Shown: in pieces, positions 1-64,000 of the stretch
Layout of the letters: each line of letters starts with the position of its first letter
Position numbering within the stretch: the stretch's first letter is position 1
Source of the DNA: an uncultured Clostridia bacterium
GTDB taxonomy: Bacteria > Bacillota > Clostridia > Oscillospirales > Ruminococcaceae
Assembly (NCBI GenBank): GCA_947589355.1
Contig: CANPZC010000001.1
Span: forward strand, 124,001-188,000
Reading direction: 5' to 3'
Length of the DNA: 64,000 bases
The notes under the pieces: generated by a model
Databases searched by the model: none
Seen by the model: the letters and a program-made list of their open reading frames with translations, nothing else
What the model was told of the DNA's origin: nothing
Program-made: the position numbers and the translations under genes

Positions 1-245
1 AAGTCGTGCAGATCGAAGTCGGCGCGCTGTGCGTAGGCAAAATAAGCAACCACCATCAGCGCGGCGTAATACACAAAGGCGACGAAAAAGGAATGTTCGA
101 GTTTGGCGGCTCAACTATAATACAGCTTTTCAGAAAAGACGTCATCTCGCCAGACTATGATATACTGATAAACACCGAAAGAGACTGCGAAACACCCGTG
201 CTCATGGGCGAAGCGGTGGGTTATAAACTGCCCGAAAATCAGTAA
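1..245 (+). CDS. psd: Phosphatidylserine decarboxylase, C-terminal part (5' end outside window)
   Basis: This is the last part of a phosphatidylserine decarboxylase, which turns phosphatidylserine into phosphatidylethanolamine at the membrane. The visible frame reads VGALCVGKI, then KGDEKGMFEFGGST. In this family the GGST/LGST segment is where the proenzyme cleaves itself and converts Ser into the pyruvoyl cofactor, so the alpha chain starts here. The ORF-track start at base 6 is a GTG inside the gene; the frame is open back to base 1, so the true start lies upstream. The stop is TAA at 243-245. Family assignment is confident; the N-terminal beta chain is not visible. Confidence 0.88.
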   Translation, partial: VVQIEVGALCVGKISNHHQRGVIHKGDEKGMFEFGGSTIIQLFRKDVISPDYDILINTERDCETPVLMGEAVGYKLPENQ

Positions 246-258
246 TTTGCAAAAAACA

Positions 259-288
259 AAGCCACATCGTAAAAAAGCGGTGTGGCTT
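259..288. terminator. Hairpin after psd
   Basis: An 11-bp stem, aagccacatcg / cggtgtggctt with one G-U pair, lies 13 bases after the psd stop. No T-run follows on the plus strand, but a long A-run precedes it, so it looks like a better intrinsic terminator on the minus strand. It may act weakly for psd. Confidence 0.45.
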
Positions 289-340
289 GTGAATTAAATA
301 CCAAAATTTGCCATAGACTATATAGAAAGGGGGACAAGCC

Positions 341-1618
341 ATGAAAATTGTAATATCAATAGCTTTGGCAGCTGTAATATTCGTAAGTCTGATGTTTCAG
401 TCGCAAAGCGTTCTGCCAAGCAGTGGGGGAAAGGCTGTAAAACAGCAGAGAAGCTCGTTTGGCAGCATATCAATGTTCAAAAACTTAGTGAATGACCACA
501 ACTTCCCGAAAAGCGACTATCAAGCGCTCAACTATGATGAGCAAATAGGCGTGTGGATATCATATATCGACCTCGGAGAGATGATGAGCGATGCGACCGC
601 CGAGCAGTTTCGAGAAAAGATATCGCAGGCTTATAAAAATATCGTCTCCGTCGGCGCAAATACAGTCTATGTCCATGTCCGCGCCTTTGCAGATGCCTAT
701 TATCCCTCTGTCATGTACCCTTACACTACCTCTTTCGGCAGCACCGAACCTTACGATGCCCTTGAAATAATGGTCGAAGAAGCCCATAAACTGGGGCTTT
801 CATTCCATGCGTGGATAAACCCCTTGAGATGTCAGACCAAAGAAAGTTTTGAAAGCATGAGCGATGAATACCCCCTGAAAAATTTTTATACCGAGCATTT
901 CGGCGAGTATATAAACTCAGCTGACGGCAGCCCGTTTTTGTGGCTAGACCCCGGAGCCGAAGAGGTGAGGGAATACGTCGCTGATGCGGCGGCAGAAATA
1001 GTCTCACGCTACGATGTTGACGGTATACACATCGACGACTATTTTTACCCCACCACCGATGAAGCTTTCGATAAGATAAATTTTGAAAAAAGCGGCGCTC
1101 AGGATCTTTCCAAGTGGCGTATGAACAATACCACAAAGCTTGTCCTGCAAATGAATATGTCTATAAAAAATATCGATCCTACAGTAATTTTTGAAATATC
1201 ACCGCAGGGCAATATAAACAACAACTATCAGCAGCTTTATGCAGATGTCGGCAGCTGGTGCGCAAGCCCACTTATCTGCGACTGTATAATTCCGCAGGTC
1301 TATTTCAGCTACGGCAGCACATCTCCATACCTAGAAACGATAGGGAAGTGGAGCGAAATGACCTCCGACAGCGGCGTTAAACTGGTGATAGGTCTGGGCG
1401 TATACAAAATTGCCGAAGAAACAGAATTTTTAGAGACCGAAAATATCATAGCCAAGCAAATGACCGATGCCTTCTCGCTTGAAAACGTCAGCGGCGTGGC
1501 GCTTTATAACTATTCAACGCTCTTTGAAAGCGACGAAACACTTGCAGATAAAATGTCCTCAGAGCGCGAAGCTATAACCGCCTGCGCCAATTCGCATACC
1601 GAAAAACTCAGCAGCTGA
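341..1618 (+). CDS. GHL10 (family 10 glycosyl hydrolase-like) exported protein
   Basis: This is a 425-residue exported protein of the glycosyl-hydrolase-like 10 family (DUF187-like TIM barrel). A hydrophobic N-terminal segment (about residues 3-20) looks like a signal peptide or membrane anchor. The barrel starts near residue 69 with GVWISYIDL and continues through HAWINPLR (about 157-163) and DGIHIDDYFYP (about 227-237), all typical of the family. Members are thought to act on cell-wall or other glycans, but the substrate is unproven. The ATG at 341 has a good RBS (gaaaggggga). It stands between psd and yajC with no close operon partner. Family is confident; enzymatic role is inference. Confidence 0.82.
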   Translation: MKIVISIALAAVIFVSLMFQSQSVLPSSGGKAVKQQRSSFGSISMFKNLVNDHNFPKSDYQALNYDEQIGVWISYIDLGEMMSDATAEQFREKISQAYKNIVSVGANTVYVHVRAFADAYYPSVMYPYTTSFGSTEPYDALEIMVEEAHKLGLSFHAWINPLRCQTKESFESMSDEYPLKNFYTEHFGEYINSADGSPFLWLDPGAEEVREYVADAAAEIVSRYDVDGIHIDDYFYPTTDEAFDKINFEKSGAQDLSKWRMNNTTKLVLQMNMSIKNIDPTVIFEISPQGNINNNYQQLYADVGSWCASPLICDCIIPQVYFSYGSTSPYLETIGKWSEMTSDSGVKLVIGLGVYKIAEETEFLETENIIAKQMTDAFSLENVSGVALYNYSTLFESDETLADKMSSEREAITACANSHTEKLSS

Positions 1619-1660
1619 AGCGCCACAGCAAGGAAATTTTATTAAATTTTAATGAAACAC

Positions 1661-1689
1661 TTGCCAATCGGCAGATTTTGTGGTACAAT
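1661..1689 (+). promoter_or_regulatory. SigA-type promoter for yajC
   Basis: TTGCCA (1661-1666), a 17-base spacer and TACAAT (1684-1689), 36 bases before the yajC start. Good match to the vegetative consensus. Confidence 0.65.
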
Positions 1690-1724
1690 ACTATTTAGTG
1701 AAAAATTGAAAGGAAGTCGTTTTA

Positions 1725-2045
1725 ATGAATATGTTTATCACAATGCTCGCCGATGAAGCAGCAAATACCAATACAATGGGCTATTTTTCAATAATATGGC
1801 TTGTAATAATCTTAGTTGTATTTTATTTTCTGCTCATAAGACCTCAGAGAAAAAAGGAAAAAGCCGATGCTGCAATGCGTGAAAAGCTCGAGGTAGGGGA
1901 CGAGATAGTCACCGCGGGCGGAATAGTAGGTCTTATTGTTTCTATCAAAGACGATACCGTAGTTGTAGAAACAGGCGGCGACAGAAGCAAGATAAGAATA
2001 ATGAAATGGGCAATAGCCAAAAACAATACCGAGCATGACGAGTAA
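1725..2045 (+). CDS. yajC: Preprotein translocase subunit YajC
   Basis: This is a 106-residue YajC protein, the accessory subunit that associates with SecDF at the Sec translocon. It has one membrane span (about residues 20-40, IIWLVIILVVFYFLLI) followed directly by the hallmark RPQRKKEK and the small cytoplasmic domain with GDEIVTAGGIVG. Length and order are normal for the family. It has its own vegetative promoter and a ggaag-type RBS. The secD/secF genes are not next to it here; the next gene encodes a small membrane protein. Confidence 0.93.
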   Translation: MNMFITMLADEAANTNTMGYFSIIWLVIILVVFYFLLIRPQRKKEKADAAMREKLEVGDEIVTAGGIVGLIVSIKDDTVVVETGGDRSKIRIMKWAIAKNNTEHDE

Positions 2046-2079
2046 GGCACATTTCGCATAAACTTTAAGTTTCCCGAAT

Positions 2080-2102
2080 AAAATGGTGTATAGCATCATT
2101 TT
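2080..2102 (+). other. Hairpin abutting the RBS of the TIGR04086 gene
   Basis: AAAATGGTG, loop tatag, CATCATTTT: a 9-bp stem with one G-U pair that ends one base before the AGGAGGG ribosome binding site at 2103-2109. It could act as an RNA-stability or translational element, but no function is shown. Confidence 0.4.
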
Positions 2103-2116
2103 AGGAGGGATCTTTT

Positions 2117-2527
2117 TTGCCCAGGTTTGTTCGCCGCCGCAAGCGCAGGATGTCTGATTCAGGGCTGTATACCATTCTGGTCTCGGCTGTCATGGGAATA
2201 GGAATGATAATAATTTGTCTTATGGGGTTCGCCTTTATCCTCAGCAGAATAAACGCCCCTGCCGTAATGGTGTCAGTCCTCGCAACCGTTGCCCTCGGCA
2301 TAGGCGGATATTTCGGCGGCTACTTCTGCGCAAGAAAACGCCGCAGAAACGGAATGTTCATGGGCGTAATGTGCGGCGTGCTGATATTCATGACCGTTCT
2401 GATATTCGGAGCAGTGTTCGCTAAAGCCGCCCTCGGCATATCTTCCGCCGGCAAGCTTATGATAACCATGCTTTGCGGAGCTGTCGGCGGCATAGTCGGC
2501 GTGAATACCAAAAAGCACAGATATTGA
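2117..2527 (+). CDS. TIGR04086-like integral membrane protein
   Basis: This is a 136-residue protein with a basic N terminus (MPRFVRRRKRR) and four predicted membrane spans, resembling the TIGR04086 family of unknown function found in spore-forming Clostridia. The start is TTG at 2117, chosen because a near-perfect AGGAGGG sits 7 bases upstream and no ATG lies nearby. A basic CARKRRRNG loop separates spans two and three. It follows yajC, as such proteins often do in Clostridia (remembered, not checked). No function can be assigned. Confidence 0.7.
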   Translation: MPRFVRRRKRRMSDSGLYTILVSAVMGIGMIIICLMGFAFILSRINAPAVMVSVLATVALGIGGYFGGYFCARKRRRNGMFMGVMCGVLIFMTVLIFGAVFAKAALGISSAGKLMITMLCGAVGGIVGVNTKKHRY

Positions 2528-2530
2528 TAA

Positions 2531-2570
2531 AAAGAGAGCTCTCACTCTTTCGTGAAAGCTCTCTTTGTGT
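2531..2570. terminator. Bidirectional terminator between convergent genes
   Basis: Stem aaagagagct (2531-2540) with agctctcttt (2557-2566), extended inside by tcac/gtga. T-rich tails follow on both strands, so it can end both the yajC-side transcript and the minus-strand transglutaminase operon. Confidence 0.75.
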
Positions 2571-2571
2571 T

Positions 2572-5550
2572 TTAGTATAGACCTTTAATGTACTTCGCCG
2601 TGAACCTCTGCATTCTGCTCATCTTTTCATAGCATATCTCGCGCACCTTTTTCAAAAGCGCGATCATCTGTTCGTTTTCTTCATGCGTAATTTCTCCGCC
2701 GCTCATGCCTGCTTCTACAGCCAGCCCACACGCAGCCCTCAGTTCATCGCCAAGCCCCGTGATACCTGCCTTTTCCAGCATACCGCACAGCTTTTCGCAC
2801 CTGTCCTTGTCCGAGATATTCTCACCGCACCTTATGCCAATGCACGCCAGATATATTAGCACAATGTCGTAAATGTTCACAGCGCGCCTGTTTTGGTTTT
2901 CCTCGTTTATGCTGTCTTTCAAGCCACGTTTTATAGCGCTTATGCACGCCAGATACGCCAGCACGAACATCGCAATTATCAGCGCTGCCGCGCCCACCGT
3001 CAGAAGTATGTCTTTAACTTTCGAGCTGCCGCTGCTTCCCGAATTTTCGTTTCCGCTGCCGTTTTCGGTAGTCGTAATCGTCTCGCTTTCGCTGACCTGC
3101 GGAGCGGTAGTTACCTCGGTCGTTGTCGTGGTGCTTTCAGTAGTCGTCGTTACCTCCGTCGGCGCGGTGGTAGTGGTGGTCGTCTCACTGCCGGACGCAG
3201 TTTCCGTGCTGTTGCTGCCGTAGAAGCTGCTTACCGAAAGCGTCAGGTCAACAGGCAGCCAGCCCACCCCGGGGAGAAATACTTCTGCCCATGCGTGAGC
3301 GTAGTTGTCTTTTACGTCTATGGAATACTTGTTGTCGCCGTTTATCTTCAGACCGCTTCTCAGATCCGAAGATGGTATCATAAACCCCTCGGCGTATCTT
3401 GCAGGTATGCCGTAGTGCCGCAGTATCTCAACAGCCGCGCTGGAAAAATACGTGCATGAACCCGTGTTCATGTCAGTCAGAAAATATTCAATAAAATCTC
3501 TGCCCGACGGCGTTTTCGGGTTTTGCAAAGAGTATGTGTAGTGCTGATCAAAGTATGTTCCTATCGCGCTTATAACCGTATTAACGTGTGATATGTAGCT
3601 TATTATAAACGGCATACCGCCAATTGTCATGTATCCGCTCAAAAGGTCATACTGATCGTCCGCGACCCTCTGCTGCTCATAAAGACTGTCCAGTTCTTCA
3701 AGCACAGCCTCGTCAATGTTTATGTCGGGCGTGGTGTAGTGTTCAAATGCGTAATTTGTGTAAATACACTCACTCTCACGTTCGCTGACCGACGAAACCT
3801 GATTTAAATAATTTTCGTAAGCCAGCCTTGTAAGCGTATCAAGATCAGAATCCACAGGCCTGATCGTGTAGTCGTTATTGTTCAGAACGTCCAGCCGTAT
3901 CGGGTATCTTTCAGCTATAGTGCCGCCTTCGCGGTACTCTTTTATGTGCGCGTAATACTGCGGCTGATCCAGCCCCGCATTAAGATATATGTTCAAGCCG
4001 CTGACAAGCTCTTCCATGTATTCTTCTTCAATACCCAGCTTCTGCGACAGCTTTGTCAACGGTATCTGCTCCAGCACCGCCAGAGGTGTCACGCTCTCAT
4101 CTTCCTGCGCTTTCTGTGCGTATGTAGCAGCAAAATATGAAAACGTATCAAAATCAAAAGCGCTGTAGCTGTAATTATATGCGTTATCCATGCTGGGAAA
4201 ACTTGCACCGCCCTCTATGAACGTCAACTCATAGCTGCTCTTGTCGGCTGTTATGTTGTCGTATGTTACGTCCTTTATTTCATCGATCCCCAAATACGAC
4301 GAATAATATGGCGCAAACAGTGTTCCGCTTTTCATAAGGTCGGTTATTGCAGCCCTGTTTTGTTTGAGACCTACATCTGAGAAGAAAAAGTAAGGCATAC
4401 TTAAATTATTAACGGGATATTTTCCTGCCGCTTCATTTATCGGTGTTTTTTCACTGCGCCAACGGCTGTCTGAATATTTTCCTGCCGCGTACCCTCTCAG
4501 ATATATGCTGCCCCCCGGGTAGCTGTCAAATGCTATCTCCATAAGTGTTTTGTTCTGGAATCTTATGTCGTTTACCTTTCTGAGATCCCCCTTAGCCATT
4601 CCGCCCGATACAGAAGCCGCACCCAGGTCGGATACAGAGGGCGTAAACGGCAGTTCTATGCCGCTAAGCTCACGCAGCGTGTTTACTATAGTCTTTACAG
4701 AAAAATCATAGGTAAGGTTTCTGCGCATAATGTTTATCTTGTCGCTGCGTTCATACCCCGAGAGCGCCGAGCCTGCAATACCCAGAAGCAAAGCCGCCGC
4801 CATAATTATGCACAACTGCATTGAAAGCTGCCCGAACGCAGAGTTTTTCATACCGCGCTGGGTCATATAGAAAATGTTCTTTTTCTTTTGCCGTGTAAAA
4901 ATGTTATTTTTGCCTGCGCGGTTAGCGTGGTAGTCGTTCAGCTGCATAGCAAAAACGCATACCCACGCCGCCACCAGCAAAAACGCCGTAAAATAGTTGG
5001 GCGCATTGCCGTTGTAAAGACCCACCTCGGGCAGTATAAAGCTTACCGCAAACGTGAATATGAAATTCTTTGTGATAAAAACGCTGTAGTATAATACCAG
5101 TATCATCAGCAGCATATACGCGTGCAGTAAAAGAGTCATCGCCGCGCTGCTTGTAAGATCGGTTGCTAAAGAACTTGATATATTGACCGAAGTACCCAGC
5201 AGCTGCGCGTATTTTTCTATCAGTACAGCCGCCCCGTATACAACATCATCTCTCCGCCATAAAAGCAAAAGTATGCATATCAGCACTGTGCCGATCTTGT
5301 ATGACTTTTTCGGCGCAAAGCAAAGTATCGCGCTAAGCAGTATACTTTCAAAGAAAGGCCAGAAAAGCGGCAAAGATACATTTATATAGCTAAGCCCCGT
5401 CAGCAGGCTGCACAGCGCGATAACGTTCAGAAGTATGTACTGTATGAGACCGTCGGAGAACTTATACTCGCGTTTGGTTATCATGCCAACATCGGGCTGT
5501 ATGCTTATCTTTGACGGGCTGTCAAAATTCAGCTTTTTGCTTATTTTCAT
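2572..5550 (-). CDS. Membrane-anchored transglutaminase-like protein
   Basis: This is a 992-residue membrane protein with the TgpA-like layout: a block of N-terminal membrane spans (roughly residues 30-265), a large extracellular region, a transglutaminase core, a Thr/Ser/Glu linker rich in TTTT runs, one more span (about 845-870) and a cytoplasmic tail. The core carries the Cys in GSCTYFSSAAVEIL (near 698), the His in YAHAWAEVF (near 750) and an Asp in PVDLT (near 768), giving a complete triad. I start it at ATG 5550 rather than the TTG at 5559, because AGAGG is 10 bases from the ATG but almost touches the TTG. It is last in a moxR-DUF58-transglutaminase operon, a common trio. Cell-surface processing is likely; the substrate is unknown. 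Confidence 0.83.
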   Translation of the reverse strand: MKISKKLNFDSPSKISIQPDVGMITKREYKFSDGLIQYILLNVIALCSLLTGLSYINVSLPLFWPFFESILLSAILCFAPKKSYKIGTVLICILLLLWRRDDVVYGAAVLIEKYAQLLGTSVNISSSLATDLTSSAAMTLLLHAYMLLMILVLYYSVFITKNFIFTFAVSFILPEVGLYNGNAPNYFTAFLLVAAWVCVFAMQLNDYHANRAGKNNIFTRQKKKNIFYMTQRGMKNSAFGQLSMQLCIIMAAALLLGIAGSALSGYERSDKINIMRRNLTYDFSVKTIVNTLRELSGIELPFTPSVSDLGAASVSGGMAKGDLRKVNDIRFQNKTLMEIAFDSYPGGSIYLRGYAAGKYSDSRWRSEKTPINEAAGKYPVNNLSMPYFFFSDVGLKQNRAAITDLMKSGTLFAPYYSSYLGIDEIKDVTYDNITADKSSYELTFIEGGASFPSMDNAYNYSYSAFDFDTFSYFAATYAQKAQEDESVTPLAVLEQIPLTKLSQKLGIEEEYMEELVSGLNIYLNAGLDQPQYYAHIKEYREGGTIAERYPIRLDVLNNNDYTIRPVDSDLDTLTRLAYENYLNQVSSVSERESECIYTNYAFEHYTTPDINIDEAVLEELDSLYEQQRVADDQYDLLSGYMTIGGMPFIISYISHVNTVISAIGTYFDQHYTYSLQNPKTPSGRDFIEYFLTDMNTGSCTYFSSAAVEILRHYGIPARYAEGFMIPSSDLRSGLKINGDNKYSIDVKDNYAHAWAEVFLPGVGWLPVDLTLSVSSFYGSNSTETASGSETTTTTTAPTEVTTTTESTTTTTEVTTAPQVSESETITTTENGSGNENSGSSGSSKVKDILLTVGAAALIIAMFVLAYLACISAIKRGLKDSINEENQNRRAVNIYDIVLIYLACIGIRCGENISDKDRCEKLCGMLEKAGITGLGDELRAACGLAVEAGMSGGEITHEENEQMIALLKKVREICYEKMSRMQRFTAKYIKGLY

Positions 5551-5582
5551 TTTACGCAAACCTCTTGGTATATATCATGTTA

Positions 5583-6791
5583 TCAGATTATCATGTCCGA
5601 AAGAGCCGACATTCCGCTTTCTCCTCCGACAAAAATAAACTGCGTCAAATCGTCAGTTTCCTGCGGCAGAGGAGCTTTTTTAGAATTTGGCAAACAGCAT
5701 ATAACAGTCTTTTTAAGTCCGCGCTCATCGCTGCCAAGACTATCATATAACTGCTCGTCCGCGCCGTCGGTAATTATAATAACGTGCGAAAACTTCGGCG
5801 CTTCACCGCTGCCCAGCTGCGAAAAATACTCCTCTATCGCATCATACGGCTTTGAAACATCTATCTTGTATGAAAATATCGCAGACAAAAAATTAAGATA
5901 GCTCTCTGTATCAGCCACCGCCGCAGATATGTTCTTTCCGTTCGCGCTCCATATAAACGTGTGCAAAGCATCGTTTTCAAGCATTGCAAAACTCAGCGAT
6001 GCCGCGGCGCACATTATCCTGCTGTAGCTTTCTGCAATACCGCAGTCATTCTCTCTCATGTGCGACGGCGGACAAATTACGAACGCAATGTCATTGGATA
6101 CAGGCTTTGAAAATTCTTTTACAATAAGCTCGTCTTGCCGCACCGATGCTTTCCAGTGTATGCGGTTCATCTTGTCGCCGGGGCGGTATTCGTGCAGCTG
6201 AAATATCTCCGATGGGTCGTCGCCTGCCTGCCGCTTTGAGAATCTGTCGCTTTCGCTGTCAAAATTCTGATAAAGCGCCAGCTGCGGCTCAATGGGTATC
6301 ATCTTCGGGCATACCATAACGCTCGCAGTGATGTTTTTGCAGCGCACCCTTTTTGAAAACAGCCTTATCATGTCGTATATTCGCGCCTTTATCAGCTTTA
6401 CCTCTATAATACCGCAGTACTGCGCCGAAATTTTCAAACATATCTGCTGTTCGTTTTTTGCAAACACGGGGGTGTGTATCTCCAGCCGCTTTTCAACTCC
6501 GTCAAGCAGATTTCTATACCCCACGGTTATTTTTATGCAGGATACCGCGAATATCGAATCGTTCTTAATGCTTAGCACCACAGGGGCGATCTCACCCTCG
6601 CTGCAGCTGTTTGAAAGGCTTAGCATCGACATTTTTATCTTCCTTGCACATATCAGCATGACTATAAGCAAAAGCACGGGCGTAATTATCGCCGCAAGGA
6701 GCAGATAGAACGAAAAAATATCAACATAAAGCACATAAAACAGCGCGCAGCCTATAAGTATTATCAGATAAAAAATACCTATTATAAGCAT
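5583..6791 (-). CDS. DUF58 domain protein
   Basis: This is a 402-residue protein with two N-terminal membrane spans (about residues 1-50), a beta-rich middle and the DUF58 signature near residue 205-222 (RPGDKMNRIHWKASVR), followed by a von Willebrand A-like region. The pair of a MoxR AAA+ ATPase and a DUF58 protein recurs widely; the ATPase is thought to act as a chaperone for the vWA-like partner. The ATG is one base beyond the moxR stop, so the two are translationally coupled. It is followed after 32 bases by the transglutaminase gene. The molecular role is not established. Confidence 0.85.
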   Translation of the reverse strand: MLIIGIFYLIILIGCALFYVLYVDIFSFYLLLAAIITPVLLLIVMLICARKIKMSMLSLSNSCSEGEIAPVVLSIKNDSIFAVSCIKITVGYRNLLDGVEKRLEIHTPVFAKNEQQICLKISAQYCGIIEVKLIKARIYDMIRLFSKRVRCKNITASVMVCPKMIPIEPQLALYQNFDSESDRFSKRQAGDDPSEIFQLHEYRPGDKMNRIHWKASVRQDELIVKEFSKPVSNDIAFVICPPSHMRENDCGIAESYSRIMCAAASLSFAMLENDALHTFIWSANGKNISAAVADTESYLNFLSAIFSYKIDVSKPYDAIEEYFSQLGSGEAPKFSHVIIITDGADEQLYDSLGSDERGLKKTVICCLPNSKKAPLPQETDDLTQFIFVGGESGMSALSDMII

Positions 6792-6792
6792 A

Positions 6793-7764
6793 TCATCTGT
6801 CCTTTGAAACGCGCGGCACCGGTATCTGTCCTATCACCTGCGAGAGTACGTCAGAGGCAGTCGCACCGCTTGCCTTTGCGCTCGTGCTTAAAAGTATCCT
6901 GTGCGCCGAAACGTTGTTGAATACGTATTTTACATCATCGGGCGTTACATAACTTCTGCCCGTAAGCAAAGCGGTCGCCTTTGCAGCCCTGCACAGCGCC
7001 AGAGAACCTCTCGGGCTGAGTCCCAGCTTTATCATCGGGTGATTTCTCGTCGCATCTGCAAGCTTTGTAATGTACTGAAGTATAGCATCGTCAACGTAAA
7101 TGTTCTCTGTCACCCTCTGCGCGTCTATCAGCTGTTCTTTCGTAATAACGGGTACTACCTTGTCAAGAGGGTTCTCATTCTGGCGCGCTTTAAGCATATC
7201 AACTTCGCTCTCAATGCTCGGGTAACCCATGCTCAGCCTTTCCAGAAATCTGTCCAGCTGAGACTCCGGCAGCATCTGCGTTCCCACTGAACCAATAGGG
7301 TTTTGCGTTGCAATAACGAAAAAAGGCTTTGGTATCTCACGCGTAACGCCCTCAACGGTTATCTTTCCTTCCTCCATTATCTCAAGCAGCGCCGCCTGCG
7401 TTTTGCTCGAGGTACGGTTTATCTCGTCGGCAAGAAGAAGATTGCACAGCGCCGCGCCCTCCGAATACTCAAAAGTGCCTTTTTCTTTGTTGTATATTGA
7501 AAATCCCGTAATGTCGCTCGGCAGAACGTCCGGCGTGAACTGTACGCGCTTGTAGTCCAGAGAAAGCGCCTTTGAAAACGCCAGTGCCAAAGTCGTCTTG
7601 CCAACGCCGGGGTTGTCCTCCAGAAGAATATGTCCCTTTGAAAGTATGGCAATAAGAACAGATATTATAATATCGTCCTTGCCCACTATAACTTTTTTTA
7701 CCTCGTCAACCACCGCACGAGACCGCTCCAGTACCGCGGCGTGCTCCTGCGAAACCTTGTTCAT
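6793..7764 (-). CDS. MoxR family AAA+ ATPase
   Basis: This is a 323-residue MoxR-type ATPase. Walker A is DNPGVGKTTLA (near residues 50-60), Walker B is LLLADEINR (near 110), and a sensor 1 region FFVIATQNPIG follows; the C-terminal lid has LGLSPRGSLAL. These proteins act as chaperones that assemble or activate vWA-domain partners, here presumably the adjacent DUF58 protein. I start it at ATG 7764 (MNKVSQEH), which has AAAGGA nine bases upstream; the 346-residue ORF-track version adds 23 implausible residues. The operon promoter lies at 7859-7887. Confidence 0.9.
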   Translation of the reverse strand: MNKVSQEHAAVLERSRAVVDEVKKVIVGKDDIIISVLIAILSKGHILLEDNPGVGKTTLALAFSKALSLDYKRVQFTPDVLPSDITGFSIYNKEKGTFEYSEGAALCNLLLADEINRTSSKTQAALLEIMEEGKITVEGVTREIPKPFFVIATQNPIGSVGTQMLPESQLDRFLERLSMGYPSIESEVDMLKARQNENPLDKVVPVITKEQLIDAQRVTENIYVDDAILQYITKLADATRNHPMIKLGLSPRGSLALCRAAKATALLTGRSYVTPDDVKYVFNNVSAHRILLSTSAKASGATASDVLSQVIGQIPVPRVSKDR

Positions 7765-7858
7765 CGGTATCATTCCTTTCAATTTTTCTTTTAGTATTTC
7801 TATATAGAAAAGAAGTGCATAATTTCCAAACAAACAGAAAAATTATCATACATATATA

Positions 7859-7887
7859 ATTATACAATTTTTTCGACAGAAATGCAA
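7859..7887 (-). promoter_or_regulatory. SigA-type promoter for the moxR operon
   Basis: On the minus strand: TTGCAT, 17 bases, TATAAT (top-strand atgcaa at 7882-7887 and attata at 7859-7864). It lies about 95 bases upstream of the moxR start and diverges from the spoIIIA promoter. Confidence 0.65.
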
Positions 7888-7903
7888 GAGTAAAATATTC
7901 AAG

Positions 7904-7932
7904 TCATAACGCAGTATCTTGCAACATATTAT
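7904..7932 (+). promoter_or_regulatory. Candidate SigE-type promoter for spoIIIA
   Basis: TCATAAC (7904-7910), 14 bases, CATATTAT (7925-7932). Remembered SigE consensus is KMATATT-N14-CATACANT; the spacing and the CATA core fit. The spoIIIA operon is SigE-dependent in Bacillus, which supports the call. Confidence 0.55.
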
Positions 7933-7975
7933 TATTTAGGACGACCCCTTATGTTAAACGGAAAGGATCGAGAAT

Positions 7976-8914
7976 ATGGAAAAGCAGATAAGTAAAATAG
8001 ACGGTGTTTTAGGGCTTTTGCCGGACGAGCTGTCGCAAAGCGTGCGAATGATACCCGAGCTTGAAAGATACCGCATACAGGAAATAAGGCTTCGGCGTGA
8101 TAAATTTTTATCCTGCACAGTGTTTGATAAAGAATATTTTATCCGCGCCGACGGTAAGCTTGTAAATACTCCCGAGCAGGCAGTAAAGGTCAGCGGCGAT
8201 AACGTAGATACAACCATGAAACGCGCCCTGCAATGCTCCGTACATAGCTATGCAAAAGAGATCTCCGACGGCTATATGACCGTAGCAGGCGGTTGCAGAA
8301 TAGGCTTCAGCGGTACAGCGGTGCTAAGCAGACCCGTAAATTATACCGTAGAAACGGTCAAAAATATATCTTCGGTCAATATCCGTATCGCGCGCGAGGT
8401 AATAGGCTGCGCCGATGAGATAATGCGCAGCGTGTTTTCCACAGACCTTAAAAGCCTGCTGATAATCGGCGTGCCCTCCAGCGGCAAAACTACGGTACTT
8501 CGTGACATCTGCCGTTCTCTGGGTAAAAAATACCGCCTTTCTTTAATAGATGAGCGCAACGAGATAGCCGCAGTCTCAGACGGCAGAGCATATAACGATG
8601 TCGGCATACTTACCGATATTTTCACATCTTACGATAAATTCGACGCCATAATGACCGCCGTCAGAGTAATGTCGCCAAACGCTCTGGTCTGCGATGAAAT
8701 AGGCTCAAAAGAGGATATGAAAGCCTTGGAATATGCCGTAAATTCGGGCGTAAAGCTAATTGCCACCACCCATGCCCCCGACTACGACAGCGCCAAACGC
8801 CGCAGCGGTGTTGCAAAGCTCATCAAGGACAAGGTGTTCGACTATGCCTGCGTTCTGGGTACCGGCAGTTTGTGCGGCAAGGTCACGCGCCTTGTGAAGA
8901 TAACAAATGATTAA
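7976..8914 (+). CDS. spoIIIAA: Stage III sporulation protein AA
   Basis: This is a 312-residue SpoIIIAA, the cytoplasmic secretion-type ATPase of the SpoIIIA-SpoIIQ channel that links mother cell and forespore. Walker A is GVPSSGKTTVLRD (near residue 165), with a DERNEIAAV segment and Walker B-like ALVCDEIG further on. It starts at ATG 7976 after ggaaagga and overlaps spoIIIAB by 8 bases. It is the first gene of an intact eight-gene spoIIIAA-AH operon, which marks the organism as belonging to a spore-forming lineage. Confidence 0.96.
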   Translation: MEKQISKIDGVLGLLPDELSQSVRMIPELERYRIQEIRLRRDKFLSCTVFDKEYFIRADGKLVNTPEQAVKVSGDNVDTTMKRALQCSVHSYAKEISDGYMTVAGGCRIGFSGTAVLSRPVNYTVETVKNISSVNIRIAREVIGCADEIMRSVFSTDLKSLLIIGVPSSGKTTVLRDICRSLGKKYRLSLIDERNEIAAVSDGRAYNDVGILTDIFTSYDKFDAIMTAVRVMSPNALVCDEIGSKEDMKALEYAVNSGVKLIATTHAPDYDSAKRRSGVAKLIKDKVFDYACVLGTGSLCGKVTRLVKITND

Positions 8915-9389
8915 GATACTCGGCGCGGCGGCAGTGGTAATGTGCGGCGGCATACTGGGTGTGCGAAAATCAAACTCCCTGCGTGAAAGGCTGCGGCAGC
9001 TGAAATGCCTGCAAAAGGCTTTTTGTGATATCTCAATAGCCTTGCAGTATGGCAGCGCAACCACAAGCGAGATAATCTCCATGCTCTCACGCGGCGGCAA
9101 ACTCTCATTTTTTTCAGAGCTTGACCCGCTTGACCTGCCAAACTCGCTTAAAAACAGCGAAAGTTTTGAAGCCCTTAGTATAAACGCCGAAGAGCGCGCC
9201 ATAGTGTGCGATGTTTTCTCGCAGCTTGGCTGTACCGACCTTGCCACCCAGCTTTCTATGATAGAGTTTGCCAAAGCAAGGCTTTCCTCTGCCATAGCCG
9301 CCTGCGAGGAAGAATGCTCTAAAAAGTGCCGTCTTTATGATACTTTAGGCTTTCTCGGCGGCATATTTGTCTCGCTGCTAATAATCTAG
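8907..9389 (+). CDS. spoIIIAB: Stage III sporulation protein AB
   Basis: This is a 160-residue SpoIIIAB, which resembles GspF-like platform proteins of type II secretion. It has an N-terminal hydrophobic segment (ILGAAAVVMCGGILGV), a helical middle with RLRQLKCLQKAF and a C-terminal span (GFLGGIFVSLLII) ending at the last residue. The start ATG lies inside the end of spoIIIAA. Length and topology match the family. It acts in the mother-cell membrane as part of the feeding-tube complex. Confidence 0.94.
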   Translation: MIKILGAAAVVMCGGILGVRKSNSLRERLRQLKCLQKAFCDISIALQYGSATTSEIISMLSRGGKLSFFSELDPLDLPNSLKNSESFEALSINAEERAIVCDVFSQLGCTDLATQLSMIEFAKARLSSAIAACEEECSKKCRLYDTLGFLGGIFVSLLII

Positions 9390-9405
9390 AAAGGTCATCA
9401 GTGTA

Positions 9406-9603
9406 ATGGACATAGATCTTATTTTCAGAATAGCCGCAATAGGCATAATAGTCGCGGTGCTGAATCAGCTTTTAAAACGTGCCGAGCGCGACGAACAAGC
9501 GCTTATGACAACGCTGGCAGGTCTGATAGTGGTGCTTTTTATGATAATCACCGAGATAGGCGGCTTGTTCGAGAGCATAAAGAGCATTTTCGGTATATAC
9601 TGA
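9406..9603 (+). CDS. spoIIIAC: Stage III sporulation protein AC
   Basis: This is a 65-residue SpoIIIAC, a small membrane protein with two spans (IAAIGIIVAVLNQLLKRA and a second from MTTLAGLIVVLFMIITEIG). It belongs to the SpoIIIA channel complex. An RBS-like agaaagg precedes the ATG. Its TGA overlaps the ATG of spoIIIAD by one base. Confidence 0.95.
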   Translation: MDIDLIFRIAAIGIIVAVLNQLLKRAERDEQALMTTLAGLIVVLFMIITEIGGLFESIKSIFGIY

Positions 9604-9992
9604 TGAGCATATTCAGCATCTGCGGTCTTATACTCTGCGCCTGCGTTATCGCAAAACTCATCGGCAGGCAAGACCCCGATATGAGAGTGCTCCTTTCTCT
9701 TTCGGTGATAATTATTTCAGCCGCAGGATATATGGACTATTTCAGCAGCGTTGCAGACAGGCTGAGAGCTTTATTTGAAACCGCGGATATAAACAGCGAG
9801 TATGTATCCATTCTCCTGCGCGCTGTCGGCATATGCATAGTAGCGCAGCTTTCCGCCGATTGCTGCCGCGACTGCGGTGAAAGCGCCCTCGCCTCGCAGA
9901 TAGAGATAGTCGCAAGGGTGTCATTGCTCATTATATCACTGCCGCTTTATACCGCAGTAATGGAGCTTGTAACAGCTCTTATAAACAGTTAG
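9603..9992 (+). CDS. spoIIIAD: Stage III sporulation protein AD
   Basis: This is a 129-residue SpoIIIAD, a membrane protein homologous in part to SpoIIIAC, with spans near residues 2-20, 28-45, 70-90 and 108-127. It starts with the ATG that overlaps the spoIIIAC stop (TGATG). It is part of the SpoIIIA complex in the mother-cell membrane; its separate role is not well defined. Confidence 0.94.
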   Translation: MSIFSICGLILCACVIAKLIGRQDPDMRVLLSLSVIIISAAGYMDYFSSVADRLRALFETADINSEYVSILLRAVGICIVAQLSADCCRDCGESALASQIEIVARVSLLIISLPLYTAVMELVTALINS

Positions 9993-10010
9993 ATTTGGAA
10001 GATAAAATAA

Positions 10011-11144
10011 ATGAAATTATCAGTGTATTTGCGATTTTTTGTATTGCTTCTCACCGCGTTTGTATTCGTTATTGCTGCACCGCCGCTGACCGCCTTTGCA
10101 GACTATGCCGAAGATATTTCCGAACAACTCGGTACTGCCGAAAACACCCTGAATGATGAAGCCAAAGATGCCCTCGAGCAGAGCGGCTTTGACGATATAG
10201 GATCTTCCACAGCGGACAAGCTCACATTTGGCGGCATGGTAAAATACATAGCAAAAAGCATCTCGGGGCAGGTGTCGCTGCCATTAGCTCTTTTGGGCAG
10301 ACTGCTTGGCATAATACTAATATGTACCATGTTTTCGTCACTTTCCGATGCCTCGGGCGAACTTAGCGGCGTTCTGGGCATAGTGGGAACTCTGGCGGCG
10401 GCAGGCGTGCTTTATGAGCAGATAAACACCGCCTTGTCGGTCGTGTGTATCATGCTGGGCGAACTCAACGCCTTTATGATCGCCTATATCCCCGTGTTTG
10501 TCAGCCTGCTGACGGGCGGCGGCTATGCCACAGCGGCATCGGGTTACTATATCTCGCTTATGGCGCTGTGCGAAGTCATAAACATAGTCTCCGAAAGGCT
10601 CATAGTGCCCCTTTGCAGCGTAATACTCGCCGTTTCTGTCGCCGAAAGCATATGCCCTTTGTATTCGTCAAGCATATCTTCAATGATGAAAAAAGCCGTA
10701 CAGTGGTCGCTCGGCGTGGCTGCAACAGCTTTCGTGGGTGTGCTTTCAATAAAGAGCATAATAGCCTGCGCCGCCGACAGCGTTGCAGTAAGAGCCGCAA
10801 AATTCACAGCCTCCAGCTTTGTGCCCGTAATAGGCAGCGCAGTAGCAGATGCATATACCACAGTAAGCGGCAGTGTTGCGCTCATACGTTCCGCGGCAGG
10901 CAGCTTTGGCGTTATGGCAGTCTTTTTTACCGTTATAAGACCAATAGCCGCAGTGCTGCTTCTGAGCGCATCGGTAAAAATATCAGCCGCAATTGCCGAT
11001 ATTCTCGGTCAGAAAAATGTCGCCAGGCTGCTATCGGGCGCAGCAGATGTCTTTTCAATTATCCTCACCATTGCAATACTTATGAGCCTTGTCTTCATAA
11101 TCGCCACCGCCATAATGATGCTCATGTGCATAAACGCAGGTTAA
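10011..11144 (+). CDS. spoIIIAE: Stage III sporulation protein AE
   Basis: This is a 377-residue SpoIIIAE, the polytopic channel-like subunit of the SpoIIIA complex. A signal-like segment (residues 1-30, ending near AFADYAED) is followed by an extracytoplasmic stretch and about seven to eight spans from residue 85 to the end. Length is normal for the family. The ATG is 18 bases after spoIIIAD, preceded by a weak ggaag RBS. Confidence 0.95.
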   Translation: MKLSVYLRFFVLLLTAFVFVIAAPPLTAFADYAEDISEQLGTAENTLNDEAKDALEQSGFDDIGSSTADKLTFGGMVKYIAKSISGQVSLPLALLGRLLGIILICTMFSSLSDASGELSGVLGIVGTLAAAGVLYEQINTALSVVCIMLGELNAFMIAYIPVFVSLLTGGGYATAASGYYISLMALCEVINIVSERLIVPLCSVILAVSVAESICPLYSSSISSMMKKAVQWSLGVAATAFVGVLSIKSIIACAADSVAVRAAKFTASSFVPVIGSAVADAYTTVSGSVALIRSAAGSFGVMAVFFTVIRPIAAVLLLSASVKISAAIADILGQKNVARLLSGAADVFSIILTIAILMSLVFIIATAIMMLMCINAG

Positions 11145-11159
11145 AAGGAGCGTGAAAAA

Positions 11160-11657
11160 ATGCTTAAAGCTGCAATACTGGCAGGGTGCGCCGTCGGCAT
11201 AGCGGCTTCTCTTGCCGATATTACCGTCAGCCAAAAATACCGCACGCAGATACGCACAATTATCGCGCTTATTCTGATAGTCGTCATCTCGGGCCCTTTC
11301 ATGCAGACCGACTTTGACTCGTTCATCTCGCAGTATATCGAGGAAATGGATACCATAAAAGAGCAAAACCTCTCCCAGCAGGCTATGGCGCAAAACGTTA
11401 TACAAACCGCCGAGGATAACCTTTCAGAATATATCTCTGCAAAACTTGTTTCAGCCGGAATAAAACCACAGTCTGTCAGCATAGAATTAACTGTAACGCA
11501 AGACGGGCAGGTGCAGCTTAGCCGCACAAACGTAGTTATAGATAAAGAAGATATTGAGTTTTATGACGACATAAAGCGCATTGTTACAGATGAGCTTTTG
11601 CAGGGAGAGGTAAATGTAAGTTGGGAGGATAAAAGTGCTGAAGAAACTCAAAAATAA
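11160..11657 (+). CDS. spoIIIAF: Stage III sporulation protein AF
   Basis: This is a 165-residue SpoIIIAF. Two N-terminal spans (residues 4-20 and about 35-52) are followed by a periplasm-side domain that in this family has a ring-building fold. An aaaaggagcg RBS lies upstream of ATG 11160. Its 3' end overlaps spoIIIAG by 23 bases. Confidence 0.92.
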   Translation: MLKAAILAGCAVGIAASLADITVSQKYRTQIRTIIALILIVVISGPFMQTDFDSFISQYIEEMDTIKEQNLSQQAMAQNVIQTAEDNLSEYISAKLVSAGIKPQSVSIELTVTQDGQVQLSRTNVVIDKEDIEFYDDIKRIVTDELLQGEVNVSWEDKSAEETQK

Positions 11658-12171
11658 GCTCTGTGACCCTAAAACGGGCAAGCTGAAAACAAACGTTTTT
11701 GTCGCCATAGGCTTAATAGGTATAGCTCTCATCTTTTTGTCATCTCTCGATTTTGGGAAGACCCGCGCTCCAAACGATAGCGATAAACCTGAAACTACAG
11801 CAAGCGCGGAGGCTTTTCGCGAGCAGCAGGAATCGCGCCTTACAAATATCCTCACAAAAATATCGGGGGCAGGCAAGGTAGATGTCATGATATCGGTCGA
11901 GGGCTCGACCGAATATGTCTATCTCCAAAAGTATGAGAATAAGTCTGATACCGCCGATGGCGAACAAAGCGTAGACTACCGCAGCGAACCGGTCGTCATA
12001 AAAGACGGCAGCCCCGTAATTTCAAAGGTCGTCAGTCCCAAAGTCACGGGCGTGCTTATAGTCGCAGACGGCGCAGGCAGCGCAGCAATAGATGAAAAGC
12101 TCATAAACGCCGCAGCCGCAGCCTTGGGCATATCAACAGCTAATATATGCGTCGCGCGCCGCTCAGGCTGA
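11635..12171 (+). CDS. spoIIIAG: Stage III sporulation protein AG
   Basis: This is a 178-residue SpoIIIAG, which forms a large ring in the intermembrane space in Bacillus. It has one N-terminal span (NVFVAIGLIGIALIFLSSL) and a C-terminal domain with YRSEPVVIKDG and SKVVSPKVTGVLIVADGA, typical of the family. It starts with GTG at 11635; gggagg lies a few bases upstream inside spoIIIAF. Normal length. Confidence 0.95.
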   Translation: MLKKLKNKLCDPKTGKLKTNVFVAIGLIGIALIFLSSLDFGKTRAPNDSDKPETTASAEAFREQQESRLTNILTKISGAGKVDVMISVEGSTEYVYLQKYENKSDTADGEQSVDYRSEPVVIKDGSPVISKVVSPKVTGVLIVADGAGSAAIDEKLINAAAAALGISTANICVARRSG

Positions 12172-12228
12172 TATAATATTTGAAAGAAATATATAAATAT
12201 TTTACATAATTTGAAAGGAATGTTTCTT

Positions 12229-12774
12229 ATGAAAAAACCACACGTTGTTATCGGAAAGCAGCAGATAATCCTCGCAGGAATGACGCTTATACTCGGTCTT
12301 GCCGTGTATGTCAACTATGTCGCATCGCAAACCGCCCCCGAGCTTAAAGCTACCGAGGTGATAGCAGGCGGCACAAGCATAGCATACGGCGATACCCAGT
12401 CGGTAAACGGCGCAGCGCCCGACAACGCCGAGTATTTCGCGCAGGCAAGAATTGACAGAACACAGTCTCGCGACGAGGCTATCGAAACTCTCTCGCTTAT
12501 AATGAACGGCGGCGACTCCACCGCGGAGGAGCAGACAGTCGCGACTGAAAACGCAGTCGCCATGAGCAAGCTCATCGAAGCCGAGAGCAAGGTAGAAAAC
12601 CTCATAATTGCCGCAGGATTTGAAGACTGCGTGGTCTATCTTGACGGAGAAACAGCGAATATAGTAGTAAAATCCGAGGGTCTAACAGCCCAGCAGGCAG
12701 CGCAGATAAAAGCCATACTCCTCGGCGTTGTTGACGTTAAAAATGAAAATATCAGAATTTTTGACGTAAACTAG
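12229..12774 (+). CDS. spoIIIAH: Stage III sporulation protein AH
   Basis: This is a 181-residue SpoIIIAH, the mother-cell membrane protein whose YscJ/FliF-like domain binds forespore SpoIIQ. It has one N-terminal span (QQIILAGMTLILGLAVYV) and the C-terminal ring domain ending in VVDVKNENIRIFDVN. I choose ATG 12229 (MKKPHVVIG) over the upstream TTG at 12211, because the RBS AAAGGA at 12214-12219 lies between them. It ends the spoIIIA operon; the next promoter starts immediately after its stop. Confidence 0.93.
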   Translation: MKKPHVVIGKQQIILAGMTLILGLAVYVNYVASQTAPELKATEVIAGGTSIAYGDTQSVNGAAPDNAEYFAQARIDRTQSRDEAIETLSLIMNGGDSTAEEQTVATENAVAMSKLIEAESKVENLIIAAGFEDCVVYLDGETANIVVKSEGLTAQQAAQIKAILLGVVDVKNENIRIFDVN

Positions 12775-12803
12775 TTGTACTTATTGAAAATATGTGCTAT
12801 AAT
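12775..12803 (+). promoter_or_regulatory. SigA-type promoter for the asp23-recN operon
   Basis: TTGTAC (12775-12780), 17 bases, TATAAT (12798-12803), directly after the spoIIIAH stop. Confidence 0.7.
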
Positions 12804-12846
12804 AGAAGTAGCAGTGCGGCATAGCGCCCACAAGGCACAACTTCTA
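12803..12846 (+). other. Inverted repeats in the asp23 leader
   Basis: TAGAAGT (12803-12809) pairs with ACTTCTA (12840-12846); GTGC/GCAC and GGC/GCC nest inside. The outer arm overlaps the -10 box, so this could be an operator or a folded 5' leader. The RBS gcaggagg follows it. Confidence 0.4.
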
Positions 12847-12865
12847 TACAGCAGGAGGTATTTTC

Positions 12866-13213
12866 ATGGAGAAAACAGAAAAGGACGTTAAGGGCAGACT
12901 GATGATAAGCGAGGACGTTATTTCCACAATTGCGGTAAACGCCGTCAAGGATATAGACGCAGTAAAGGAAATAAAGCCGCAGCCTAAGTCGGTCATAGAT
13001 ATAATTACCCAGAAGCCTGAGAGCCGCCGTGTAAAAGTAGGCTATGTCGATGACGTGGTAGAGCTTTCAATAAGCATTACGGTAAAGAATACCGCAAAGG
13101 CAACAGCAGTGGCAGAGCAGGTGCAGGAAAAGGTAAAGTCCGCCGTGCAGTCAATGACGGGGCTTACCGTGGCAAGAGTTAATGTAACGGTCGCTGATAT
13201 AGCTTTTGACTGA
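12866..13213 (+). CDS. Asp23/Gls24 family envelope stress protein
   Basis: This is a 115-residue Asp23/Gls24 (YloU/YqhY-like) protein, an abundant cytosolic or membrane-peripheral family tied to envelope homeostasis and lipid metabolism in Firmicutes. It begins with GRLMISEDVISTIAVNAVKDI and has the conserved VELSISITV and VQEKVKSAV segments. A canonical aggagg RBS precedes ATG 12866. Position just before nusB is typical of the asp23-nusB cluster in this phylum. Confidence 0.88.
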   Translation: MEKTEKDVKGRLMISEDVISTIAVNAVKDIDAVKEIKPQPKSVIDIITQKPESRRVKVGYVDDVVELSISITVKNTAKATAVAEQVQEKVKSAVQSMTGLTVARVNVTVADIAFD

Positions 13214-13230
13214 ATAATAAACGTGGTCGA

Positions 13231-13253
13231 GCCTGCCCCCTTACGGGGGTGGG
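13231..13253 (+). terminator. GC-rich hairpin between asp23 and nusB
   Basis: cctgccccc / gggggtggg around a ttac loop, with two G-U wobbles. Only a short T-run (gctttt) follows about eight bases later, so it may attenuate rather than fully terminate. Confidence 0.4.
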
Positions 13254-13303
13254 TCAGACTGCTTTTGTGTTAATGCGCTAAAATACATAAGGACGGTAAA
13301 ATT

Positions 13304-13717
13304 ATGCCTACAAGACATGAAATAAGAGAAACAGCCTTTATAATCTGCTTTGAGGAATTTTTTGTCGGCGGAGACATCGAGGAGATATTCGAGATCGCCG
13401 AAAGTTTCGCAGGTCTGCCTGTGAATAAAGATGTAAAAAAGCTTGTAAAGGGCGTTTTGGAAAAGAAAGACGAGCTGGACAGCATGATAGCTAAGTACAG
13501 CGATAAAAGAACGGTTGAAAGAATACCGAGGCTTGACCTTGCTATATTGCGAATAGCTATATATGAATCACTCTATAACGATAGAGTGCCCGTGAACGTT
13601 GCTATAAGCGAGGCGGTGCTTTTGGCGCGCGCCTATGCATATAACAGCGATGTTTCGTTTATAAACGGCGTTCTCGGCTCGTTTTCAAGAGATCTGGAAA
13701 AGAAAGAAAATGGCTGA
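13304..13717 (+). CDS. nusB: Transcription antitermination factor NusB
   Basis: This is a 137-residue NusB, the all-helical factor that, with NusE, binds boxA RNA and supports antitermination of rRNA operons. It shows the usual pattern RHEIRETAFIICFEE at the start and PRLDLAILRIAIYESLYNDRVPVNVAISEAVLLA, then a C-terminal FINGVLGS motif. Length is normal. The ATG of the next gene lies within its last codons (8-base overlap). Confidence 0.94.
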   Translation: MPTRHEIRETAFIICFEEFFVGGDIEEIFEIAESFAGLPVNKDVKKLVKGVLEKKDELDSMIAKYSDKRTVERIPRLDLAILRIAIYESLYNDRVPVNVAISEAVLLARAYAYNSDVSFINGVLGSFSRDLEKKENG

Positions 13718-14675
13718 ATATATTCTCGGTATCGATACCAGCAACTATACGACCTCGTGTGCGCTTCTCAATATAGAAACGGGCGATGTTTGGCAGGAAA
13801 AGCTGCTCCTCCCCGTCAAAAAAGGCGAGGCGGGCTTGAGGCAGTCAGATGCGGTATTTCACCATACAAAGCAGCTGCCAATGCTCTTAGAAAAGCTCTT
13901 TGAAGAGCAGGGGAGACCAAGAATTTGCGCGGTGTGCGCTTCTTCACGTCCGCGAGAGGTCACAGGCTCGTATATGCCGTGTTTTCTCGTCAGCGAGGGC
14001 GCGGCAAGGTCTATAGCAGCTGCCACGGGCTGTGAGCTTTACCTCACCACCCACCAAACAGGTCATGTGCTCGCAGCTCTCTATTCCGCGGACAAGCTCG
14101 GCTGGCTTTATGAGAAGCAGCCGTTCATAGCGTTCCATGTCAGCGGCGGAACTACAGATGTTCTTTTGTGTACGTCGCAGAAAGACAGTCTTCTCGATAT
14201 ACAAACCATTTGCTCCTCGCTTGACTTAAAAGCAGGACAAGCCATAGATAGGGTAGGGCTTATGCTAGGGCTTGATTTTCCTTGCGGCAAGCAGCTTGAA
14301 ATACTTGCAAACCAAGCCGACAAGCGTTATAAATGTAAAATAGTTTTGAAAGACGGCTGCTGCTGCCTTTCGGGTATAGAAAATCAGTGCGCCAAAATGA
14401 TAGACAGCGGCGAAACACGCGAAAATGTCGCTAAGTTTTGCCTAGACAGCATTGCAGACGCCCTTTTGGGAATGACCGAGTATGCGTACCAAACCTGCGG
14501 CAGGCTGAACACCGTCTATGCAGGCGGCGTAATGTCAGATAAACTTTTGCAAAAAGCAATTTCAGAAAAAACAGCGGCGGCGTTCTCAGCGGCTGAATTT
14601 TCGTGCGATAACGCGGCAGGCACAGCCCTTTATGCCGCAGCTGAAAGAGGATGTGTAAAATGGCATCTACATTAA
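13710..14675 (+). CDS. TsaD-like protein of the peptidase M22 family
   Basis: This is a 321-residue ASKHA-fold protein related to TsaD/Kae1 (historically peptidase M22). The N-terminal phosphate-binding strand reads ILGIDTSNYTTSCAL, the metal-ligand motif HxxxH is present as HQTGH (near residue 114), and FHVSGGTTDVLL and GGVMSDKLL follow. The true TsaD, which makes t6A in tRNA, usually sits with tsaB/tsaE; this paralogue sits in nusB-xseA, so it may have another role. It overlaps nusB by 8 and xseA by 16 bases, so all three are co-translated. Family sure, function not. Confidence 0.78.
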   Translation: MAEYILGIDTSNYTTSCALLNIETGDVWQEKLLLPVKKGEAGLRQSDAVFHHTKQLPMLLEKLFEEQGRPRICAVCASSRPREVTGSYMPCFLVSEGAARSIAAATGCELYLTTHQTGHVLAALYSADKLGWLYEKQPFIAFHVSGGTTDVLLCTSQKDSLLDIQTICSSLDLKAGQAIDRVGLMLGLDFPCGKQLEILANQADKRYKCKIVLKDGCCCLSGIENQCAKMIDSGETRENVAKFCLDSIADALLGMTEYAYQTCGRLNTVYAGGVMSDKLLQKAISEKTAAAFSAAEFSCDNAAGTALYAAAERGCVKWHLH

Positions 14676-15862
14676 CGGTATCACAACTCAACAGGTATCT
14701 TGCTATGAATATAAAGCAGGATATGAAACTTAATAACATAGCCGTAACGGGTGAACTTGCCGACCTTAAAGCAAATTTCCGCAGCGGTCATATGTACTTT
14801 TCCATAAAAGACAGCGATGCAAAAATAAGCGCGGTAATGTTTTCTTCCTGCGTGCAAAGGCTGCGTTTTATGCCAAAAGACGGTATGCAGATACTTGCGC
14901 TGGGCAGTATTGAGTATTACGAGCGCGACGGCAAAATGGAAATTAAATGTACAGATATGACACCGCTGGGCGAGGGTGCTCAGAAAGCCGCCCTTGAAAG
15001 AGTGAAGCAAAAGCTTTCACAAATGGGCGTTTTCAGCGATGAAAATAAAAAGAAACTGCCTGAAAGCCCCCGTAAAATAGGCGTTATAACATCGCTTGAC
15101 GGCGCGGCAGTGCATGACGTTTTAAGCGTTATAGAAAGGCGTTTTCCGTCAGCGCAGGTAGTTATTTCGCAAACTTCGGTGCAGGGCGTTTATGCCGAGC
15201 AGGATATCTGCAAAGCCATAAAGCGCGCCGATAACTGTGGCTGCGATGTGCTTATTTTAACTCGCGGCGGCGGCTCGGGCGAGGATCTTAAAACTTTCAA
15301 CGCCGAAAGCGTTACCATGGCGGTTTATAACTGTAAAACGCCTATAATCTCCGCTGTCGGGCATGAGGTAGATACCACCCTTTGCGATTATGCCGCAGAT
15401 ATGCGCGCACCAACACCCTCCGCAGCGGCTGAAATAGCAGTGCCGCAGTCAAAAGACCTATCAAAAACTTTGGCGATTTACGAAAATTCCATAAATACAG
15501 CCATGAAAACCATGCTCGATATGTACTACAGCCGCTTTGAAAGGCTTTGCGGCAGAATGTTGTCAGTTTCTCCTTTTGGTACTATAGAAAAATATGAAAC
15601 TAAGCTCTCGCAGCTTGATAAACGTATAAATACCGCGGTAAATTCGGCGGCTGCCTATCGCTGCCATACCCTTGAAAGAGAGTATTCACGCCTTTGCGCG
15701 CTAGACCCTCTTGCAGTGTTGAAACGCGGATATGCCCATGTTACAGATGAAAACGGCAAGACCATAACAGCAGATACAGCGAATGTCGGCAACACCATAA
15801 ATATAAAAACTTCAGAAATTGAAATGACGGCAAAAATACTTACAGTAAATAAAGATAATTAA
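14660..15862 (+). CDS. xseA: Exodeoxyribonuclease VII large subunit
   Basis: This is a 400-residue XseA. An N-terminal OB-fold (residues 1-100, with LTVSQLNRYL and FRSGHMYFSIKD) is followed by the catalytic core with KIGVITSLDGAAVHDVL, RGGGSGEDL (near 201) and AVGHEVDTTLCDYAADMRAPTPSAAAE. Exonuclease VII degrades single-stranded DNA. I choose ATG 14660 (MASTLTV) over 14651, since AGAGG lies nine bases upstream of it and touches the other. xseB follows 15 bases later. Confidence 0.95.
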   Translation: MASTLTVSQLNRYLAMNIKQDMKLNNIAVTGELADLKANFRSGHMYFSIKDSDAKISAVMFSSCVQRLRFMPKDGMQILALGSIEYYERDGKMEIKCTDMTPLGEGAQKAALERVKQKLSQMGVFSDENKKKLPESPRKIGVITSLDGAAVHDVLSVIERRFPSAQVVISQTSVQGVYAEQDICKAIKRADNCGCDVLILTRGGGSGEDLKTFNAESVTMAVYNCKTPIISAVGHEVDTTLCDYAADMRAPTPSAAAEIAVPQSKDLSKTLAIYENSINTAMKTMLDMYYSRFERLCGRMLSVSPFGTIEKYETKLSQLDKRINTAVNSAAAYRCHTLEREYSRLCALDPLAVLKRGYAHVTDENGKTITADTANVGNTINIKTSEIEMTAKILTVNKDN

Positions 15863-15877
15863 AGGGGCTGTAAAAAT

Positions 15878-16105
15878 ATGAACACTGATATGACCGTTGA
15901 AGAGGCTCTCAAACGCCTTGAGCAAATAAACGCCGCGCTTGAAAGCGGCAAACCCTCGCTAGATGAGGCAATAGAGCTTTATAAAGAGGGCGTGGAGCTT
16001 TCGGCAATGTGCAAGAAAAAGCTCGATAACGCCAAAATGCAGATAACCGTTCTCGGCGAGGACGGCACGGAACAAAACGTGAGCGGTGCGGAATATGAAG
16101 ACTGA
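15878..16105 (+). CDS. xseB: Exodeoxyribonuclease VII small subunit
   Basis: This is a 75-residue XseB, the small helical subunit that binds XseA in multiple copies. It has the family pattern VEEALKRLEQINAALESGKPSLDEAIELYKEGVELS. RBS aaaggggctg lies upstream of the ATG. It overlaps the start of ispA by 11 bases. Confidence 0.93.
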   Translation: MNTDMTVEEALKRLEQINAALESGKPSLDEAIELYKEGVELSAMCKKKLDNAKMQITVLGEDGTEQNVSGAEYED

Positions 16106-16979
16106 ACTTGAAAGCATCTGCCGCAAAATAAACGACAGACTGTGTGCCTTAGTGCCGTGCGATAACGCCCTTACGAGCGAGGTCTCACAGGCTGCTGTGT
16201 ATTCGCTTTCGGGCGGCGGCAAAAGGCTTCGCCCCGTGCTGATGATGAAATTCTACGAGCTTTGCGGCGGCAAAGGAAGCGACAACCTTTTAGATATTTT
16301 CTGTACTATAGAACTTGTCCATACATTTTCGCTGATACATGATGACCTGCCGTGCATGGATAACGACGACTACCGCCGCGGCAGACTCTCCTGCCATAAA
16401 GCATACCCCGAAGCCATTGCGCTCCTTGCTGGCGATGCCCTCAGCGTGCTGCCGTTTGAAATAATATCACAAAACGCAAAAAATGGCATAATTTCGTATG
16501 AAACAGCGGCAAAGCTGACCTATGCTCTCAGCCACGCAATAGGGATAGAAGGCATGATAGGCGGTCAGGTAATAGATATGCTTTCCGAAAATACGCAAAT
16601 ATCCGAAGAAACGCTCTATGAGCTTCAGAAAAATAAAACGGGCGCGCTTATCTCGGCGGCTTGCGAAATGGGCTGTATTCTGGCAAACGCAGACGACAAA
16701 ACTATTTCGCTTGCGAAAGAATATGCCGATAAACTCGGTCTTGCATTTCAGATACGCGACGATATTTTAGATGTCACTGGTACTTTTGAAGAACTCGGCA
16801 AGCCGATAGGCAGCGATAAAGAGCAGAATAAATCTACCTTTGTAACGCTTTTGGGAATAGAGAAAGCCGAAAAGCTTTGCAGAGAACTTTCCGAGCAGGC
16901 GGTTAAGATTTTGTCACACTTTGAAAACAACGAATTTCTTACCTCTCTTACCGAAATGCTCATAGACAGGCGCAATTAA
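16095..16979 (+). CDS. ispA: Polyprenyl synthetase (farnesyl diphosphate synthase type)
   Basis: This is a 294-residue trans-prenyl synthase that condenses IPP with DMAPP/GPP. The first Asp-rich motif is HDDLPCMDNDD (near residue 82), the second is FQIRDDILDVTG (near 217); GGGKRLRPVL binds the diphosphate. Placement between xseB and dxs is classical and ties it to the MEP pathway. I prefer ATG 16095 over GTG 16086, although the RBS is weak in both cases because it lies inside xseB. It most likely makes farnesyl diphosphate. Confidence 0.9.
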   Translation: MKTELESICRKINDRLCALVPCDNALTSEVSQAAVYSLSGGGKRLRPVLMMKFYELCGGKGSDNLLDIFCTIELVHTFSLIHDDLPCMDNDDYRRGRLSCHKAYPEAIALLAGDALSVLPFEIISQNAKNGIISYETAAKLTYALSHAIGIEGMIGGQVIDMLSENTQISEETLYELQKNKTGALISAACEMGCILANADDKTISLAKEYADKLGLAFQIRDDILDVTGTFEELGKPIGSDKEQNKSTFVTLLGIEKAEKLCRELSEQAVKILSHFENNEFLTSLTEMLIDRRN

Positions 16980-17000
16980 CTTTGAAACGAGGACGTAAAA

Positions 17001-18857
17001 ATGGGCAATACAAATTCTGTAGACTTGTATAAGCTTGATCTCCCGCGCGAGCTGAAAAAACTCACGCCCGAGCAGTGCGACAGCCTTTGCGAGCAGATCC
17101 GCAGGCTGCTTGTCGATACGGTATCAACAAACGGCGGTCATCTCGCGTCAAATCTCGGCGTGGTGGAGCTTACCGTTGCCATTCACCGTGTGTTCGATTC
17201 GCCGAAAGATAAAATTATCTGGGACGTCAGCCACCAAGCTTATACTCATAAAATTCTGACGGGCAGACTAAAAGATTTTTCTACACTTCGGCAAAAGGGT
17301 GGTATTTCGGGCTTTTCAAGACCCGGAGAATCTCCCCATGACTGCTTTGTATGCGGTCACGGCTCAACGGCTGTTTCAGCGGCGCTCGGCTTTTCTACCG
17401 CTATGCGGCTTGCAGGCGATAAACGTCACTGCGCGGTGGCAGTTGTGGGCGATGGCGCGGCAACAGGCGGTATGTTTTATGAGGGTCTCAACAATGCAGG
17501 GAAAAGTGACACAAACACAATAGTCATACTCAATCATAACGAGATGTCCATTTCTAAGAATGTCGGCGGCTTTGCAAAATATCTGTCCACTTTGCGTACA
17601 AAAGATAGCTATATAAAAACCAAAGGCGCGGTCGAAAGCGTTCTCAACAAAACGCCTATCGTCGGCAAACCGCTGGCGAATACTATACGTGTTTCAAAAA
17701 ACGCCATTAAAGAAGCGCTTATTCACAGTACCATTTTTGAAGATATGGGCTTTGAATATATCGGCCCCGTTGACGGTCATAACATCGCAGAGCTTGAATT
17801 TGCGCTGAAACAGGCAAAGGCGATGAAAAAGCCTGTCATCGTCCATGTAAATACCGTCAAAGGCAAGGGCTATGCGCCTGCCGAAGCAAATTCGGGCGAG
17901 TACCACGCAATAGGCTCTTTTGAGGTCGAAACGGGTCACCCCGATATCGAGACCAGCGACAGCTATTCTTTGCGCTTCGGTCAGAAAGTATGTCAACTTG
18001 CCGCTGATAATAAGAAAATTTGCTGCGTTACAGCCGCCATGAAGTACGGCACGGGTCTGCAATATTTCGCGGCAAAATACCCCTCACGCTTTTTCGATGT
18101 CGGCATTGCCGAGGAGCACGCGGTAACATTCTGCGCAGGTCTTGCAAGTGCAGGGTTAGTGCCTGTTTTCGCAGTATATTCAACATTTTCGCAGCGCTGT
18201 TTCGATCAGCTCGTGCACGATGTTTCAATTGCAGGTCTGCACGTTGTTCTGGGTATTGACAGAGCAGGCATAGTTCCAGGCGATGGCGAAACGCATCAGG
18301 GCATTTTCGATGTACCCATGTTTTCATGCGTGCCGGGGGCAACCGTGTATTCGCCCTCGTGCAGCGAGGAACTGGAAATGTGTATTGAAAAATCCGTCAA
18401 TGAAGATACAGGTCTGTGCGCCGTAAGATACCCCAAGGGCGAGCCTTATGAAAGCGCAGGAAAGTACGATCTTTCTACAGAATTTACCTATACTAAAAGC
18501 GGCAGCAAAACGCTTGTGGTCACCTATGGCAGAGTGTATAACAACGTTTTGACAGCCCTTGAAACTCTTTCAGAAAAAGGCATAGCTTGCGATGTTTTAA
18601 AGCTAGTAAAGGTCTTTCCGCTCAGCGATGAAGTCGCAAAGATAGTTAAAAAGTACAAAAAAGTGTACGTTTTCGAGGAAAGTTATAAAGAAAATTCCGT
18701 TGCCGAAAGAATAGCGGCAGTAAACAAAAACACCGTTTCTACGTGCATAAACGGTTTTCTGCCCCATGCAGATGTTGACAGCCTTTTGTGCGACTGCTCA
18801 CTTTCTGCCGAAAAAATTGCCGCGCTTATAGAAAGCGGCGAACCCCATGCGAATTGA
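17001..18857 (+). CDS. dxs: 1-deoxy-D-xylulose-5-phosphate synthase
   Basis: This is a 618-residue DXS, a thiamine diphosphate enzyme that joins pyruvate and glyceraldehyde 3-phosphate in the first step of the MEP isoprenoid pathway. Visible are WDVSHQAYTHKILTG, the TPP-binding VVGDGAATGGMFYEGLNNAG (near residue 150), FDVGIAEEHAVTFCAGLA and GIDRAGIVPGDGETHQG. Length is usual. gaggac provides the RBS. The stop overlaps the tlyA start. Confidence 0.96.
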   Translation: MGNTNSVDLYKLDLPRELKKLTPEQCDSLCEQIRRLLVDTVSTNGGHLASNLGVVELTVAIHRVFDSPKDKIIWDVSHQAYTHKILTGRLKDFSTLRQKGGISGFSRPGESPHDCFVCGHGSTAVSAALGFSTAMRLAGDKRHCAVAVVGDGAATGGMFYEGLNNAGKSDTNTIVILNHNEMSISKNVGGFAKYLSTLRTKDSYIKTKGAVESVLNKTPIVGKPLANTIRVSKNAIKEALIHSTIFEDMGFEYIGPVDGHNIAELEFALKQAKAMKKPVIVHVNTVKGKGYAPAEANSGEYHAIGSFEVETGHPDIETSDSYSLRFGQKVCQLAADNKKICCVTAAMKYGTGLQYFAAKYPSRFFDVGIAEEHAVTFCAGLASAGLVPVFAVYSTFSQRCFDQLVHDVSIAGLHVVLGIDRAGIVPGDGETHQGIFDVPMFSCVPGATVYSPSCSEELEMCIEKSVNEDTGLCAVRYPKGEPYESAGKYDLSTEFTYTKSGSKTLVVTYGRVYNNVLTALETLSEKGIACDVLKLVKVFPLSDEVAKIVKKYKKVYVFEESYKENSVAERIAAVNKNTVSTCINGFLPHADVDSLLCDCSLSAEKIAALIESGEPHAN

Positions 18858-19644
18858 CATAGCCGTGGTGCAGCGCGGTCTGTGCCCCTCCCGTCAAAAA
18901 GCCAAGGGGCTTATATTAAGCGGCTGCGTTACCGTAAACGGCAAGACCATAATAAAGCCCTCTTTTGAGGTGTCAGACAGCGACAGTATCACCCTCACGG
19001 GCGGCGAGATGAAGTATGCCTCACGCGCAGGGTATAAGCTGGAGCACGCCGCCAAGGTCTTTGATATATCTTTTCAAAATATGGTTTGTGCCGATATAGG
19101 CGCATCTACAGGCGGTTTTACAGATTTCATGCTTCAAAGCGGCGCAAAAAAGGTCTATGCGGTAGATGTCGGTCACGACCAGCTTGCAGATAAACTCAAA
19201 AGAGATAAACGCGTAAAGAATATCGAGGGCGTAAACGTAAAACAACTGTGCCAAGGCTTTTTTGATGAAAGAATAGATGTTATGACCGCCGATCTTTCGT
19301 TTATATCGCTGAAAACTGCCTTGCCTTTTATGCTCTCATCACTTGAAAAAGGCGCGAAACTTCTGCTTCTTGTAAAGCCCCAGTTTGAGGCTGGCAGGCA
19401 AGCGGTAGGCAAGGGCGGCATAGTCAAAGATAAAAAAGCGCACATTCGTGTTATAAACGAGGTTTGTAACTCGGCAGTGCAGGGCGGCTGTGCTGTAAAA
19501 GGCGCTGCATTTTCGCCTATAAAGGGCGGCGACGGCAATATTGAGTATCTTCTGTATGCCGTGTATGATGAAACCGCCGAAACTTGCATAGTTGACAGCG
19601 AAAACATTGTCAGAAATGCGTTTGACACGCTCAAAGCTATATAA
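18847..19644 (+). CDS. tlyA: TlyA family rRNA 2'-O-methyltransferase
   Basis: This is a 265-residue TlyA-type protein with an N-terminal S4 RNA-binding domain (residues 1-60, MRIDIAVVQRGLCPSRQKAKGLI) and an FtsJ-like SAM methyltransferase domain (CADIGASTGGFTDFMLQ, then MTADLSFISL and LLLVKPQFEAGR). Homologues methylate ribosomal RNA. It starts within the last codons of dxs (11-base overlap) and precedes nadK, a common clostridial order. Confidence 0.92.
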   Translation: MRIDIAVVQRGLCPSRQKAKGLILSGCVTVNGKTIIKPSFEVSDSDSITLTGGEMKYASRAGYKLEHAAKVFDISFQNMVCADIGASTGGFTDFMLQSGAKKVYAVDVGHDQLADKLKRDKRVKNIEGVNVKQLCQGFFDERIDVMTADLSFISLKTALPFMLSSLEKGAKLLLLVKPQFEAGRQAVGKGGIVKDKKAHIRVINEVCNSAVQGGCAVKGAAFSPIKGGDGNIEYLLYAVYDETAETCIVDSENIVRNAFDTLKAI

Positions 19645-19675
19645 CATATATGCAACAAAGTTAAGGTGAACGTTT

Positions 19676-20554
19676 ATGAACAAACAAAATGAAAAGATAA
19701 AAAAAGTCTACCTTTCGCCCAATCTTGAAAAAGAAAACTGCCTTGAATATACCAAAAAAGCCTGCGAAATTCTTGCCGCTAACGGCTGCAGAGTTTTTGC
19801 AGATGAAAGTTTGAAAGGCTTCTTTAATGGCATAATTTTCGGCAAGCCCGAGGAGCTGCTGCCACAGTGCGATATAATTCTGGTCTCGGGCGGCGACGGC
19901 ACGATACTAAAGCACGCAAAAAAATATTCTGCTTATGATAAAGCTATCCTCGGTCTTAACTGCGGCAGGCTCGGTTTTATGGCAACTTTAGAGCACGACG
20001 AACTTCACCTGCTTGAAAAGCTCTGCGAGGGCAGCTACAGAATTTCAGAAAGAATGCTCATTCAGGCAGATGTAACCTCGTCAGGCGAGAAAAGAACGTT
20101 CACCGCGCTTAACGATATAGTTTTCATGAAAAGTGAGGGCTGCAAGATTGCCGATTTTTGTGTAACTAAAGAAGATGCCGTAGTTTCATCTCTGCGCGCC
20201 GACGGACTTATATTTTCTACCCCCACGGGCGCAACGGCATATTCGCTTTCGGCAGGCGGGCCGCTGATAGAACCCGAAATGCAGTGTATAGAATTTACGC
20301 AGATATGTCCACACTCCCTTTTTGCAAGAACTATGATATTCACCTCCGACTCATCGCTTAACGTAACGTTTTCGTCAAAGGGCGGCGGCAAAGTTATACT
20401 TACCGTTGACGGCGTTGACGAAATGCACATTTCCGAGAGCGACAGCGTGCAGATAAGCAAGGCGCTCGGCAGCGTAAAACTTGTCGATATAACGGGCAAC
20501 AGCTTCCATAATTCAATAAGTAAAAAACTCATGACACCCATGAAAGGCGTTTGA
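19676..20554 (+). CDS. nadK: NAD kinase
   Basis: This is a 292-residue NAD kinase that phosphorylates NAD to NADP. The GGDGT motif is in ILVSGGDGTILKHAKK (near residue 73), followed by LGLNCGRLGFM and TPTGATAYSLSAGGPLI. An aaggtg RBS lies upstream of ATG 19676. It is followed 18 bases later by argR, as in many Firmicutes. Confidence 0.95.
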   Translation: MNKQNEKIKKVYLSPNLEKENCLEYTKKACEILAANGCRVFADESLKGFFNGIIFGKPEELLPQCDIILVSGGDGTILKHAKKYSAYDKAILGLNCGRLGFMATLEHDELHLLEKLCEGSYRISERMLIQADVTSSGEKRTFTALNDIVFMKSEGCKIADFCVTKEDAVVSSLRADGLIFSTPTGATAYSLSAGGPLIEPEMQCIEFTQICPHSLFARTMIFTSDSSLNVTFSSKGGGKVILTVDGVDEMHISESDSVQISKALGSVKLVDITGNSFHNSISKKLMTPMKGV

Positions 20555-20572
20555 GCCTGAAAGGAAAAAACT

Positions 20573-21040
20573 ATGAAAAAAGAGCGCCAGCAGGCAATAA
20601 AAGAACTTATAGAGCAGAAAAATATCGATACGCAGCAGGGACTTAAAGCAGAGCTTGAAAAACTCGGCTTTAAGGTAACTCAGGCAACCGTCTCGCGCGA
20701 TATAAACGATTTGGGGCTTGTAAAGGTGCTGCGCGGTCAGGGGCAGTATCGCTACAGCGTTATGCCGCAAAGCAAGCGCCGCCTCTCACCGCTCGAGGAG
20801 CTTTATTCGCTGATGAAAACACTTACGGTATCTCTCGACTACGCAGGCAATACCGTAGTTATCAAGTGCCAGACAGGTATGGCGCAGGCAGTTTGTGCTA
20901 AACTTGATGCCGCAGCCCTGCCTCAGGTAGTCGGTACTCTTGCAGGCGACGATACCATTTTTGTTCTTGTAAGAACCGGTGAAGATGCCGCGCGGCTTGC
21001 AGATGTTTTAAGCAGCGCAGCCGACGGTCTTACCGACTGA
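20573..21040 (+). CDS. argR: Arginine repressor
   Basis: This is a 155-residue ArgR/AhrC. The N-terminal winged helix contains KVTQATVSRDINDLGLVKV; the C-terminal hexamerisation and arginine-binding domain contains VGTLAGDDTIFVLVRT. It senses arginine and regulates arginine metabolism genes. The argR-recN pairing is characteristic of Firmicutes. RBS gaaagga. Confidence 0.95.
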   Translation: MKKERQQAIKELIEQKNIDTQQGLKAELEKLGFKVTQATVSRDINDLGLVKVLRGQGQYRYSVMPQSKRRLSPLEELYSLMKTLTVSLDYAGNTVVIKCQTGMAQAVCAKLDAAALPQVVGTLAGDDTIFVLVRTGEDAARLADVLSSAADGLTD

Positions 21041-21076
21041 CGGACTGTTTTAATTAAAAAGAAAGGAGATGTACCC

Positions 21077-22771
21077 ATGCTCAGGGAACTTTATATCGAA
21101 GATCTCGCGGTAATAGAAAAGGCTGAAATTCAGCTTGCAGACGGTCTGAACGTCTTTTCGGGCGAAACAGGCGCAGGCAAATCTATACTTATAAACGGCA
21201 TAAACGCGGTTTTGGGTCAGCGTATGACAAAAGATATAGTACGCGGCGGCGAGAAAAAAGCCGTTATCACCGCGGTTTTTGACGATATAACCGAGCAGCT
21301 TTCCGCGGCTCTGAAAGAAAACGGCATAGATTGCGATGACGACCAGATAGTCATAAGCCGAGAGATAAACTGTGACGGCGGCAGCGTTGCAAGGCTAAAT
21401 TCGCGCCCCGTAAGCGTTGCGCTTTTGAAGAACATCGCACCCATGCTTGTGAATATCCACGGTCAGCACGACAGCCGATCCCTCCTTTCAGCCGAGCGGC
21501 ACTTAGAGCTTATAGATATTTTCGCCGCAGATGCAGACGTTTTAGAAGACTATAAAAAGTCGTTCAGGCAGCTGCAAAATGTATCGCGTGAGCTTAAAAA
21601 AGCAAGCGCAGATTCTCAGCAGAAAGAACTCCGCACCTCGCAGCTTGCCGCTATTGTGAACGATATAAAACCTCTTGAGCTTTTGCCAGACGAGGATACC
21701 GATATTGAAAAACGCTTTGAACTTGCCGACAGCTCGCGCGAACTTTCGCAGGTGCTGTCAGCGGTCGTAACGGCAATATACGGCAGCGATGAGCAGTCTT
21801 TCGGCGCAAGCAGCAGCGTTGCAGATGCATCTCAAAAACTTGCGGCTTTTCAGGAAGAATTTTCAGACCTCGAGCCGATAGTGCAGCGGCTTGACAGCGT
21901 AAGAATAGAGCTTGACGATATTTCTACACTTCTTATGAGATTTATAGGCAGCGTTGAGATTGACCCTACCGAGTTTGCGCGCCTCAGCCGCCGCCGTGAC
22001 GAGATACTACAGCTAAAACGAAAGTACAATACCGATGTAAACGGGCTTATTAAGCTTTGCGAAACTTCGGGCGACGAGCTTTTAAAACTCACCGGAAGCG
22101 AAAGCAATATAGCGCAGCTGCAAAAAGAGCGTGCCGAGCTTCTGAAAGAGGTCTCTCAAAAAGCCGCCAAGCTTTCAGATATAAGAGAGAAAGCAGCCAA
22201 GCGTTTTTGTGAAAGTGTAGCCAAGCAGCTTGAATTTCTGAATATGCCCAACGTCACACTGAGTTTTGAGCATACCAAAGGCAAACTTACCGTCAGCGGC
22301 ATGGACAGCATTGAACTTCTTATCAGCGCAAACCTCGGCGAACCGCCAAAGCCTATAGCTAAAATAGCCTCGGGCGGCGAACTTTCAAGAATAATGCTCG
22401 CCCTCAAATGCGTTATTGCCGACCGCGACGACATACCCACTATGATATTTGACGAGATAGATACGGGCGTAAGCGGCAGAGCGGCTCAGAAAATAGGTAT
22501 AAAACTAAGCGAACTTGCCGCGCACAGACAGGTGATATGCGTAACGCATCTTTCGCAGATAGCCGTTCAGGCTGACGAGCATATACTTATAGATAAGCGC
22601 ACCGCAGACGGCAGAACAACAACAGCCGTTACAGTGCTTGACGAAAAGGGCAGGGTAGACGAGATAGCCCGTATTTTAGGCGGTGAAAGCGTTACAGAAA
22701 CCACCATCAAAAATGCCGAGGAGCTTATAGCCGAAGCGGCAAGTCTTAAGTTAAAAAGTAAAAAATCTTAA
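21077..22771 (+). CDS. recN: DNA repair protein RecN
   Basis: This is a 564-residue RecN, an SMC-like ATPase for double-strand break repair. Walker A is FSGETGAGKSILINGINAVLG (near residue 30), coiled-coil regions lie on either side of residues 150-350, and the C-terminal signature IASGGELSRIMLALK and Walker B MIFDEIDTGVSG follow. gaaaggagatg gives a strong RBS. It is the last clear member of the long asp23 operon; a new promoter follows. Confidence 0.96.
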   Translation: MLRELYIEDLAVIEKAEIQLADGLNVFSGETGAGKSILINGINAVLGQRMTKDIVRGGEKKAVITAVFDDITEQLSAALKENGIDCDDDQIVISREINCDGGSVARLNSRPVSVALLKNIAPMLVNIHGQHDSRSLLSAERHLELIDIFAADADVLEDYKKSFRQLQNVSRELKKASADSQQKELRTSQLAAIVNDIKPLELLPDEDTDIEKRFELADSSRELSQVLSAVVTAIYGSDEQSFGASSSVADASQKLAAFQEEFSDLEPIVQRLDSVRIELDDISTLLMRFIGSVEIDPTEFARLSRRRDEILQLKRKYNTDVNGLIKLCETSGDELLKLTGSESNIAQLQKERAELLKEVSQKAAKLSDIREKAAKRFCESVAKQLEFLNMPNVTLSFEHTKGKLTVSGMDSIELLISANLGEPPKPIAKIASGGELSRIMLALKCVIADRDDIPTMIFDEIDTGVSGRAAQKIGIKLSELAAHRQVICVTHLSQIAVQADEHILIDKRTADGRTTTAVTVLDEKGRVDEIARILGGESVTETTIKNAEELIAEAASLKLKSKKS

Positions 22772-22787
22772 AAAATTATTAAATCTG

Positions 22788-22817
22788 TTGATTTTTCTTG
22801 TATGGATATGATACAAT
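22788..22817 (+). promoter_or_regulatory. Candidate promoter for the DUF5685 gene
   Basis: TTGATT (22788-22793), 18 bases, TACAAT (22812-22817). It is close to the RBS (gaaagggg from 22821), so the transcript would have a very short leader; medium-low confidence. Confidence 0.45.
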
Positions 22818-22835
22818 ACAGAAAGGGGCAGCCGC

Positions 22836-23720
22836 TTGTTTGGATATGTAAAAACGTATAAACCGCAAATGCGCATCTGCGAGTATGAAACGTATAAAGC
22901 GGTGTATTGCGGTCTTTGTAAATATATAGGCAAGCAGTATGGGCTTGTTCCGAGAATGGTGCTGAGTTACGACTTTGCGTTTTTGGCGCTTTTGGATCTT
23001 TCTCTGAAAGGCTGCCGACCCGATGTAAAACCGTGCAGATGTATCGCGCACCCGATAAAGAAAAGACCATGCGCTTTTTGCGGTGAGGGGTATGAGTATT
23101 CAGCCGCATCAGCGCAGATACTTATATACCATAAACTGCGCGATGATGTCTACGATAAAGGCGGCATAATGAAAAAACTCGCGGCAAGGCTGCTTTTGCT
23201 GTTTATGAAGAAAGGCTATAAAAAAGCCAAGGGTATGTACCCCCAGCTTGCCAAAAGTATAGAGCAGCAAATGATATTCCAGCAGCAGACCGAGCGCAAA
23301 CAGAACATTAGCATCGATGAAGCGATACAGCCCTCCGCCGCCATGATGGAAAGTATAGCCTCGGGTCTTTCAAAAGATTGCGATAAGCAGCAAATTTTGC
23401 GTAAGTTCGGCTATTTTATCGGCAGATTTGTGTACCTGTGCGACGCCGCCGATGATCTTCACGACGACATAAAACGCGGCGGTTATGACCCTCTGATAAA
23501 AGAGCTCGATCTGCACGACAGCATCAGCGAGAGCGACTGCGGCAGAATTAAAGAGTATATGATAAACAGCGTGAATATGACGCTTTCTGCGCTGGCAGAC
23601 TATTACGTACAGCTGGAGATAAAAAATTTCAAACCCATACTAGATAATATCGTGTATATGGGGCTCAAAGCCTCCTGCGAGGCAGTGCTTGAAAAGAGAT
23701 TTTCTATAGAAGAAAAGTAA
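22836..23720 (+). CDS. DUF5685 family protein
   Basis: This is a 294-residue cytoplasmic protein that begins FGYVKTYKPQMRICEYETYKAVYCGLCKYIG, the recognisable start of the DUF5685 family. Cysteines cluster in the first 90 residues (CGLCK, CRC, CAFCG), which suggests a metal site. A helical body with DAADDLHDDIKRGGYDPL follows. The start is TTG at 22836 with RBS gaaagggg. It precedes a J-domain gene by 29 bases, a recurring pairing. Function unknown. Confidence 0.75.
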   Translation: MFGYVKTYKPQMRICEYETYKAVYCGLCKYIGKQYGLVPRMVLSYDFAFLALLDLSLKGCRPDVKPCRCIAHPIKKRPCAFCGEGYEYSAASAQILIYHKLRDDVYDKGGIMKKLAARLLLLFMKKGYKKAKGMYPQLAKSIEQQMIFQQQTERKQNISIDEAIQPSAAMMESIASGLSKDCDKQQILRKFGYFIGRFVYLCDAADDLHDDIKRGGYDPLIKELDLHDSISESDCGRIKEYMINSVNMTLSALADYYVQLEIKNFKPILDNIVYMGLKASCEAVLEKRFSIEEK

Positions 23721-23749
23721 AATATACATAAAACAGAAAGGAAAATAAA

Positions 23750-24364
23750 ATGACAGATCCTTACAAAATTTTGGGAGTTTCGCCCTCAGCAAGCGACGAC
23801 GAGGTAAGATCGGCTTACAGAGAGCTTGCAAAAAAATATCACCCCGATAACTATGCAGACAATCCACTCAGCGATCTAGCCAACGAGAAGATGTCCGAGA
23901 TAAACGAGGCGTATGACCAAATAATGAATATGCGCCGAGGCGGCAGCAGCACAGCAGGAGAGAGTACCGCATACGGAAACGCAAGCTATAACCACGTCCG
24001 CGAACTTATCCGCAGCGGCAATGTTTCAGAAGCCGATAATATCTTAAACGGCATACCCGAATACAGCAGAAACGCCGAATGGTATTTCCTCAAAGGCAGC
24101 GTAGCCTATTCAAGGGGCTGGCTGAATGATGCCTATTCAAACTTTTCGCGTGCCTGCTCGATGGACCCTTCCAACAAAGAGTACAGTGCAGCCATGAACC
24201 AGATGAACCAGCGCCGCAGCGGCTATATGAACGGCGAGGGCTCTCAGCACTATAATATGGGCAGCGACAGACCCGGCTGCGGCCCGTGTGATATGTGCCA
24301 AGCGCTTATCTGTACCGACTGCTGCTGCGAATGTATGGGCGGCGACTTCATTTCCTGCTGCTGA
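23750..24364 (+). CDS. J-domain (DnaJ-like) protein with Cys-rich tail
   Basis: This is a 204-residue protein with an N-terminal J domain (residues about 3-65) containing the HPD tripeptide in AKKYHPDNYADNPL, which stimulates Hsp70 ATPase. A helical, TPR-like stretch (LIRSGNVSEADNILNG, then WYFLKGSVAYSRGWLNDA) follows and the C terminus holds nine cysteines (CGPCDMCQALICTDCCCEC ... SCC). It lacks the zinc fingers of DnaJ proper. Likely a specialised co-chaperone paired with the DUF5685 protein; this role is inference. Confidence 0.8.
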   Translation: MTDPYKILGVSPSASDDEVRSAYRELAKKYHPDNYADNPLSDLANEKMSEINEAYDQIMNMRRGGSSTAGESTAYGNASYNHVRELIRSGNVSEADNILNGIPEYSRNAEWYFLKGSVAYSRGWLNDAYSNFSRACSMDPSNKEYSAAMNQMNQRRSGYMNGEGSQHYNMGSDRPGCGPCDMCQALICTDCCCECMGGDFISCC

Positions 24365-24380
24365 GAAAAGCGTGTGAAAT

Positions 24381-24929
24381 ATGAAAAAGAAAAGTTATAA
24401 AATTGCCCTCGGCGGCGTGGTGTCGTCACTGAGCTTGGTCGTCATGCTGCTTGCCTCCGTGATACCGGGGCTTGAATATACTATCCCTGCGCTGGCAGGC
24501 ATTCTGCTTATAGTAATAGTTATCGAGATAAACCTGCGGTGGGCGCTGCTTTCGTATGCCGCCGTCGCACTGCTTACGTTTTTTATCGTGCCTAATAAAG
24601 AATCAGGTCTTTTGTATATCACATTCATGGGCTATTACCCTATAATAAAATCTGTATTTGAAACAAAGATAAAGCCGCGCGCAGGGCAGTGGGCGGCAAA
24701 ATTTGCGCTGTTCAACGCCGCGCTTGTGGTGTATTATCAGCTTGTAAAACTGCTGGTAGTAAGTCAGGAGCTCACCGAATCGCTCGGCAAATACGGCAAA
24801 TATTCGCTGATAATTATGCTGGGTCTGGCAAACGTAGTGTTCCTTGTGTACGATGTAGCCCTTACCAATATAATAACCGCCTATATGAAGTGGTTTCGCA
24901 AAAAGTTCATTAAACATATAGATAAGTAG
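24381..24929 (+). CDS. Hypothetical polytopic membrane protein
   Basis: This is a 182-residue protein with about five membrane spans (for example IALGGVVSSLSLVVMLLASVIP, LLSYAAVALLTFFIVP and LIIMLGLANVVFLVYDVALT). The N-terminal pattern recalls ECF-transporter S components or their relatives, but I cannot assign it. It sits 17 bases after the J-domain gene and 19 before a TVP38-type gene, so it is probably co-transcribed. No function is claimed. Confidence 0.65.
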   Translation: MKKKSYKIALGGVVSSLSLVVMLLASVIPGLEYTIPALAGILLIVIVIEINLRWALLSYAAVALLTFFIVPNKESGLLYITFMGYYPIIKSVFETKIKPRAGQWAAKFALFNAALVVYYQLVKLLVVSQELTESLGKYGKYSLIIMLGLANVVFLVYDVALTNIITAYMKWFRKKFIKHIDK

Positions 24930-24947
24930 AGAAAGAAAAGGATAACA

Positions 24948-25682
24948 ATGGGAGAATACGATAAGTACCTGCTTGACAAAAATTCGTCAACATATAAACG
25001 GCGGATCATAGTAAGAGTGATAACCTTGGTGCTTGTCCTCGGCATTTCAACATACCTCGTGTTCAAGCTCTATCCATATGTAGAGTTTATAAAAACACAG
25101 GAGGGCAGGAAATACCTCAAAAGCATCGTCGATGACAATATGCTAAAAGGTGTGCTGCTGTTCACTGCGTGTCAAGCGCTGCAAGTTATAATACCCGTCC
25201 TGCCGCCGCTGCAAATCGTCAGCGGTATGCTCTTCGGCTCAGTGCTCGGCACATTGCTTTCAATACTCGGTATAGTGCTTGGCTCAACGGTGGTGTTTTT
25301 TCTCGTCAAGTGGCTGGGCTATTCGTTTGTGCAAACCATGCTTGACGAAAAAAAGCTGCACCGCTTCAAATTTCTGTATGACGAAAACAAAGTCGTCACC
25401 ATAATGGCAATAATGTTTCTCGTCCCGGGCTTCCCGAAAGATATGCTAACATTCGTGCTGCCGCTCACAAAAATGTCAAAGAAAGACTTCTTTTTCGTAA
25501 TAATGCCTGCCCGAGTGCCTGCCTTGGTGCTGTCATCGGTCGTCGGCGGCTGTATACGCAGCGAGAATTATATCGCAGCAGGCGTGTTCTCGGTCTGCGT
25601 GCTTGCGCTCTCTGTCATCGGCATACTCTACCGCGATAAAATAGTCGAAAAATTCCATAGAGAGCATTCTAAAAATAAGTGA
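24948..25682 (+). CDS. TVP38/TMEM64 family membrane protein
   Basis: This is a 244-residue DedA/VTT-domain protein. After an N-terminal span (residues 23-40) comes the VTT core with VLPPLQIVSGMLFGSVLG, LGSTVVFFLVKWLG and FLVPGFPKDMLTF, then further spans to near residue 235. The family is linked to lipid scrambling or membrane homeostasis. RBS agaaaagga precedes ATG 24948. It is last in the 22.8-25.7 kb group. Confidence 0.83.
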   Translation: MGEYDKYLLDKNSSTYKRRIIVRVITLVLVLGISTYLVFKLYPYVEFIKTQEGRKYLKSIVDDNMLKGVLLFTACQALQVIIPVLPPLQIVSGMLFGSVLGTLLSILGIVLGSTVVFFLVKWLGYSFVQTMLDEKKLHRFKFLYDENKVVTIMAIMFLVPGFPKDMLTFVLPLTKMSKKDFFFVIMPARVPALVLSSVVGGCIRSENYIAAGVFSVCVLALSVIGILYRDKIVEKFHREHSKNK

Positions 25683-25696
25683 ATATTATTATATTT

Positions 25697-25723
25697 TGCG
25701 CTTACGCGCAACCTGCGGAGCTG
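25697..25723. repeat. Repeat motif with GCGCTTACGCGC core, copy 1
   Basis: TTGCGCTTACGCGCAA followed by cctgcggagc. The core folds as TGCGC-TTAC-GCGCA. Near-identical sequence occurs at 55664-55691, and the core also at 33703-33714. All are intergenic. Confidence 0.6.
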
Positions 25724-25821
25724 TTCAACGCCCCACCTTTGCACCACACATTATCTGTCCCTAGCTCCCACATACTAAAAACAATGCGCCACGGCAAACC
25801 GAGCTCTGAAAGGAAGATATT

Positions 25822-26143
25822 ATGACTGATTTTAGCATCAATGAAATGTTGGATATGCAAAAGTCTTCAGGATAAATACAAGGATAAATGGGAAAATTAT
25901 CGTGCGAAACGGGCAAACAAGCTGCTTTGGATGATAGGCGAAATTGGCGAAGTGATCGATGTTATCAAAAAGAATGGAGACCTTGCGGCGTGTGAGGATG
26001 TTGAAACAAGAAAACATCTCGTTGAAGAAATGGCAGATGTTCTAATGTATTACAACAATGTTATGCTTTGTTATGATATTTCTGCCGACGAATTAAAACA
26101 GGCATATACTGAAAAGTTTGAAAAGAATATGACACGTTGGTAA
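25822..26143 (+). pseudogene. MazG-like nucleotide pyrophosphohydrolase, frameshifted
   Basis: The 3' part (25864-26143) encodes a MazG-like all-alpha NTP pyrophosphohydrolase with the metal-binding helices GEIGEVIDVIKKNGD and HLVEEMADVLMYYNN. The proper 5' end lies in another frame: ATG 25822, behind aaaggaag, encodes MTDFSINEMLDMQK and then hits a stop at 25873. Joining the two around 25861-25866 restores the expected MQK-SLQDKYKDKWE. Further on, frame changes within about 25888-25918 would restore an expected ETGK-NKLLW. The 100-residue ORF in the track is therefore not a genuine start. Either the gene is decaying or the sequence has indel errors. Confidence 0.72.
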
Positions 26144-26251
26144 ATGCATGATTTTCTGCCTATATCAAAATCACCGAAAACATAGATATCACCTTGCACA
26201 ATTTGCTGCAACACCGAGTAATTCATTAAAAATAGCACCTGAGGAACCCAT

Positions 26252-26574
26252 ATGTCAACAACTAAAGATATCTCAGCTTCCTGTCCGAGCAGCTTAGCTC
26301 TCTTGACGGAATATCATTCCGTTCAATGATGGGCGAATATCTGATATATTACCGCGGCAAGACTGCCTCCTATGTCTGTGACGGCCGCCTTTTGGTAAGA
26401 CCCACACCGTCAGCAGTAAAAATGCTGCCCGATGCCGAATATGACTCCATGACCGCCGGCGGCAGAAAGAAACTGCTCCGAGTCGATAACATCGATAACA
26501 AAGAGCTTTTAACAGAGCTGTTTACTGCTATGTATGACGAACTGCCCGAACCAAAGCCCAAGAAGCATAAGTGA
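26252..26574 (+). pseudogene. TfoX N-terminal-domain protein, frameshifted near the start
   Basis: The track ORF at 26326 encodes a TfoX/Sxy N-terminal-like domain (MMGEYLIYYRGK, then LLVRPTPSAVKMLPDAEY and ELLTELFTAMYDELPEPKPKK). The same frame is open upstream from 26269 and reads YLSFLSEQLSSLDGISFRS, exactly the expected N-terminal part, but has no start and meets a stop just before it. The ATG at 26252 with RBS gagga begins MSTTKD in another frame. A one-base deletion near 26267 explains both. The intact protein would be about 107 residues. Translation from 26326 could still give a truncated product. Confidence 0.75.
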
Positions 26575-26581
26575 ACAAAAC

Positions 26582-26610
26582 ACCCCCGAGAACACCCAAG
26601 TTCCCGGGGG
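26582..26610. terminator. Terminator between tfoX-like gene and nitroreductase
   Basis: cccccgagaa / ttcccggggg with one mismatch around cacccaag. It lies between convergent genes and probably serves both; the flanking T/A runs are weak. Confidence 0.6.
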
Positions 26611-26632
26611 TAAATTTATGCATTTATTCGTG

Positions 26633-27163
26633 TTATTCGCCTATAAACGTGACCACTTCATCAAGCGGTCTGCGCTCTCTCGCACCCTTGTCGTATTTTG
26701 GCACGCCTATCGTTATTATAGCCGCAGGTGTGTGGTGTGCAGGTATGGAAAAATGCTCCCTGCACTTTTCAACGTCAATAGGGCCAATCCAGCAGCCGCC
26801 AAGCCCCATGTCAGCAGCTTTGAGCAGCATATGGTTCGCAGCTCCTGCAGCGTCCTGATACGCAAACAGCTTTCCGCGCTCCTCGCCAAACTGCTTCTGC
26901 AATCTCTCAACTACCTCATTGTCAAGGCATATCACCACAAGAAACGGTATGTCGCTTGCCCAAGGTATGTTTGCCGCCTTTTGGTGATAATCCGCAATAA
27001 GCTTCCTGTCAAGTGTCGCGTAAAATCTCCATGCCTGATAGTTGCACGAGTTAGGCGCTCTTATCCCTGCATCGAGAATTTTCACCGCCTGCTCTTTCGT
27101 AATGCCCTCACCCGTGTAAGAGCGTATGCACCTGCGTTTTTTCAAAAGTTCCGTAAACTGCAT
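26633..27163 (-). CDS. Nitroreductase family protein
   Basis: This is a 176-residue FMN-dependent nitroreductase-like protein. It begins MQFTELLKKRRCIRSYTGEGI, the usual RRSxRxF-type FMN phosphate site, followed by GIRAPNSCNYQAWRF and a C-terminal ADMGLGGCWIG and IGVPKY. Substrate cannot be told; family members reduce quinones, nitroaromatics or flavins. I start it at ATG 27163, one base after the pfkA stop (TGATATG), so it is coupled to pfkA. The longer ORF-track version reads back into pfkA. Confidence 0.85.
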   Translation of the reverse strand: MQFTELLKKRRCIRSYTGEGITKEQAVKILDAGIRAPNSCNYQAWRFYATLDRKLIADYHQKAANIPWASDIPFLVVICLDNEVVERLQKQFGEERGKLFAYQDAAGAANHMLLKAADMGLGGCWIGPIDVEKCREHFSIPAHHTPAAIITIGVPKYDKGARERRPLDEVVTFIGE

Positions 27164-27164
27164 A

Positions 27165-28247
27165 TCAATCACCAAACGAAATGCCAATGCGCCGCGCCGC
27201 AAGCACCATCTGATCGTCTTTGTCAACAAACTTTGTCTTGCCTGCAATGTCCTCCAGCTTGTTTTCGGTTATCTCACCATCAACCATAGCCACAGTGTAG
27301 CCGAACTTTTCTTTGAATAACAGCTCTGCCGCGCGTGTGCCGAACTGCGTAGCCAGCACCCTGTCATAAGCCGACGGACTTCCGCCTCTCAGCATGTGTC
27401 CGGGTACGCAAACTCTCGTCTCAATACCGGTGTTTGCCTCTATAGTAGCCGCAATTCTCGCCGAAGCCGTCTTTTCTCCTGCCTCAACGCGCTTTTTGGC
27501 TCTCTCTTTCTTCTTCATCTTCGCTTCTTCAGTGTCAAACGCACCTTCTGCTACCGCCATTATTGAGAACGCCTTGCCTGCCTTTTCGCGCTTTTCGCAA
27601 GCCTCGCACAGCTTGTCAATGTCAAACGGTATCTCGGGTATAACTATCATGTCAGCGCCGCCTGCAACACCAGCGTACAAAGTCAGCCAGCCTGCCTTGT
27701 TGCCCATTATCTCAACTACCATTATCCTGCCGTGTGAGTTAGCCGTAGTGTGCAGCCTGTCAATAACGTCAGTCGCAATATCCACCGCCGTGTGAAAACC
27801 AAACGTAACGCTCGTTCCGAAAATATCGTTGTCAATCGTCTTCGGCAGCCCGATAACATTCAGCCCCTCGCTTGCCAAAAGGTTCGAGGTCTTGTGCGTG
27901 CCGTTGCCGCCCAGCGTGAAAAGACAATCCAGCTTCTGCTTTTTGTAGGTATCTTTCATTGCCTTTACCTTGTCAACGTTGTCTTCTTCAACCACCGTCA
28001 TCATCTTGAAAGGAGTCCTCTTAGTGCCGAAGATAGTGCCTCCCATAGTCAATATTCCCGAAAAATCCGACGGCTCCATTTCCTTGCATTCGTTGTTGAT
28101 AAGTCCCGAATAACCATCGTTTATACCAACAATTTCAATGCCGTCAGTGCCGAATTTTTCATAGCACGCCTTTGCAACGCCGCGAATAGTAGCGTTAAGT
28201 CCCGGGCAGTCGCCACCGCTGGTGAGTATGCCTATTCTTCTTTTCAT
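27165..28247 (-). CDS. pfkA: 6-phosphofructokinase (mixed active-site type)
   Basis: This is a 360-residue phosphofructokinase for fructose 6-phosphate phosphorylation in glycolysis. It shows GILTSGGDCPGLNATIRG, GGTIFGTKR, LFTLGGNGTHKTSNLL, PKTIDNDIFGTSVTFGFHTA and GGSPSAYDRVLATQFG. By remembered numbering for E. coli PFK, position 104 is Gly (as in ATP enzymes) whereas position 124 is Lys (PKTIDND, as in PPi enzymes), so the phosphate donor is uncertain. RBS aaaggag. It follows the chemoreceptor gene by 46 bases. Confidence 0.9.
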   Translation of the reverse strand: MKRRIGILTSGGDCPGLNATIRGVAKACYEKFGTDGIEIVGINDGYSGLINNECKEMEPSDFSGILTMGGTIFGTKRTPFKMMTVVEEDNVDKVKAMKDTYKKQKLDCLFTLGGNGTHKTSNLLASEGLNVIGLPKTIDNDIFGTSVTFGFHTAVDIATDVIDRLHTTANSHGRIMVVEIMGNKAGWLTLYAGVAGGADMIVIPEIPFDIDKLCEACEKREKAGKAFSIMAVAEGAFDTEEAKMKKKERAKKRVEAGEKTASARIAATIEANTGIETRVCVPGHMLRGGSPSAYDRVLATQFGTRAAELLFKEKFGYTVAMVDGEITENKLEDIAGKTKFVDKDDQMVLAARRIGISFGD

Positions 28248-28293
28248 AATTGTTACAACTCCTTTGTGTATATTTTAGTATGTGTAAAATTTA

Positions 28294-30087
28294 TCAGTAT
28301 TTGTCGTCCTCGTCGTCAAGAACTATCTTTATCGCTCCGTCATCGGGGTCGTCGCTCGGGTATGCGTACTTAGACATAAACGTTGCAGGCGCATCGCCGC
28401 CGTCCTCAGCCGTATCCGCATCATCGTAGTAATCATACTGCGAACCGCCCGAAGAATGTTTGTCCGACAGCTTGAAACGCGCTATCATGTTTTTCAGTAT
28501 CAGCGACTGGCTCGAAAGCTCTTCGCTTGCAGATGCCGAGCCTACCGCCGAAGATGTATTTGCAGCAACTACAGCAGATATCTGGTCTACCCCTGCGTTT
28601 ATCTGTACTACCGCTTCCGACTGATGTTCCGAAGCCTCCGAAATATCCTTGACAAGCTTCTTTATCTGCGCCGAATTTTCAACTATATTGTGCAGCGAAT
28701 CCGCAGTAACAGTCGCAATTCCCGAGCCGCGTTTAACAGCCGCCGTAGATTCTTCAATAAGCGATGCCGTCTGTTTTGCAGCCTCCGCGCTCTTAGCCGC
28801 CAGACGTCTTACCTCGTCCGCAACAACGCTGAATCCCTTAGAACCCTCTCTCGCCGCCTCAACAGCCGCGTTAAGAGCCAGAATGTTTGTCTGGAACGCT
28901 ATCTCATCTATGACCTTTATTATCTTAGATATCTGCTCCGACGACTCGTTTATCTCGTTCATAGCCGTCAGCATCTTCGTCATGTCATTGTTGCAGTCGT
29001 TTATAGAGTTGGTGTTGTCGTGTACTATCTTGTAAGCATCTTTAGCAGCGTTAGCGTTGTAGGTTATCTGGTTCGCAACATCGGAAAGAGTAGCCGAAAG
29101 CTGCTCTATAGAGCTTGCCTGTTCTGTAGAACCCTGCGAAAGCGCCTGTGCCGCGTTAGATACCTGCATAGCGCCGCTGTTTACCTGTTCCGCAGCCGTG
29201 TTTATCGAAGCGAACGTGTCAGACAGCGACTCTAAAATAGTATTGAACGTGCTCTTTATCTTGCTGAAATCGCCCTTGAAAGTGCCCTCCATTCTGTGGC
29301 ACAGATTGCCCTCGGAAATGTTGGTCAGCGCAACGGTTATAAGGTTTATGTACTGTCTCAGCGAAACTATCGTCTCTTCCAGAGATTTAGAAAGTACGCC
29401 CAGTTCATCTCGTGAATAGTGAACGTCCACAGGGTCGGTAAGGTTGCCCTGCGCCAAAGCCCTTAGACGGTTCGTAGTGCTGGTAATAGGCTTAGTGAAA
29501 GTCTTTGCAAACAGGATAGTGAAAACTATAACGGCAACAACAAGTATAGCGCAGGCAATTATTATCGTGTTCATCGAATTTGCCGTGTATCTTGAAAAAT
29601 CATCGGTAGGCACTGCAATTATTATCGTCTGATTGCGACCGTTGAGTTCCGCATAGCCTGCCACATATTCTTCTTTTTCATATTCAAAAACGCCGTAACC
29701 GCTCGTGCGGCTTACAGCCAGCGCGGCAAAGTCGGATATAGATCCATACTTTTCACCGCTTGCCGTTAAGATGTTCTCCTCATTGAAAAAGTCAGCAGTG
29801 TTCTTGCCTTTGTATGCAAACGTGCCGCCCTTGTTTATAACGAACGCAAGATTGCCGTCGCTCACATCGATACTGTTCAGTATCTTGTCAACGTCGGTAT
29901 CTCTGTTCTCCTGTTTTATCATGGTTATCTTGTCAGCAGTCTGAGTTGCCAGCGGCAGCAGGCTGTTTTGCAGCACCGCCTCTGTTGAGCTGTTTATCGC
30001 GCTGAGGAAGATAATTGATACTGTAATAATGATAACAAACGCCACGCACAGCATCGAAGTCATGATCTTTGCACGAATAGTTTTCAT
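28294..30087 (-). CDS. Methyl-accepting chemotaxis protein
   Basis: This is a 597-residue membrane chemoreceptor. A first span (residues 7-30), an extracellular Cache-like sensor (about 31-175), a second span (about 177-200), a HAMP domain ([21 protein letters not shown]) and the coiled-coil signalling domain follow. The signalling tip is [23 protein letters not shown] with [17 protein letters not shown] next to it. The C terminus is an acidic tail. The ligand is unknown. No che or fla genes are in the window. The promoter lies at 30151-30179. Confidence 0.92.
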
Positions 30088-30150
30088 TTATCTCACCGTT
30101 CCTAATCCCCGAAATCGTTCGGAAGTTTTTATTGAATTTCATACATTTAT

Positions 30151-30179
30151 ATTCTATCATATTTGCACAACTTTTTCAA
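30151..30179 (-). promoter_or_regulatory. Promoter for the chemoreceptor operon
   Basis: On the minus strand: TTGAAA, 17 bases, TAGAAT (top-strand tttcaa at 30174-30179, attcta at 30151-30156), about 64 bases before the ATG. Confidence 0.6.
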
Positions 30180-30263
30180 TAGTCTTTTTTGATTTTTGAA
30201 GTATTTTTACAAAACGAGCGCAATATATTGTTATATATCAACAAAAACAGGCGGTGCTTTAAT

Positions 30264-31163
30264 GTGTTAAAACAAAGTTTTACGACCCCAAAATTAAGTA
30301 AAGCGAGCAAAGTGTGCGTTCTCTTATCGCTTCTCACAGCCCTCGTGCTGATTTCTATACCTTTAGCCTCTCACTTTGGCAGAAATGAAGAACTTCCCAC
30401 CGAGGTCAAGGTCGAGCAGGTTTTCGTACCTGTCATAATGTACCATAGTATATTGCGCGATGAAACCCAGTGGGGCGATTATGTTCTCTCTCCGGAAGTC
30501 CTCGCAGAAGATATACAGTATCTTAAAGAAAACGGCTATGAATTTATCCTCACAGCCGATCTTATTGAATATGTACAGGGCGGTAAGCCCCTGCCAAAAA
30601 AGCCCGTTATTCTGACCTTTGACGACGGCTGCTATAACTTTCTTTCCTATGTCGAACCAATTTTGCGCGACTCGGGCGCAAAGGCGGTGCTGTCGGTAGT
30701 CGGCAGCTATGCAGAAAACGAAAACGGCAAGCAGCAGCATTCAAGCTATTCTTACTTAAATTATGAACAGATACGCCTGCTTTCAAAATGCGGCTATGTA
30801 GAAATTGCCAGCCACAGCTATGATATGCATAAACTCGGTCTGCGCCGCGGCGCTATGAAAAAAGACGGCGAAAGCGAAGAGGATTACCGCAGTGCATTCA
30901 TCTCCGACCTGCTTCTCAGCATTGACGGCTTAGAGAAAAACTGCGGCATTACTCCGCAGGTGTATACATACCCCTATGGTCTTGTCAGCGAGGAGAGCAA
31001 AGAATATGTAAAGGCTTGCCACTTTACAGCCAGCTACGGCGTAGAAGAAAAGCCAAACTTCATCACGCGCAACTCCGAATGCCTCTACTGCATGAACAGA
31101 TATAACCGCCCCAGCGGCATCTCCACCGAAGATTTCATGAAACGCGCGCTCTCTACAGAATAG
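30264..31163 (+). CDS. Polysaccharide deacetylase family protein
   Basis: This is an exported or membrane-anchored NodB-type carbohydrate esterase, about 299 residues. An N-terminal span (VCVLLSLLTALVLISIPLA) is followed by the NodB domain: VIMYHSIL, then VILTFDDGCYNF with the metal Asp pair and a later EIASHSYDMH supplying the His ligands, and TYPYG. It could deacetylate peptidoglycan or another surface glycan. I prefer GTG 30264, eight bases after aggcggtg; the track's TTG start at 30189 adds a doubtful 25 residues. Its last 11 bases overlap the convergent tmcAL. Confidence 0.82.
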   Translation: MLKQSFTTPKLSKASKVCVLLSLLTALVLISIPLASHFGRNEELPTEVKVEQVFVPVIMYHSILRDETQWGDYVLSPEVLAEDIQYLKENGYEFILTADLIEYVQGGKPLPKKPVILTFDDGCYNFLSYVEPILRDSGAKAVLSVVGSYAENENGKQQHSSYSYLNYEQIRLLSKCGYVEIASHSYDMHKLGLRRGAMKKDGESEEDYRSAFISDLLLSIDGLEKNCGITPQVYTYPYGLVSEESKEYVKACHFTASYGVEEKPNFITRNSECLYCMNRYNRPSGISTEDFMKRALSTE

Positions 31164-32322
31164 CTCCCGTAAACTTTCTGCAAAACTCACTTTTGTATGG
31201 ATTTCCTGCGCACATCGCCAGCGCACGGTTCGAAATATCGTCCAAAAATGCCAGCCTTTTGTCACCCAGCTGCGAAAGAGAAGTGTACACCTCTATCCCT
31301 CGCGATCTCTCTTTTATCTCTTTCAGAAGCCCTTGTCCCTTTTCGTTGAACGCCAGCACTCTCGCTTGCGGCGTAAGCTTCAAATCTTCGTAAGTAACAC
31401 CTAAATATGCATTTACGAACGCCCTCGCCGTCTTTGCATATGTAAAGTTTTTGCACTTTACAGCCTTTATAAACCCGTCAAATGTGGTGTATTCTTCTGC
31501 AGAGGCAAACTTTGCCACTCTCTGCGCCAGTTCGTAGTCAAGATCGGGTACGTTTTTGTACTCTCCGCTTTGTACCACCTGCAACAGCCGCAGAATTATC
31601 GCACCGCCTATTCTTTCAATGTCGCAAACATCGCTTTCTTCGCCCGTGTAAGGCAAAAGACCCGTAGTGTCCTGCCCTGCGCGCGCCATTTTGCGTATCT
31701 GCGTGCCGCTCGCTATCCCTGCGCAGAAAGTCTCCCCACCGTGCGGCGCGCCAAAGCGTGTAACAGCCAGCGGCATGATTTTGCTTTCACGCTTTTTCAA
31801 TGCCTTTATATACTCTATCGCCAATACATTGTTCGGCAGCCCGAAAATCTCCGCAGCATCTTTTCCGTGCTTTTGCAAAACTATCTCCGATACCGCCGCA
31901 GGGTAGCTGTACCCCGAAGATACTAAAGCGGCAACGTCTTTGTCATCTGCCAGAGAGAGCGATATTTCAGCGCATTTTTTCAAAATACCCACATCGCCGC
32001 ACTCGCATCCGAACGAAAGCTCGTCCACAACGCCCAGCCTGTCAGCAATGCCCACCGCGCTGTCTGCAAAAACTTCTGCGCACGAGCAGCAAAACGGGTA
32101 GGGGAGTTCTATCACAAGGTCAGCACCGCCAAGCACCGCTTGCCTTGCCCTGAAATGCTTGTCGTGAAGTGCCACATCGCCGCGCTGCGTGAAAGCTCCG
32201 CTCATTATCGCAATTATGTGTGTCGCGCCGTTTTCGCGCGTTTTGTCTATGTGGTATCTGTGTCCGTTGTGAAAAGGGTCATATTCCGCGATTATTGCCG
32301 CAACTTTCCTGCCGTTGGTCAT
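31153..32322 (-). CDS. tmcAL: tRNA(Met) cytidine acetate ligase
   Basis: This is a 389-residue TmcAL (YlbM-like). The N-terminal nucleotidyltransferase domain has the HIGH-type motif in IIAEYDPFHNGHRYHI and then MSGAFTQRGDVALHDKHFRA, typical of the family. It makes ac4C at the wobble base of elongator tRNA-Met using acetate and ATP. Its neighbour ackA makes or uses acetyl phosphate from acetate, so the divergent pair shares a substrate. Length normal. The 3' end overlaps the deacetylase gene by 11 bases on the opposite strand. Confidence 0.9.
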   Translation of the reverse strand: MTNGRKVAAIIAEYDPFHNGHRYHIDKTRENGATHIIAIMSGAFTQRGDVALHDKHFRARQAVLGGADLVIELPYPFCCSCAEVFADSAVGIADRLGVVDELSFGCECGDVGILKKCAEISLSLADDKDVAALVSSGYSYPAAVSEIVLQKHGKDAAEIFGLPNNVLAIEYIKALKKRESKIMPLAVTRFGAPHGGETFCAGIASGTQIRKMARAGQDTTGLLPYTGEESDVCDIERIGGAIILRLLQVVQSGEYKNVPDLDYELAQRVAKFASAEEYTTFDGFIKAVKCKNFTYAKTARAFVNAYLGVTYEDLKLTPQARVLAFNEKGQGLLKEIKERSRGIEVYTSLSQLGDKRLAFLDDISNRALAMCAGNPYKSEFCRKFTGAIL

Positions 32323-32384
32323 GCCTTACGCCGCCTTTCCTGAAATAATTAAATATGTTAAATAAGAAAATTCTCGCAAAACAC

Positions 32385-32416
32385 TTGAAATTTTCGTCAT
32401 AATGTTATAATATAAT
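32385..32416 (+). promoter_or_regulatory. Candidate promoter for ackA
   Basis: TTGAAA (32385-32390) and extended -10 TGTTATAAT (TATAAT at 32406-32411); the spacer of 15 is short, but the TG extension compensates. A second overlapping TATAAT sits at 32411-32416. Confidence 0.5.
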
Positions 32417-32484
32417 AAAGACAGGGCATTGTCAAGTATAACTTTGCCAAAGGACAAAATCAAATAAACGTAAGGAGAAGTACA

Positions 32485-33687
32485 ATGAAAATACTTGTAG
32501 TAAACGCAGGCAGCTCATCACTCAAATATCAGCTTCTTGATATGACCAACGAAGAAGTTATAGCCAAAGGAAACTGCGACAGGATAGGCATCGGCGGTCA
32601 TATTTCCGCAAAAACGGGCGACGGCAGAAAATTTGAGGCAGACTGTGATTTCCCCACCCATACCGAGGCTTTTGAAAAGCTCGTTGAAGTGCTCACAAGC
32701 GGCGAGACCAAAGTCATAGACTCCATGTCGGAAATTTCCGCGGTAGGTCACAGAATAGTACAGGGCGCAGATATTTTCGATCATTCCTGCCTTGTTACAG
32801 ATGAAATAATCGATCAGATAGACGACCTCGCAGAGCTTGCACCCGTGCATAACCACCCCCATGCACTCGCTTTAAGAGCCTGCAAAAAGGTCATTCCCGA
32901 GGGTACGCCGCAGGTAGTTGTTTTCGATACCGCGTTCCACCAGACCATGCCCCCCAAGGCTTTTATGTTCGGTATGCCGTATGAATGTTATGAAAAGTTC
33001 CATGTAAGAAAATACGGCTTCCACGGCACATCTCACAGATTTGTAGCTTCAGAGCTGGCGCGCGCCATGGGCAAAGACGTGAAAGACCTAAAAATAGTTT
33101 CCTGCCACCTCGGCAACGGCTCTTCCATAACCGCTATAGACGGCGGCAAGTCGGTAGATACATCTATGGGCTTTACACCGCTCGACGGCGTTATCATGGG
33201 TACCCGTTCGGGCGCAGTTGACCCCTCCGCAGTTACCTATGTGGCTAAAAAGCTCGGTCTTTCACCGTCCGAGATGAGCGATTACCTCAATAAAAAGTCG
33301 GGCTTCCTCGGTCTTACAGGCAGCAGCGATAACCGCGATGTCCAAAGCGCAGCCAACGAGGGCGATGAAAAAGCCCTGCTCGCCGATGATATGCTTAATT
33401 ACGAGATACAGAAGTATATCGGCTCATATGCAGCGGTAATGAATGGTTTAGATGCAGTTTTGTTCACAGGCGGCATAGGCGAGAACTCTTGGGAAGTAAG
33501 AGAGGGCGTCTGCACCGGTATGGACTATTTCGGCATCAAGATAGACAAGGAACTCAACCGCAGCACAAGAGGCAAACTCGTTAAAATTTCCACACCCGAT
33601 TCAAAGACAGAAGTTTGGGTAGTGCCCACCAACGAAGAACTTCTCATAGCAAGAGATACCCTTGCTATAGTGAACGAGAGTAAATAA
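32485..33687 (+). CDS. ackA: Acetate kinase
   Basis: This is a 400-residue acetate kinase that interconverts acetyl phosphate/ADP and acetate/ATP. It begins MKILVVNAGSSSLKYQLL, the ASKHA phosphate-1 motif, and continues with GHRIVQGAD, VVFDTAFHQTMP, KYGFHGTSHRFV and LGNGSSITAIDGGKSVDTSMG, the acetate kinase signatures. aaggag RBS. No pta gene is adjacent. A terminator and a complex hairpin region follow. Confidence 0.97.
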   Translation: MKILVVNAGSSSLKYQLLDMTNEEVIAKGNCDRIGIGGHISAKTGDGRKFEADCDFPTHTEAFEKLVEVLTSGETKVIDSMSEISAVGHRIVQGADIFDHSCLVTDEIIDQIDDLAELAPVHNHPHALALRACKKVIPEGTPQVVVFDTAFHQTMPPKAFMFGMPYECYEKFHVRKYGFHGTSHRFVASELARAMGKDVKDLKIVSCHLGNGSSITAIDGGKSVDTSMGFTPLDGVIMGTRSGAVDPSAVTYVAKKLGLSPSEMSDYLNKKSGFLGLTGSSDNRDVQSAANEGDEKALLADDMLNYEIQKYIGSYAAVMNGLDAVLFTGGIGENSWEVREGVCTGMDYFGIKIDKELNRSTRGKLVKISTPDSKTEVWVVPTNEELLIARDTLAIVNESK

Positions 33688-33779
33688 TTTATTGATTTTA
33701 TTCGCGCTTACGCGCAGCGCAGGAGCGCAGTGTCTTGCTGTCTGCTGAAGCAGACGCAAGCCACAATGAAAGAATTACT

Positions 33780-33814
33780 TCGGCGACTTTTATTGGGTCG
33801 CCGATTTTGTTTTC
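33780..33814 (+). terminator. ackA terminator
   Basis: TCGGCGAC / GTCGCCGA stem, then TTTTGTTTTC. A near-identical terminator, inverted, serves cysK at 55784-55809. Confidence 0.8.
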
Positions 33815-34189
33815 TGAAAGTCTGAAGCCTTTCAGAAAGCAAAACCGTAATTCTTTTGCACAGTGCGTCTAATATCTAAAGCTATAATTCCTGTCAAAAA
33901 ACTAAAAGTTTTCGATCGACCCTTTTTCAAAAGGGTCGCAGGGGTATGGGGGCAGCGCCCCCGAAAACACGTCAGGCGCTCCGAAAAAGGTGAATTTCAA
34001 AATAGTCCGGTGGACTATTTTGAAAGAGGAAAATCCCTGCAAGAGAGGGATTTTCCTTTGAAAAAACCTTAGCTCTTATGCCGCGTTCTCTCAGGGAACG
34101 CCGTGCTGTATAAACGTTTTTGCTGCTCTGAAAGCAATTAAATTCTGATTTATCTTAGGAATAATTTTGTATAAAGGAAGTATATTTTT

Positions 34190-34216
34190 GCCGTGGCTTT
34201 TGCTGCGGCGTTTTTT
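34190..34216 (+). terminator. Intrinsic terminator before miaB
   Basis: GCCGTGGC-tttt-GCTGCGGC (with two G-U pairs), then GTTTTTTG. It closes the hairpin-rich region. Confidence 0.7.
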
Positions 34217-34240
34217 GTCAAAAAATATGTCTTTCAGGTC

Positions 34241-34269
34241 TTGCAATGCGTGCGCATTTGTGATATAAT
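34241..34269 (+). promoter_or_regulatory. SigA-type promoter for the miaB operon
   Basis: TTGCAA (34241-34246), 17 bases, TATAAT (34264-34269), 32 bases before the TTG start of miaB. Confidence 0.75.
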
Positions 34270-34301
34270 AATACTATATGTGATAAAAAAGGGGAACTCT
34301 T

Positions 34302-35681
34302 TTGAAAAATCTTTCTATATCTTGTGTACCGAGCCTTTCGGAAGAAAAACTTCGCCGGCTTCTGGCAGATACATACCCAAAACCGCCTGCCTGCTATATC
34401 CATACCTACGGCTGCGCCCAGAACGTCAGCGACAGCGAAAAGATAATGGGCATACTCAGCGGTTGCGGCTATGTGTTTACAGATAACCCCGAAAACGCCG
34501 ACCTTATAGTCTTAAATACCTGCGCCGTCAGAGAAAACGCGCACGACAGAGTTTTCGGCAACCTCGGTATCTTCAAAAAGCTCAAAGAGCAAAACAGCGA
34601 TCTTATCATATGCGTCTGCGGCTGTATGACTCAGCAGCAGCAGGTGGTAGATACCATAAAAGAAAGCTATAAGTTTGTAGATATAGTTTTCGGCACATAC
34701 GGCGCTAAAATGCTGCCCGATATGCTGTATAAAGTCATTACCGAAAAAAGCCGCGTGCTCCACCTCTACAGCGAGGGCGACCTTATTTCCGAGGAAATGA
34801 AACAGTACCGAAGCGACAAGGTAAGGGCAAGCGTGCCTATAATGTACGGCTGCAATAACTTCTGCTCTTATTGTATCGTGCCGTATGTCAGAGGCAGAGA
34901 GCGCAGCAGAGAGGTAACGGCTGTCTGCGACGAAGTAAAACAGCTCGTAGGTAACGGCTGCAAAGAAATAACGCTTCTCGGTCAGAACGTCAATTCATAC
35001 GGCTACGGCTTTACATCGCTGCTCGAAAAAATAAACGCCATAGACGGCGATTTCCGCATAAGGTTTTTAAGCTCCCACCCCAAAGATGCAGGTAAAGATC
35101 TTATAGATGCCATTTTGTCGCTCGATAAGGTGTGTAAGCATCTGCATCTTCCCGTGCAGTCGGGAAATGACGAGATACTTAAAAAAATGAATAGGCATTA
35201 TACCGCGCAGGATTATTTAGATATAGTAGATTACGCGCGCTCGAAAGACCCCGATTTTTCGTTCACTACCGATATTATTGTCGGTTTTCCGGGCGAAACT
35301 TACGAGCAGTTTTGCGATACAAAAAAGCTTCTGCACCGCGTTAAATTTGATAATATTTTTTCGTATGTGTATTCAAAACGCTCCGGCACAAAAGCTGCCG
35401 AGCTTGAAGATAACGTTTCCGATAAGCAAAAAGGTCTGTTGCTGCGTGAGCTTTTAGACGAGCAAAGGGTAATTACAGAAGACTGGCTCAAAAGGTTTGT
35501 AGGCAAAACGCTCACAGTGCTTCCCACCGAAAAGGGCAGAACAGGCGAAAACCGCCTTTCGGGCAAGTCTGACGAGAATATAATAGTTGAGTTTGACGGC
35601 GGAGAGCGGCTTATAAATACGTTTGTAAAGGTAAAAATAATAAAGTCTATGAACTGGGCGCTTCTCGGCGAAGTGCTTTAG
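34302..35681 (+). CDS. miaB: tRNA-2-methylthio-N6-dimethylallyladenosine synthase
   Basis: This is a 459-residue MiaB that adds a methylthio group to i6A37 of tRNA. The N-terminal MTTase domain carries three cluster cysteines (HTYGCAQNVSDSE, NTCAVRENA, CVCGCM), the radical SAM motif is CNNFCSYCIVPYVRGRE, and a TRAM domain closes the protein. The start is TTG at 34302, with RBS aaagggga. miaA, which makes its i6A substrate, lies six kilobases downstream in the same block. Confidence 0.95.
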   Translation: MKNLSISCVPSLSEEKLRRLLADTYPKPPACYIHTYGCAQNVSDSEKIMGILSGCGYVFTDNPENADLIVLNTCAVRENAHDRVFGNLGIFKKLKEQNSDLIICVCGCMTQQQQVVDTIKESYKFVDIVFGTYGAKMLPDMLYKVITEKSRVLHLYSEGDLISEEMKQYRSDKVRASVPIMYGCNNFCSYCIVPYVRGRERSREVTAVCDEVKQLVGNGCKEITLLGQNVNSYGYGFTSLLEKINAIDGDFRIRFLSSHPKDAGKDLIDAILSLDKVCKHLHLPVQSGNDEILKKMNRHYTAQDYLDIVDYARSKDPDFSFTTDIIVGFPGETYEQFCDTKKLLHRVKFDNIFSYVYSKRSGTKAAELEDNVSDKQKGLLLRELLDEQRVITEDWLKRFVGKTLTVLPTEKGRTGENRLSGKSDENIIVEFDGGERLINTFVKVKIIKSMNWALLGEVL

Positions 35682-35720
35682 CGCATGGCTTAACTAAATA
35701 TTTTTAAGAGGAGAATTTTT

Positions 35721-36137
35721 ATGACAGTTATCGAACTTACAAGAGAATTAGGCAGAGCTTTGCAGTGCGACGACAGATATATCGCATATAACTTAGCAAA
35801 GCAGACAAACGATCAGGACGTAGAGCTTCAGAACCTCATCGGCGAATTTAACATCGTCAGAATGAAGTACAGCCGGCAAATGCAGAAAAACGAAGCCGAG
35901 CAGGATAAAGAGCTTATGAAAAAGCTTGATGAAGATATGAGGGAAATATACGGAAAAATAATGAAAAATGAGAACATGGTGCGCTTTAACGATGCTAAAG
36001 ATGCCATGGATAAACTTCTCAATTCCATCAACTTCATTATAACCATGTCGGCAAACGGCGAAGACCCGATGACCTGCCCCGAGGAGCAGCCGTCATCTTG
36101 CGGCGGAAGCTGCGCGACCTGCGGCGGCTGCCACTAA
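35721..36137 (+). CDS. YlbF/YmcA family protein
   Basis: This is a 138-residue helical protein of the YlbF/YmcA family. In Bacillus subtilis YlbF, YmcA and YaaT form a complex that carries iron-sulphur clusters and steers RNase Y and Spo0A phosphorelay activity. The C-terminal tail here is rich in cysteine (CPEEQPSSCGGSCATCGGCH), fitting a cluster-binding role. RBS aagaggaga. It lies between miaB and mutS, 34 bases before mutS. Confidence 0.85.
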   Translation: MTVIELTRELGRALQCDDRYIAYNLAKQTNDQDVELQNLIGEFNIVRMKYSRQMQKNEAEQDKELMKKLDEDMREIYGKIMKNENMVRFNDAKDAMDKLLNSINFIITMSANGEDPMTCPEEQPSSCGGSCATCGGCH

Positions 36138-36171
36138 AGAAAAGCATTAAACAGCGTTTGGAGGTGTTTTC

Positions 36172-38805
36172 TTGTTAAGACTTGCAGATGTAGATATAGA
36201 AAAGCTGTCGCCTATGATGCAGCAGTACGCTATAATGAAGCAAAAGTATGATAAGCATATACTTTTCTATAGATTAGGCGACTTTTATGAGATGTTCTTT
36301 GAAGATGCAATAACTGTCTCTCAGGCGCTTGATCTTACCCTTACAGGGCGTGACTGCGGTCTTGACGAGCGCGCCCCCATGTGCGGCGTGCCTTACCATG
36401 CCTGCGATATGTACCTTAAAAAGCTTATTGAAAAAGGTTTCATGGTCGCCATATGTGAGCAAATGGAAGACCCCACGCTTGCAAAAGGTCTGGTAAAGCG
36501 CGAGATAGTGCGCGTTGTCACCCCCGGTACGCTTATAGAAAGCAGCCTGCTTGACGAAACAAGCAATAACTATCTCTGCTCTTTCTATGCAAAAGCCAAA
36601 GAGTGTGCGCTCTGCTTTGCAGATATCTCAACAGGCGAAGTGCACCTTTTCAGCTTTTCGGGGAACGATATGTCAAACGAGATAATCAACGAGTTTTCGC
36701 GCTTTTCACCGTCCGAGATACTTATAAACGACTACTATCTTGCAATGAAGTCCGTCAGTGACTTTGTTAAAGATAAGCTGAAAGCCGCAGTTTCTCTTTT
36801 AAGTGAAGATGATTTTTCCGTCGAGCGCGGAGGGGAGAGTACCGCAAAGCAGTTTTCTGTAGATAGTATAGAGCAGCTCGGTCTTAAAGCAGATACAATA
36901 GCCGCAAAGTGCATCTGCGGTCTTTTTTCCTATATAGGAGAAACACAAAGAGCCGCAGTCGGCAGGTTTTCATCTATCACCACGCACGACAGCGACCCCA
37001 TAATGACAATAGGCTTTACCGCCAGACGAAACCTTGAAATAACCGAAACTCTGCGCAATAAGGAGAAAAAAGGCAGCCTCCTCTGGGTGCTTGACAGTAC
37101 CAAAACTTCTATGGGCAAGCGCCTTTTGAAAAGCTACCTAGAGCAGCCGCTTGTGAACCCTGCAAAAATTATCGCAAGACTGGATGCAGTCGAAGAACTT
37201 ACCCGTTCGGCAGTAGAACTCGGAGAGCTTACAAGCCAGCTCAGCGGCGTTTATGACCTCGAGCGCCTTATGACAAGAGTAATGTATAAAACAGCCTCAC
37301 CGCGCGACCTTAAAGCATTGTCTCTTACCGCGCTGCGGCTGCCAAGTATAAAAGAGATGCTCTCCGGCTTTAAGTCAAAGCTTCTTTGCGAGATAAACGG
37401 CGGCATTTCAACGCTGGAAGCCGTATCCAATCTTGTAGAGAACGCCATAGTCGATGAACCCTCGGCTAATATCAAAGACGGCGGCGTTATCAAAGACGGC
37501 TTCAATCAGGAGCTTGACAGCCTGCGCAGTATTATAGACGGCGGCAAGGACATCATAAAAAATATCGAAAACAAAGAAAAAGAGGCCACAGGCATTAAGA
37601 ACCTTAAAATAGGCTATAACAGAGTTTTCGGCTACTATATAGAAGTCACCAAGTCTTACTATGACTTAGTGCCCGAGCATTACATAAGAAAACAGACCCT
37701 CGCCAACTGTGAGAGATTTATAACAGATGAGCTGAAAACAGCAGAAAACACTATTCTCGGCGCAAGCGATAAGGTGCTCACCATGGAGGGCGAAATATTC
37801 GCCGAGGTGCGTGACTTTATCGCAACACAGCTGCGGCTGGTGCAGGAAACGGCATCTTCAGTTGCCGCGCTTGATGTGCTTTGCTCTTTTGCGAATGTCG
37901 CAGTCAAGAACAACTATTCAAAGCCCGAGATAGCCATAGACGGCATAATAAATATCAAAAACGGTCGCCACCCCGTCGTAGAGCTCATGCAGCAAGATGA
38001 AGTTTTCGTGCCTAATGACTGCTACCTTGACCGCTCCGACAATAGAATGCTCATAATCACAGGCCCCAATATGTCGGGTAAATCAACATATATGCGGCAG
38101 GTCGCAATAATAACGCTTATGGCGCAGATAGGCTCGTTCGTGCCTGCCGACTATGCCAAAATATCGGTGGTCGACAGAATATTCACAAGGGTAGGCGCAA
38201 GCGATGACCTCACAGCAGGTCAGTCAACATTTATGGTAGAAATGACCGAAGTCGCCGAGATAGTCCGCCACGCCACCAAAAACAGCCTCGTTATTTTAGA
38301 TGAGGTCGGCAGAGGCACTTCAACTTTTGACGGCATAAGCATCGCCAGAGCAGTATGTGAGTATATATGTACTTCTAAATCGCTCGGCTGCAAAACGCTT
38401 TTCGCTACCCATTACCATGAACTTATAGGTCTTGAAAAAGACCTTGTAGGCGTGAAGAATTTTTCTGTAGCAGTCAAGAGAAGCGGCGATACCATAAAGT
38501 TTTTAAGAAAGATAGTCGAGGGCGGCGTTGACGAAAGTTATGGTATAGAAGTCGCAAAACTTGCAGGTCTGCCGCCGAAGATAATAAACCGTTCTCGTGA
38601 ACTTCTTGCAGAGCTTGAAGAAGAAAACCGCCGCAAGAACGAGCTTGCCGAAAAAGCGCGCCGAAGCGAGGAAGAAAACGGTCAGATGGAACTTAGCAGG
38701 ATAGGCGAGGGCATAGTTATAGATAGGATAAGAAAGACCAGTATCGACGAGCTTTCCGACAGCGAACTGAGAGAATTTTTCAAGGATATAAGCAGGTATC
38801 TGTAA
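36172..38805 (+). CDS. mutS: DNA mismatch repair protein MutS
   Basis: This is an 877-residue MutS. The mismatch-binding motif is in LGDFYEMFFEDA (Phe-x-Glu, near residue 36-40), and the ATPase domain has TGPNMSGKSTYMRQ (near 632), LVILDEVGRGTSTFDG and ATHYHEL. It starts with TTG at 36172, with ggaggtg five or six bases upstream. mutL follows 16 bases later. Full length and intact. Confidence 0.97.
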   Translation: MLRLADVDIEKLSPMMQQYAIMKQKYDKHILFYRLGDFYEMFFEDAITVSQALDLTLTGRDCGLDERAPMCGVPYHACDMYLKKLIEKGFMVAICEQMEDPTLAKGLVKREIVRVVTPGTLIESSLLDETSNNYLCSFYAKAKECALCFADISTGEVHLFSFSGNDMSNEIINEFSRFSPSEILINDYYLAMKSVSDFVKDKLKAAVSLLSEDDFSVERGGESTAKQFSVDSIEQLGLKADTIAAKCICGLFSYIGETQRAAVGRFSSITTHDSDPIMTIGFTARRNLEITETLRNKEKKGSLLWVLDSTKTSMGKRLLKSYLEQPLVNPAKIIARLDAVEELTRSAVELGELTSQLSGVYDLERLMTRVMYKTASPRDLKALSLTALRLPSIKEMLSGFKSKLLCEINGGISTLEAVSNLVENAIVDEPSANIKDGGVIKDGFNQELDSLRSIIDGGKDIIKNIENKEKEATGIKNLKIGYNRVFGYYIEVTKSYYDLVPEHYIRKQTLANCERFITDELKTAENTILGASDKVLTMEGEIFAEVRDFIATQLRLVQETASSVAALDVLCSFANVAVKNNYSKPEIAIDGIINIKNGRHPVVELMQQDEVFVPNDCYLDRSDNRMLIITGPNMSGKSTYMRQVAIITLMAQIGSFVPADYAKISVVDRIFTRVGASDDLTAGQSTFMVEMTEVAEIVRHATKNSLVILDEVGRGTSTFDGISIARAVCEYICTSKSLGCKTLFATHYHELIGLEKDLVGVKNFSVAVKRSGDTIKFLRKIVEGGVDESYGIEVAKLAGLPPKIINRSRELLAELEEENRRKNELAEKARRSEEENGQMELSRIGEGIVIDRIRKTSIDELSDSELREFFKDISRYL

Positions 38806-38821
38806 AGCAGGTGTAAGGCAA

Positions 38822-40720
38822 ATGGGCAGTATAAACGTACTCGGCAAAGAAATTTCGGAGCTTATCGCCGCAGGAGAGGTAATAGACAGACCCTCTGCAA
38901 TAGTTAAAGAGCTTACCGAAAACGCCATAGATTCGGGCGCGAGCCTCGTTACAATAGAGATAAAAAACGGCGGCAGAACGTTTATCCGCGTTACCGATAA
39001 CGGCTGCGGCATAGCCTATGAAGACGTGCCGACAGCGTTTCTTCGCCATGCCACCAGTAAAATTTCAAAGCAGTCAGACCTTGACAGCATAATGACACTT
39101 GGTTTTCGCGGCGAGGCGCTGGCATCTATATGCGCAGTCGCAAAGGTAGATGTACTGACAAAACGCCCCGAAGACAGCCTCGGCTGTAAGTACCGCATAT
39201 GCGCCAACGTGCAGGAAGAATATGAGCAAACAGGCTGCCCCGACGGCACTACTGTTATAGTGCGCGATATTTTTTATAACGTGCCCGCGCGCCTGAAGTT
39301 TTTGAAGAAAGACGTCACCGAGGGCAACGCTATAGCTGCAATAGTCAGCAAACTTGCGCTTTCTCACCCCGATGTTTCGTTCCGTTTTATCCGCGATAAC
39401 AAAAACGATCTTCTCACCGCAGGCGATGGCAAACTGCGCTCGGCGGTGTATTGTGTTTTCGGCAAAGAATTTGCAGCATCGCTGCTGCCCGTAGATTATA
39501 GCTACAACGGAATAAAAGTAACGGGCTTTACCTGTAAGCCGCTAATGGCAAAGGCAAACCACTCTTTTCAGAACTTTTTTATAAACAACAGGTATGTCAA
39601 GTCAATGACCTGTATGCACGCCGTCGATGAAGCCTATTCCAACAGTATAATGACCGGCAAAGTGCCTTCCTGCGTGCTTTATCTGGCTATACCGCCCGAA
39701 ATTATAGATGTGAATGTACACCCTACAAAGATAGAAGTCCGCTTTTCAAATGAGAAACTTATATACGACAGCGTGTATTTTGCAGTAAAAAATGCCCTTA
39801 TGACCGAGGATAAAGAGCATGAAATGAATATCACGCAGCCTCAGCGCAAGTTTACAGATGCCCAGCTTCACCCTATGTTCAAAGATGAAAAAGCCGAGCA
39901 GCTGAAAATGACCGCGCCGAAAGTAGAGCAGGTAGCATTTCAGCAGACCGGAAAACCTGCATATACACCAACTGCACCGCTCAACAGCCGCGTTATTCAG
40001 CGCCCCGAGCCTGCCGTTGATGTTCAAAATGATAAAGATGATAAAGAGCCTTTGGAAGAAAACGAAAAATTTCAGTATATCAGTCAGTCTTCTTTTGAAC
40101 GCCCACAGCAGCCCGTAAGCGAGCCTGTTGCAGAAAGCGAAATAGAAGAAATAGTCCCCACCGTTATCGGCGAGGTCTTCAAAACATATATAATAGTGCA
40201 GGCAGGCGAGGACATCTATATGATAGATAAGCACGCCGCCCACGAAAGATTTATCTTTGAAAAGCTCAAAAGCGATGTAAAAAGTTTAGACACCCAGATG
40301 CTGCTCGAGCCCGTAATGGTGCAGCTCTCGTTCGAGGAGTACGATGCAATAGCGCAAAATCCCGAAAAGGTTCAGAAAACAGGCTTTATCATAGAGCCCG
40401 ACCTTGCCCCCACCGTCGCGGTAAAGGGCGTGCCGGTAATGATAGCCGATATAAACCCTGCCGACCTCGTTCCGCAGATAGCCCAGAACCTTATAAACTC
40501 TAAGGTAGACCCGCAGCTTGATATTTTCGATGAGCTTTTTCATTCAATAGCCTGCCGCTCCGCAATAAAGGCAAATGACGACAGCTCGATAAGCGAGCTT
40601 GAAGTGATAGTCAAAGCCGTTTTCAACAGCGATAATTTGAAATATTGCCCTCACGGCAGACCGATAATGATAAAGCTTTCCAAAAAAGATATAGAAAAGC
40701 AATTCAAACGCATAGTCTGA
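38822..40720 (+). CDS. mutL: DNA mismatch repair protein MutL
   Basis: This is a 632-residue MutL. The GHKL ATPase shows KELTENAIDSGA, DNGCGI and GFRGEALASI; a variable Pro/Gln/Glu-rich linker spans about 340-450; the C-terminal endonuclease motif appears as DKHAAHERFIFE and CPHGRP. So this is an endonuclease-type MutL, as expected in an organism without MutH. Its TGA supplies part of the miaA RBS. Confidence 0.95.
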   Translation: MGSINVLGKEISELIAAGEVIDRPSAIVKELTENAIDSGASLVTIEIKNGGRTFIRVTDNGCGIAYEDVPTAFLRHATSKISKQSDLDSIMTLGFRGEALASICAVAKVDVLTKRPEDSLGCKYRICANVQEEYEQTGCPDGTTVIVRDIFYNVPARLKFLKKDVTEGNAIAAIVSKLALSHPDVSFRFIRDNKNDLLTAGDGKLRSAVYCVFGKEFAASLLPVDYSYNGIKVTGFTCKPLMAKANHSFQNFFINNRYVKSMTCMHAVDEAYSNSIMTGKVPSCVLYLAIPPEIIDVNVHPTKIEVRFSNEKLIYDSVYFAVKNALMTEDKEHEMNITQPQRKFTDAQLHPMFKDEKAEQLKMTAPKVEQVAFQQTGKPAYTPTAPLNSRVIQRPEPAVDVQNDKDDKEPLEENEKFQYISQSSFERPQQPVSEPVAESEIEEIVPTVIGEVFKTYIIVQAGEDIYMIDKHAAHERFIFEKLKSDVKSLDTQMLLEPVMVQLSFEEYDAIAQNPEKVQKTGFIIEPDLAPTVAVKGVPVMIADINPADLVPQIAQNLINSKVDPQLDIFDELFHSIACRSAIKANDDSSISELEVIVKAVFNSDNLKYCPHGRPIMIKLSKKDIEKQFKRIV

Positions 40721-40731
40721 GGTTTTGTTTT

Positions 40732-41706
40732 ATGAAGAATGATAAAATACCTCTCGTGGCAGTCGTAGGGCCTACAGCTTCAGGAAAAACAGCAGCAGGC
40801 GTTATACTTGCAAAGCAGTGTGGCGGCGAAGTCGTTTCTGCCGATTCAATGCAGATATATAAGGGTATGAGCATTGCCACCGCAAAGCCCACCGCGCAGG
40901 AAATGCAGGGCGTAAAGCACCACCTTGTTGACGTTTTAGAGCCTACCGCAGATTTTTCTGTTGCAGATTACGTCACCCTCGCACAGGGCGTTATCGCAGA
41001 TATCACAGCGCGCGGCAAATTGCCCATACTTGTCGGCGGTACGGGGCTTTATGTCAATTCTCTTGTGGATAATATAACCTTTGACGATACCGAAAAATGC
41101 CCCGAGCTGCGAAGTGAGCTTTTTGACTTTGCCGAAAAAAACGGCACTCATGCCTTGTGGCAGCAGCTTTTGCAGCTTGACCCCGACAGCGCCGCCGCTA
41201 TACATGAAAATAACGTCAACAGAGTTGTGCGTGCAATAGAAGTTTGTAAGATAAGCGGCGAAAAAATGTCGGTAAGGCAGATAAAGAGCAGAGAAAATGC
41301 TTCGCCTTATAACAGCTGTATAATAGGTCTTAACTTCCGCAGCCGAGAGGCTCTGTATGAAAGAATAAACAAGCGCGTTGATGTAATGATAGAAAACGGT
41401 CTTTTGCAGGAGGCTGAGGAGTTTTTCAAAAGAGAGAACGTCTCTACCGCCGCGCAGGCAATAGGCATTAAGGAACTTAAACCCTATTTTGACGGCGAAG
41501 ACACCCTTGAAAACTGCGTGGAGAAAATAAAACGGGAAACACGCCGCTATGCAAAAAGACAGCTTACTTGGTTCCGTAAGCGTAAAGATGTCAACTGGAT
41601 ATACCTTGACGATATAAATTTGTTAAATTTTAATGACGAGTTCACAAAAATTTTAAAAATTACTGTAGCCAAATCGAATATTTTATGTTATAATTATAAT
41701 ATGTAA
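40732..41706 (+). CDS. miaA: tRNA dimethylallyltransferase
   Basis: This is a 324-residue MiaA that transfers dimethylallyl to A37 of tRNA. Walker A is VGPTASGKTAAG, with SADSMQIYKGM and LVGGTGLYVNSLV after it and QLTWFRKRKDVNW near the end. I choose ATG 40732 with gaggt eight bases upstream; the track version runs back into mutL. The order mutL-miaA-hfq is conserved widely. Confidence 0.95.
   Translation: MKNDKIPLVAVVGPTASGKTAAGVILAKQCGGEVVSADSMQIYKGMSIATAKPTAQEMQGVKHHLVDVLEPTADFSVADYVTLAQGVIADITARGKLPILVGGTGLYVNSLVDNITFDDTEKCPELRSELFDFAEKNGTHALWQQLLQLDPDSAAAIHENNVNRVVRAIEVCKISGEKMSVRQIKSRENASPYNSCIIGLNFRSREALYERINKRVDVMIENGLLQEAEEFFKRENVSTAAQAIGIKELKPYFDGEDTLENCVEKIKRETRRYAKRQLTWFRKRKDVNWIYLDDINLLNFNDEFTKILKITVAKSNILCYNYNM
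41666..41694 (+). promoter_or_regulatory. Candidate internal promoter for hfq
   Basis: TAGCCA (41666-41671), 17 bases, TATAAT (41689-41694) with a TG extension (TGTTATAAT). It lies within the last codons of miaA, giving hfq a separate leader. Confidence 0.5.
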
Positions 41707-41758
41707 GTATGAACAGACAGAAACATAATGCAGAAACTAAATTAAGGGGACATAAAAA

Positions 41759-41998
41759 ATGAATAAGAATCTCAATCTTCAGGACGTGTTTTTGAATCAG
41801 GCAAGAAAGGATAGGATACCCGTGACATTCTTTCTTGTCAACGGCTTTCAGTTCAAGGGTGTCGTAAGAGGCTTTGACAGCTATATCGTCATCGCCGACT
41901 GCGACGGAAAGCAGTATGTGATCTATAAGCACGCCATTTCTACTATAGTACCTGCCAAGGCTATCAATATCCTTGATTCCGGTTCGCAGACCGAGTAA
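41759..41998 (+). CDS. hfq: RNA chaperone Hfq
   Basis: This is a 79-residue Hfq. It has the Sm1 motif around [19 protein letters not shown] and the Sm2 motif YKHAISTI, with the usual [21 protein letters not shown] start. It forms hexamers that bind sRNA and mRNA. It follows miaA, as in many bacteria, and has a possible own promoter inside miaA. RBS aagggga. Confidence 0.97.
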
Positions 41999-42003
41999 AT
42001 GCT

Positions 42004-43191
42004 ATGTCAAGGACGTTAAAGGTAGTCGGCGTTTTGCTGTCTTTATTTCTGATAGCGACAGTGTGCAGCCAGATATACTTTGTCACTAACGATAAGTGTA
42101 CATATAACGTCGCGCTGGAATATTCAGTCTCGCAAAGTCTGTCATTCAAAGGCGTTATCGTCAGGAATGAAACGGTCATAACATCTCCGTCTGGAGGGGT
42201 AGTGGACTATTGCTACAGCGACGGCAGCAAAATTTCCGCAGGCGCAGTAATAGCCAACTGCTATGCATCTAAAGCCGAGATACTTTCAAAGCAGAAAAAA
42301 GAAAGCTATGAAAGCGAGATAGCAGGCTTAAAGCAGGCTCAGAGCTTTGTAAATACCGAGTATTCCGATGCCGACAGCGTGAAAAGACTTATAGACGAAA
42401 AGTACGGCGAAACGGCTGACTATATCCGCCTTAAAGAGTATGAAAAGGCTAAAGACAGCGAAGCCGAGCTGAGAGTTCTGATGAATAAGTATAACGTCAT
42501 CACAGGGCTTGAGAGCGACTATCAGCAGCTTATTTCCTCTCTTGAAGATAAAATATCGCTGGTAGATCAGGTGTATAACGAGCCGACGAGTTCCGTTGTC
42601 TCACAAAGCGGCGGCTATTTCGTATCTGCTACCGACGGCTATGAGCAAAGCCTCAACTATGATACCATTTATGACCTCGATAAAGAGGGCATAGAAGAAA
42701 TAGTCAACGGCAAACCGCAGCCCGTGCCCAACGCCATAGGCAAAACGTTCGATTCCTATAGCTGTAAGATAATAGGCGTTATAAATACCGATAACCCGTT
42801 TTTTGCAGATACCTATGTAAATTTCAAGCTGTCTTCCAGCAGCAATGTCTACAGCGCCTATGTAGAGAAGATAGATAAGATAAACGATAAAGGCGACTGT
42901 ATCATTATCCTTGACTGCGAAATGATAGACGAGTTTATAATTAAGAACAGAGTAGAGCAGATACAGCTCATATTTGACGACTATGACGGCATAAGAGTAC
43001 CGCGTAAAGCGATAAGGTTCAAAGATAACCAAAAGGGCGTCTATATCATCTACGGCGAGGAATATGTGTTCAAGAAAATAAACGTCGTTTATGAGGGCGA
43101 CGATTTCGTGCTATCTGAAATAACCGACGATGAAGACAGCCTTATGATATACGACCAGATAGTTATAGACGGCCGTGGAGTCGGGGTGTAG
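42004..43191 (+). CDS. HlyD-like membrane-anchored adaptor protein
   Basis: This is a 395-residue protein with one N-terminal span (VVGVLLSLFLIATVCSQIYFV) and an extracytoplasmic body resembling periplasmic adaptor proteins: a lipoyl-like half (ITSPSGGVVDYCYSDGSKISAG), a helical hairpin (about residues 95-185) and a return beta domain. No transporter partner is adjacent; instead it sits upstream of yggS-sepF-ylmH-divIVA, a common clostridial arrangement, so a link to division or envelope building is plausible. Starts five bases after hfq. Confidence 0.72.
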   Translation: MSRTLKVVGVLLSLFLIATVCSQIYFVTNDKCTYNVALEYSVSQSLSFKGVIVRNETVITSPSGGVVDYCYSDGSKISAGAVIANCYASKAEILSKQKKESYESEIAGLKQAQSFVNTEYSDADSVKRLIDEKYGETADYIRLKEYEKAKDSEAELRVLMNKYNVITGLESDYQQLISSLEDKISLVDQVYNEPTSSVVSQSGGYFVSATDGYEQSLNYDTIYDLDKEGIEEIVNGKPQPVPNAIGKTFDSYSCKIIGVINTDNPFFADTYVNFKLSSSSNVYSAYVEKIDKINDKGDCIIILDCEMIDEFIIKNRVEQIQLIFDDYDGIRVPRKAIRFKDNQKGVYIIYGEEYVFKKINVVYEGDDFVLSEITDDEDSLMIYDQIVIDGRGVGV

Positions 43192-43194
43192 AAA

Positions 43195-43887
43195 ATGACC
43201 GAAAATGAAAAATATCTTGTTGAAAATTATAAAACAATATGCTATAATGTAAACGAAGCCTCGGCAAAGTATGCAGGCGGCAGAAAAGTGCGTATAATGG
43301 GCGTTACCAAAACTGTCGATCCGCAGCTTGTCAACCGATCGATAGACCTCGGCATTGACCTGCTAGGCGAGAACAGAGTGCAGGAGTATCTTTCAAAAAA
43401 AGATATTTATAAACCATGCGAGGTGCAGTTTATAGGCAATCTGCAAACCAATAAAATAAAGTATATTATAGACAGCGTTTCTATGATACAGTCGGTAGGT
43501 ACTCTGCCGCTCGCGCAGGCAATAGATAAACAGGCAGAGAAGCACGGCAGGGTGATGGATATCTTAGTGCAGATAAATATCGGCAGCGAGCTTACCAAAG
43601 GCGGCTTTGAAAAAGAGCAGACAGACGAAGCCATATACGCCATAGAGCAGCTTAAAAACGTAAGGGTGCGCGGTCTTATGACTATTCCGCCCCCGGGCTG
43701 CGGTGAAGATGTGTTTGACAGTATGCATCGGCTGTATCTTGATATGAAAGAAAAACATGACCGTAGCGGCTGTTTTGATACGCTTTCTATGGGAATGTCG
43801 GGAGATTATGAGACCGCGGTAAAGCACGGTTCAACTCTCGTAAGACTGGGAACAGCTCTGTACGGAGCAAGAATATATAAAAAATAG
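43195..43887 (+). CDS. YggS family PLP homeostasis protein
   Basis: This is a 230-residue YggS/PROSC-like protein that binds pyridoxal phosphate. The PLP lysine lies in IMGVTKTVDPQLV, and GENRVQEYLSK, HFIGN-like QFIGNLQTNKIKYI and LSMGMSGDYETAVKHGSTLVRLGTALYGAR follow. It balances PLP and amino-acid pools and has no known catalysis. Position upstream of sepF is typical of Gram-positive bacteria. Confidence 0.93.
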   Translation: MTENEKYLVENYKTICYNVNEASAKYAGGRKVRIMGVTKTVDPQLVNRSIDLGIDLLGENRVQEYLSKKDIYKPCEVQFIGNLQTNKIKYIIDSVSMIQSVGTLPLAQAIDKQAEKHGRVMDILVQINIGSELTKGGFEKEQTDEAIYAIEQLKNVRVRGLMTIPPPGCGEDVFDSMHRLYLDMKEKHDRSGCFDTLSMGMSGDYETAVKHGSTLVRLGTALYGARIYKK

Positions 43888-43906
43888 ATCTTTGGAGGAA
43901 AACAAA

Positions 43907-44362
43907 ATGAGTGTATTGAACGGATTGAAAAGTATGTTCGTCGGCGCCGATGACGATTACGAAAATGAAGATGCGGGCTATACAAGAGAGACACAGCCCG
44001 AACGTTCTTCAGCAAGAGAAACAAGAGAACCAAGAGAAACAAGAGATGGAAGGAGCAGGGAAGTTAAAATGATCGAGACAACAACAACATTGCAGATAGT
44101 TCTGGCAAGACCTAACGATTTTTCTGAGGTAAAGTCAATAGGCGATGACCTCAACGACCAGAAAACAGTTCTTCTTAACCTTGAAAGCGTTAAGGGCGAG
44201 GACGCAAGAAGAATACTTGACTTTCTTTCGGGCGTGGCGTATGCAAACGGAGCCGATATAAAGATGATGGCTCAGAAAACATTCGCAATAATGCCGAAGA
44301 ATGTAGGTTTTCAGGGCGTTGACCTCATGAGCGAGCTGGAGAATAACGGTTACAGCTTCTGA
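43907..44362 (+). CDS. sepF: Cell division protein SepF
   Basis: This is a 151-residue SepF that tethers FtsZ to the membrane and shapes the Z-ring. It has an N-terminal amphipathic helix (SVLNGLKSMFVG), a charged linker with repeated ETREP/ETRDG units, and the C-terminal domain (LARPNDFSEVKSIGDDL, VLLNLESVKGEDARRILDFLSGVAYA). I choose ATG 43907 over TTG 43892, since the RBS ggagga lies between them. Its TGA overlaps the next ATG. Confidence 0.94.
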   Translation: MSVLNGLKSMFVGADDDYENEDAGYTRETQPERSSARETREPRETRDGRSREVKMIETTTTLQIVLARPNDFSEVKSIGDDLNDQKTVLLNLESVKGEDARRILDFLSGVAYANGADIKMMAQKTFAIMPKNVGFQGVDLMSELENNGYSF

Positions 44363-45156
44363 TGAGCGAAGAATTTTCGTTTTTGCACGGGCTCACCCGT
44401 GAAGAAGAGGTCTTTGCACGAAATATTTTGGATAGAGTTTCGGCAGCCGATAAAGCAGGCTATTGCAGATATACCATGTTCCTCGGCGAGTGGCAGACCG
44501 ATATAGCGCTTGCGGTAATGAAAAGTAAGCGCTTTGAAAGGTATTGCTTTTTCGGCGGCTACAGCGGCGAGGAGTTTGAATGCAGCAGAAAAATGCTTGC
44601 CGTATTCGGTGAGTATGCAAAGCCGACGTTTGAGGATTTCCCCATAAGAGCCGTGTCTTTTCGCTTCAAACCGTGCTATAAGCTCACGCACCGCGACTTT
44701 CTCGGCGCTTTGATGTCGCTTGAAATAAAGCGTGAGTGTATAGGCGATATTTTGGTAGGCGAGGGCGCTTGTGTAGCATTTTTGGCAGAGCATATAGCGA
44801 AAGATGTGCTGCATATAGATAAAGTCGGCAATGTCGGCGTCGAGGCGCTTAAGGGCGTTTCTGCCATTTCTGAAATAGACCTCTCGCCAAAGCTTAAAAT
44901 TATCGAGAGTACAGTTTCATCACTTCGCGCAGACTGTATCGCGGCTGCGGCGGCAGGCGTTTCGCGTGAAAAAGCGCAGAAAATACTCGCGGCAAAAAAT
45001 TTTGTCGTGGCAGGAAAAACGGTAGAAAACAGCGACGCTCACATCGAAGAAGGCACTGTGTTCTATATAAAAGGTCACGGTAAATTCAGGCTTTCACAGG
45101 CAGGTAATGTTACGCGCAAAAACAAAGTGCGTATCGTGATAGAAAAATTTGTGTAA
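44362..45156 (+). CDS. YlmH family S4 RNA-binding protein
   Basis: This is a 264-residue YlmH-type protein. The N-terminal helices (EFSFLHGLTREEEVFARNILDRV) and the central YlmH domain (LGALMSLEIKRECIGDILV) lead to a C-terminal S4 domain (about 185-245, LRADCIAAAAAGVSREKAQ). Homologues bind RNA and rescue stalled ribosomes in Bacillus. It is coupled to sepF by a one-base stop/start overlap and precedes divIVA. Confidence 0.9.
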   Translation: MSEEFSFLHGLTREEEVFARNILDRVSAADKAGYCRYTMFLGEWQTDIALAVMKSKRFERYCFFGGYSGEEFECSRKMLAVFGEYAKPTFEDFPIRAVSFRFKPCYKLTHRDFLGALMSLEIKRECIGDILVGEGACVAFLAEHIAKDVLHIDKVGNVGVEALKGVSAISEIDLSPKLKIIESTVSSLRADCIAAAAAGVSREKAQKILAAKNFVVAGKTVENSDAHIEEGTVFYIKGHGKFRLSQAGNVTRKNKVRIVIEKFV

Positions 45157-45184
45157 AAAATAAAATTAAGGAGGCATTTGTACT

Positions 45185-45952
45185 ATGCTTAGTCCAAGTG
45201 AGATCAGAGGAAAGGTTTTTGAAAAGTATACATCAGGCTACAGACCCGAGGACGTAGATCAGTTCCTCGCGCAGGTGGCTAACGACTATGAAACACTTTA
45301 TAACAATAACGCTGACAGCGAAGAAAAAATTATGAAGCTCGTTGATAAAATAAACGAGTATCGAGAGGACGAGGACGCCATAAAAGACGCGCTTCTCTCC
45401 GCACAGAAAGAAAGCAAGCGTATCCTTGCCGATGCAAAAGCGCAGTCAGAGCAGATGATAAACGAAGCCTTGGCAGAGCGTGAGCGTGTTGAAAAAGAAA
45501 GCGAAGTTGAGTGCGAGAGAATAATCTCCGAGCATAAGGAGTATTGCGCAAAGGTCATCTCCGAGAATACCGCCGAGACCGAGAAGAAGATACAGCAGGT
45601 CAAAGACGAGTATGCGCAGCGGTCTAAAGATCTTAAAGAGCTCAAACTCAACGCCGCTCAGTTCAGAGAGCAGCTTACCGAAATATACAGTCAGCAGATA
45701 CAGCTCGTTATGCAGATGCCCGACATGGAAGAGATCGAAAATGAAGATGCAGCAGCCGATGACAGCGATGAAGCTCCTGCCGAAGCTGTCATAACCGAAG
45801 AAGCCGCACCTGCACAAGAAGAAGCTCCCAAAGCTGAGGAAGCTGCCCCTGCCGCGCAGGATATACCGGCTCTTAAAGATGAATCGGTGTTCACTCACCA
45901 TAAACCAAGAGAGGTCAAATTCTCCGATCTCAGATTTGGCAACAGAAAGTAA
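45185..45952 (+). CDS. DivIVA domain protein
   Basis: This is a 255-residue DivIVA-like protein that senses curved membrane at poles and septa. It begins with LSPSEIRGKVFEKYTSGYRPEDVDQFLAQV, the membrane-binding DivIVA signature, followed by a long coiled coil (about residues 30-180) and an Ala/Glu/Pro-rich tail. RBS aaggagg. It ends the yggS-sepF-ylmH-divIVA block and is followed by a strong hairpin. Confidence 0.92.
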   Translation: MLSPSEIRGKVFEKYTSGYRPEDVDQFLAQVANDYETLYNNNADSEEKIMKLVDKINEYREDEDAIKDALLSAQKESKRILADAKAQSEQMINEALAERERVEKESEVECERIISEHKEYCAKVISENTAETEKKIQQVKDEYAQRSKDLKELKLNAAQFREQLTEIYSQQIQLVMQMPDMEEIENEDAAADDSDEAPAEAVITEEAAPAQEEAPKAEEAAPAAQDIPALKDESVFTHHKPREVKFSDLRFGNRK

Positions 45953-45984
45953 CGCACCTTGCAATATATCATATTTAAAATAAA

Positions 45985-46017
45985 GTAAACTGAGAGAATT
46001 CATTTCTCTCAGTTTAC
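45985..46017. terminator. Perfect 14-bp hairpin after divIVA
   Basis: GTAAACTGAGAGAA-ttcat-TTCTCTCAGTTTAC. The downstream T-run is weak on the plus strand, and stronger on the minus strand. It probably closes the divIVA transcript. Confidence 0.65.
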
Positions 46018-46020
46018 ACA

Positions 46021-46192
46021 TTTATCGGCGCAGCTTTAAAACGAGCTTATATAGCGAGTTTTAAAGCGTGAGGGTAACGAAGCCGATGCAGGAAGGGGTA
46101 CACGGGGAAACCAGTTCGGGGTGTCCCCGTGAAGTGACGACATCGTCGTCGCGCGTTAGTTGTCATTCATCGTAATGGCAACTTGTTTTTTG
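46021..46192 (+). ncRNA. Candidate structured leader RNA with terminator, ahead of lspA
   Basis: About 170 bases fold into nested and serial stems: ATCGGC (46024-46029) with GCCGAT (46082-46087), enclosing the perfect GCTTTAAAAC (46033-46042)/GTTTTAAAGC (46058-46067); CACGGGGA (46101-46108)/TCCCCGTG (46124-46131); GACGAC/GTCGTC (46136-46150); and a terminator AGTTGTCATT/AATGGCAACT (46158-46183) followed by TGTTTTTTG. The terminator ends just before the lspA RBS, which is the layout of a riboswitch or attenuator, or of an independent small RNA. I cannot match it to a named class. Confidence 0.5.
46158..46192 (+). terminator. Intrinsic terminator directly upstream of lspA
   Basis: AGTTGTCATT-catcgt-AATGGCAACT with one G-U pair, then TGTTTTTTG. 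It stands 18 bases before the lspA ATG. Confidence 0.7.
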
Positions 46193-46209
46193 AGAGGATA
46201 TTTTTCATA

Positions 46210-46743
46210 ATGATGTTGTTTGTATCTCTGGCAGCCGCCGCACTTTTAGTCGTAATAGACCAGCTCAGCAAACTTTATATCACAAACCACTATGCCATAG
46301 GGCAGATAAAAGAGCTGATCACGATCGCCGGGCATAAGATAATTTCAATTACCCATGTGCGCAATTCGGGCGCAGCGTGGAGCATATTGCAGGGCAGCAC
46401 TGTGTTTTTGGTGGTACTGCCTATACTGCTCATAGTAGCTTTGATAGTGCTTATGGCAATGGGCAAGGTGCGCTCAAAGCTTGAGTATGTATCGCTTGCG
46501 CTGATAATAGCAGGCGGCGTTGGCAACCTTATCGACAGAATACGCCTGCACGAAGTCGTTGACTTTATCAAGTGGGAAGTGTTTCAGTTCCCCGTGTTCA
46601 ATTTTGCAGATATCTGCGTGGTCTGCGGCGCGATAATGCTGTGTGTCTACTTTGTTTTCTTCGATAAAAGTGACAAAAAAACGGACAGTAAAACCGACGA
46701 AGTGAAAGCCCCCGAGGAAGATAACAATGTGCAAGAGCAGTGA
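46210..46743 (+). CDS. lspA: Lipoprotein signal peptidase
   Basis: This is a 177-residue LspA, the aspartic membrane protease that cuts prolipoprotein signal peptides. It has four spans; VIDQLSKLYI, HVRNSGAAWSIL, NLIDRIRLHEVVDFI and FPVFNFADICVVCG carry the conserved Asn and two catalytic Asp residues. I choose the ATG at 46210 after gagagg; the track start at 46183 falls inside the terminator T-run. The C terminus has an extra charged tail. Its end overlaps rluD by 17 bases. Confidence 0.93.
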   Translation: MMLFVSLAAAALLVVIDQLSKLYITNHYAIGQIKELITIAGHKIISITHVRNSGAAWSILQGSTVFLVVLPILLIVALIVLMAMGKVRSKLEYVSLALIIAGGVGNLIDRIRLHEVVDFIKWEVFQFPVFNFADICVVCGAIMLCVYFVFFDKSDKKTDSKTDEVKAPEEDNNVQEQ

Positions 46744-47653
46744 GTTTGATTTCTCCGTTTGTGAGCAGCACGAGGGTGTGCGACTTGACGTATTTATCGC
46801 CGAAAACTGCGATGTCACACGCTCTGCCGCGCAAAAACTAATTGCAGACGGCAATGCTTTTGTCAATGGTTTCCCTGTAAATAAAAGCTGTAAACTAAAG
46901 AGCGGCGACAGCGTAAAAGTCACCGTGCCGCCTGCCCACGAGCTTGAAGCAGTACCCGAGAATATCCCCGTGAATATAGTCTATGAAGATGACGATCTGC
47001 TTGTGGTAGATAAACCCAAAGGCATGGTAGTCCACCCTGCCGCAGGCAACGAAAGCGGCACTCTGGTCAATGCTCTTTTGTATCATTGCAAAGGCAGACT
47101 TTCAAGCATCAACGGTGTTATAAGACCCGGCATCGTCCATAGAATAGATAAAAATACCAGCGGTCTGCTCATGGTCGCCAAAAACGACCGTTCGCATAAT
47201 TTCCTCGCCGATCAGATAAAGGGGCATTCATTTGTCCGCGAGTATAAAGCAATAGTCTGCGGCAGTTTCAAAGACGACGAGGGCACAATAGATGCCCCGA
47301 TAGGCAGACACCCTATAGATCGAAAAAAGATGTGCGTAACGCAGAAAAATTCCAAAAATGCCGTAACGCATTATAAAACGCTGGAGCGCTTTGGCGGTTA
47401 TAGTTTTGTAAGTTTCAGGCTCGAAACGGGCAGAACTCATCAAATAAGAGTACACTGCGCCTATATGCACCACCCCGTGCTTGGCGATGACGTATACGGC
47501 AAAGCGGTAAGATATTTTGAGGGGCAGTGCCTCCATGCGTGCAAACTCGGCTTTATCCACCCTGCAACAGGGGAGTATATGGAGTTTGAAAGCGAGTTGC
47601 CGCAGTATTTCAGCGAAATTCTCACAAAACTTCGGGACGGCGAAAATATATGA
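46727..47653 (+). CDS. rluD: RluA family pseudouridine synthase (RluD-like)
   Basis: This is a 308-residue pseudouridine synthase with an N-terminal S4 domain (RLDVFIAENCDVTRSAAQKLI) and the catalytic domain with GIVHRIDKNTSGLLMVAKND, where Asp is the nucleophile, and RLETGRTHQIRVH. It modifies uridines, probably in 23S rRNA. The lspA-rluD pair is conserved in Firmicutes. The gene ends in an ATGA overlap with the next gene. Confidence 0.9.
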   Translation: MCKSSEFDFSVCEQHEGVRLDVFIAENCDVTRSAAQKLIADGNAFVNGFPVNKSCKLKSGDSVKVTVPPAHELEAVPENIPVNIVYEDDDLLVVDKPKGMVVHPAAGNESGTLVNALLYHCKGRLSSINGVIRPGIVHRIDKNTSGLLMVAKNDRSHNFLADQIKGHSFVREYKAIVCGSFKDDEGTIDAPIGRHPIDRKKMCVTQKNSKNAVTHYKTLERFGGYSFVSFRLETGRTHQIRVHCAYMHHPVLGDDVYGKAVRYFEGQCLHACKLGFIHPATGEYMEFESELPQYFSEILTKLRDGENI

Positions 47654-48471
47654 AATCAATATCTGATGTAGTTCTTTTAATGGATATGGACGGCACAATT
47701 CTGCCGCCCTCTAAAATACCATCGCCGCAAGACCTTGCATCTATAAAAAGATTTACAGCGGCAGGCGGAAGATTTTCCGTAGCCACAGGCAGAGCCTTGC
47801 AGTCTGTAGCGCAGTATTTTGATGAGATAGAGGTAAATTTCCCTGCTATAATGTGCAACGGCGCGCTGGTCTATGATATCAACGAAAAATGCGGCAAAAT
47901 GAATGTATACCTGCCCACATCTACAAAAGATATCATCGCTAAAATTCTTAAAGATAACCCGAATATCGGCTGCGAGATACTTACTATTGACCACGTTTAT
48001 GTTCCGCAGCTCAACGAAACTGAAAGCACGCATATTTCTATAGCAAAGGTAACACCCGACTACATACCTATAGAAGATACCCCACCCGATAAGTGGTATA
48101 AAGCGCTTTTTGCAGATAAACAAGAAAGAACCGATAAACTTGTTGAGTATGTCGCACAGCAGAATTTTGAGGGAGTCGATTTTGTCCGCTCCAGCAAGCA
48201 TTATTACGAGATACTCCCCAAGAATATCTCAAAGGGCAGCTGCGTTGATTTTATACGCGAGCATTACTGCACTGAGAGCGATGTTATCATCTGCGCAGGC
48301 GATTATCATAACGATATTGAAATGCTAAAAGCCGCCGATATAGCGGTGTGCCCTGCGAATGCGGTAGATGCCGTCAAGGAAATATGCGATATAGTCCTTG
48401 AAAGCTCCTGCGAGCAAAATGCCGTCACCGAGCTTGTAGATATGATACTCGGCGGCAAGATCAATTTGTAA
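47650..48471 (+). CDS. Cof-type HAD hydrolase
   Basis: This is a 273-residue HAD phosphatase of the Cof type. Motif I is LLMDMDGTILPPS, motif II lies in GGRFSVATGRALQ, and motifs III and IV lie in KGSCVDFIREH and CAGDYHNDIEMLKAADIAVCPANA. Members dephosphorylate sugar phosphates or cofactors; the substrate is not predictable. It shares ATGA with the rluD stop. Confidence 0.88.
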   Translation: MKSISDVVLLMDMDGTILPPSKIPSPQDLASIKRFTAAGGRFSVATGRALQSVAQYFDEIEVNFPAIMCNGALVYDINEKCGKMNVYLPTSTKDIIAKILKDNPNIGCEILTIDHVYVPQLNETESTHISIAKVTPDYIPIEDTPPDKWYKALFADKQERTDKLVEYVAQQNFEGVDFVRSSKHYYEILPKNISKGSCVDFIREHYCTESDVIICAGDYHNDIEMLKAADIAVCPANAVDAVKEICDIVLESSCEQNAVTELVDMILGGKINL

Positions 48472-48508
48472 ATTCATCAATATTTCTATATATCTGGAGG
48501 TAAAATTT

Positions 48509-49348
48509 ATGGACGAAGCTTTGAAAAAACAACTGCAAATCACAGCCTGTAAAGTGCGTATGGGCATTATCGAGGGCGTGTATAACGCAAAGTCGGGTCA
48601 CCCCGGCGGTTCGCTCTCTATAGCTGATACGCTGACCTATCTGTACTTTGCGAAAATGAACATCTACCCCGATAAGCCCGATCTTCCTGACAGGGACAGA
48701 CTGGTGCTTTCAAAAGGTCATACCGCCCCTGCGCTCTATTCAACTTTGGCGCAAAGAGGTTATTTTGACGTCGAGGAGCTGAAATCCCTGCGCCATGTAG
48801 GTGCGCTTTTGCAGGGTCACCCCTGTATCCATATCCCCGGCGTAGATATGTCTTCGGGCTCTTTGGGTCAGGGCATCTCGGCAGCCGCAGGCATGGCTCT
48901 TTCGGGCAAAATATCTTCCCAGCCGTATAAGGTGTATGCAATACTCGGCGACGGCGAAATAGAAGAAGGTCAGGTGTGGGAAGCAGCAATGTTCGCAGCC
49001 CACTATCAACTCGATAACCTCGTCGCTATCGTAGATAACAACGGCTTGCAGATAGACGGCAAAATTAGCGATGTCTGCTCACCTTACCCCATAACCGATA
49101 AGTTCAAGGCTTTCGGCTGGCACGTTATTGAAATGGACGCCCACGACTTTGATTCTATAGAAAAAGCCTTTAACGAAGCCGAAACAGTCTCGCAGATGCC
49201 CGTAGCTATTATTCAGAAGAGCGTTAAGGGCAAGGGCGTTTCGTTTATGGAAGATCAAGTCTCTTGGCACGGCACAGCCCCCAACGCGGAGCAGTACGCC
49301 GCCGCTATGGAGGAACTTCAGAATACTTTGAAAGGCTTGGAGGGTTAA
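48509..49348 (+). CDS. Transketolase, N-terminal subunit
   Basis: This is a 279-residue split transketolase N-terminal half that binds thiamine diphosphate. Visible are SGHPGGSLSIADTLTYLY, DRLVLSKGHTAPALYSTLA, MSSGSLGQGISAAAGMAL and the TPP motif LGDGEIEEGQVWEAAMFA...DNNGLQ. RBS ctggagg. It acts with the next gene to move two-carbon units in the pentose phosphate pathway. Confidence 0.93.
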   Translation: MDEALKKQLQITACKVRMGIIEGVYNAKSGHPGGSLSIADTLTYLYFAKMNIYPDKPDLPDRDRLVLSKGHTAPALYSTLAQRGYFDVEELKSLRHVGALLQGHPCIHIPGVDMSSGSLGQGISAAAGMALSGKISSQPYKVYAILGDGEIEEGQVWEAAMFAAHYQLDNLVAIVDNNGLQIDGKISDVCSPYPITDKFKAFGWHVIEMDAHDFDSIEKAFNEAETVSQMPVAIIQKSVKGKGVSFMEDQVSWHGTAPNAEQYAAAMEELQNTLKGLEG

Positions 49349-49351
49349 TAT

Positions 49352-50296
49352 ATGTCAGATGTTGTAAAAATAGCCACAAGAGAAAGCTACGGCAATGCCC
49401 TTGCTGAACTTGGCGATAAATATGAAAACTTGTATGTCCTCGATGCGGATCTCGCAGCCGCCACAAAAACAGGCATATTCAAAAAGAAATTCCCTGATAG
49501 ATTTTTTGACTGCGGCATAGCCGAGGCGAATATGATGGGCGTAGCGGCAGGCTTAGCTGCCACAGGCAAAATACCTTTCGCTTCGTCGTTTGCAATGTTC
49601 GCAGCAGGCAGAGCCTTTGAAATTGTCAGAAATTCCATAGGCTATCCGCACCTTAACGTAAAAATCGGCGCTACCCATGCAGGCATTTCTGTAGGCGAGG
49701 ACGGCGCAACACACCAGTGCAACGAGGATATCGCCCTTATGCGCACCATTCCGGGCATGACCATAATAAACCCTGCCGACGACGTTGAAGCAAGAGCGGC
49801 AGTCGCAGCAGCGGTCGAGTATGTTGGCCCCGTATATATGCGCTTCGGCAGACTTGCAGTGCCTGTTTTCAATGATAAAGACACCTATAAATTCGAGCTC
49901 GGCAAGGGCATTCAGCTTCGTCAGGGCAGCGATATAACTATCATTGCTACGGGTCTTATGGTGAACGAAGCTCTCATAGCCGCCGATACACTCAAAGAGC
50001 AGGGCATAAGCGCGCGAGTTATCAATATCCACACCATTAAGCCTATAGACCGCGAAATTATCGCAAAAGCCGCCGCCGAAACAAAGCTTATCGTCACCGT
50101 TGAGGAGCATAGCATAATAGGCGGTCTCGGCAGTGCGGTTACAGAAGTCGTCTGCGAAGAATGCCCCTGCAAGGTAGTGCGCATCGGCGTAAATGATGAG
50201 TTCGGCTGTTCGGGCCCCGCGGCAGAGCTTCTCAAAAAATTCGGTCTTTCTAGCGAGAACATCATCAAGACCGTAAAGCAGCTTCTCGGCAAGTAA
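49352..50296 (+). CDS. Transketolase, C-terminal subunit
   Basis: This is a 314-residue C-terminal half of transketolase, carrying the pyrimidine-binding domain (RFFDCGIAEANMMGVAAGLA, FAMFAAGRAFEIVRNSIGYP, GISVGEDGATHQCNEDIALMR) and the C-terminal domain (VEEHSIIGGLGSAV). It starts three bases after the N-terminal subunit stop. The split form is typical of Clostridia. Terminator follows. Confidence 0.93.
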   Translation: MSDVVKIATRESYGNALAELGDKYENLYVLDADLAAATKTGIFKKKFPDRFFDCGIAEANMMGVAAGLAATGKIPFASSFAMFAAGRAFEIVRNSIGYPHLNVKIGATHAGISVGEDGATHQCNEDIALMRTIPGMTIINPADDVEARAAVAAAVEYVGPVYMRFGRLAVPVFNDKDTYKFELGKGIQLRQGSDITIIATGLMVNEALIAADTLKEQGISARVINIHTIKPIDREIIAKAAAETKLIVTVEEHSIIGGLGSAVTEVVCEECPCKVVRIGVNDEFGCSGPAAELLKKFGLSSENIIKTVKQLLGK

Positions 50297-50313
50297 TATA
50301 CTATATTAAATAC

Positions 50314-50348
50314 TAAAGTCATCGCCATAGCGCGGTGACTTTTTTTTG
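50314..50348 (+). terminator. Terminator after the transketolase genes
   Basis: aaagtcatcg / cggtgacttt with a run of eight T residues. Strong intrinsic terminator closing the lspA-transketolase operon. Confidence 0.85.
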
Positions 50349-50404
50349 CTTTTCTTCGTTCACAAAAATATCATATTTAGTTTACAAAACGTTTACAAAA
50401 AACT

Positions 50405-50432
50405 TGTAACATTTCCTGTGTAACTTGTGTAC
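50405..50432 (+). promoter_or_regulatory. Candidate ECF-sigma promoter, copy 1
   Basis: TGTAAC (50405-50410), 16 bases, GTGTAC (50427-50432), followed by TTATT. The AAC in the -35 box and the spacing resemble ECF promoters. The same pair occurs at 51648-51675. It lies about 65 bases before the lipoprotein ATG. Confidence 0.5.
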
Positions 50433-50498
50433 TTATTATTGAAAACATAAATATTGCCGATTTGGGGCGAAATATGCATTCAGAAAGGAAATGATGTT

Positions 50499-50984
50499 AT
50501 GAAAAAACAGGTAAGAATTTTCACTCTGGCAGTCGCGGTAGCGCTTGCGGCAAGTATGCTGACCGCCTGCCAAAGCAGTGAAAGAGAAACCTACTTTGAA
50601 GAAAACTCCAAAGGTGAGATAGTTGACAGCGAACTACTGGAGAAGATCGAGCAGGAGGCAGAGCAGCTGAATACCCACATCTTGGGAGACTACAAGCAGC
50701 CTACAGTAAGCGGCGGACAAAGAAGTGATATTACGCTGAGCGACAAGTATGCGTATGTATTTTGGTTCATGGGGGATATGGGGTATATAAAGGTAGACCT
50801 GCAAACAGGCGAGGCTATTCCGCTTTGTGATGTAGCAGGCTGTACGCATGATTACAATCAATTTCCCGAATGCATAAACAACAGCTTTTGGCTAAATCCA
50901 ACTCCCGTCGGCGATTCGATTTGGCGCACCGACGAGAATAAACTGGTGGAGGAAACCCAAGACGGCGAAACGTGGAAGAATTAG
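50499..50984 (+). CDS. Small lipoprotein, possibly truncated
   Basis: This is a 161-residue lipoprotein with a type II signal peptide (lipobox LTAC, cysteine near residue 25). The body holds YAYVFWFMGDMGYIKVDLQTGEAIPLC and AGCTHDYNQFPECINN. From memory, this resembles the start of longer clostridial beta-propeller lipoproteins that have a CxxxxCTHD segment, which suggests loss of the rest. I choose ATG 50499, with agaaagga upstream, over the TTG at 50454. Function unknown; it follows the copy-1 ECF-like promoter. Confidence 0.62.
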   Translation: MKKQVRIFTLAVAVALAASMLTACQSSERETYFEENSKGEIVDSELLEKIEQEAEQLNTHILGDYKQPTVSGGQRSDITLSDKYAYVFWFMGDMGYIKVDLQTGEAIPLCDVAGCTHDYNQFPECINNSFWLNPTPVGDSIWRTDENKLVEETQDGETWKN

Positions 50985-51050
50985 ACCATGGTAATTGTAT
51001 CGCACACCGCGATATGATATACAAAAATCTTTTTCAAGGAGGAGAATAAA

Positions 51051-51542
51051 ATGAAAAAAGTATTGACAGCTTTAACTGCACTGGTGCTGACATTCGGCAT
51101 GACAGCGTGTGCAGCAAAAGCGCCCCCGGCACAAACAGATGCTGCGGTCGCTGTTTCTGTGGAATACGTGCCCGAAAGCGTCGAAACCGCAGAAGAAACT
51201 TCTGTGACCAAGTCAGAGAAGTTTGGCGAGAGCGGCGATATCACAGGTTTTTCCTGTGGTTATAACGTTCTGTTCCAAGCAGAAAACGGCGGAGTTATAT
51301 CCGCTATCTCTGAATCTATGAAAAAGCCCCTGAACATAAACGAGGGGCTGGATCTCACGCTCTTTATCAATGTCGGCTTTGCCGAAGATTGTCTGGGCAG
51401 TGAGTATGAGAGCCTCGCAGAAAATGACGGTATAAAAGCCGATGTCCGTCTTTTCTGTAACGGCAAGGTGGTCAAACATTCGCTTGACAAAAACGAGCAA
51501 AAGGTATCTCGTAAATATCGCCAAATAGCACTCCTGACTTAA
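51051..51542 (+). CDS. Hypothetical lipoprotein
   Basis: This is a 163-residue secreted protein with a lipoprotein signal (MKKVLTALTALVLTFGMTACAAK, lipobox MTAC). After an Ala/Val/Glu-rich linker comes a beta-rich domain with LDLTLFINVGFAEDCL and RLFCNGKVVKHSLDKNEQKVS. I do not recognise the family. RBS caaggaggag. It follows the previous lipoprotein by 66 bases and may share its promoter. Confidence 0.65.
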   Translation: MKKVLTALTALVLTFGMTACAAKAPPAQTDAAVAVSVEYVPESVETAEETSVTKSEKFGESGDITGFSCGYNVLFQAENGGVISAISESMKKPLNINEGLDLTLFINVGFAEDCLGSEYESLAENDGIKADVRLFCNGKVVKHSLDKNEQKVSRKYRQIALLT

Positions 51543-51557
51543 ATGCAGCACAAAAAA

Positions 51558-51577
51558 GAGAGGCAATATTGCCTCTC
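51558..51577 (-). terminator. Perfect palindrome, terminator for trkH-trkA
   Basis: gagaggcaat/attgcctctc with no spare bases between arms. A run of T residues follows on the minus strand (aaaaaa on top), so it likely ends the trkH-trkA transcript; it may also limit the plus-strand lipoprotein mRNA. Confidence 0.6.
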
Positions 51578-51647
51578 TCAACTGCATTGTTCAGTATGTA
51601 CAAAAATCCGACAAAATTTTGTACATTCATACAAACTTCAAATTCTT

Positions 51648-51675
51648 TGTAACATTTCCGCCCCTCAGCGTGTAC
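51648..51675 (+). promoter_or_regulatory. Candidate ECF-sigma promoter, orphan copy 2
   Basis: TGTAAC (51648-51653), 16 bases, GTGTAC (51670-51675), then TTATT. Bases TTGTAACATTTCC and GTGTACTTATT match copy 1. No plus-strand gene lies downstream until 53983; a transcript from here would run antisense to trkA. Confidence 0.42.
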
Positions 51676-51707
51676 TTATTTATGAAAGCATTTTATACGT
51701 CAATAAG

Positions 51708-52352
51708 TCAGAATTTGAAGCACTTCTGAATATCCTTTATCCCACCGATGACAAAAACATTGTCACCCTCCTGCATCTGCGTGTCGGGTGAGGGTATAAA
51801 CACTTCACCGTTTCTTTTCAGCGTAAGAATGTTTATGTTGAATTTCTTGCGTATGTCTATCTGCGAGAGCGTCTTTCCGTACCAGTCTTTCGGTATTATA
51901 AGCTCGTATATAGAGTAGTTGCTGTCCAGCTGTATGAAGTCAAGTATGCTGTCAGAAGCGTACCTTGTCGCAATGCGCAGAGCCATCTGTTTTTCGGGGT
52001 ATACAACTTCGTCAGCGCCGTTTCTCAATAGAAACTTCATCTGTATGTCGTTCGTCGCGCGCGAGATAACTTTCTTCGCACCAAGCTCTTTCAGAAGCGA
52101 TGTAGCCTCCAGCGAAGACTGAAACAAGCTGCCCAGCGCCACAAAGCACAGGTCAAAATTGTCTATCCCCAAAGAGCGCAAAAACTCTTCGTTTGTGCCG
52201 TCGCCGATGTTCGCAACGGTAACATACGGCAGCACCTCGTTGATGCTCTCTTCGTTGGTGTCAACCGCCATTACCTCGCACCGCAGCTCCGCCATTCTCT
52301 TAGCAATAGTGCTTCCGAACTGTCCCACACCGATTATAAGTACACTTTTCAT
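51708..52352 (-). CDS. trkA: TrkA family potassium uptake regulator
   Basis: This is a 214-residue TrkA/KtrA-type protein that gates the K+ channel subunit. The RCK N domain has the Rossmann motif VLIIGVGQFGSTIAKRMAE, then VMAVDTNEESINEV and NEEFLRSLGIDNFDLCFVALG; a TrkA-C domain ends with MQEGDNVFVIGGIKDI. I choose ATG 52352 with aggtg upstream over the GTG nine bases earlier. It follows trkH directly. Confidence 0.92.
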   Translation of the reverse strand: MKSVLIIGVGQFGSTIAKRMAELRCEVMAVDTNEESINEVLPYVTVANIGDGTNEEFLRSLGIDNFDLCFVALGSLFQSSLEATSLLKELGAKKVISRATNDIQMKFLLRNGADEVVYPEKQMALRIATRYASDSILDFIQLDSNYSIYELIIPKDWYGKTLSQIDIRKKFNINILTLKRNGEVFIPSPDTQMQEGDNVFVIGGIKDIQKCFKF

Positions 52353-52361
52353 TTTTAACAC

Positions 52362-53705
52362 CTATCCTACAGTAATATTTTCAAGGGGCAAGCGCGAATT
52401 GTTGCTTCCCGACGACGAGAACGCCGCGTAAATAAGCGTAAGTCCGCCCACCCTGCCAAAGAACATAAGAACCATGAGTATTATACGTGATGAAAGCGAA
52501 AGGGAAGTGGTAATGCCAAGCGTGAGCCCAACCGTTCCTATCGCCGAACCCGTTTCAAATAAGCAGTCAATAAGCGGCAAGCCCTCAACGGTGCTGATCA
52601 TCACGCCGCCCACAAAAAACAGCGATAAATACATAAACAGTATCGCGCCGGCATTTCTCACCGCCGTGTCAGAAATTCGCCGCTTGAAGCACTCAACATC
52701 GTTTCGCCTGCTGAATACCGTTATCGCAGATAAAAACAGCACCGCGAATGTAGCAGTCTTCATACCGCCTGCCGTAGACCCCGGCGAGCCGCCTATCAGC
52801 ATAAGCACCGTCATTACAGCCTTGCCAGATTCGCTCATCTGCGTAAGATCCTGCGTGTTGAAGCCTGCCGTCCTCGTCGTCACCGACTGAAACAGCGAGC
52901 TCAGCACCCTGTCACCCACAGACATATCACTATATTCAAAAACAAAGAAATATACCGCAGGCAGCACCACCAGTATAAGCGATGTCAGCAGCACCACCTT
53001 GCTCTGTAAAGAGTACCTGCTCAGCCTGTGCTTGTGAGTTTTAATGTCGCGTATCGTTATAAAGCCTATGCCGCCTACCGTTATAAGCAGCATTATCACT
53101 ATATTTATAAGTATGTTTCCGCCGTATGTGCAAAGCGACGAGTATTGCTCCCTTATCCCCATAAGGTCAAAGCCTGCGTTGCAAAACGCCGATATAGAGT
53201 GAAATACCGAGTACCATATGCCTTTAAGTATGCCGAGATCGCTGCAAAATACAGGCATTAAAAGCACTGCCCCCACAAGCTCCGCAACGGCAGTCGCTAT
53301 CAGTATAAACCCCGTCAGGCGTACAATTCCGCCCACCTGCGGCGCAGAAATAGACTCCTGCATAGTGCTCCTCTGCCAAAGACCTATCTTCTTGCCGGCA
53401 GCGCGCATAACAGCAAGGCTCACCGTTATAACACCCATTCCGCCGACCTGTATCATCATGAGTATAACGAATTGCCCGAACATCGACCAGTAAGTCGCCG
53501 TGTCGTGAACTATAAGCCCCGTAACGCAGGTAGCCGAAACCGCCGTGAACAGCGTGTCGCTGAAAGGCGTTACCACCCTGTCTTTCGTCGCTATCGGCAG
53601 CATCAGCCAAAGCGAGCCCGTTAGTATTATAATAAGAAAGCTGAAAATTATAATCTGAAATGAAGACCTGCTTTTGTTGCTTTTCAATTTGTTTTTGTGA
53701 AACAT
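52362..53705 (-). CDS. trkH: TrkH/KtrB family potassium transporter
   Basis: This is a 447-residue K+ uptake channel subunit with multiple membrane spans arranged as four pore-loop repeats (for example TAVSATCVTGLIVHDT, ISAFCNAGFDLMG, MLIGGSPGSTAGGMKT and ETGSAIGTVGLTLG, which carry the conserved filter Gly residues). With trkA it forms a two-gene operon; RBS taggag. Length is as in KtrB-type proteins. Confidence 0.93.
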   Translation of the reverse strand: MFHKNKLKSNKSRSSFQIIIFSFLIIILTGSLWLMLPIATKDRVVTPFSDTLFTAVSATCVTGLIVHDTATYWSMFGQFVILMMIQVGGMGVITVSLAVMRAAGKKIGLWQRSTMQESISAPQVGGIVRLTGFILIATAVAELVGAVLLMPVFCSDLGILKGIWYSVFHSISAFCNAGFDLMGIREQYSSLCTYGGNILINIVIMLLITVGGIGFITIRDIKTHKHRLSRYSLQSKVVLLTSLILVVLPAVYFFVFEYSDMSVGDRVLSSLFQSVTTRTAGFNTQDLTQMSESGKAVMTVLMLIGGSPGSTAGGMKTATFAVLFLSAITVFSRRNDVECFKRRISDTAVRNAGAILFMYLSLFFVGGVMISTVEGLPLIDCLFETGSAIGTVGLTLGITTSLSLSSRIILMVLMFFGRVGGLTLIYAAFSSSGSNNSRLPLENITVG

Positions 53706-53870
53706 ACCGCACTCCTATATTATAGTGTATACATACAATTTTAATTATAACATATTGCCCCTGAAGTTGTTGTTGAGATTTTTAATGATTTGTTAACATT
53801 GTGTTAATACTTTACGATTTATAAATTCTTAAACTTTTATTAAACTTGCTTTCCGATTTTTCCAAAAGCA

Positions 53871-53899
53871 TTGACATTTGTCATAATGTGTATTATAAT
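53871..53899 (+). promoter_or_regulatory. Perfect-consensus SigA promoter
   Basis: TTGACA (53871-53876), 17 bases, TATAAT (53894-53899), upstream of the ABC ATPase gene. Both boxes match the consensus exactly, so strong expression is expected. Confidence 0.85.
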
Positions 53900-53982
53900 G
53901 TACTTAACAAGTATTACGTTTGGTGCGTATAACGCGCTTTATGTGATAAACAAAATTTTTACAGAAAGGTAAGGTAAATAGT

Positions 53983-54654
53983 ATGGTAAAACTAACCAAC
54001 ATCAAAAAGGTCTATAACCCCGGCAAATCAAACGAGTTTGAGGCTCTCAAAGGTGTTTCCTGCGAGATAAAGGACGGCGAACTTGTTGCAGTTATCGGAA
54101 AGAGCGGCGCAGGTAAGTCAACAATGCTGCATATCCTCGCTTGTATCGACAGCTATCAGGGCGGCGAGTACAGCATCGACGGTGAACTGGTAAAGAAGCT
54201 CTCCGAAAGAGAGTATGCCCGTATCCGCAACGAGAAGATAGGCATGGTAATGCAGGATTTCGCCCTTGTTGAGGACTTCACCGCGCTTGAAAACGTCATG
54301 ATACCGCTTTCGTTCTCAAAGAAGAAAATAGAGAACAAAAAAGAGAAAGCCATGGCAGCTCTCAAAGCTGTAGGCGTTGAAGACCTCGCAAAAAAGCCCT
54401 GTAATAAGCTCTCGGGCGGTCAGAAGCAAAGGGTAGCTATCGCAAGAGCAATAGTCAACGAGCCGAGCATGATACTTGCCGATGAACCCACCGGCGCGCT
54501 CGACAGTAAAACAGGCGCAGAGATAATGGAGCTTTTCAAGCAGCTGCACCAGCAGGGAAGAACGGTGATAATCGTAACGCACGACCCCAAGATCGCCGAG
54601 CAGTGCGAAAAAGTCATCGAGATATCCGACGGCGAGATAATCAAGACAGCGTAA
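53983..54654 (+). CDS. ABC transporter ATP-binding protein (MacB/LolD-like), orphan
   Basis: This is a 223-residue ATPase of the MacB/LolD/FtsE type. Walker A is GKSGAGKSTML, the Q-loop lies in MVMQDFALV, the signature is LSGGQKQRVAIARA, Walker B is MILADEPTGALD with the following H-loop IIVTHD. No permease gene adjoins it; a terminator follows and a minus-strand gene comes next. It may pair with a distant permease or act in a non-transport role. Expressed from a consensus promoter. Confidence 0.9.
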   Translation: MVKLTNIKKVYNPGKSNEFEALKGVSCEIKDGELVAVIGKSGAGKSTMLHILACIDSYQGGEYSIDGELVKKLSEREYARIRNEKIGMVMQDFALVEDFTALENVMIPLSFSKKKIENKKEKAMAALKAVGVEDLAKKPCNKLSGGQKQRVAIARAIVNEPSMILADEPTGALDSKTGAEIMELFKQLHQQGRTVIIVTHDPKIAEQCEKVIEISDGEIIKTA

Positions 54655-54660
54655 ACGCAA

Positions 54661-54690
54661 AAAAACCGTCCCAACACAGGGACGGTTTTT
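54661..54690. terminator. Bidirectional terminator
   Basis: Perfect stem aaaaaccgtccc / gggacggttttt around aacaca, with T-runs on both strands. It serves the ABC ATPase gene and the convergent AraC-type gene. Confidence 0.9.
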
Positions 54691-54696
54691 TGTATT

Positions 54697-55527
54697 TCAG
54701 TTCATCGCAAATCCCTCAGGGGTATCAGAGGGTGCGCCTACAAGCTCATTGAAAAGGATAGAATATTTTGTGCAGCTGTCGTGCGTAAGCTTTACAGCCC
54801 CTGCGCGCAGGCTTATCGGGAGCTCGGTGCCGTCGCAGTTTACCACTTCGCCGTTGTGCGCCATGACCGACAGCGCAAGGCTTTTTACTTCTTCCGGCTC
54901 AGAGCAGTCGGTCACAAGTACATATTCATCGCCGCCTATGCGGAACATGAACATATCATCACCGCACGCCTGTTCAATGCGGCTCAGCGATTCCCTTATC
55001 GCGGCATCGCCCGCTTTTCTGCCGTAGGTCTTGTTAATGTTGTCTAAACAGCAGGTGTCAAAGCATAAAACATACTTGCCCTCTTTTGAACGTATACGGT
55101 CGTACAGTTCTGTAATATCAAACCTGTTTTTCATTATTGGTTCACCTCCTTTGTGCTCCGCTGTCTGCGGAAAATCCAGCTTTGGGAAAAGCTCGGTAAA
55201 GCTGCGATCTTTTGCGTACCTCTGCGGAGTTATGCCCCACACTCTCATAAAGGCGCGTGCGAAAGCCTCGGGCGATCGGTAGCCGTAATCGAGCGCAGTA
55301 TCCAGTACCGAACGACCGCTTTTCAAAGCTCGGGCGGCAAGGGTCATTCTCCGCCTTGTTACATAATCGCCTATGCTTATGTGAAAAACGTATCTGAATA
55401 GTTTTTGCAGCCCCGAAAGCGAACACATTGCCGCCGCTGCACAATCTTGCTGCGAAAAGTCACCGCTGAGATGTTCTTCCGTGTACTCCAATGCCCTGCG
55501 CAGAGTATCAAGCTTAAAATTATCCAT
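54697..55527 (-). CDS. AraC-type regulator fused to a GGDEF-like domain
   Basis: This is a 276-residue fusion. Residues about 8-105 form the double helix-turn-helix of AraC regulators (SLSGLQKLFRYVFHISIGDYVTRRR and SPEAFARAFMRVWGITPQRY). Residues about 145-260 resemble a diguanylate cyclase domain: LDNINKTYGRKAGDAAIRESL and FRIGGDEYVLV, with GGDEY in place of GGDEF. The domain is short, so activity is uncertain; it may bind a ligand or c-di-GMP/GTP instead. RBS gaaagga. It stands alone between a terminator and a cysK gene. Confidence 0.75.
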   Translation of the reverse strand: MDNFKLDTLRRALEYTEEHLSGDFSQQDCAAAAMCSLSGLQKLFRYVFHISIGDYVTRRRMTLAARALKSGRSVLDTALDYGYRSPEAFARAFMRVWGITPQRYAKDRSFTELFPKLDFPQTAEHKGGEPIMKNRFDITELYDRIRSKEGKYVLCFDTCCLDNINKTYGRKAGDAAIRESLSRIEQACGDDMFMFRIGGDEYVLVTDCSEPEEVKSLALSVMAHNGEVVNCDGTELPISLRAGAVKLTHDSCTKYSILFNELVGAPSDTPEGFAMN

Positions 55528-55663
55528 TCAGGCATTCTCCTTTCAAGTGTGGGATATTTATCAGGCTTTTCTATCTAACGTTCCGGAACAATTAAAGTAT
55601 AACACAATAAATCATAAAAATCCTGATAATTTGAGTAAAAATGCAAAGCCGTCTGAATATATA

Positions 55664-55691
55664 TTGCGCTTACGCGCAAGCCTGCGGAGCC
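55664..55691. repeat. Repeat motif with GCGCTTACGCGC core, copy 3
   Basis: TTGCGCTTACGCGCAAgcctgcggagccgttca. It is almost the same as the copy at 25697, including the downstream ctgcggagc.gttca. Confidence 0.65.
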
Positions 55692-55783
55692 GTTCACCGC
55701 CAGTAAGCAGTTGATCAATGTGTGCTGTCATAATTATGCACATAAATTTCTGTAACTTTTCAGCGAGTGCGTTTAACCGTCCT

Positions 55784-55809
55784 AGAAAACAAAATCGGCG
55801 ACTCAATAA
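55784..55809 (-). terminator. cysK terminator, sibling of the ackA terminator
   Basis: On the minus strand: TCGGCGAC-tttattga-GTCGCCGA then TTTTGTTTTC. It matches the ackA terminator in stem, much of the loop and tail. Confidence 0.8.
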
Positions 55810-55857
55810 AGTCGCCGAAATAAACCGTTCCAACCTCTGATAGCTTAAAATATTCTC

Positions 55858-56787
55858 CTATTCATCAAACAGCGGCGTTGAAAAATACCTCTCCGCAGTG
55901 TCGGGCAGTATCGTCACCACCGTCTTGCCTGCGCCCAGCTTTTCAGCCATTTTCAAAGCCGCCGCAACATTCGTGCCGCTCGATATTCCGCACATTATGC
56001 CCTCTTTTCGCGCCAGATCGCGCGCCGTCTGGATCGCTTCTTCGTCCGAAACTATGTAAATGTCGTCGTATATCTCCCTGTTAAGAATGTCGGGAATTAT
56101 CCCATCGCCAATGCCCATTTGCAGGTGCGTGCCAATGTTGCCGCCTGCTAAGATCGCCGCATTTTCGGGCTCTACCGCCCATATCATCAGGTCAGGGTAC
56201 TGCGAGCGCAAAGTCTCGCCAATGCCGGTTATCGTGCCGCCCGTGCCTATCCCTGAGCAAAAACCGTCTATCTTTCCTGCCGTCTGTTCCAGTATTTCAA
56301 GCGCCGTGTGGTACTTGTGCGCGTAAATGTTGTTTATGTTGTTGAACTGCTGCGGCACAAATACGCGGCTGTCCTCCTGCGCCATTTTCATAGCCAGCTC
56401 AACGCAGCCCCTGATGCACTTGCCAATGTCGCCGTCGTCGTGCACCAGCATAACCTCAGCCCCATAGTGGCGCACCAGCTTGCGGCGCTCCTCGCTCACC
56501 GAGTCGGGCATAATAATTATCGTCTTGTAGCCCCTCACCGCGCCCACCAGCGCAAGCCCTATGCCCTGATTGCCGCTCGTCGGCTCAACAATTATCGTAT
56601 CTTTTGTAATTTTGCCCTCCTGCTCGGCTTTCAGTATCATATTAAGCGCCGTGCGCGTTTTTATCGAGCCGCCAACATTCAGCCCCTCAAACTTCACCAG
56701 AACTTCCGCGCTGTCCGGGCTAACAATTTTATTCAGGCGTATCATCGGCGTGTGACCGACCGCCTCTAAAACATTGTTAAAGATCAT
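55858..56787 (-). CDS. Divergent cysteine synthase homologue
   Basis: This is a 309-residue fold-type II PLP enzyme of the CysK family. The PLP phosphate site is GIGTGGTITGIG, the substrate loop is EPTSGNQGIGLALV and the lysine is in NVGGSIKTRTA, which departs from the usual NPxGSVKDR. It may be an O-acetylserine sulfhydrylase or a relative using a different substrate. The promoter lies at 56817-56845 and RBS is gagagga. A second, canonical cysK lies at the window's right end. Confidence 0.85.
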   Translation of the reverse strand: MIFNNVLEAVGHTPMIRLNKIVSPDSAEVLVKFEGLNVGGSIKTRTALNMILKAEQEGKITKDTIIVEPTSGNQGIGLALVGAVRGYKTIIIMPDSVSEERRKLVRHYGAEVMLVHDDGDIGKCIRGCVELAMKMAQEDSRVFVPQQFNNINNIYAHKYHTALEILEQTAGKIDGFCSGIGTGGTITGIGETLRSQYPDLMIWAVEPENAAILAGGNIGTHLQMGIGDGIIPDILNREIYDDIYIVSDEEAIQTARDLARKEGIMCGISSGTNVAAALKMAEKLGAGKTVVTILPDTAERYFSTPLFDE

Positions 56788-56816
56788 GCTATCTTTCCTC
56801 TCGGTGTATTGTATTG

Positions 56817-56845
56817 ATTATAACATATTTTTTCCTCAATTGCAA
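56817..56845 (-). promoter_or_regulatory. Promoter of the divergent cysK gene
   Basis: On the minus strand: TTGCAA, 17 bases, TATAAT with TG extension, about 30 bases before the ATG. Confidence 0.7.
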
Positions 56846-56977
56846 TACGCCCTTTGGTGTAATATTTTTATGTACTGTGTACCGCTGAAGACCGTTTTTT
56901 CACCCTGCCGCGATAAATTTTGCCGATTTTTGTGCAATCTCTACAAAATATTATATAAAAAATTATGATATTTACTG

Positions 56978-57006
56978 TTGTAATGCGGTCAAAATTGTGA
57001 TATAAT
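56978..57006 (+). promoter_or_regulatory. Promoter of the wall-anchored protein gene
   Basis: TTGTAA (56978-56983), 17 bases, TATAAT (57001-57006). It leaves a leader of about 125 bases before the ATG at 57137. The two divergent promoters account for the 349-base gap from 56788 to 57136. Confidence 0.65.
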
Positions 57007-57136
57007 GATTTAAATATCTATCATAAAAAGAGAGAAGTGCGCCTTTGGCGTGCGAAAAAGTACGTTTATTTTGTTTGTTTTGTGTATGTGTATCGGAACT
57101 TTGACCGACACAAGAATAATGAAAGGGACTGAAAAA

Positions 57137-59302
57137 ATGAAGAAAAAACTATGCACACGTCTGCTCAGCGGCGTATCTGCGCTTCTTCTCGCAACAGCAG
57201 TTTTGCTGCCTTCGTCGACTTCTGCTGACGAACCGTCTGTCAATGCACCGAGCGAAACGCTTACGACAATTAAAGACAATCACACTGCTAGCAAATCCAC
57301 TTTGCTTGCAGGCAATAATCCAACCTTGAATAAAGGTACTATTGCCAAAACCGTTCAAGCATATAACGATGCATATCTTCTTGGCGTTGCCGCAGATTTT
57401 AACGTATTTCTGCAAGATGATTTTACTGTTACAAACAGCGATACCGAGGGTCGTGCCGCAGTCGGCGGAGATATAGATGTACAAGTAAGCTGGGGTAAAT
57501 ATTCTATCGGTAAAGGCGATTATGATCGTGGAGTATTTAAGAGAGAATTTAATGGCGAAACTTCACTTGATAGGATTTATGGCGATGACAGTTTTGCAGT
57601 GCTTATTTTGGGCGGAAAAATATTAGATAATAAGTTAGATGATACTTATTATACAGAAGATACTGATTCTGAATACAGAAAGATCGTTGTTCAGTGGAAA
57701 GATGATCTTAATTCATATTTGAATGGTAATCTTCCTGAATCCGAAGGTGGCGCTGTAGGTCAGTCACAGGCATATCTTTCTGAAAAGAACGGCGTTATTG
57801 ACTTTGGTGCAGCCTTTGACAGGATAAAGAAAAACAGCGAATATCTTGCCAAAATGAAGTCAACAGGCACTAGTGCTCTTTCGGGAGATACCCTTACATT
57901 TACTTACACCGGAACAGAAAAAAATCCTTCTGTAGTTTATTTTGACGTATCTGCATCTGATTTTGAGAAGGCATCTACAATTAGATATAATGTGCCTACG
58001 CTCAGTGATCCTGTAGTTAAAACTATTAAGAACGAGGAATGGTCTTATCCTTATATAGTTGTAAACATAACAGGTACAAATGGAACAGATACAACTACAG
58101 ATTTTGTTTCCCTTGCTGCTCCTAGTAATTCCAACAAGAGTACATATATAAATAATAAGTGCATAAGTAAAATAGATGAAAACGATGATAATGAAAATAA
58201 TATGTTGGGTACAGAAAGTATCGTTTATAACTTACCTGATGCTGCCAAAGTAATACTGGGCGGTAATTTCCAAGGTAATATTTTAGCTCCTAACGCCTTT
58301 GTTACAGACTGGAAGACTGAAAACGGTTCATGTGATCACGGTCACCTTTCCGGTGCACTCATAGCACAAAGCTTTAAAGGCGCAACGCAGTTTGGCTATC
58401 GTCCTTGCCGTCTGCCGTTCTCGATACTTTCAAAAGATCTCTACTTCAACAAGCAGTGGGCAGGCTGCGAATCTACCGACATTCCCACGGAGACTGAATT
58501 TATGAAATGGCTCACTGTTCAAAAATCGGTCGGCGGCATAACCAAGTCTCTTGTCAAGGACGTAGACTATACTGTTACATTCGATACTACAAACAGCACC
58601 GAATGGAAAGCTACCGTACATATCAAGAGTTATGACCCAAGCGCAACATATACCGTAAAAGAAACAGTAGGCTCAAAGTTCAAAGCAAGCGCTTCCTCGG
58701 TTGCCCTTGTGACCGATGCAGGCAAACCCAACACTATTACGAATACATTGCAAAAAGATGATTCGAGCAGCAAACCCGAGTCAAGCAGTTCTTCAAGCCA
58801 GCCTGAGTCAAGCAGCAAACCCGAGTCAAGCAGTTCTTCAAGTCAGCCCGAGTCAAGCAGCCAGCCTGAGTCAAGCAGTCAGCCTGAGTCAAGCAGCCAG
58901 CCCGAGTTGAGCAGTCAGCCTGAGTCAAGCAGCCAGCCCGAGTCGAGCAGCCAGCCTGAGCCAAGCAGCCAGCCTGAGCCGAGCAGTCAGCCCGAGTCAA
59001 GCAGCCAGCCTGAGTCGAGCAGTTCTTCAAGCAAAATTGATCCTAGCAGTACCGTAACTTCTTCCGATGTTGACGATGACAGCGACAATAACGATGTATC
59101 TTCCGATGTTGACAACGACAGCGATAACAACGATACATCTTTAGACAGCGGCGTTGGCAATGGCGGCGATAACAACGACAAGGAAACAGGTATAGGCAGC
59201 GACGGCGACGATAACAACCCGATGACGGGCATAAAACTCAGCGCGCTTATGCTCTCGGTCGTTTCACTTGCAGCGGCAGTTGCTTCAAAAAAGAGCAAGT
59301 AA
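57137..59302 (+). CDS. Wall-anchored choice-of-anchor-A protein with QPESSS repeats
   Basis: This is a 721-residue surface protein. Signal peptide (1-31), a choice-of-anchor-A domain (about 73-425; LGVAADFNVFLQDD, EGRAAVGGDIDV and GNFQGNILAPNAFV), a beta domain (about 450-536; YTVTFDTTN, YTVKETVGS, Cna/SpaA-like), thirteen [QK]PE[SPL]SS hexapeptides, an Asp/Asn-rich stalk, and NPMTG plus a hydrophobic span and KKSK tail. That tail is a sortase signal of the NPxTG type. I choose ATG 57137, nine bases after aaaggga. The middle is more AT-rich than its neighbours. No sortase gene is in the window. Confidence 0.82.
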   Translation: MKKKLCTRLLSGVSALLLATAVLLPSSTSADEPSVNAPSETLTTIKDNHTASKSTLLAGNNPTLNKGTIAKTVQAYNDAYLLGVAADFNVFLQDDFTVTNSDTEGRAAVGGDIDVQVSWGKYSIGKGDYDRGVFKREFNGETSLDRIYGDDSFAVLILGGKILDNKLDDTYYTEDTDSEYRKIVVQWKDDLNSYLNGNLPESEGGAVGQSQAYLSEKNGVIDFGAAFDRIKKNSEYLAKMKSTGTSALSGDTLTFTYTGTEKNPSVVYFDVSASDFEKASTIRYNVPTLSDPVVKTIKNEEWSYPYIVVNITGTNGTDTTTDFVSLAAPSNSNKSTYINNKCISKIDENDDNENNMLGTESIVYNLPDAAKVILGGNFQGNILAPNAFVTDWKTENGSCDHGHLSGALIAQSFKGATQFGYRPCRLPFSILSKDLYFNKQWAGCESTDIPTETEFMKWLTVQKSVGGITKSLVKDVDYTVTFDTTNSTEWKATVHIKSYDPSATYTVKETVGSKFKASASSVALVTDAGKPNTITNTLQKDDSSSKPESSSSSSQPESSSKPESSSSSSQPESSSQPESSSQPESSSQPELSSQPESSSQPESSSQPEPSSQPEPSSQPESSSQPESSSSSSKIDPSSTVTSSDVDDDSDNNDVSSDVDNDSDNNDTSLDSGVGNGGDNNDKETGIGSDGDDNNPMTGIKLSALMLSVVSLAAAVASKKSK
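58772..59032 (+). repeat. 18-base tandem repeat encoding [QK]PE[SPL]SS
   Basis: Thirteen units, most of 18 bases (like cagcctgagtcaagcagc), encode the stalk of the wall-anchored protein, with three extra SSS inserts. In-frame copy-number change is likely between strains. Confidence 0.85.
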
Positions 59303-59321
59303 ACCGTAAAACCAAATAACT

Positions 59322-59353
59322 AAGATGTTCTCCTTTGTGGGGAACATCTTTTT
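59322..59353 (+). terminator. Terminator of the wall-anchored protein gene
   Basis: aagatgttc / gaacatctt with extra inner pairs, followed by TTTTTG. Confidence 0.8.
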
Positions 59354-59359
59354 GCGTGG

Positions 59360-59388
59360 TTGCAAAAAATTTTGAATTGTGCTATACT
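59360..59388 (+). promoter_or_regulatory. Promoter for the MATE gene
   Basis: TTGCAA (59360-59365), 17 bases, TATACT (59383-59388), 31 bases before the ATG. Confidence 0.65.
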
Positions 59389-59419
59389 AATTATATATTC
59401 GCAGAAATGAGGCAGCTAA

Positions 59420-60790
59420 ATGACACAGTATGAAAAAATGACGCAAACGCCTATCCCTAGGCTCATACTAACATTGTCAGTACCAACAATAATTTCAATG
59501 CTTGTTACAAATATATATAACCTCGTTGATACCGCGTTTGTCGGAAAGCTCGGTACAAGCGCAAGCGGCGCAGTCGGCGTAGTGTTCGGCTTTATGGCGA
59601 TAATCCAGGCTTTCGGCTTTATGTTCGGTCAGGGAAGCGGAAGTATAATTTCCCGCGCCCTCGGCAACCGCGATGTAGAAAAAGGCTCTGTGCATGCGTC
59701 TTTAGGCTTTGCATCTTCATTCGCCTGCGGTCTGCTTATCACAATTGTGGGCTTTGTCTTTCTTGAAGATATAGTCTACCTCCTCGGCAGTACCGAAACG
59801 ATCGCCCCATATGCCAAAACCTATATAACTTATATACTCATCGCCGCCCCGTTCATGTCCTCCAGCCTTACGCTTAATAATATCCTCCGCTACGAGGGCA
59901 GGGCAGCGCTCGGTATGGTCGGGCTCATGACGGGCGCAGTCCTCAATATGATAGGCGACCCCATTTTCATGTTCGTGCTCGATATGGGCATAGCAGGCGC
60001 AGGGCTTTCTACCGCCCTCAGCCAGCTCGTCAGCTGGGCTATTCTCGCCGCAATGTTCCTCACCGGCAAAACCGACACCAAGCTTTCTCTTTCAAATATC
60101 AGAAAAGGCAGTTTTCTGCTTATCGCAAATATCATGGCAACGGGCTTTCCAAGTCTTTTGCGCCAAGGTCTGAACAGTATCACAACGGTTATGCTCAATT
60201 CCCAGTGTAAAGTCTATGGCGATGCCGCCGTCGCAGCTATGAGTATCGTCACAAGAATAGTGTTCTTCGCGTTCTCTGTAGCCCTCGGTATAGGTCAGGG
60301 TTTCCAGCCTGTTTCGGGCTTTAACTACGGCGCCGCCAAGTACGACAGGCTTCGCAAGGCGTTTCGGTTTACCGTTTTAGTCTCAGAATGTATAATAGTA
60401 GTCGGCTGTGCTGTGCTGTTTGTATTTTCCGGCAGCCTTATCGGTATCTTCCGCGATGACAGCGAAGTTATCCGTATCGGCGTGAGAGCGCTTCGTCTGC
60501 AATCTCTGGCGCATATGGTTTTGCCGCCGTGTATGGCAGTTGAAATGCTCTACCAAAGCACAGGCAAACGCCTCGGCGCTTCAATACTTTCATCACTCCG
60601 CAGCGGTCTGTTTTTTATACCTGCCTTGCTTATTCTCGCCCATCTGCGCGGTCTTTCGGGTATTCAGGAAGCCCAGCCCGTTTCGCTGCTTTTGTCACTT
60701 CCCGTGACTATCCCGTTCGGCGTGGTGTTCTTCAAAAAGCTCCCCCACGGCGATGAAGAAGATAAAATCGCAGAAGATACAGATGCGTGA
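59420..60790 (+). CDS. MATE family efflux transporter
   Basis: This is a 456-residue MATE/NorM-type exporter with twelve predicted spans; it begins MTQTPIPRLILTLSVPTIISMLVTNIYNLVDTAFVGKLG, typical of DinF/MepA-like members. Such proteins export cationic drugs or metabolites using Na+ or H+ gradients. The C terminus is acidic (GDEEDKIAEDTDA). The RBS is weak (gaggc). It has its own promoter and precedes another promoter and gene. Confidence 0.9.
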   Translation: MTQYEKMTQTPIPRLILTLSVPTIISMLVTNIYNLVDTAFVGKLGTSASGAVGVVFGFMAIIQAFGFMFGQGSGSIISRALGNRDVEKGSVHASLGFASSFACGLLITIVGFVFLEDIVYLLGSTETIAPYAKTYITYILIAAPFMSSSLTLNNILRYEGRAALGMVGLMTGAVLNMIGDPIFMFVLDMGIAGAGLSTALSQLVSWAILAAMFLTGKTDTKLSLSNIRKGSFLLIANIMATGFPSLLRQGLNSITTVMLNSQCKVYGDAAVAAMSIVTRIVFFAFSVALGIGQGFQPVSGFNYGAAKYDRLRKAFRFTVLVSECIIVVGCAVLFVFSGSLIGIFRDDSEVIRIGVRALRLQSLAHMVLPPCMAVEMLYQSTGKRLGASILSSLRSGLFFIPALLILAHLRGLSGIQEAQPVSLLLSLPVTIPFGVVFFKKLPHGDEEDKIAEDTDA

Positions 60791-60798
60791 AAAAATCA

Positions 60799-60827
60799 TT
60801 GACAAATGAATTTTACGGTAGTATAAT
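60799..60827 (+). promoter_or_regulatory. Perfect-consensus SigA promoter for the hybrid kinase
   Basis: TTGACA (60799-60804), 17 bases, TATAAT (60822-60827), 36 bases before the ATG. Confidence 0.8.
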
Positions 60828-60863
60828 GTTTTTGTAAAGTATGACTGAGAGGAAGTTGATAAA

Positions 60864-62957
60864 ATGCGCAAGTCGTTAAAAGTGCTTACTATCCTTGCGG
60901 CTGTTGCAGTAATGCTGATTTGCGCCCCCGCCGCGCTCGTATCCGCGCAGGAGCAAACGCCCGACTTCACCGCGCAGGAGCAGGCGTATATAGATTCGCA
61001 CCAAACTGTAAAAGTCGGCTTTGTGCAGGATAGGATACCCGTCTCTTTTTCCGATAAAGACGGCGAGTTTCAGGGCATTTCGCGCTATGTGCTAGATAGG
61101 GTGAGCGAAATATGCGGCATAAATTTTGAGTATGCCCCTTTGCCCGGCGGCAGCGTTACATATGACATTCTTTTGGGCGGCGGCTTCGACCTCGTAACCA
61201 GTGTTGAGTATAACGAAGAAAACAAAAATGCCAACGGTATTCTTATAAGCAAACCGTATTTTTCCAGCCGTAAAGTCGTAGTGGCTAAAGAAAACCTCGA
61301 TTTTAGACCCGATGCCGACTGGACAGTCGCAGTTTCAACAGGCTCTCAGACTCTGAAAAAAGTCCTTGAAAAGGCATTTCCTAATTTTGTACTTAAAGAC
61401 TATGAAACAATTTCCGACTGCTTCGATGCCGTAAAGTCGGGCGATGCAGACCTTATGATACAAAATCAGTTCGTCGTTGAATACTGGCTCTCAAAACCTA
61501 AATATGAGCAGCTCAAAGTCATACCCGTCCGTGGTCTTGAAGATGAGATGTGTTTTTCAGCGGTAGTTACATTTAAAGAGGGTCAGGTAGGGCCTACTCA
61601 GGAAGACGGCAAAACTTTAGTCAGCATACTCGATAAATCCATCGACCTCCTCAGCGAAGACGAAATAGGCAACTTTACCATTCAGGGCGTTATGGAAAAC
61701 CAGTATCACTATACTTTTCTTGATTTTATAGAAAGATACCGCTATGCAGTCGCTATCTCTATAATCGCATTCATTATAATAATAACCCTCGTGATCATCT
61801 TAGCTAACCAGAGAATACACATCGCCGCAAGTAAGGCAGATGCCAAAGCCAAGGGCAGATTTTTATCCACTATGAGCCACGAGATACGCACGCCGCTCAA
61901 CGGTCTTATAGGTCTCAACTACCTTATGTCGCAGAAGATAGACGACAAAGAGAAGATGCAAGGCTATCTGCGCCAGTCGTCTGTAACAGCAAAGTATCTT
62001 CTGTCGCTCGTCAACGATATCCTCGATTCTTCCAAGCTCGAAGCCAATAAAATGGAGCTTGTCCTGCGCCCCGTTGACCTCGGTTTTGTCGCGCAGACTA
62101 TCCGCTCTATCGAGTCGGGCGCGTTTGAGGATAAAAAAATAAACTTCACGCTCAATTGCGACCTCGCACACCCGTGGGTCTCGGCAGATGATGTCCGCAT
62201 ACAGCAGGTGCTTCTCAATCTACTTGATAACGCCCGTAAATTCACTGCCGAGGGCGGCAAAGTAAGCGTTTCTTTCACCCAGTCAGATGCAAACGAGGGC
62301 AATGTGCTCACCACCGTTACCGTTGCAGATACCGGCAAGGGCATGAGCGAAGAATTTCAAAAGCATATTTTCAGCGTGTTCTCGCAGGAGCTTGAAACAG
62401 TTTCTAAGGGCAATCAGGGAACGGGTCTGGGTCTGTCTATCAGCCGCAGACTTGCGCGCCTTATGGGCGGCGACCTCACCTGCGTAAGCAAAAAAGGCGA
62501 GGGAAGTACCTTTACTTTCACTTTCTTAGCAAAACCCACTCAGCCGCAGGAAAAGACAGACAGCGCAGCTTTTATTGTCGGCGGCGAAAGACCGGGTATC
62601 CTCATAGCCGAGGATAACGAACTCAACGGCGAAATACTGGTAGAACTTTTAGAGGGCGAGGGTTTCAAAGCTACCCTTGCAGAAAACGGCAAAAAAGCCC
62701 TGCAAATTTTCAGCGAGTCAGACCCCGATACATACGGCATAATACTTATGGATCTTTTGATGCCCGAAATGGACGGCTTTGAAACAGCAAAAGCAGTAAG
62801 AGCGCTAGACCGCCCCGATGCAAAAACGGTAAAAATATTCGCCTGCACCGCAAATTCGTTTGCCGAAGAGCGCGATAGAGCGTTTGCCAGCGGTATGGAC
62901 GACTTTATTACAAAGCCCGTAGATGTTAACCAACTGCTTGAAAAGCTTCACGGCTAA
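60864..62957 (+). CDS. Hybrid histidine kinase with solute-binding sensor (BvgS-like)
   Basis: This is a 697-residue hybrid sensor kinase. A signal peptide (1-28) leads to a family 3 solute-binding domain (about 45-275; VKVGFVQDRIPVSF), a span (about 292-313; YAVAISIIAFIIIITLVIIL), a dimerisation domain with the phosphorylated His in STMSHEIRTPLNGLI, an ATPase domain (LLNLLDNARKF, TVADTGKGMSEEF, GTGLGLSISRRLARLMG) and a receiver (LIAEDNEL, Asp in IILMDLLMPEMDG). It likely senses an amino acid-like ligand outside the cell. No response regulator with a DNA-binding domain is nearby. RBS gagaggaag. Confidence 0.93.
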   Translation: MRKSLKVLTILAAVAVMLICAPAALVSAQEQTPDFTAQEQAYIDSHQTVKVGFVQDRIPVSFSDKDGEFQGISRYVLDRVSEICGINFEYAPLPGGSVTYDILLGGGFDLVTSVEYNEENKNANGILISKPYFSSRKVVVAKENLDFRPDADWTVAVSTGSQTLKKVLEKAFPNFVLKDYETISDCFDAVKSGDADLMIQNQFVVEYWLSKPKYEQLKVIPVRGLEDEMCFSAVVTFKEGQVGPTQEDGKTLVSILDKSIDLLSEDEIGNFTIQGVMENQYHYTFLDFIERYRYAVAISIIAFIIIITLVIILANQRIHIAASKADAKAKGRFLSTMSHEIRTPLNGLIGLNYLMSQKIDDKEKMQGYLRQSSVTAKYLLSLVNDILDSSKLEANKMELVLRPVDLGFVAQTIRSIESGAFEDKKINFTLNCDLAHPWVSADDVRIQQVLLNLLDNARKFTAEGGKVSVSFTQSDANEGNVLTTVTVADTGKGMSEEFQKHIFSVFSQELETVSKGNQGTGLGLSISRRLARLMGGDLTCVSKKGEGSTFTFTFLAKPTQPQEKTDSAAFIVGGERPGILIAEDNELNGEILVELLEGEGFKATLAENGKKALQIFSESDPDTYGIILMDLLMPEMDGFETAKAVRALDRPDAKTVKIFACTANSFAEERDRAFASGMDDFITKPVDVNQLLEKLHG

Positions 62958-63034
62958 AAGTATCGCAAAATCGTATTTTTTTCAGTATAAATAAGCTGTT
63001 TGCCAAATTTTTTGAAAAATTTTTCTGAAAACTC

Positions 63035-63063
63035 TTGACAAACAGCTTTTGACGTGTTATAAT
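63035..63063 (+). promoter_or_regulatory. Perfect-consensus SigA promoter for cysK
   Basis: TTGACA (63035-63040), 17 bases, TATAAT (63058-63063). The expected start of transcription falls inside the palindrome at 63064-63082. Confidence 0.8.
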
Positions 63064-63082
63064 ACCTATAATGCATATAGGT
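63064..63082 (+). promoter_or_regulatory. Candidate operator at the cysK start site
   Basis: ACCTATA-atgca-TATAGGT: 7-base inverted arms directly downstream of the -10 box. A repressor bound here would block transcription. An Rrf2/CymR-type regulator of cysteine genes is a possible binder, but this is inference. Confidence 0.5.
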
Positions 63083-63106
63083 TTTATGTATTAGAGGAGG
63101 GGCGCA

Positions 63107-63145
63107 ATGATGAATATAATAATGCGTAGAAATATACGATGTTGA
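63107..63145 (+). CDS. Candidate 12-codon leader peptide ahead of cysK
   Basis: ATG ATG at 63107-63112 begins MMNIIMRRNIRC and a TGA stop. A strong RBS (gaggagggg) lies six to ten bases upstream, better than needed by chance. The last codon is Cys, and the next gene makes cysteine, so Cys-dependent translation control is possible. No terminator hairpin is visible between it and cysK. Too short for the ORF track. Confidence 0.45.
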   Translation: MMNIIMRRNIRC

Positions 63146-63205
63146 TACTGTGTGAGCAATCAATAAATTAACATTAAATTTTTATATTTTTAAGGAGAGA
63201 TAACC

Positions 63206-64000
63206 ATGAACATCAATAAGTCACTTACCGATCTTATCGGCGGCACTCCGCTTCTGGAGCTTGTAAATTTTAATAAGGCAAACGGTCTTGAAGCAACCGT
63301 TATAGCAAAGCTTGAGTACTTCAACCCCGCAGGCAGCGTTAAAGACAGAATAGCCAAAGCTATGATAGAAGATGCCGAGGCAAAGGGCGCGCTGAAAGAG
63401 GGCTCTGTAATAATCGAGCCTACCAGCGGCAATACCGGCATAGGTCTCGCAGCAGTTGCAGCCGCAAGAGGGTATAAAATAATCCTCACCATGCCTGAAA
63501 CGATGAGCGTTGAAAGAAGAAATCTCCTCAAAGCATACGGCGCGCAGCTGGTGCTTACCGAGGGCGCAAAGGGCATGAAAGGCGCAATTGAAAAGGCAAA
63601 CGAGCTTGCCGCAAACACCCCCGGCAGCTTTATTCCGGGTCAGTTTACAAACCCTGCAAACCCTGCCGCGCACCTTGCTACCACAGGCCCCGAGATATGG
63701 AACGATACCGACGGCAAGGTAGATATATTCGTAGCAGGCGTCGGCACAGGCGGCACACTTTCGGGCGTTGGCGAGTACCTTAAATCTAAAAAGCCCGATG
63801 TAAAAATTGTCGCAGTTGAGCCTGCAAGTTCGCCCGTGCTTTCAAAGGGAACAGCAGGCCCGCACAAAATTCAGGGCATAGGCGCAGGCTTTGTGCCCGA
63901 TACGCTGAATACTTCGATCTATGATGAAATAATCCCCGTTGAGAATGAAGATGCCTTTGCAACAGGTAAAGCTATCGCGCGCAGCGAGGGCATACTTGTC
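63206..64000 (+). CDS. cysK: Cysteine synthase A (3' end outside window)
   Basis: The first 265 codons of a canonical O-acetylserine sulfhydrylase, absent from the ORF track because it runs off the window. It reads [19 protein letters not shown], the PLP lysine motif [32 protein letters not shown], the phosphate-binding [12 protein letters not shown] and [13 protein letters not shown]. It makes cysteine from O-acetylserine and sulphide. RBS aaggagag. Upstream are a consensus promoter, a palindrome and a short leader ORF. About 40-45 residues are missing at the 3' end. Confidence 0.95.

Follow-up and report, generated by a model that had tools for sequence, protein, structure and literature searches.

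The window, that is, the whole stretch of 64,000 nucleotides that was analysed, ends within a cysK gene whose leader combines a consensus promoter, a palindrome at the start point and a short open reading frame ending in Cys. How would such a leader control the gene? Clostridia are known for T-boxes and for CymR-type control. The reading that we consider likely is a two-level control of cysK, by an Rrf2-family repressor and by translational attenuation at an upstream ORF (uORF) with the codon pair CGA-UGU. Two layers of sulphur-linked control were already suggested in a preliminary description of this DNA, and this seems to us the best reading, both the palindrome and the uORF ending in Arg-Cys-stop being conserved beyond the species.

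The cysK leader

Direct reading of the sequence confirms the elements listed in that description, namely the consensus promoter, the palindrome at +1 and the Cys-ending ORF preceded by a Shine-Dalgarno sequence (SD) ahead of cysK (Table 1). The palindrome, ACCTATA-ATGCA-TATAGGT, lies directly 3' of TATAAT, and 60 nt separate the uORF stop from the cysK ATG at 63206. The ORF at 63107-63145 is present as described. G006, another genome of the genus, has ATA in place of the first ATG, so the start that is conserved is probably the second one, at 63110.

Table 1. Features of the cysK leader in the window (G005, G006 and G009 represent the three other species of the genus with the same leader)
Feature	Position	Strand	Basis
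Promoter, sigma-70-type consensus TTGACA-17-TATAAT (TTGACA 63035-63040, TATAAT 63058-63063, spacer 17 nt)	63035..63063	+	sequence, read directly; few substitutions in G005, G006, G009
Palindrome ACCTATAATGCATATAGGT, putative Rrf2-type operator over the start point	63064..63082	+	inferred
uORF Shine-Dalgarno AGGAGG	63095..63100	+	sequence; kept in all four species
uORF MMNIIMRRNIRC, with stop	63107..63145	+	frame and length same in four species
CGA-UGU-UGA (Arg-Cys-stop), proposed regulatory core of the uORF (Cys codon UGU 63140-63142, then stop UGA)	63137..63145	+	CGA-UGU invariant, 23 representative cysK leaders
Candidate leader hairpin GAUGUUGAU/AUUAACAUU, arms 63138-63146 and 63167-63175	63138..63175	+	folding
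cysK Shine-Dalgarno AAGGAG	63192..63197	+	sequence
cysK, cysteine synthase A, runs past window end	63206..64000	+	TIGR01139 above curated cut-off

A second ORF, MLILCEQSIN-stop (63139-63171), starts at the AUG within CGAUGUUG, and its length is kept in four sister species. It could be the cause of the conserved stretch 3' of the uORF stop; ORFs of this type were not seen in other families.

Conservation within the genus

Ten genomes of the genus were searched for CysK, and nine gave a match. All three leader elements are kept in four species, and a fifth has the palindrome alone. In G005, G006 and G009, promoter, palindrome, SD, uORF length and the RC-stop ending are all retained. The uORF peptides read MMNIIMRRNIRC in the window, MMNIIVRRIMRC in G005, MNIIVRNFKRC in G006 and MMNIIMRRIMRC in G009: the residues before RC vary among the four species, and the operator, the SD, the uORF frame and RC-stop are kept. 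The comparison of relatives proposed in the preliminary description thus speaks for it, the RC-stop ending and the palindrome both being found in close relatives.

The fifth species, G008, has a CysK 79% identical to that of the window and the palindrome GCCTATAAAGCCGATAGGT at the same place, followed by a spacer of 25 nt to cysK and no uORF. In G001 to G004, cysK is more distant and lies directly after another gene, with neither palindrome nor uORF. The gene order in G008 is LysR, Rrf2, cysK, PII-like; the window species has a LysR-Rrf2-PII block without cysK, out of which the gene has apparently moved, and its cysK is placed after a histidine-kinase gene. The LysR-Rrf2-(cysK)-PII-like block occupies positions 3585-5451 of L039 and 7982-9963 of L045.

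A CGA-UGU codon pair in cysK uORFs across Clostridia

Among 80 cysK loci of named genomes, 12 have SD-led uORFs with an in-frame CGA-UGU-UG, which range from MKRC and MFKRC to MKILSERCCRAHKTDNEQTNRI, and more CGA-UGU uORFs precede cysK in other Clostridia families. The uORF of G632 reads MLRKYFIKRC. All 23 leaders taken as representative of cysK, drawn from many families of Clostridia, have CGA-UGU in frame, some of them found via a CGATGT-like regular expression that permitted other Arg and Cys codons; unfiltered lists of all SD-led uORFs agree with this result. The representative uORFs have 4 to about 28 codons and varied sequences, and the codon after CGA-UGU can be a stop, Cys, Trp, Arg or Ser. 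Because that codon varies while CGA-UGU stays, what is conserved is the codons and not a peptide. The terminal Cys to which the preliminary description drew attention is therefore conserved, but as part of a unit that is the pair CGA-UGU, not Cys alone. CGA accounts for 4.6% of the Arg codons of the window and for 6.5% of those in the uORF-bearing loci; for UGU among Cys codons the shares are 25% and 29%.

In control uORFs at non-sulphur genes, CGA-UGU was found in 0 of 23, the lone control match being at metY. When 391 Clostridia genomes were searched for the pattern without regard to the gene behind it, about 40 places matched. Four of them (in G772, G687, G620 and G888) were confirmed to be short uORFs with the motif in frame, each followed directly by cysK; several other inspected matches were coding sequence in another frame. 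With a looser pattern, GGAG-ATG-CGATGTTG, chance matches in coding sequence swamped the signal in 394 genomes, and a first DNA-similarity search in the family yielded, outside the genus, promoter and SD fragments only. The uORF is absent from most cysK genes of the class.

A methionine counterpart at metY

The control uORF with CGA-UGU, MRHRIETLVRANCRLGRMYRCMC, precedes an O-acetylhomoserine sulfhydrylase (metY-type) gene. Seventeen metY leaders have an in-frame CGA-AUG in common, often with UGU or UGC next, a Met version of the leader that the preliminary description had missed. This pattern works as an independent check on the cysK rule, since it was found after it. The genome of the window species has such a leader itself (L401 12971-13081, G000:C9), composed of TTGACA-17-TATAAT, an operator-like GCATACCAAACAGATAGGT, an SD and the uORF MKANLQRRYCRM, which ends in CGA-AUG-UGA 71 nt before metY. 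In a list of intergenic SD-led uORFs from 1.23 Mb of this genome and the 80 loci, in which a uORF with two starts may appear twice, 14 of 18 CGA codons precede UGU or AUG, and these 14 are all before cysK or metY. Within the 1.23 Mb scanned, intergenic uORFs with CGA-UGU or CGA-AUG occur at cysK and metY only. Two of the features by which a leader-peptide attenuator is recognised are present: a short SD-led ORF lies between promoter and gene and is conserved in relatives, and it contains codons for the pathway product (CGA-UGU at cysK, CGA-AUG at metY).

The metY uORFs of L106, L074, L127, L076, L159 and L132 share a peptide motif close to L-x-R-x-N-F-R-F-G-R-M(C), which may reflect an additional effect of the nascent peptide.

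The palindrome and the candidate Rrf2 regulator

Related palindromes cover -10/+1 at the cysK genes of further species, some of them from other genera. Of 208 regions upstream of cysK, 28% contain an operator-like site with a score of 10/12 or more, compared with 0.9% of shuffles, and 57 non-identical sites give a consensus close to AAACCTATAAAACAGATAGGTTT. In several other genera an Rrf2-family gene adjoins cysK, at times together with LysR and O-acetylhomoserine sulfhydrylase genes, and among the 46 loci whose flanks are complete, 27 have an Rrf2 gene no more than 5 kb from cysK. The operator score is unrelated to this adjacency (mean 9.15 with an adjacent Rrf2 gene, 9.21 without). As expected of an Rrf2-regulated promoter, there is a conserved palindrome over the core promoter and a gene for an Rrf2 protein beside it or elsewhere in the genome. 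How well the palindrome is conserved, where it lies and which genes surround it together suggest an Rrf2-type operator that is widespread at cysK promoters of Clostridia. Such a layer is not new in kind, a CymR-type site at cysK having been predicted in Clostridium acetobutylicum (PMC3828012).

Two genome searches had been proposed in the preliminary description. The one for Rrf2-type regulators recovered a single gene (PF02082, at G000:C5:53016); the one for further exact copies of the palindrome came back empty, the cysK copy being the only one in the 2.2-Mb genome. A search permitting two mismatches gave 45 sites, fewer than the 83 of a reversed-pattern control, and a wider regulon drawn from it was rejected as noise. 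The Rrf2 protein passes the Rrf2 superfamily model only. It fails as CymR (NF047409, 105 bits against a cut-off of 195) and as IscR (TIGR02010, 110 against 207.6); its best solved relative is the BadM/Rrf2 regulator 4cic, followed by CymR 2y75. The likeness to CymR and IscR at cysK in Firmicutes consists in an Rrf2-family regulator, a predicted site at the cysK promoter and a regulator gene nearby (PMC3828012, PMC2940859), whereas the protein of the window species scores below both curated cut-offs.

Predicted pairing between the CGA region and the gene start

For each leader, the duplex energy of the 25 nt around CGA with its own gene's start region was compared by permutation with the energies obtained with the start regions of other species. 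The own start region is favoured in the cysK set (-7.9 versus -6.8, p=0.0004, n=23) and in the metY set (-6.7 versus -5.4, p=0.0022, n=17), p-values that are optimistic because the leaders are related by descent. In sliding windows, complementarity to the start region peaks at CGA in both sets; in cysK leaders the mean at CGA is -7.7 kcal/mol, versus about -4 to -5 kcal/mol elsewhere in the leader. Pairing is strong in L104, L118, L083 and L100 (cysK) and in L080 and L106 (metY). Given the advantage of own over other start regions and the peak at CGA, translational attenuation is a likely mechanism for the two sets of leaders.

The window cysK leader pairs weakly with its own start region (-2.1 kcal/mol), as does the metY leader of the same genome (-2.5 kcal/mol), and the cysK SD of the window is predicted to be mostly open. 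The codons of the window leader have an alternative pairing partner, a segment some 25 nt further downstream, and the metY leader has, by inspection, a similar downstream match, GAAUGUG/CACAUUC. When whole leaders were folded with a ribosome on the Cys codon, start accessibility passed from 0.51 to 0.54, rising in 8 and falling in 5 of 23 leaders; in this simple masking test the Cys position did not stand out from the others.

Possible mechanisms

According to the two-level reading, an Rrf2-family repressor bound to the palindrome across -10/+1 would block RNA polymerase when sulphur is ample, a step suggested by conservation, position and gene neighbourhood. The transcript would start with a short translated uORF with CGA-UGU as its core. 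When cysteinyl-tRNA is scarce, a ribosome that has the slow CGA in its P site would wait at the UGU in its A site and so keep the RNA around these codons from pairing with the cysK ribosome-binding site, which would allow translation of cysK; with ample cysteine it would move off, the pairing would form and cysK translation would drop. This reading is built on sequence comparison, that is, on the conserved layout, the invariant CGA-UGU, its link to cysK, the CGA-AUG of metY and the start-region complementarity of most leaders, and from it we infer the translation of the uORF, the stalling and the role of CGA. Because the window leader pairs weakly with its start region, the step after stalling in this species could be another hairpin, termination or RNA stability.

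One such option is transcriptional attenuation in the window species, in which the ribosome at UGU would cover one arm of the candidate hairpin, otherwise a weak terminator with the U-rich stretch AAAUUUUUAUAUUUUU that follows it. The Cys and stop codons do lie inside the 5' arm, and the poor pairing with the start region is in keeping with this scenario. However, the stem is A+U-rich and, at about -7 kcal/mol (z-score -0.83), no better than shuffles, its 3' arm is changed in G005, and no U-tract follows the hairpin in most other leaders, nor in the metY leader of the same genome; we regard this scenario as unlikely. That CGAUGUUG (and CGAAUG) might act as an RNA element, such as a site for pairing or for binding a protein, with the reading frame incidental, we find rather improbable. 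Most leaders retain UG behind UGU even though the encoded residue differs, and start-region complementarity works at the nucleotide level, but in the representative leaders an SD-led ATG reads the motif in frame, the codon after CGA fits the pathway (UGU at cysK, AUG at metY), and L108 and L103 retain CGA-UGU without the next UG.

The subset of metY uORFs with a common motif would suit an arrest by a nascent peptide that senses a sulphur metabolite in the exit tunnel. Yet cysK uORFs can be as short as four or five codons, with only Arg-Cys in common, and the synonymous choice, unneeded for peptide sensing, is fixed, and we tend to dismiss this hypothesis as quite improbable. Finally, the operator might regulate alone, the uORF being a by-product of a long leader: many cysK genes, that of G008 included, have an operator and a short leader without uORF. 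Chance uORFs would not have CGA-UGU in common, however, and none of the 23 non-sulphur controls has it, so that this explanation is to us very improbable.

Returning to translational attenuation, we put forward, more tentatively, that these leaders may be two-codon ribosomal sensors in Clostridia, in which a fixed slow CGA directly precedes the pathway-product codon and the RNA also pairs with the gene start. With CGA in the P site, a single product codon in the A site would suffice to sense tRNA charging, without a codon run; the product codon would be UGU at cysK and AUG, with or without UGU or UGC, at metY. CGA is presumably read by an inosine-bearing tRNA-Arg, and a tRNA-Arg(ACG) is present in the part of the genome read. 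The view of CGA as a deliberate slow codon draws on a Salmonella his-leader assay, in which de-attenuation was high with CGA, a codon read there more slowly than CGU or CGC (PMC4046918); a lacZ reporter of Bacillus subtilis, in which CGA runs caused no slowing (PMC10454642), counts against it.

Relation to known systems

The closest parallels are the mycobacterial cys operons, where polycysteine leader uORFs were predicted (PMC1262725) and where translation attenuation in M. smegmatis is attributed to Canestrari 2020 as cited in PMC13236596. Both groups have Cys codons in a short uORF before cysteine-biosynthesis genes and no obvious terminator. The mycobacterial uORFs, however, are leaderless runs of Cys codons in Actinobacteria, whereas the clostridial ones are SD-led, usually with a single Cys codon or two adjacent ones behind a rare CGA that does not vary, and have a Met version at metY. 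The window uORF, SD-led and without a run of Cys codons, was ruled out as a member of the polycysteine type. Translational attenuation has also been proposed for the LEU element of actinobacterial leuA, which differs in having a leucine codon run in a pseudoknot, and in gene and phylum (PMC1262725). In the his/trp leader-peptide attenuators of enterobacteria, too, the ribosome waits at codons of the pathway product, but these have runs of regulatory codons and a strong terminator, unlike the clostridial leaders with one or two codons beside a fixed CGA and no clear terminator.

The cysteine T-box of clostridial cysK shares with these leaders the gene and, as the signal to be expected, uncharged tRNA-Cys, but T-box RNA binds the tRNA directly, without a uORF (PMC2940859). 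No T-box match to Rfam was obtained in the window (E up to 1) or in seven leaders (E up to 0.1), and a T-box reading was rejected on this ground; no other Rfam match in the window or these leaders was credible. A SAM riboswitch was likewise considered and rejected. No description of a CGA-UGU uORF family was found in the literature searched or in Rfam, which is weak evidence, as subscription papers were mostly outside the search. Leader-peptide attenuation is known as a class, and what is new, as far as could be tested, is the fixed CGA, the combination of a Cys with a Met gene and the phylogenetic setting.

If true, this would mean that Clostridia also sense cysteine and methionine by means of the ribosome, and would provide a clean natural case of synonymous codon choice fixed across many families. 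With uORFs down to four codons, in Cys and Met versions, it would allow a direct test of whether a slow codon in the P site makes the ribosome more sensitive to the charging of the next tRNA.

A few leaders depart from the two types. Those of cysK in L235, L236 and L245 have SD-led uORFs that contain Cys and lack CGA-UGU (MKYTYSFPICITH, MKYKTYFLCIITDNYIKLI) and that may represent another type of Cys leader. The cysK leader of L090 mixes the cysK and metY types, its uORF ending in SGRMCCCLP, that is, CGA-AUG followed by three Cys codons.
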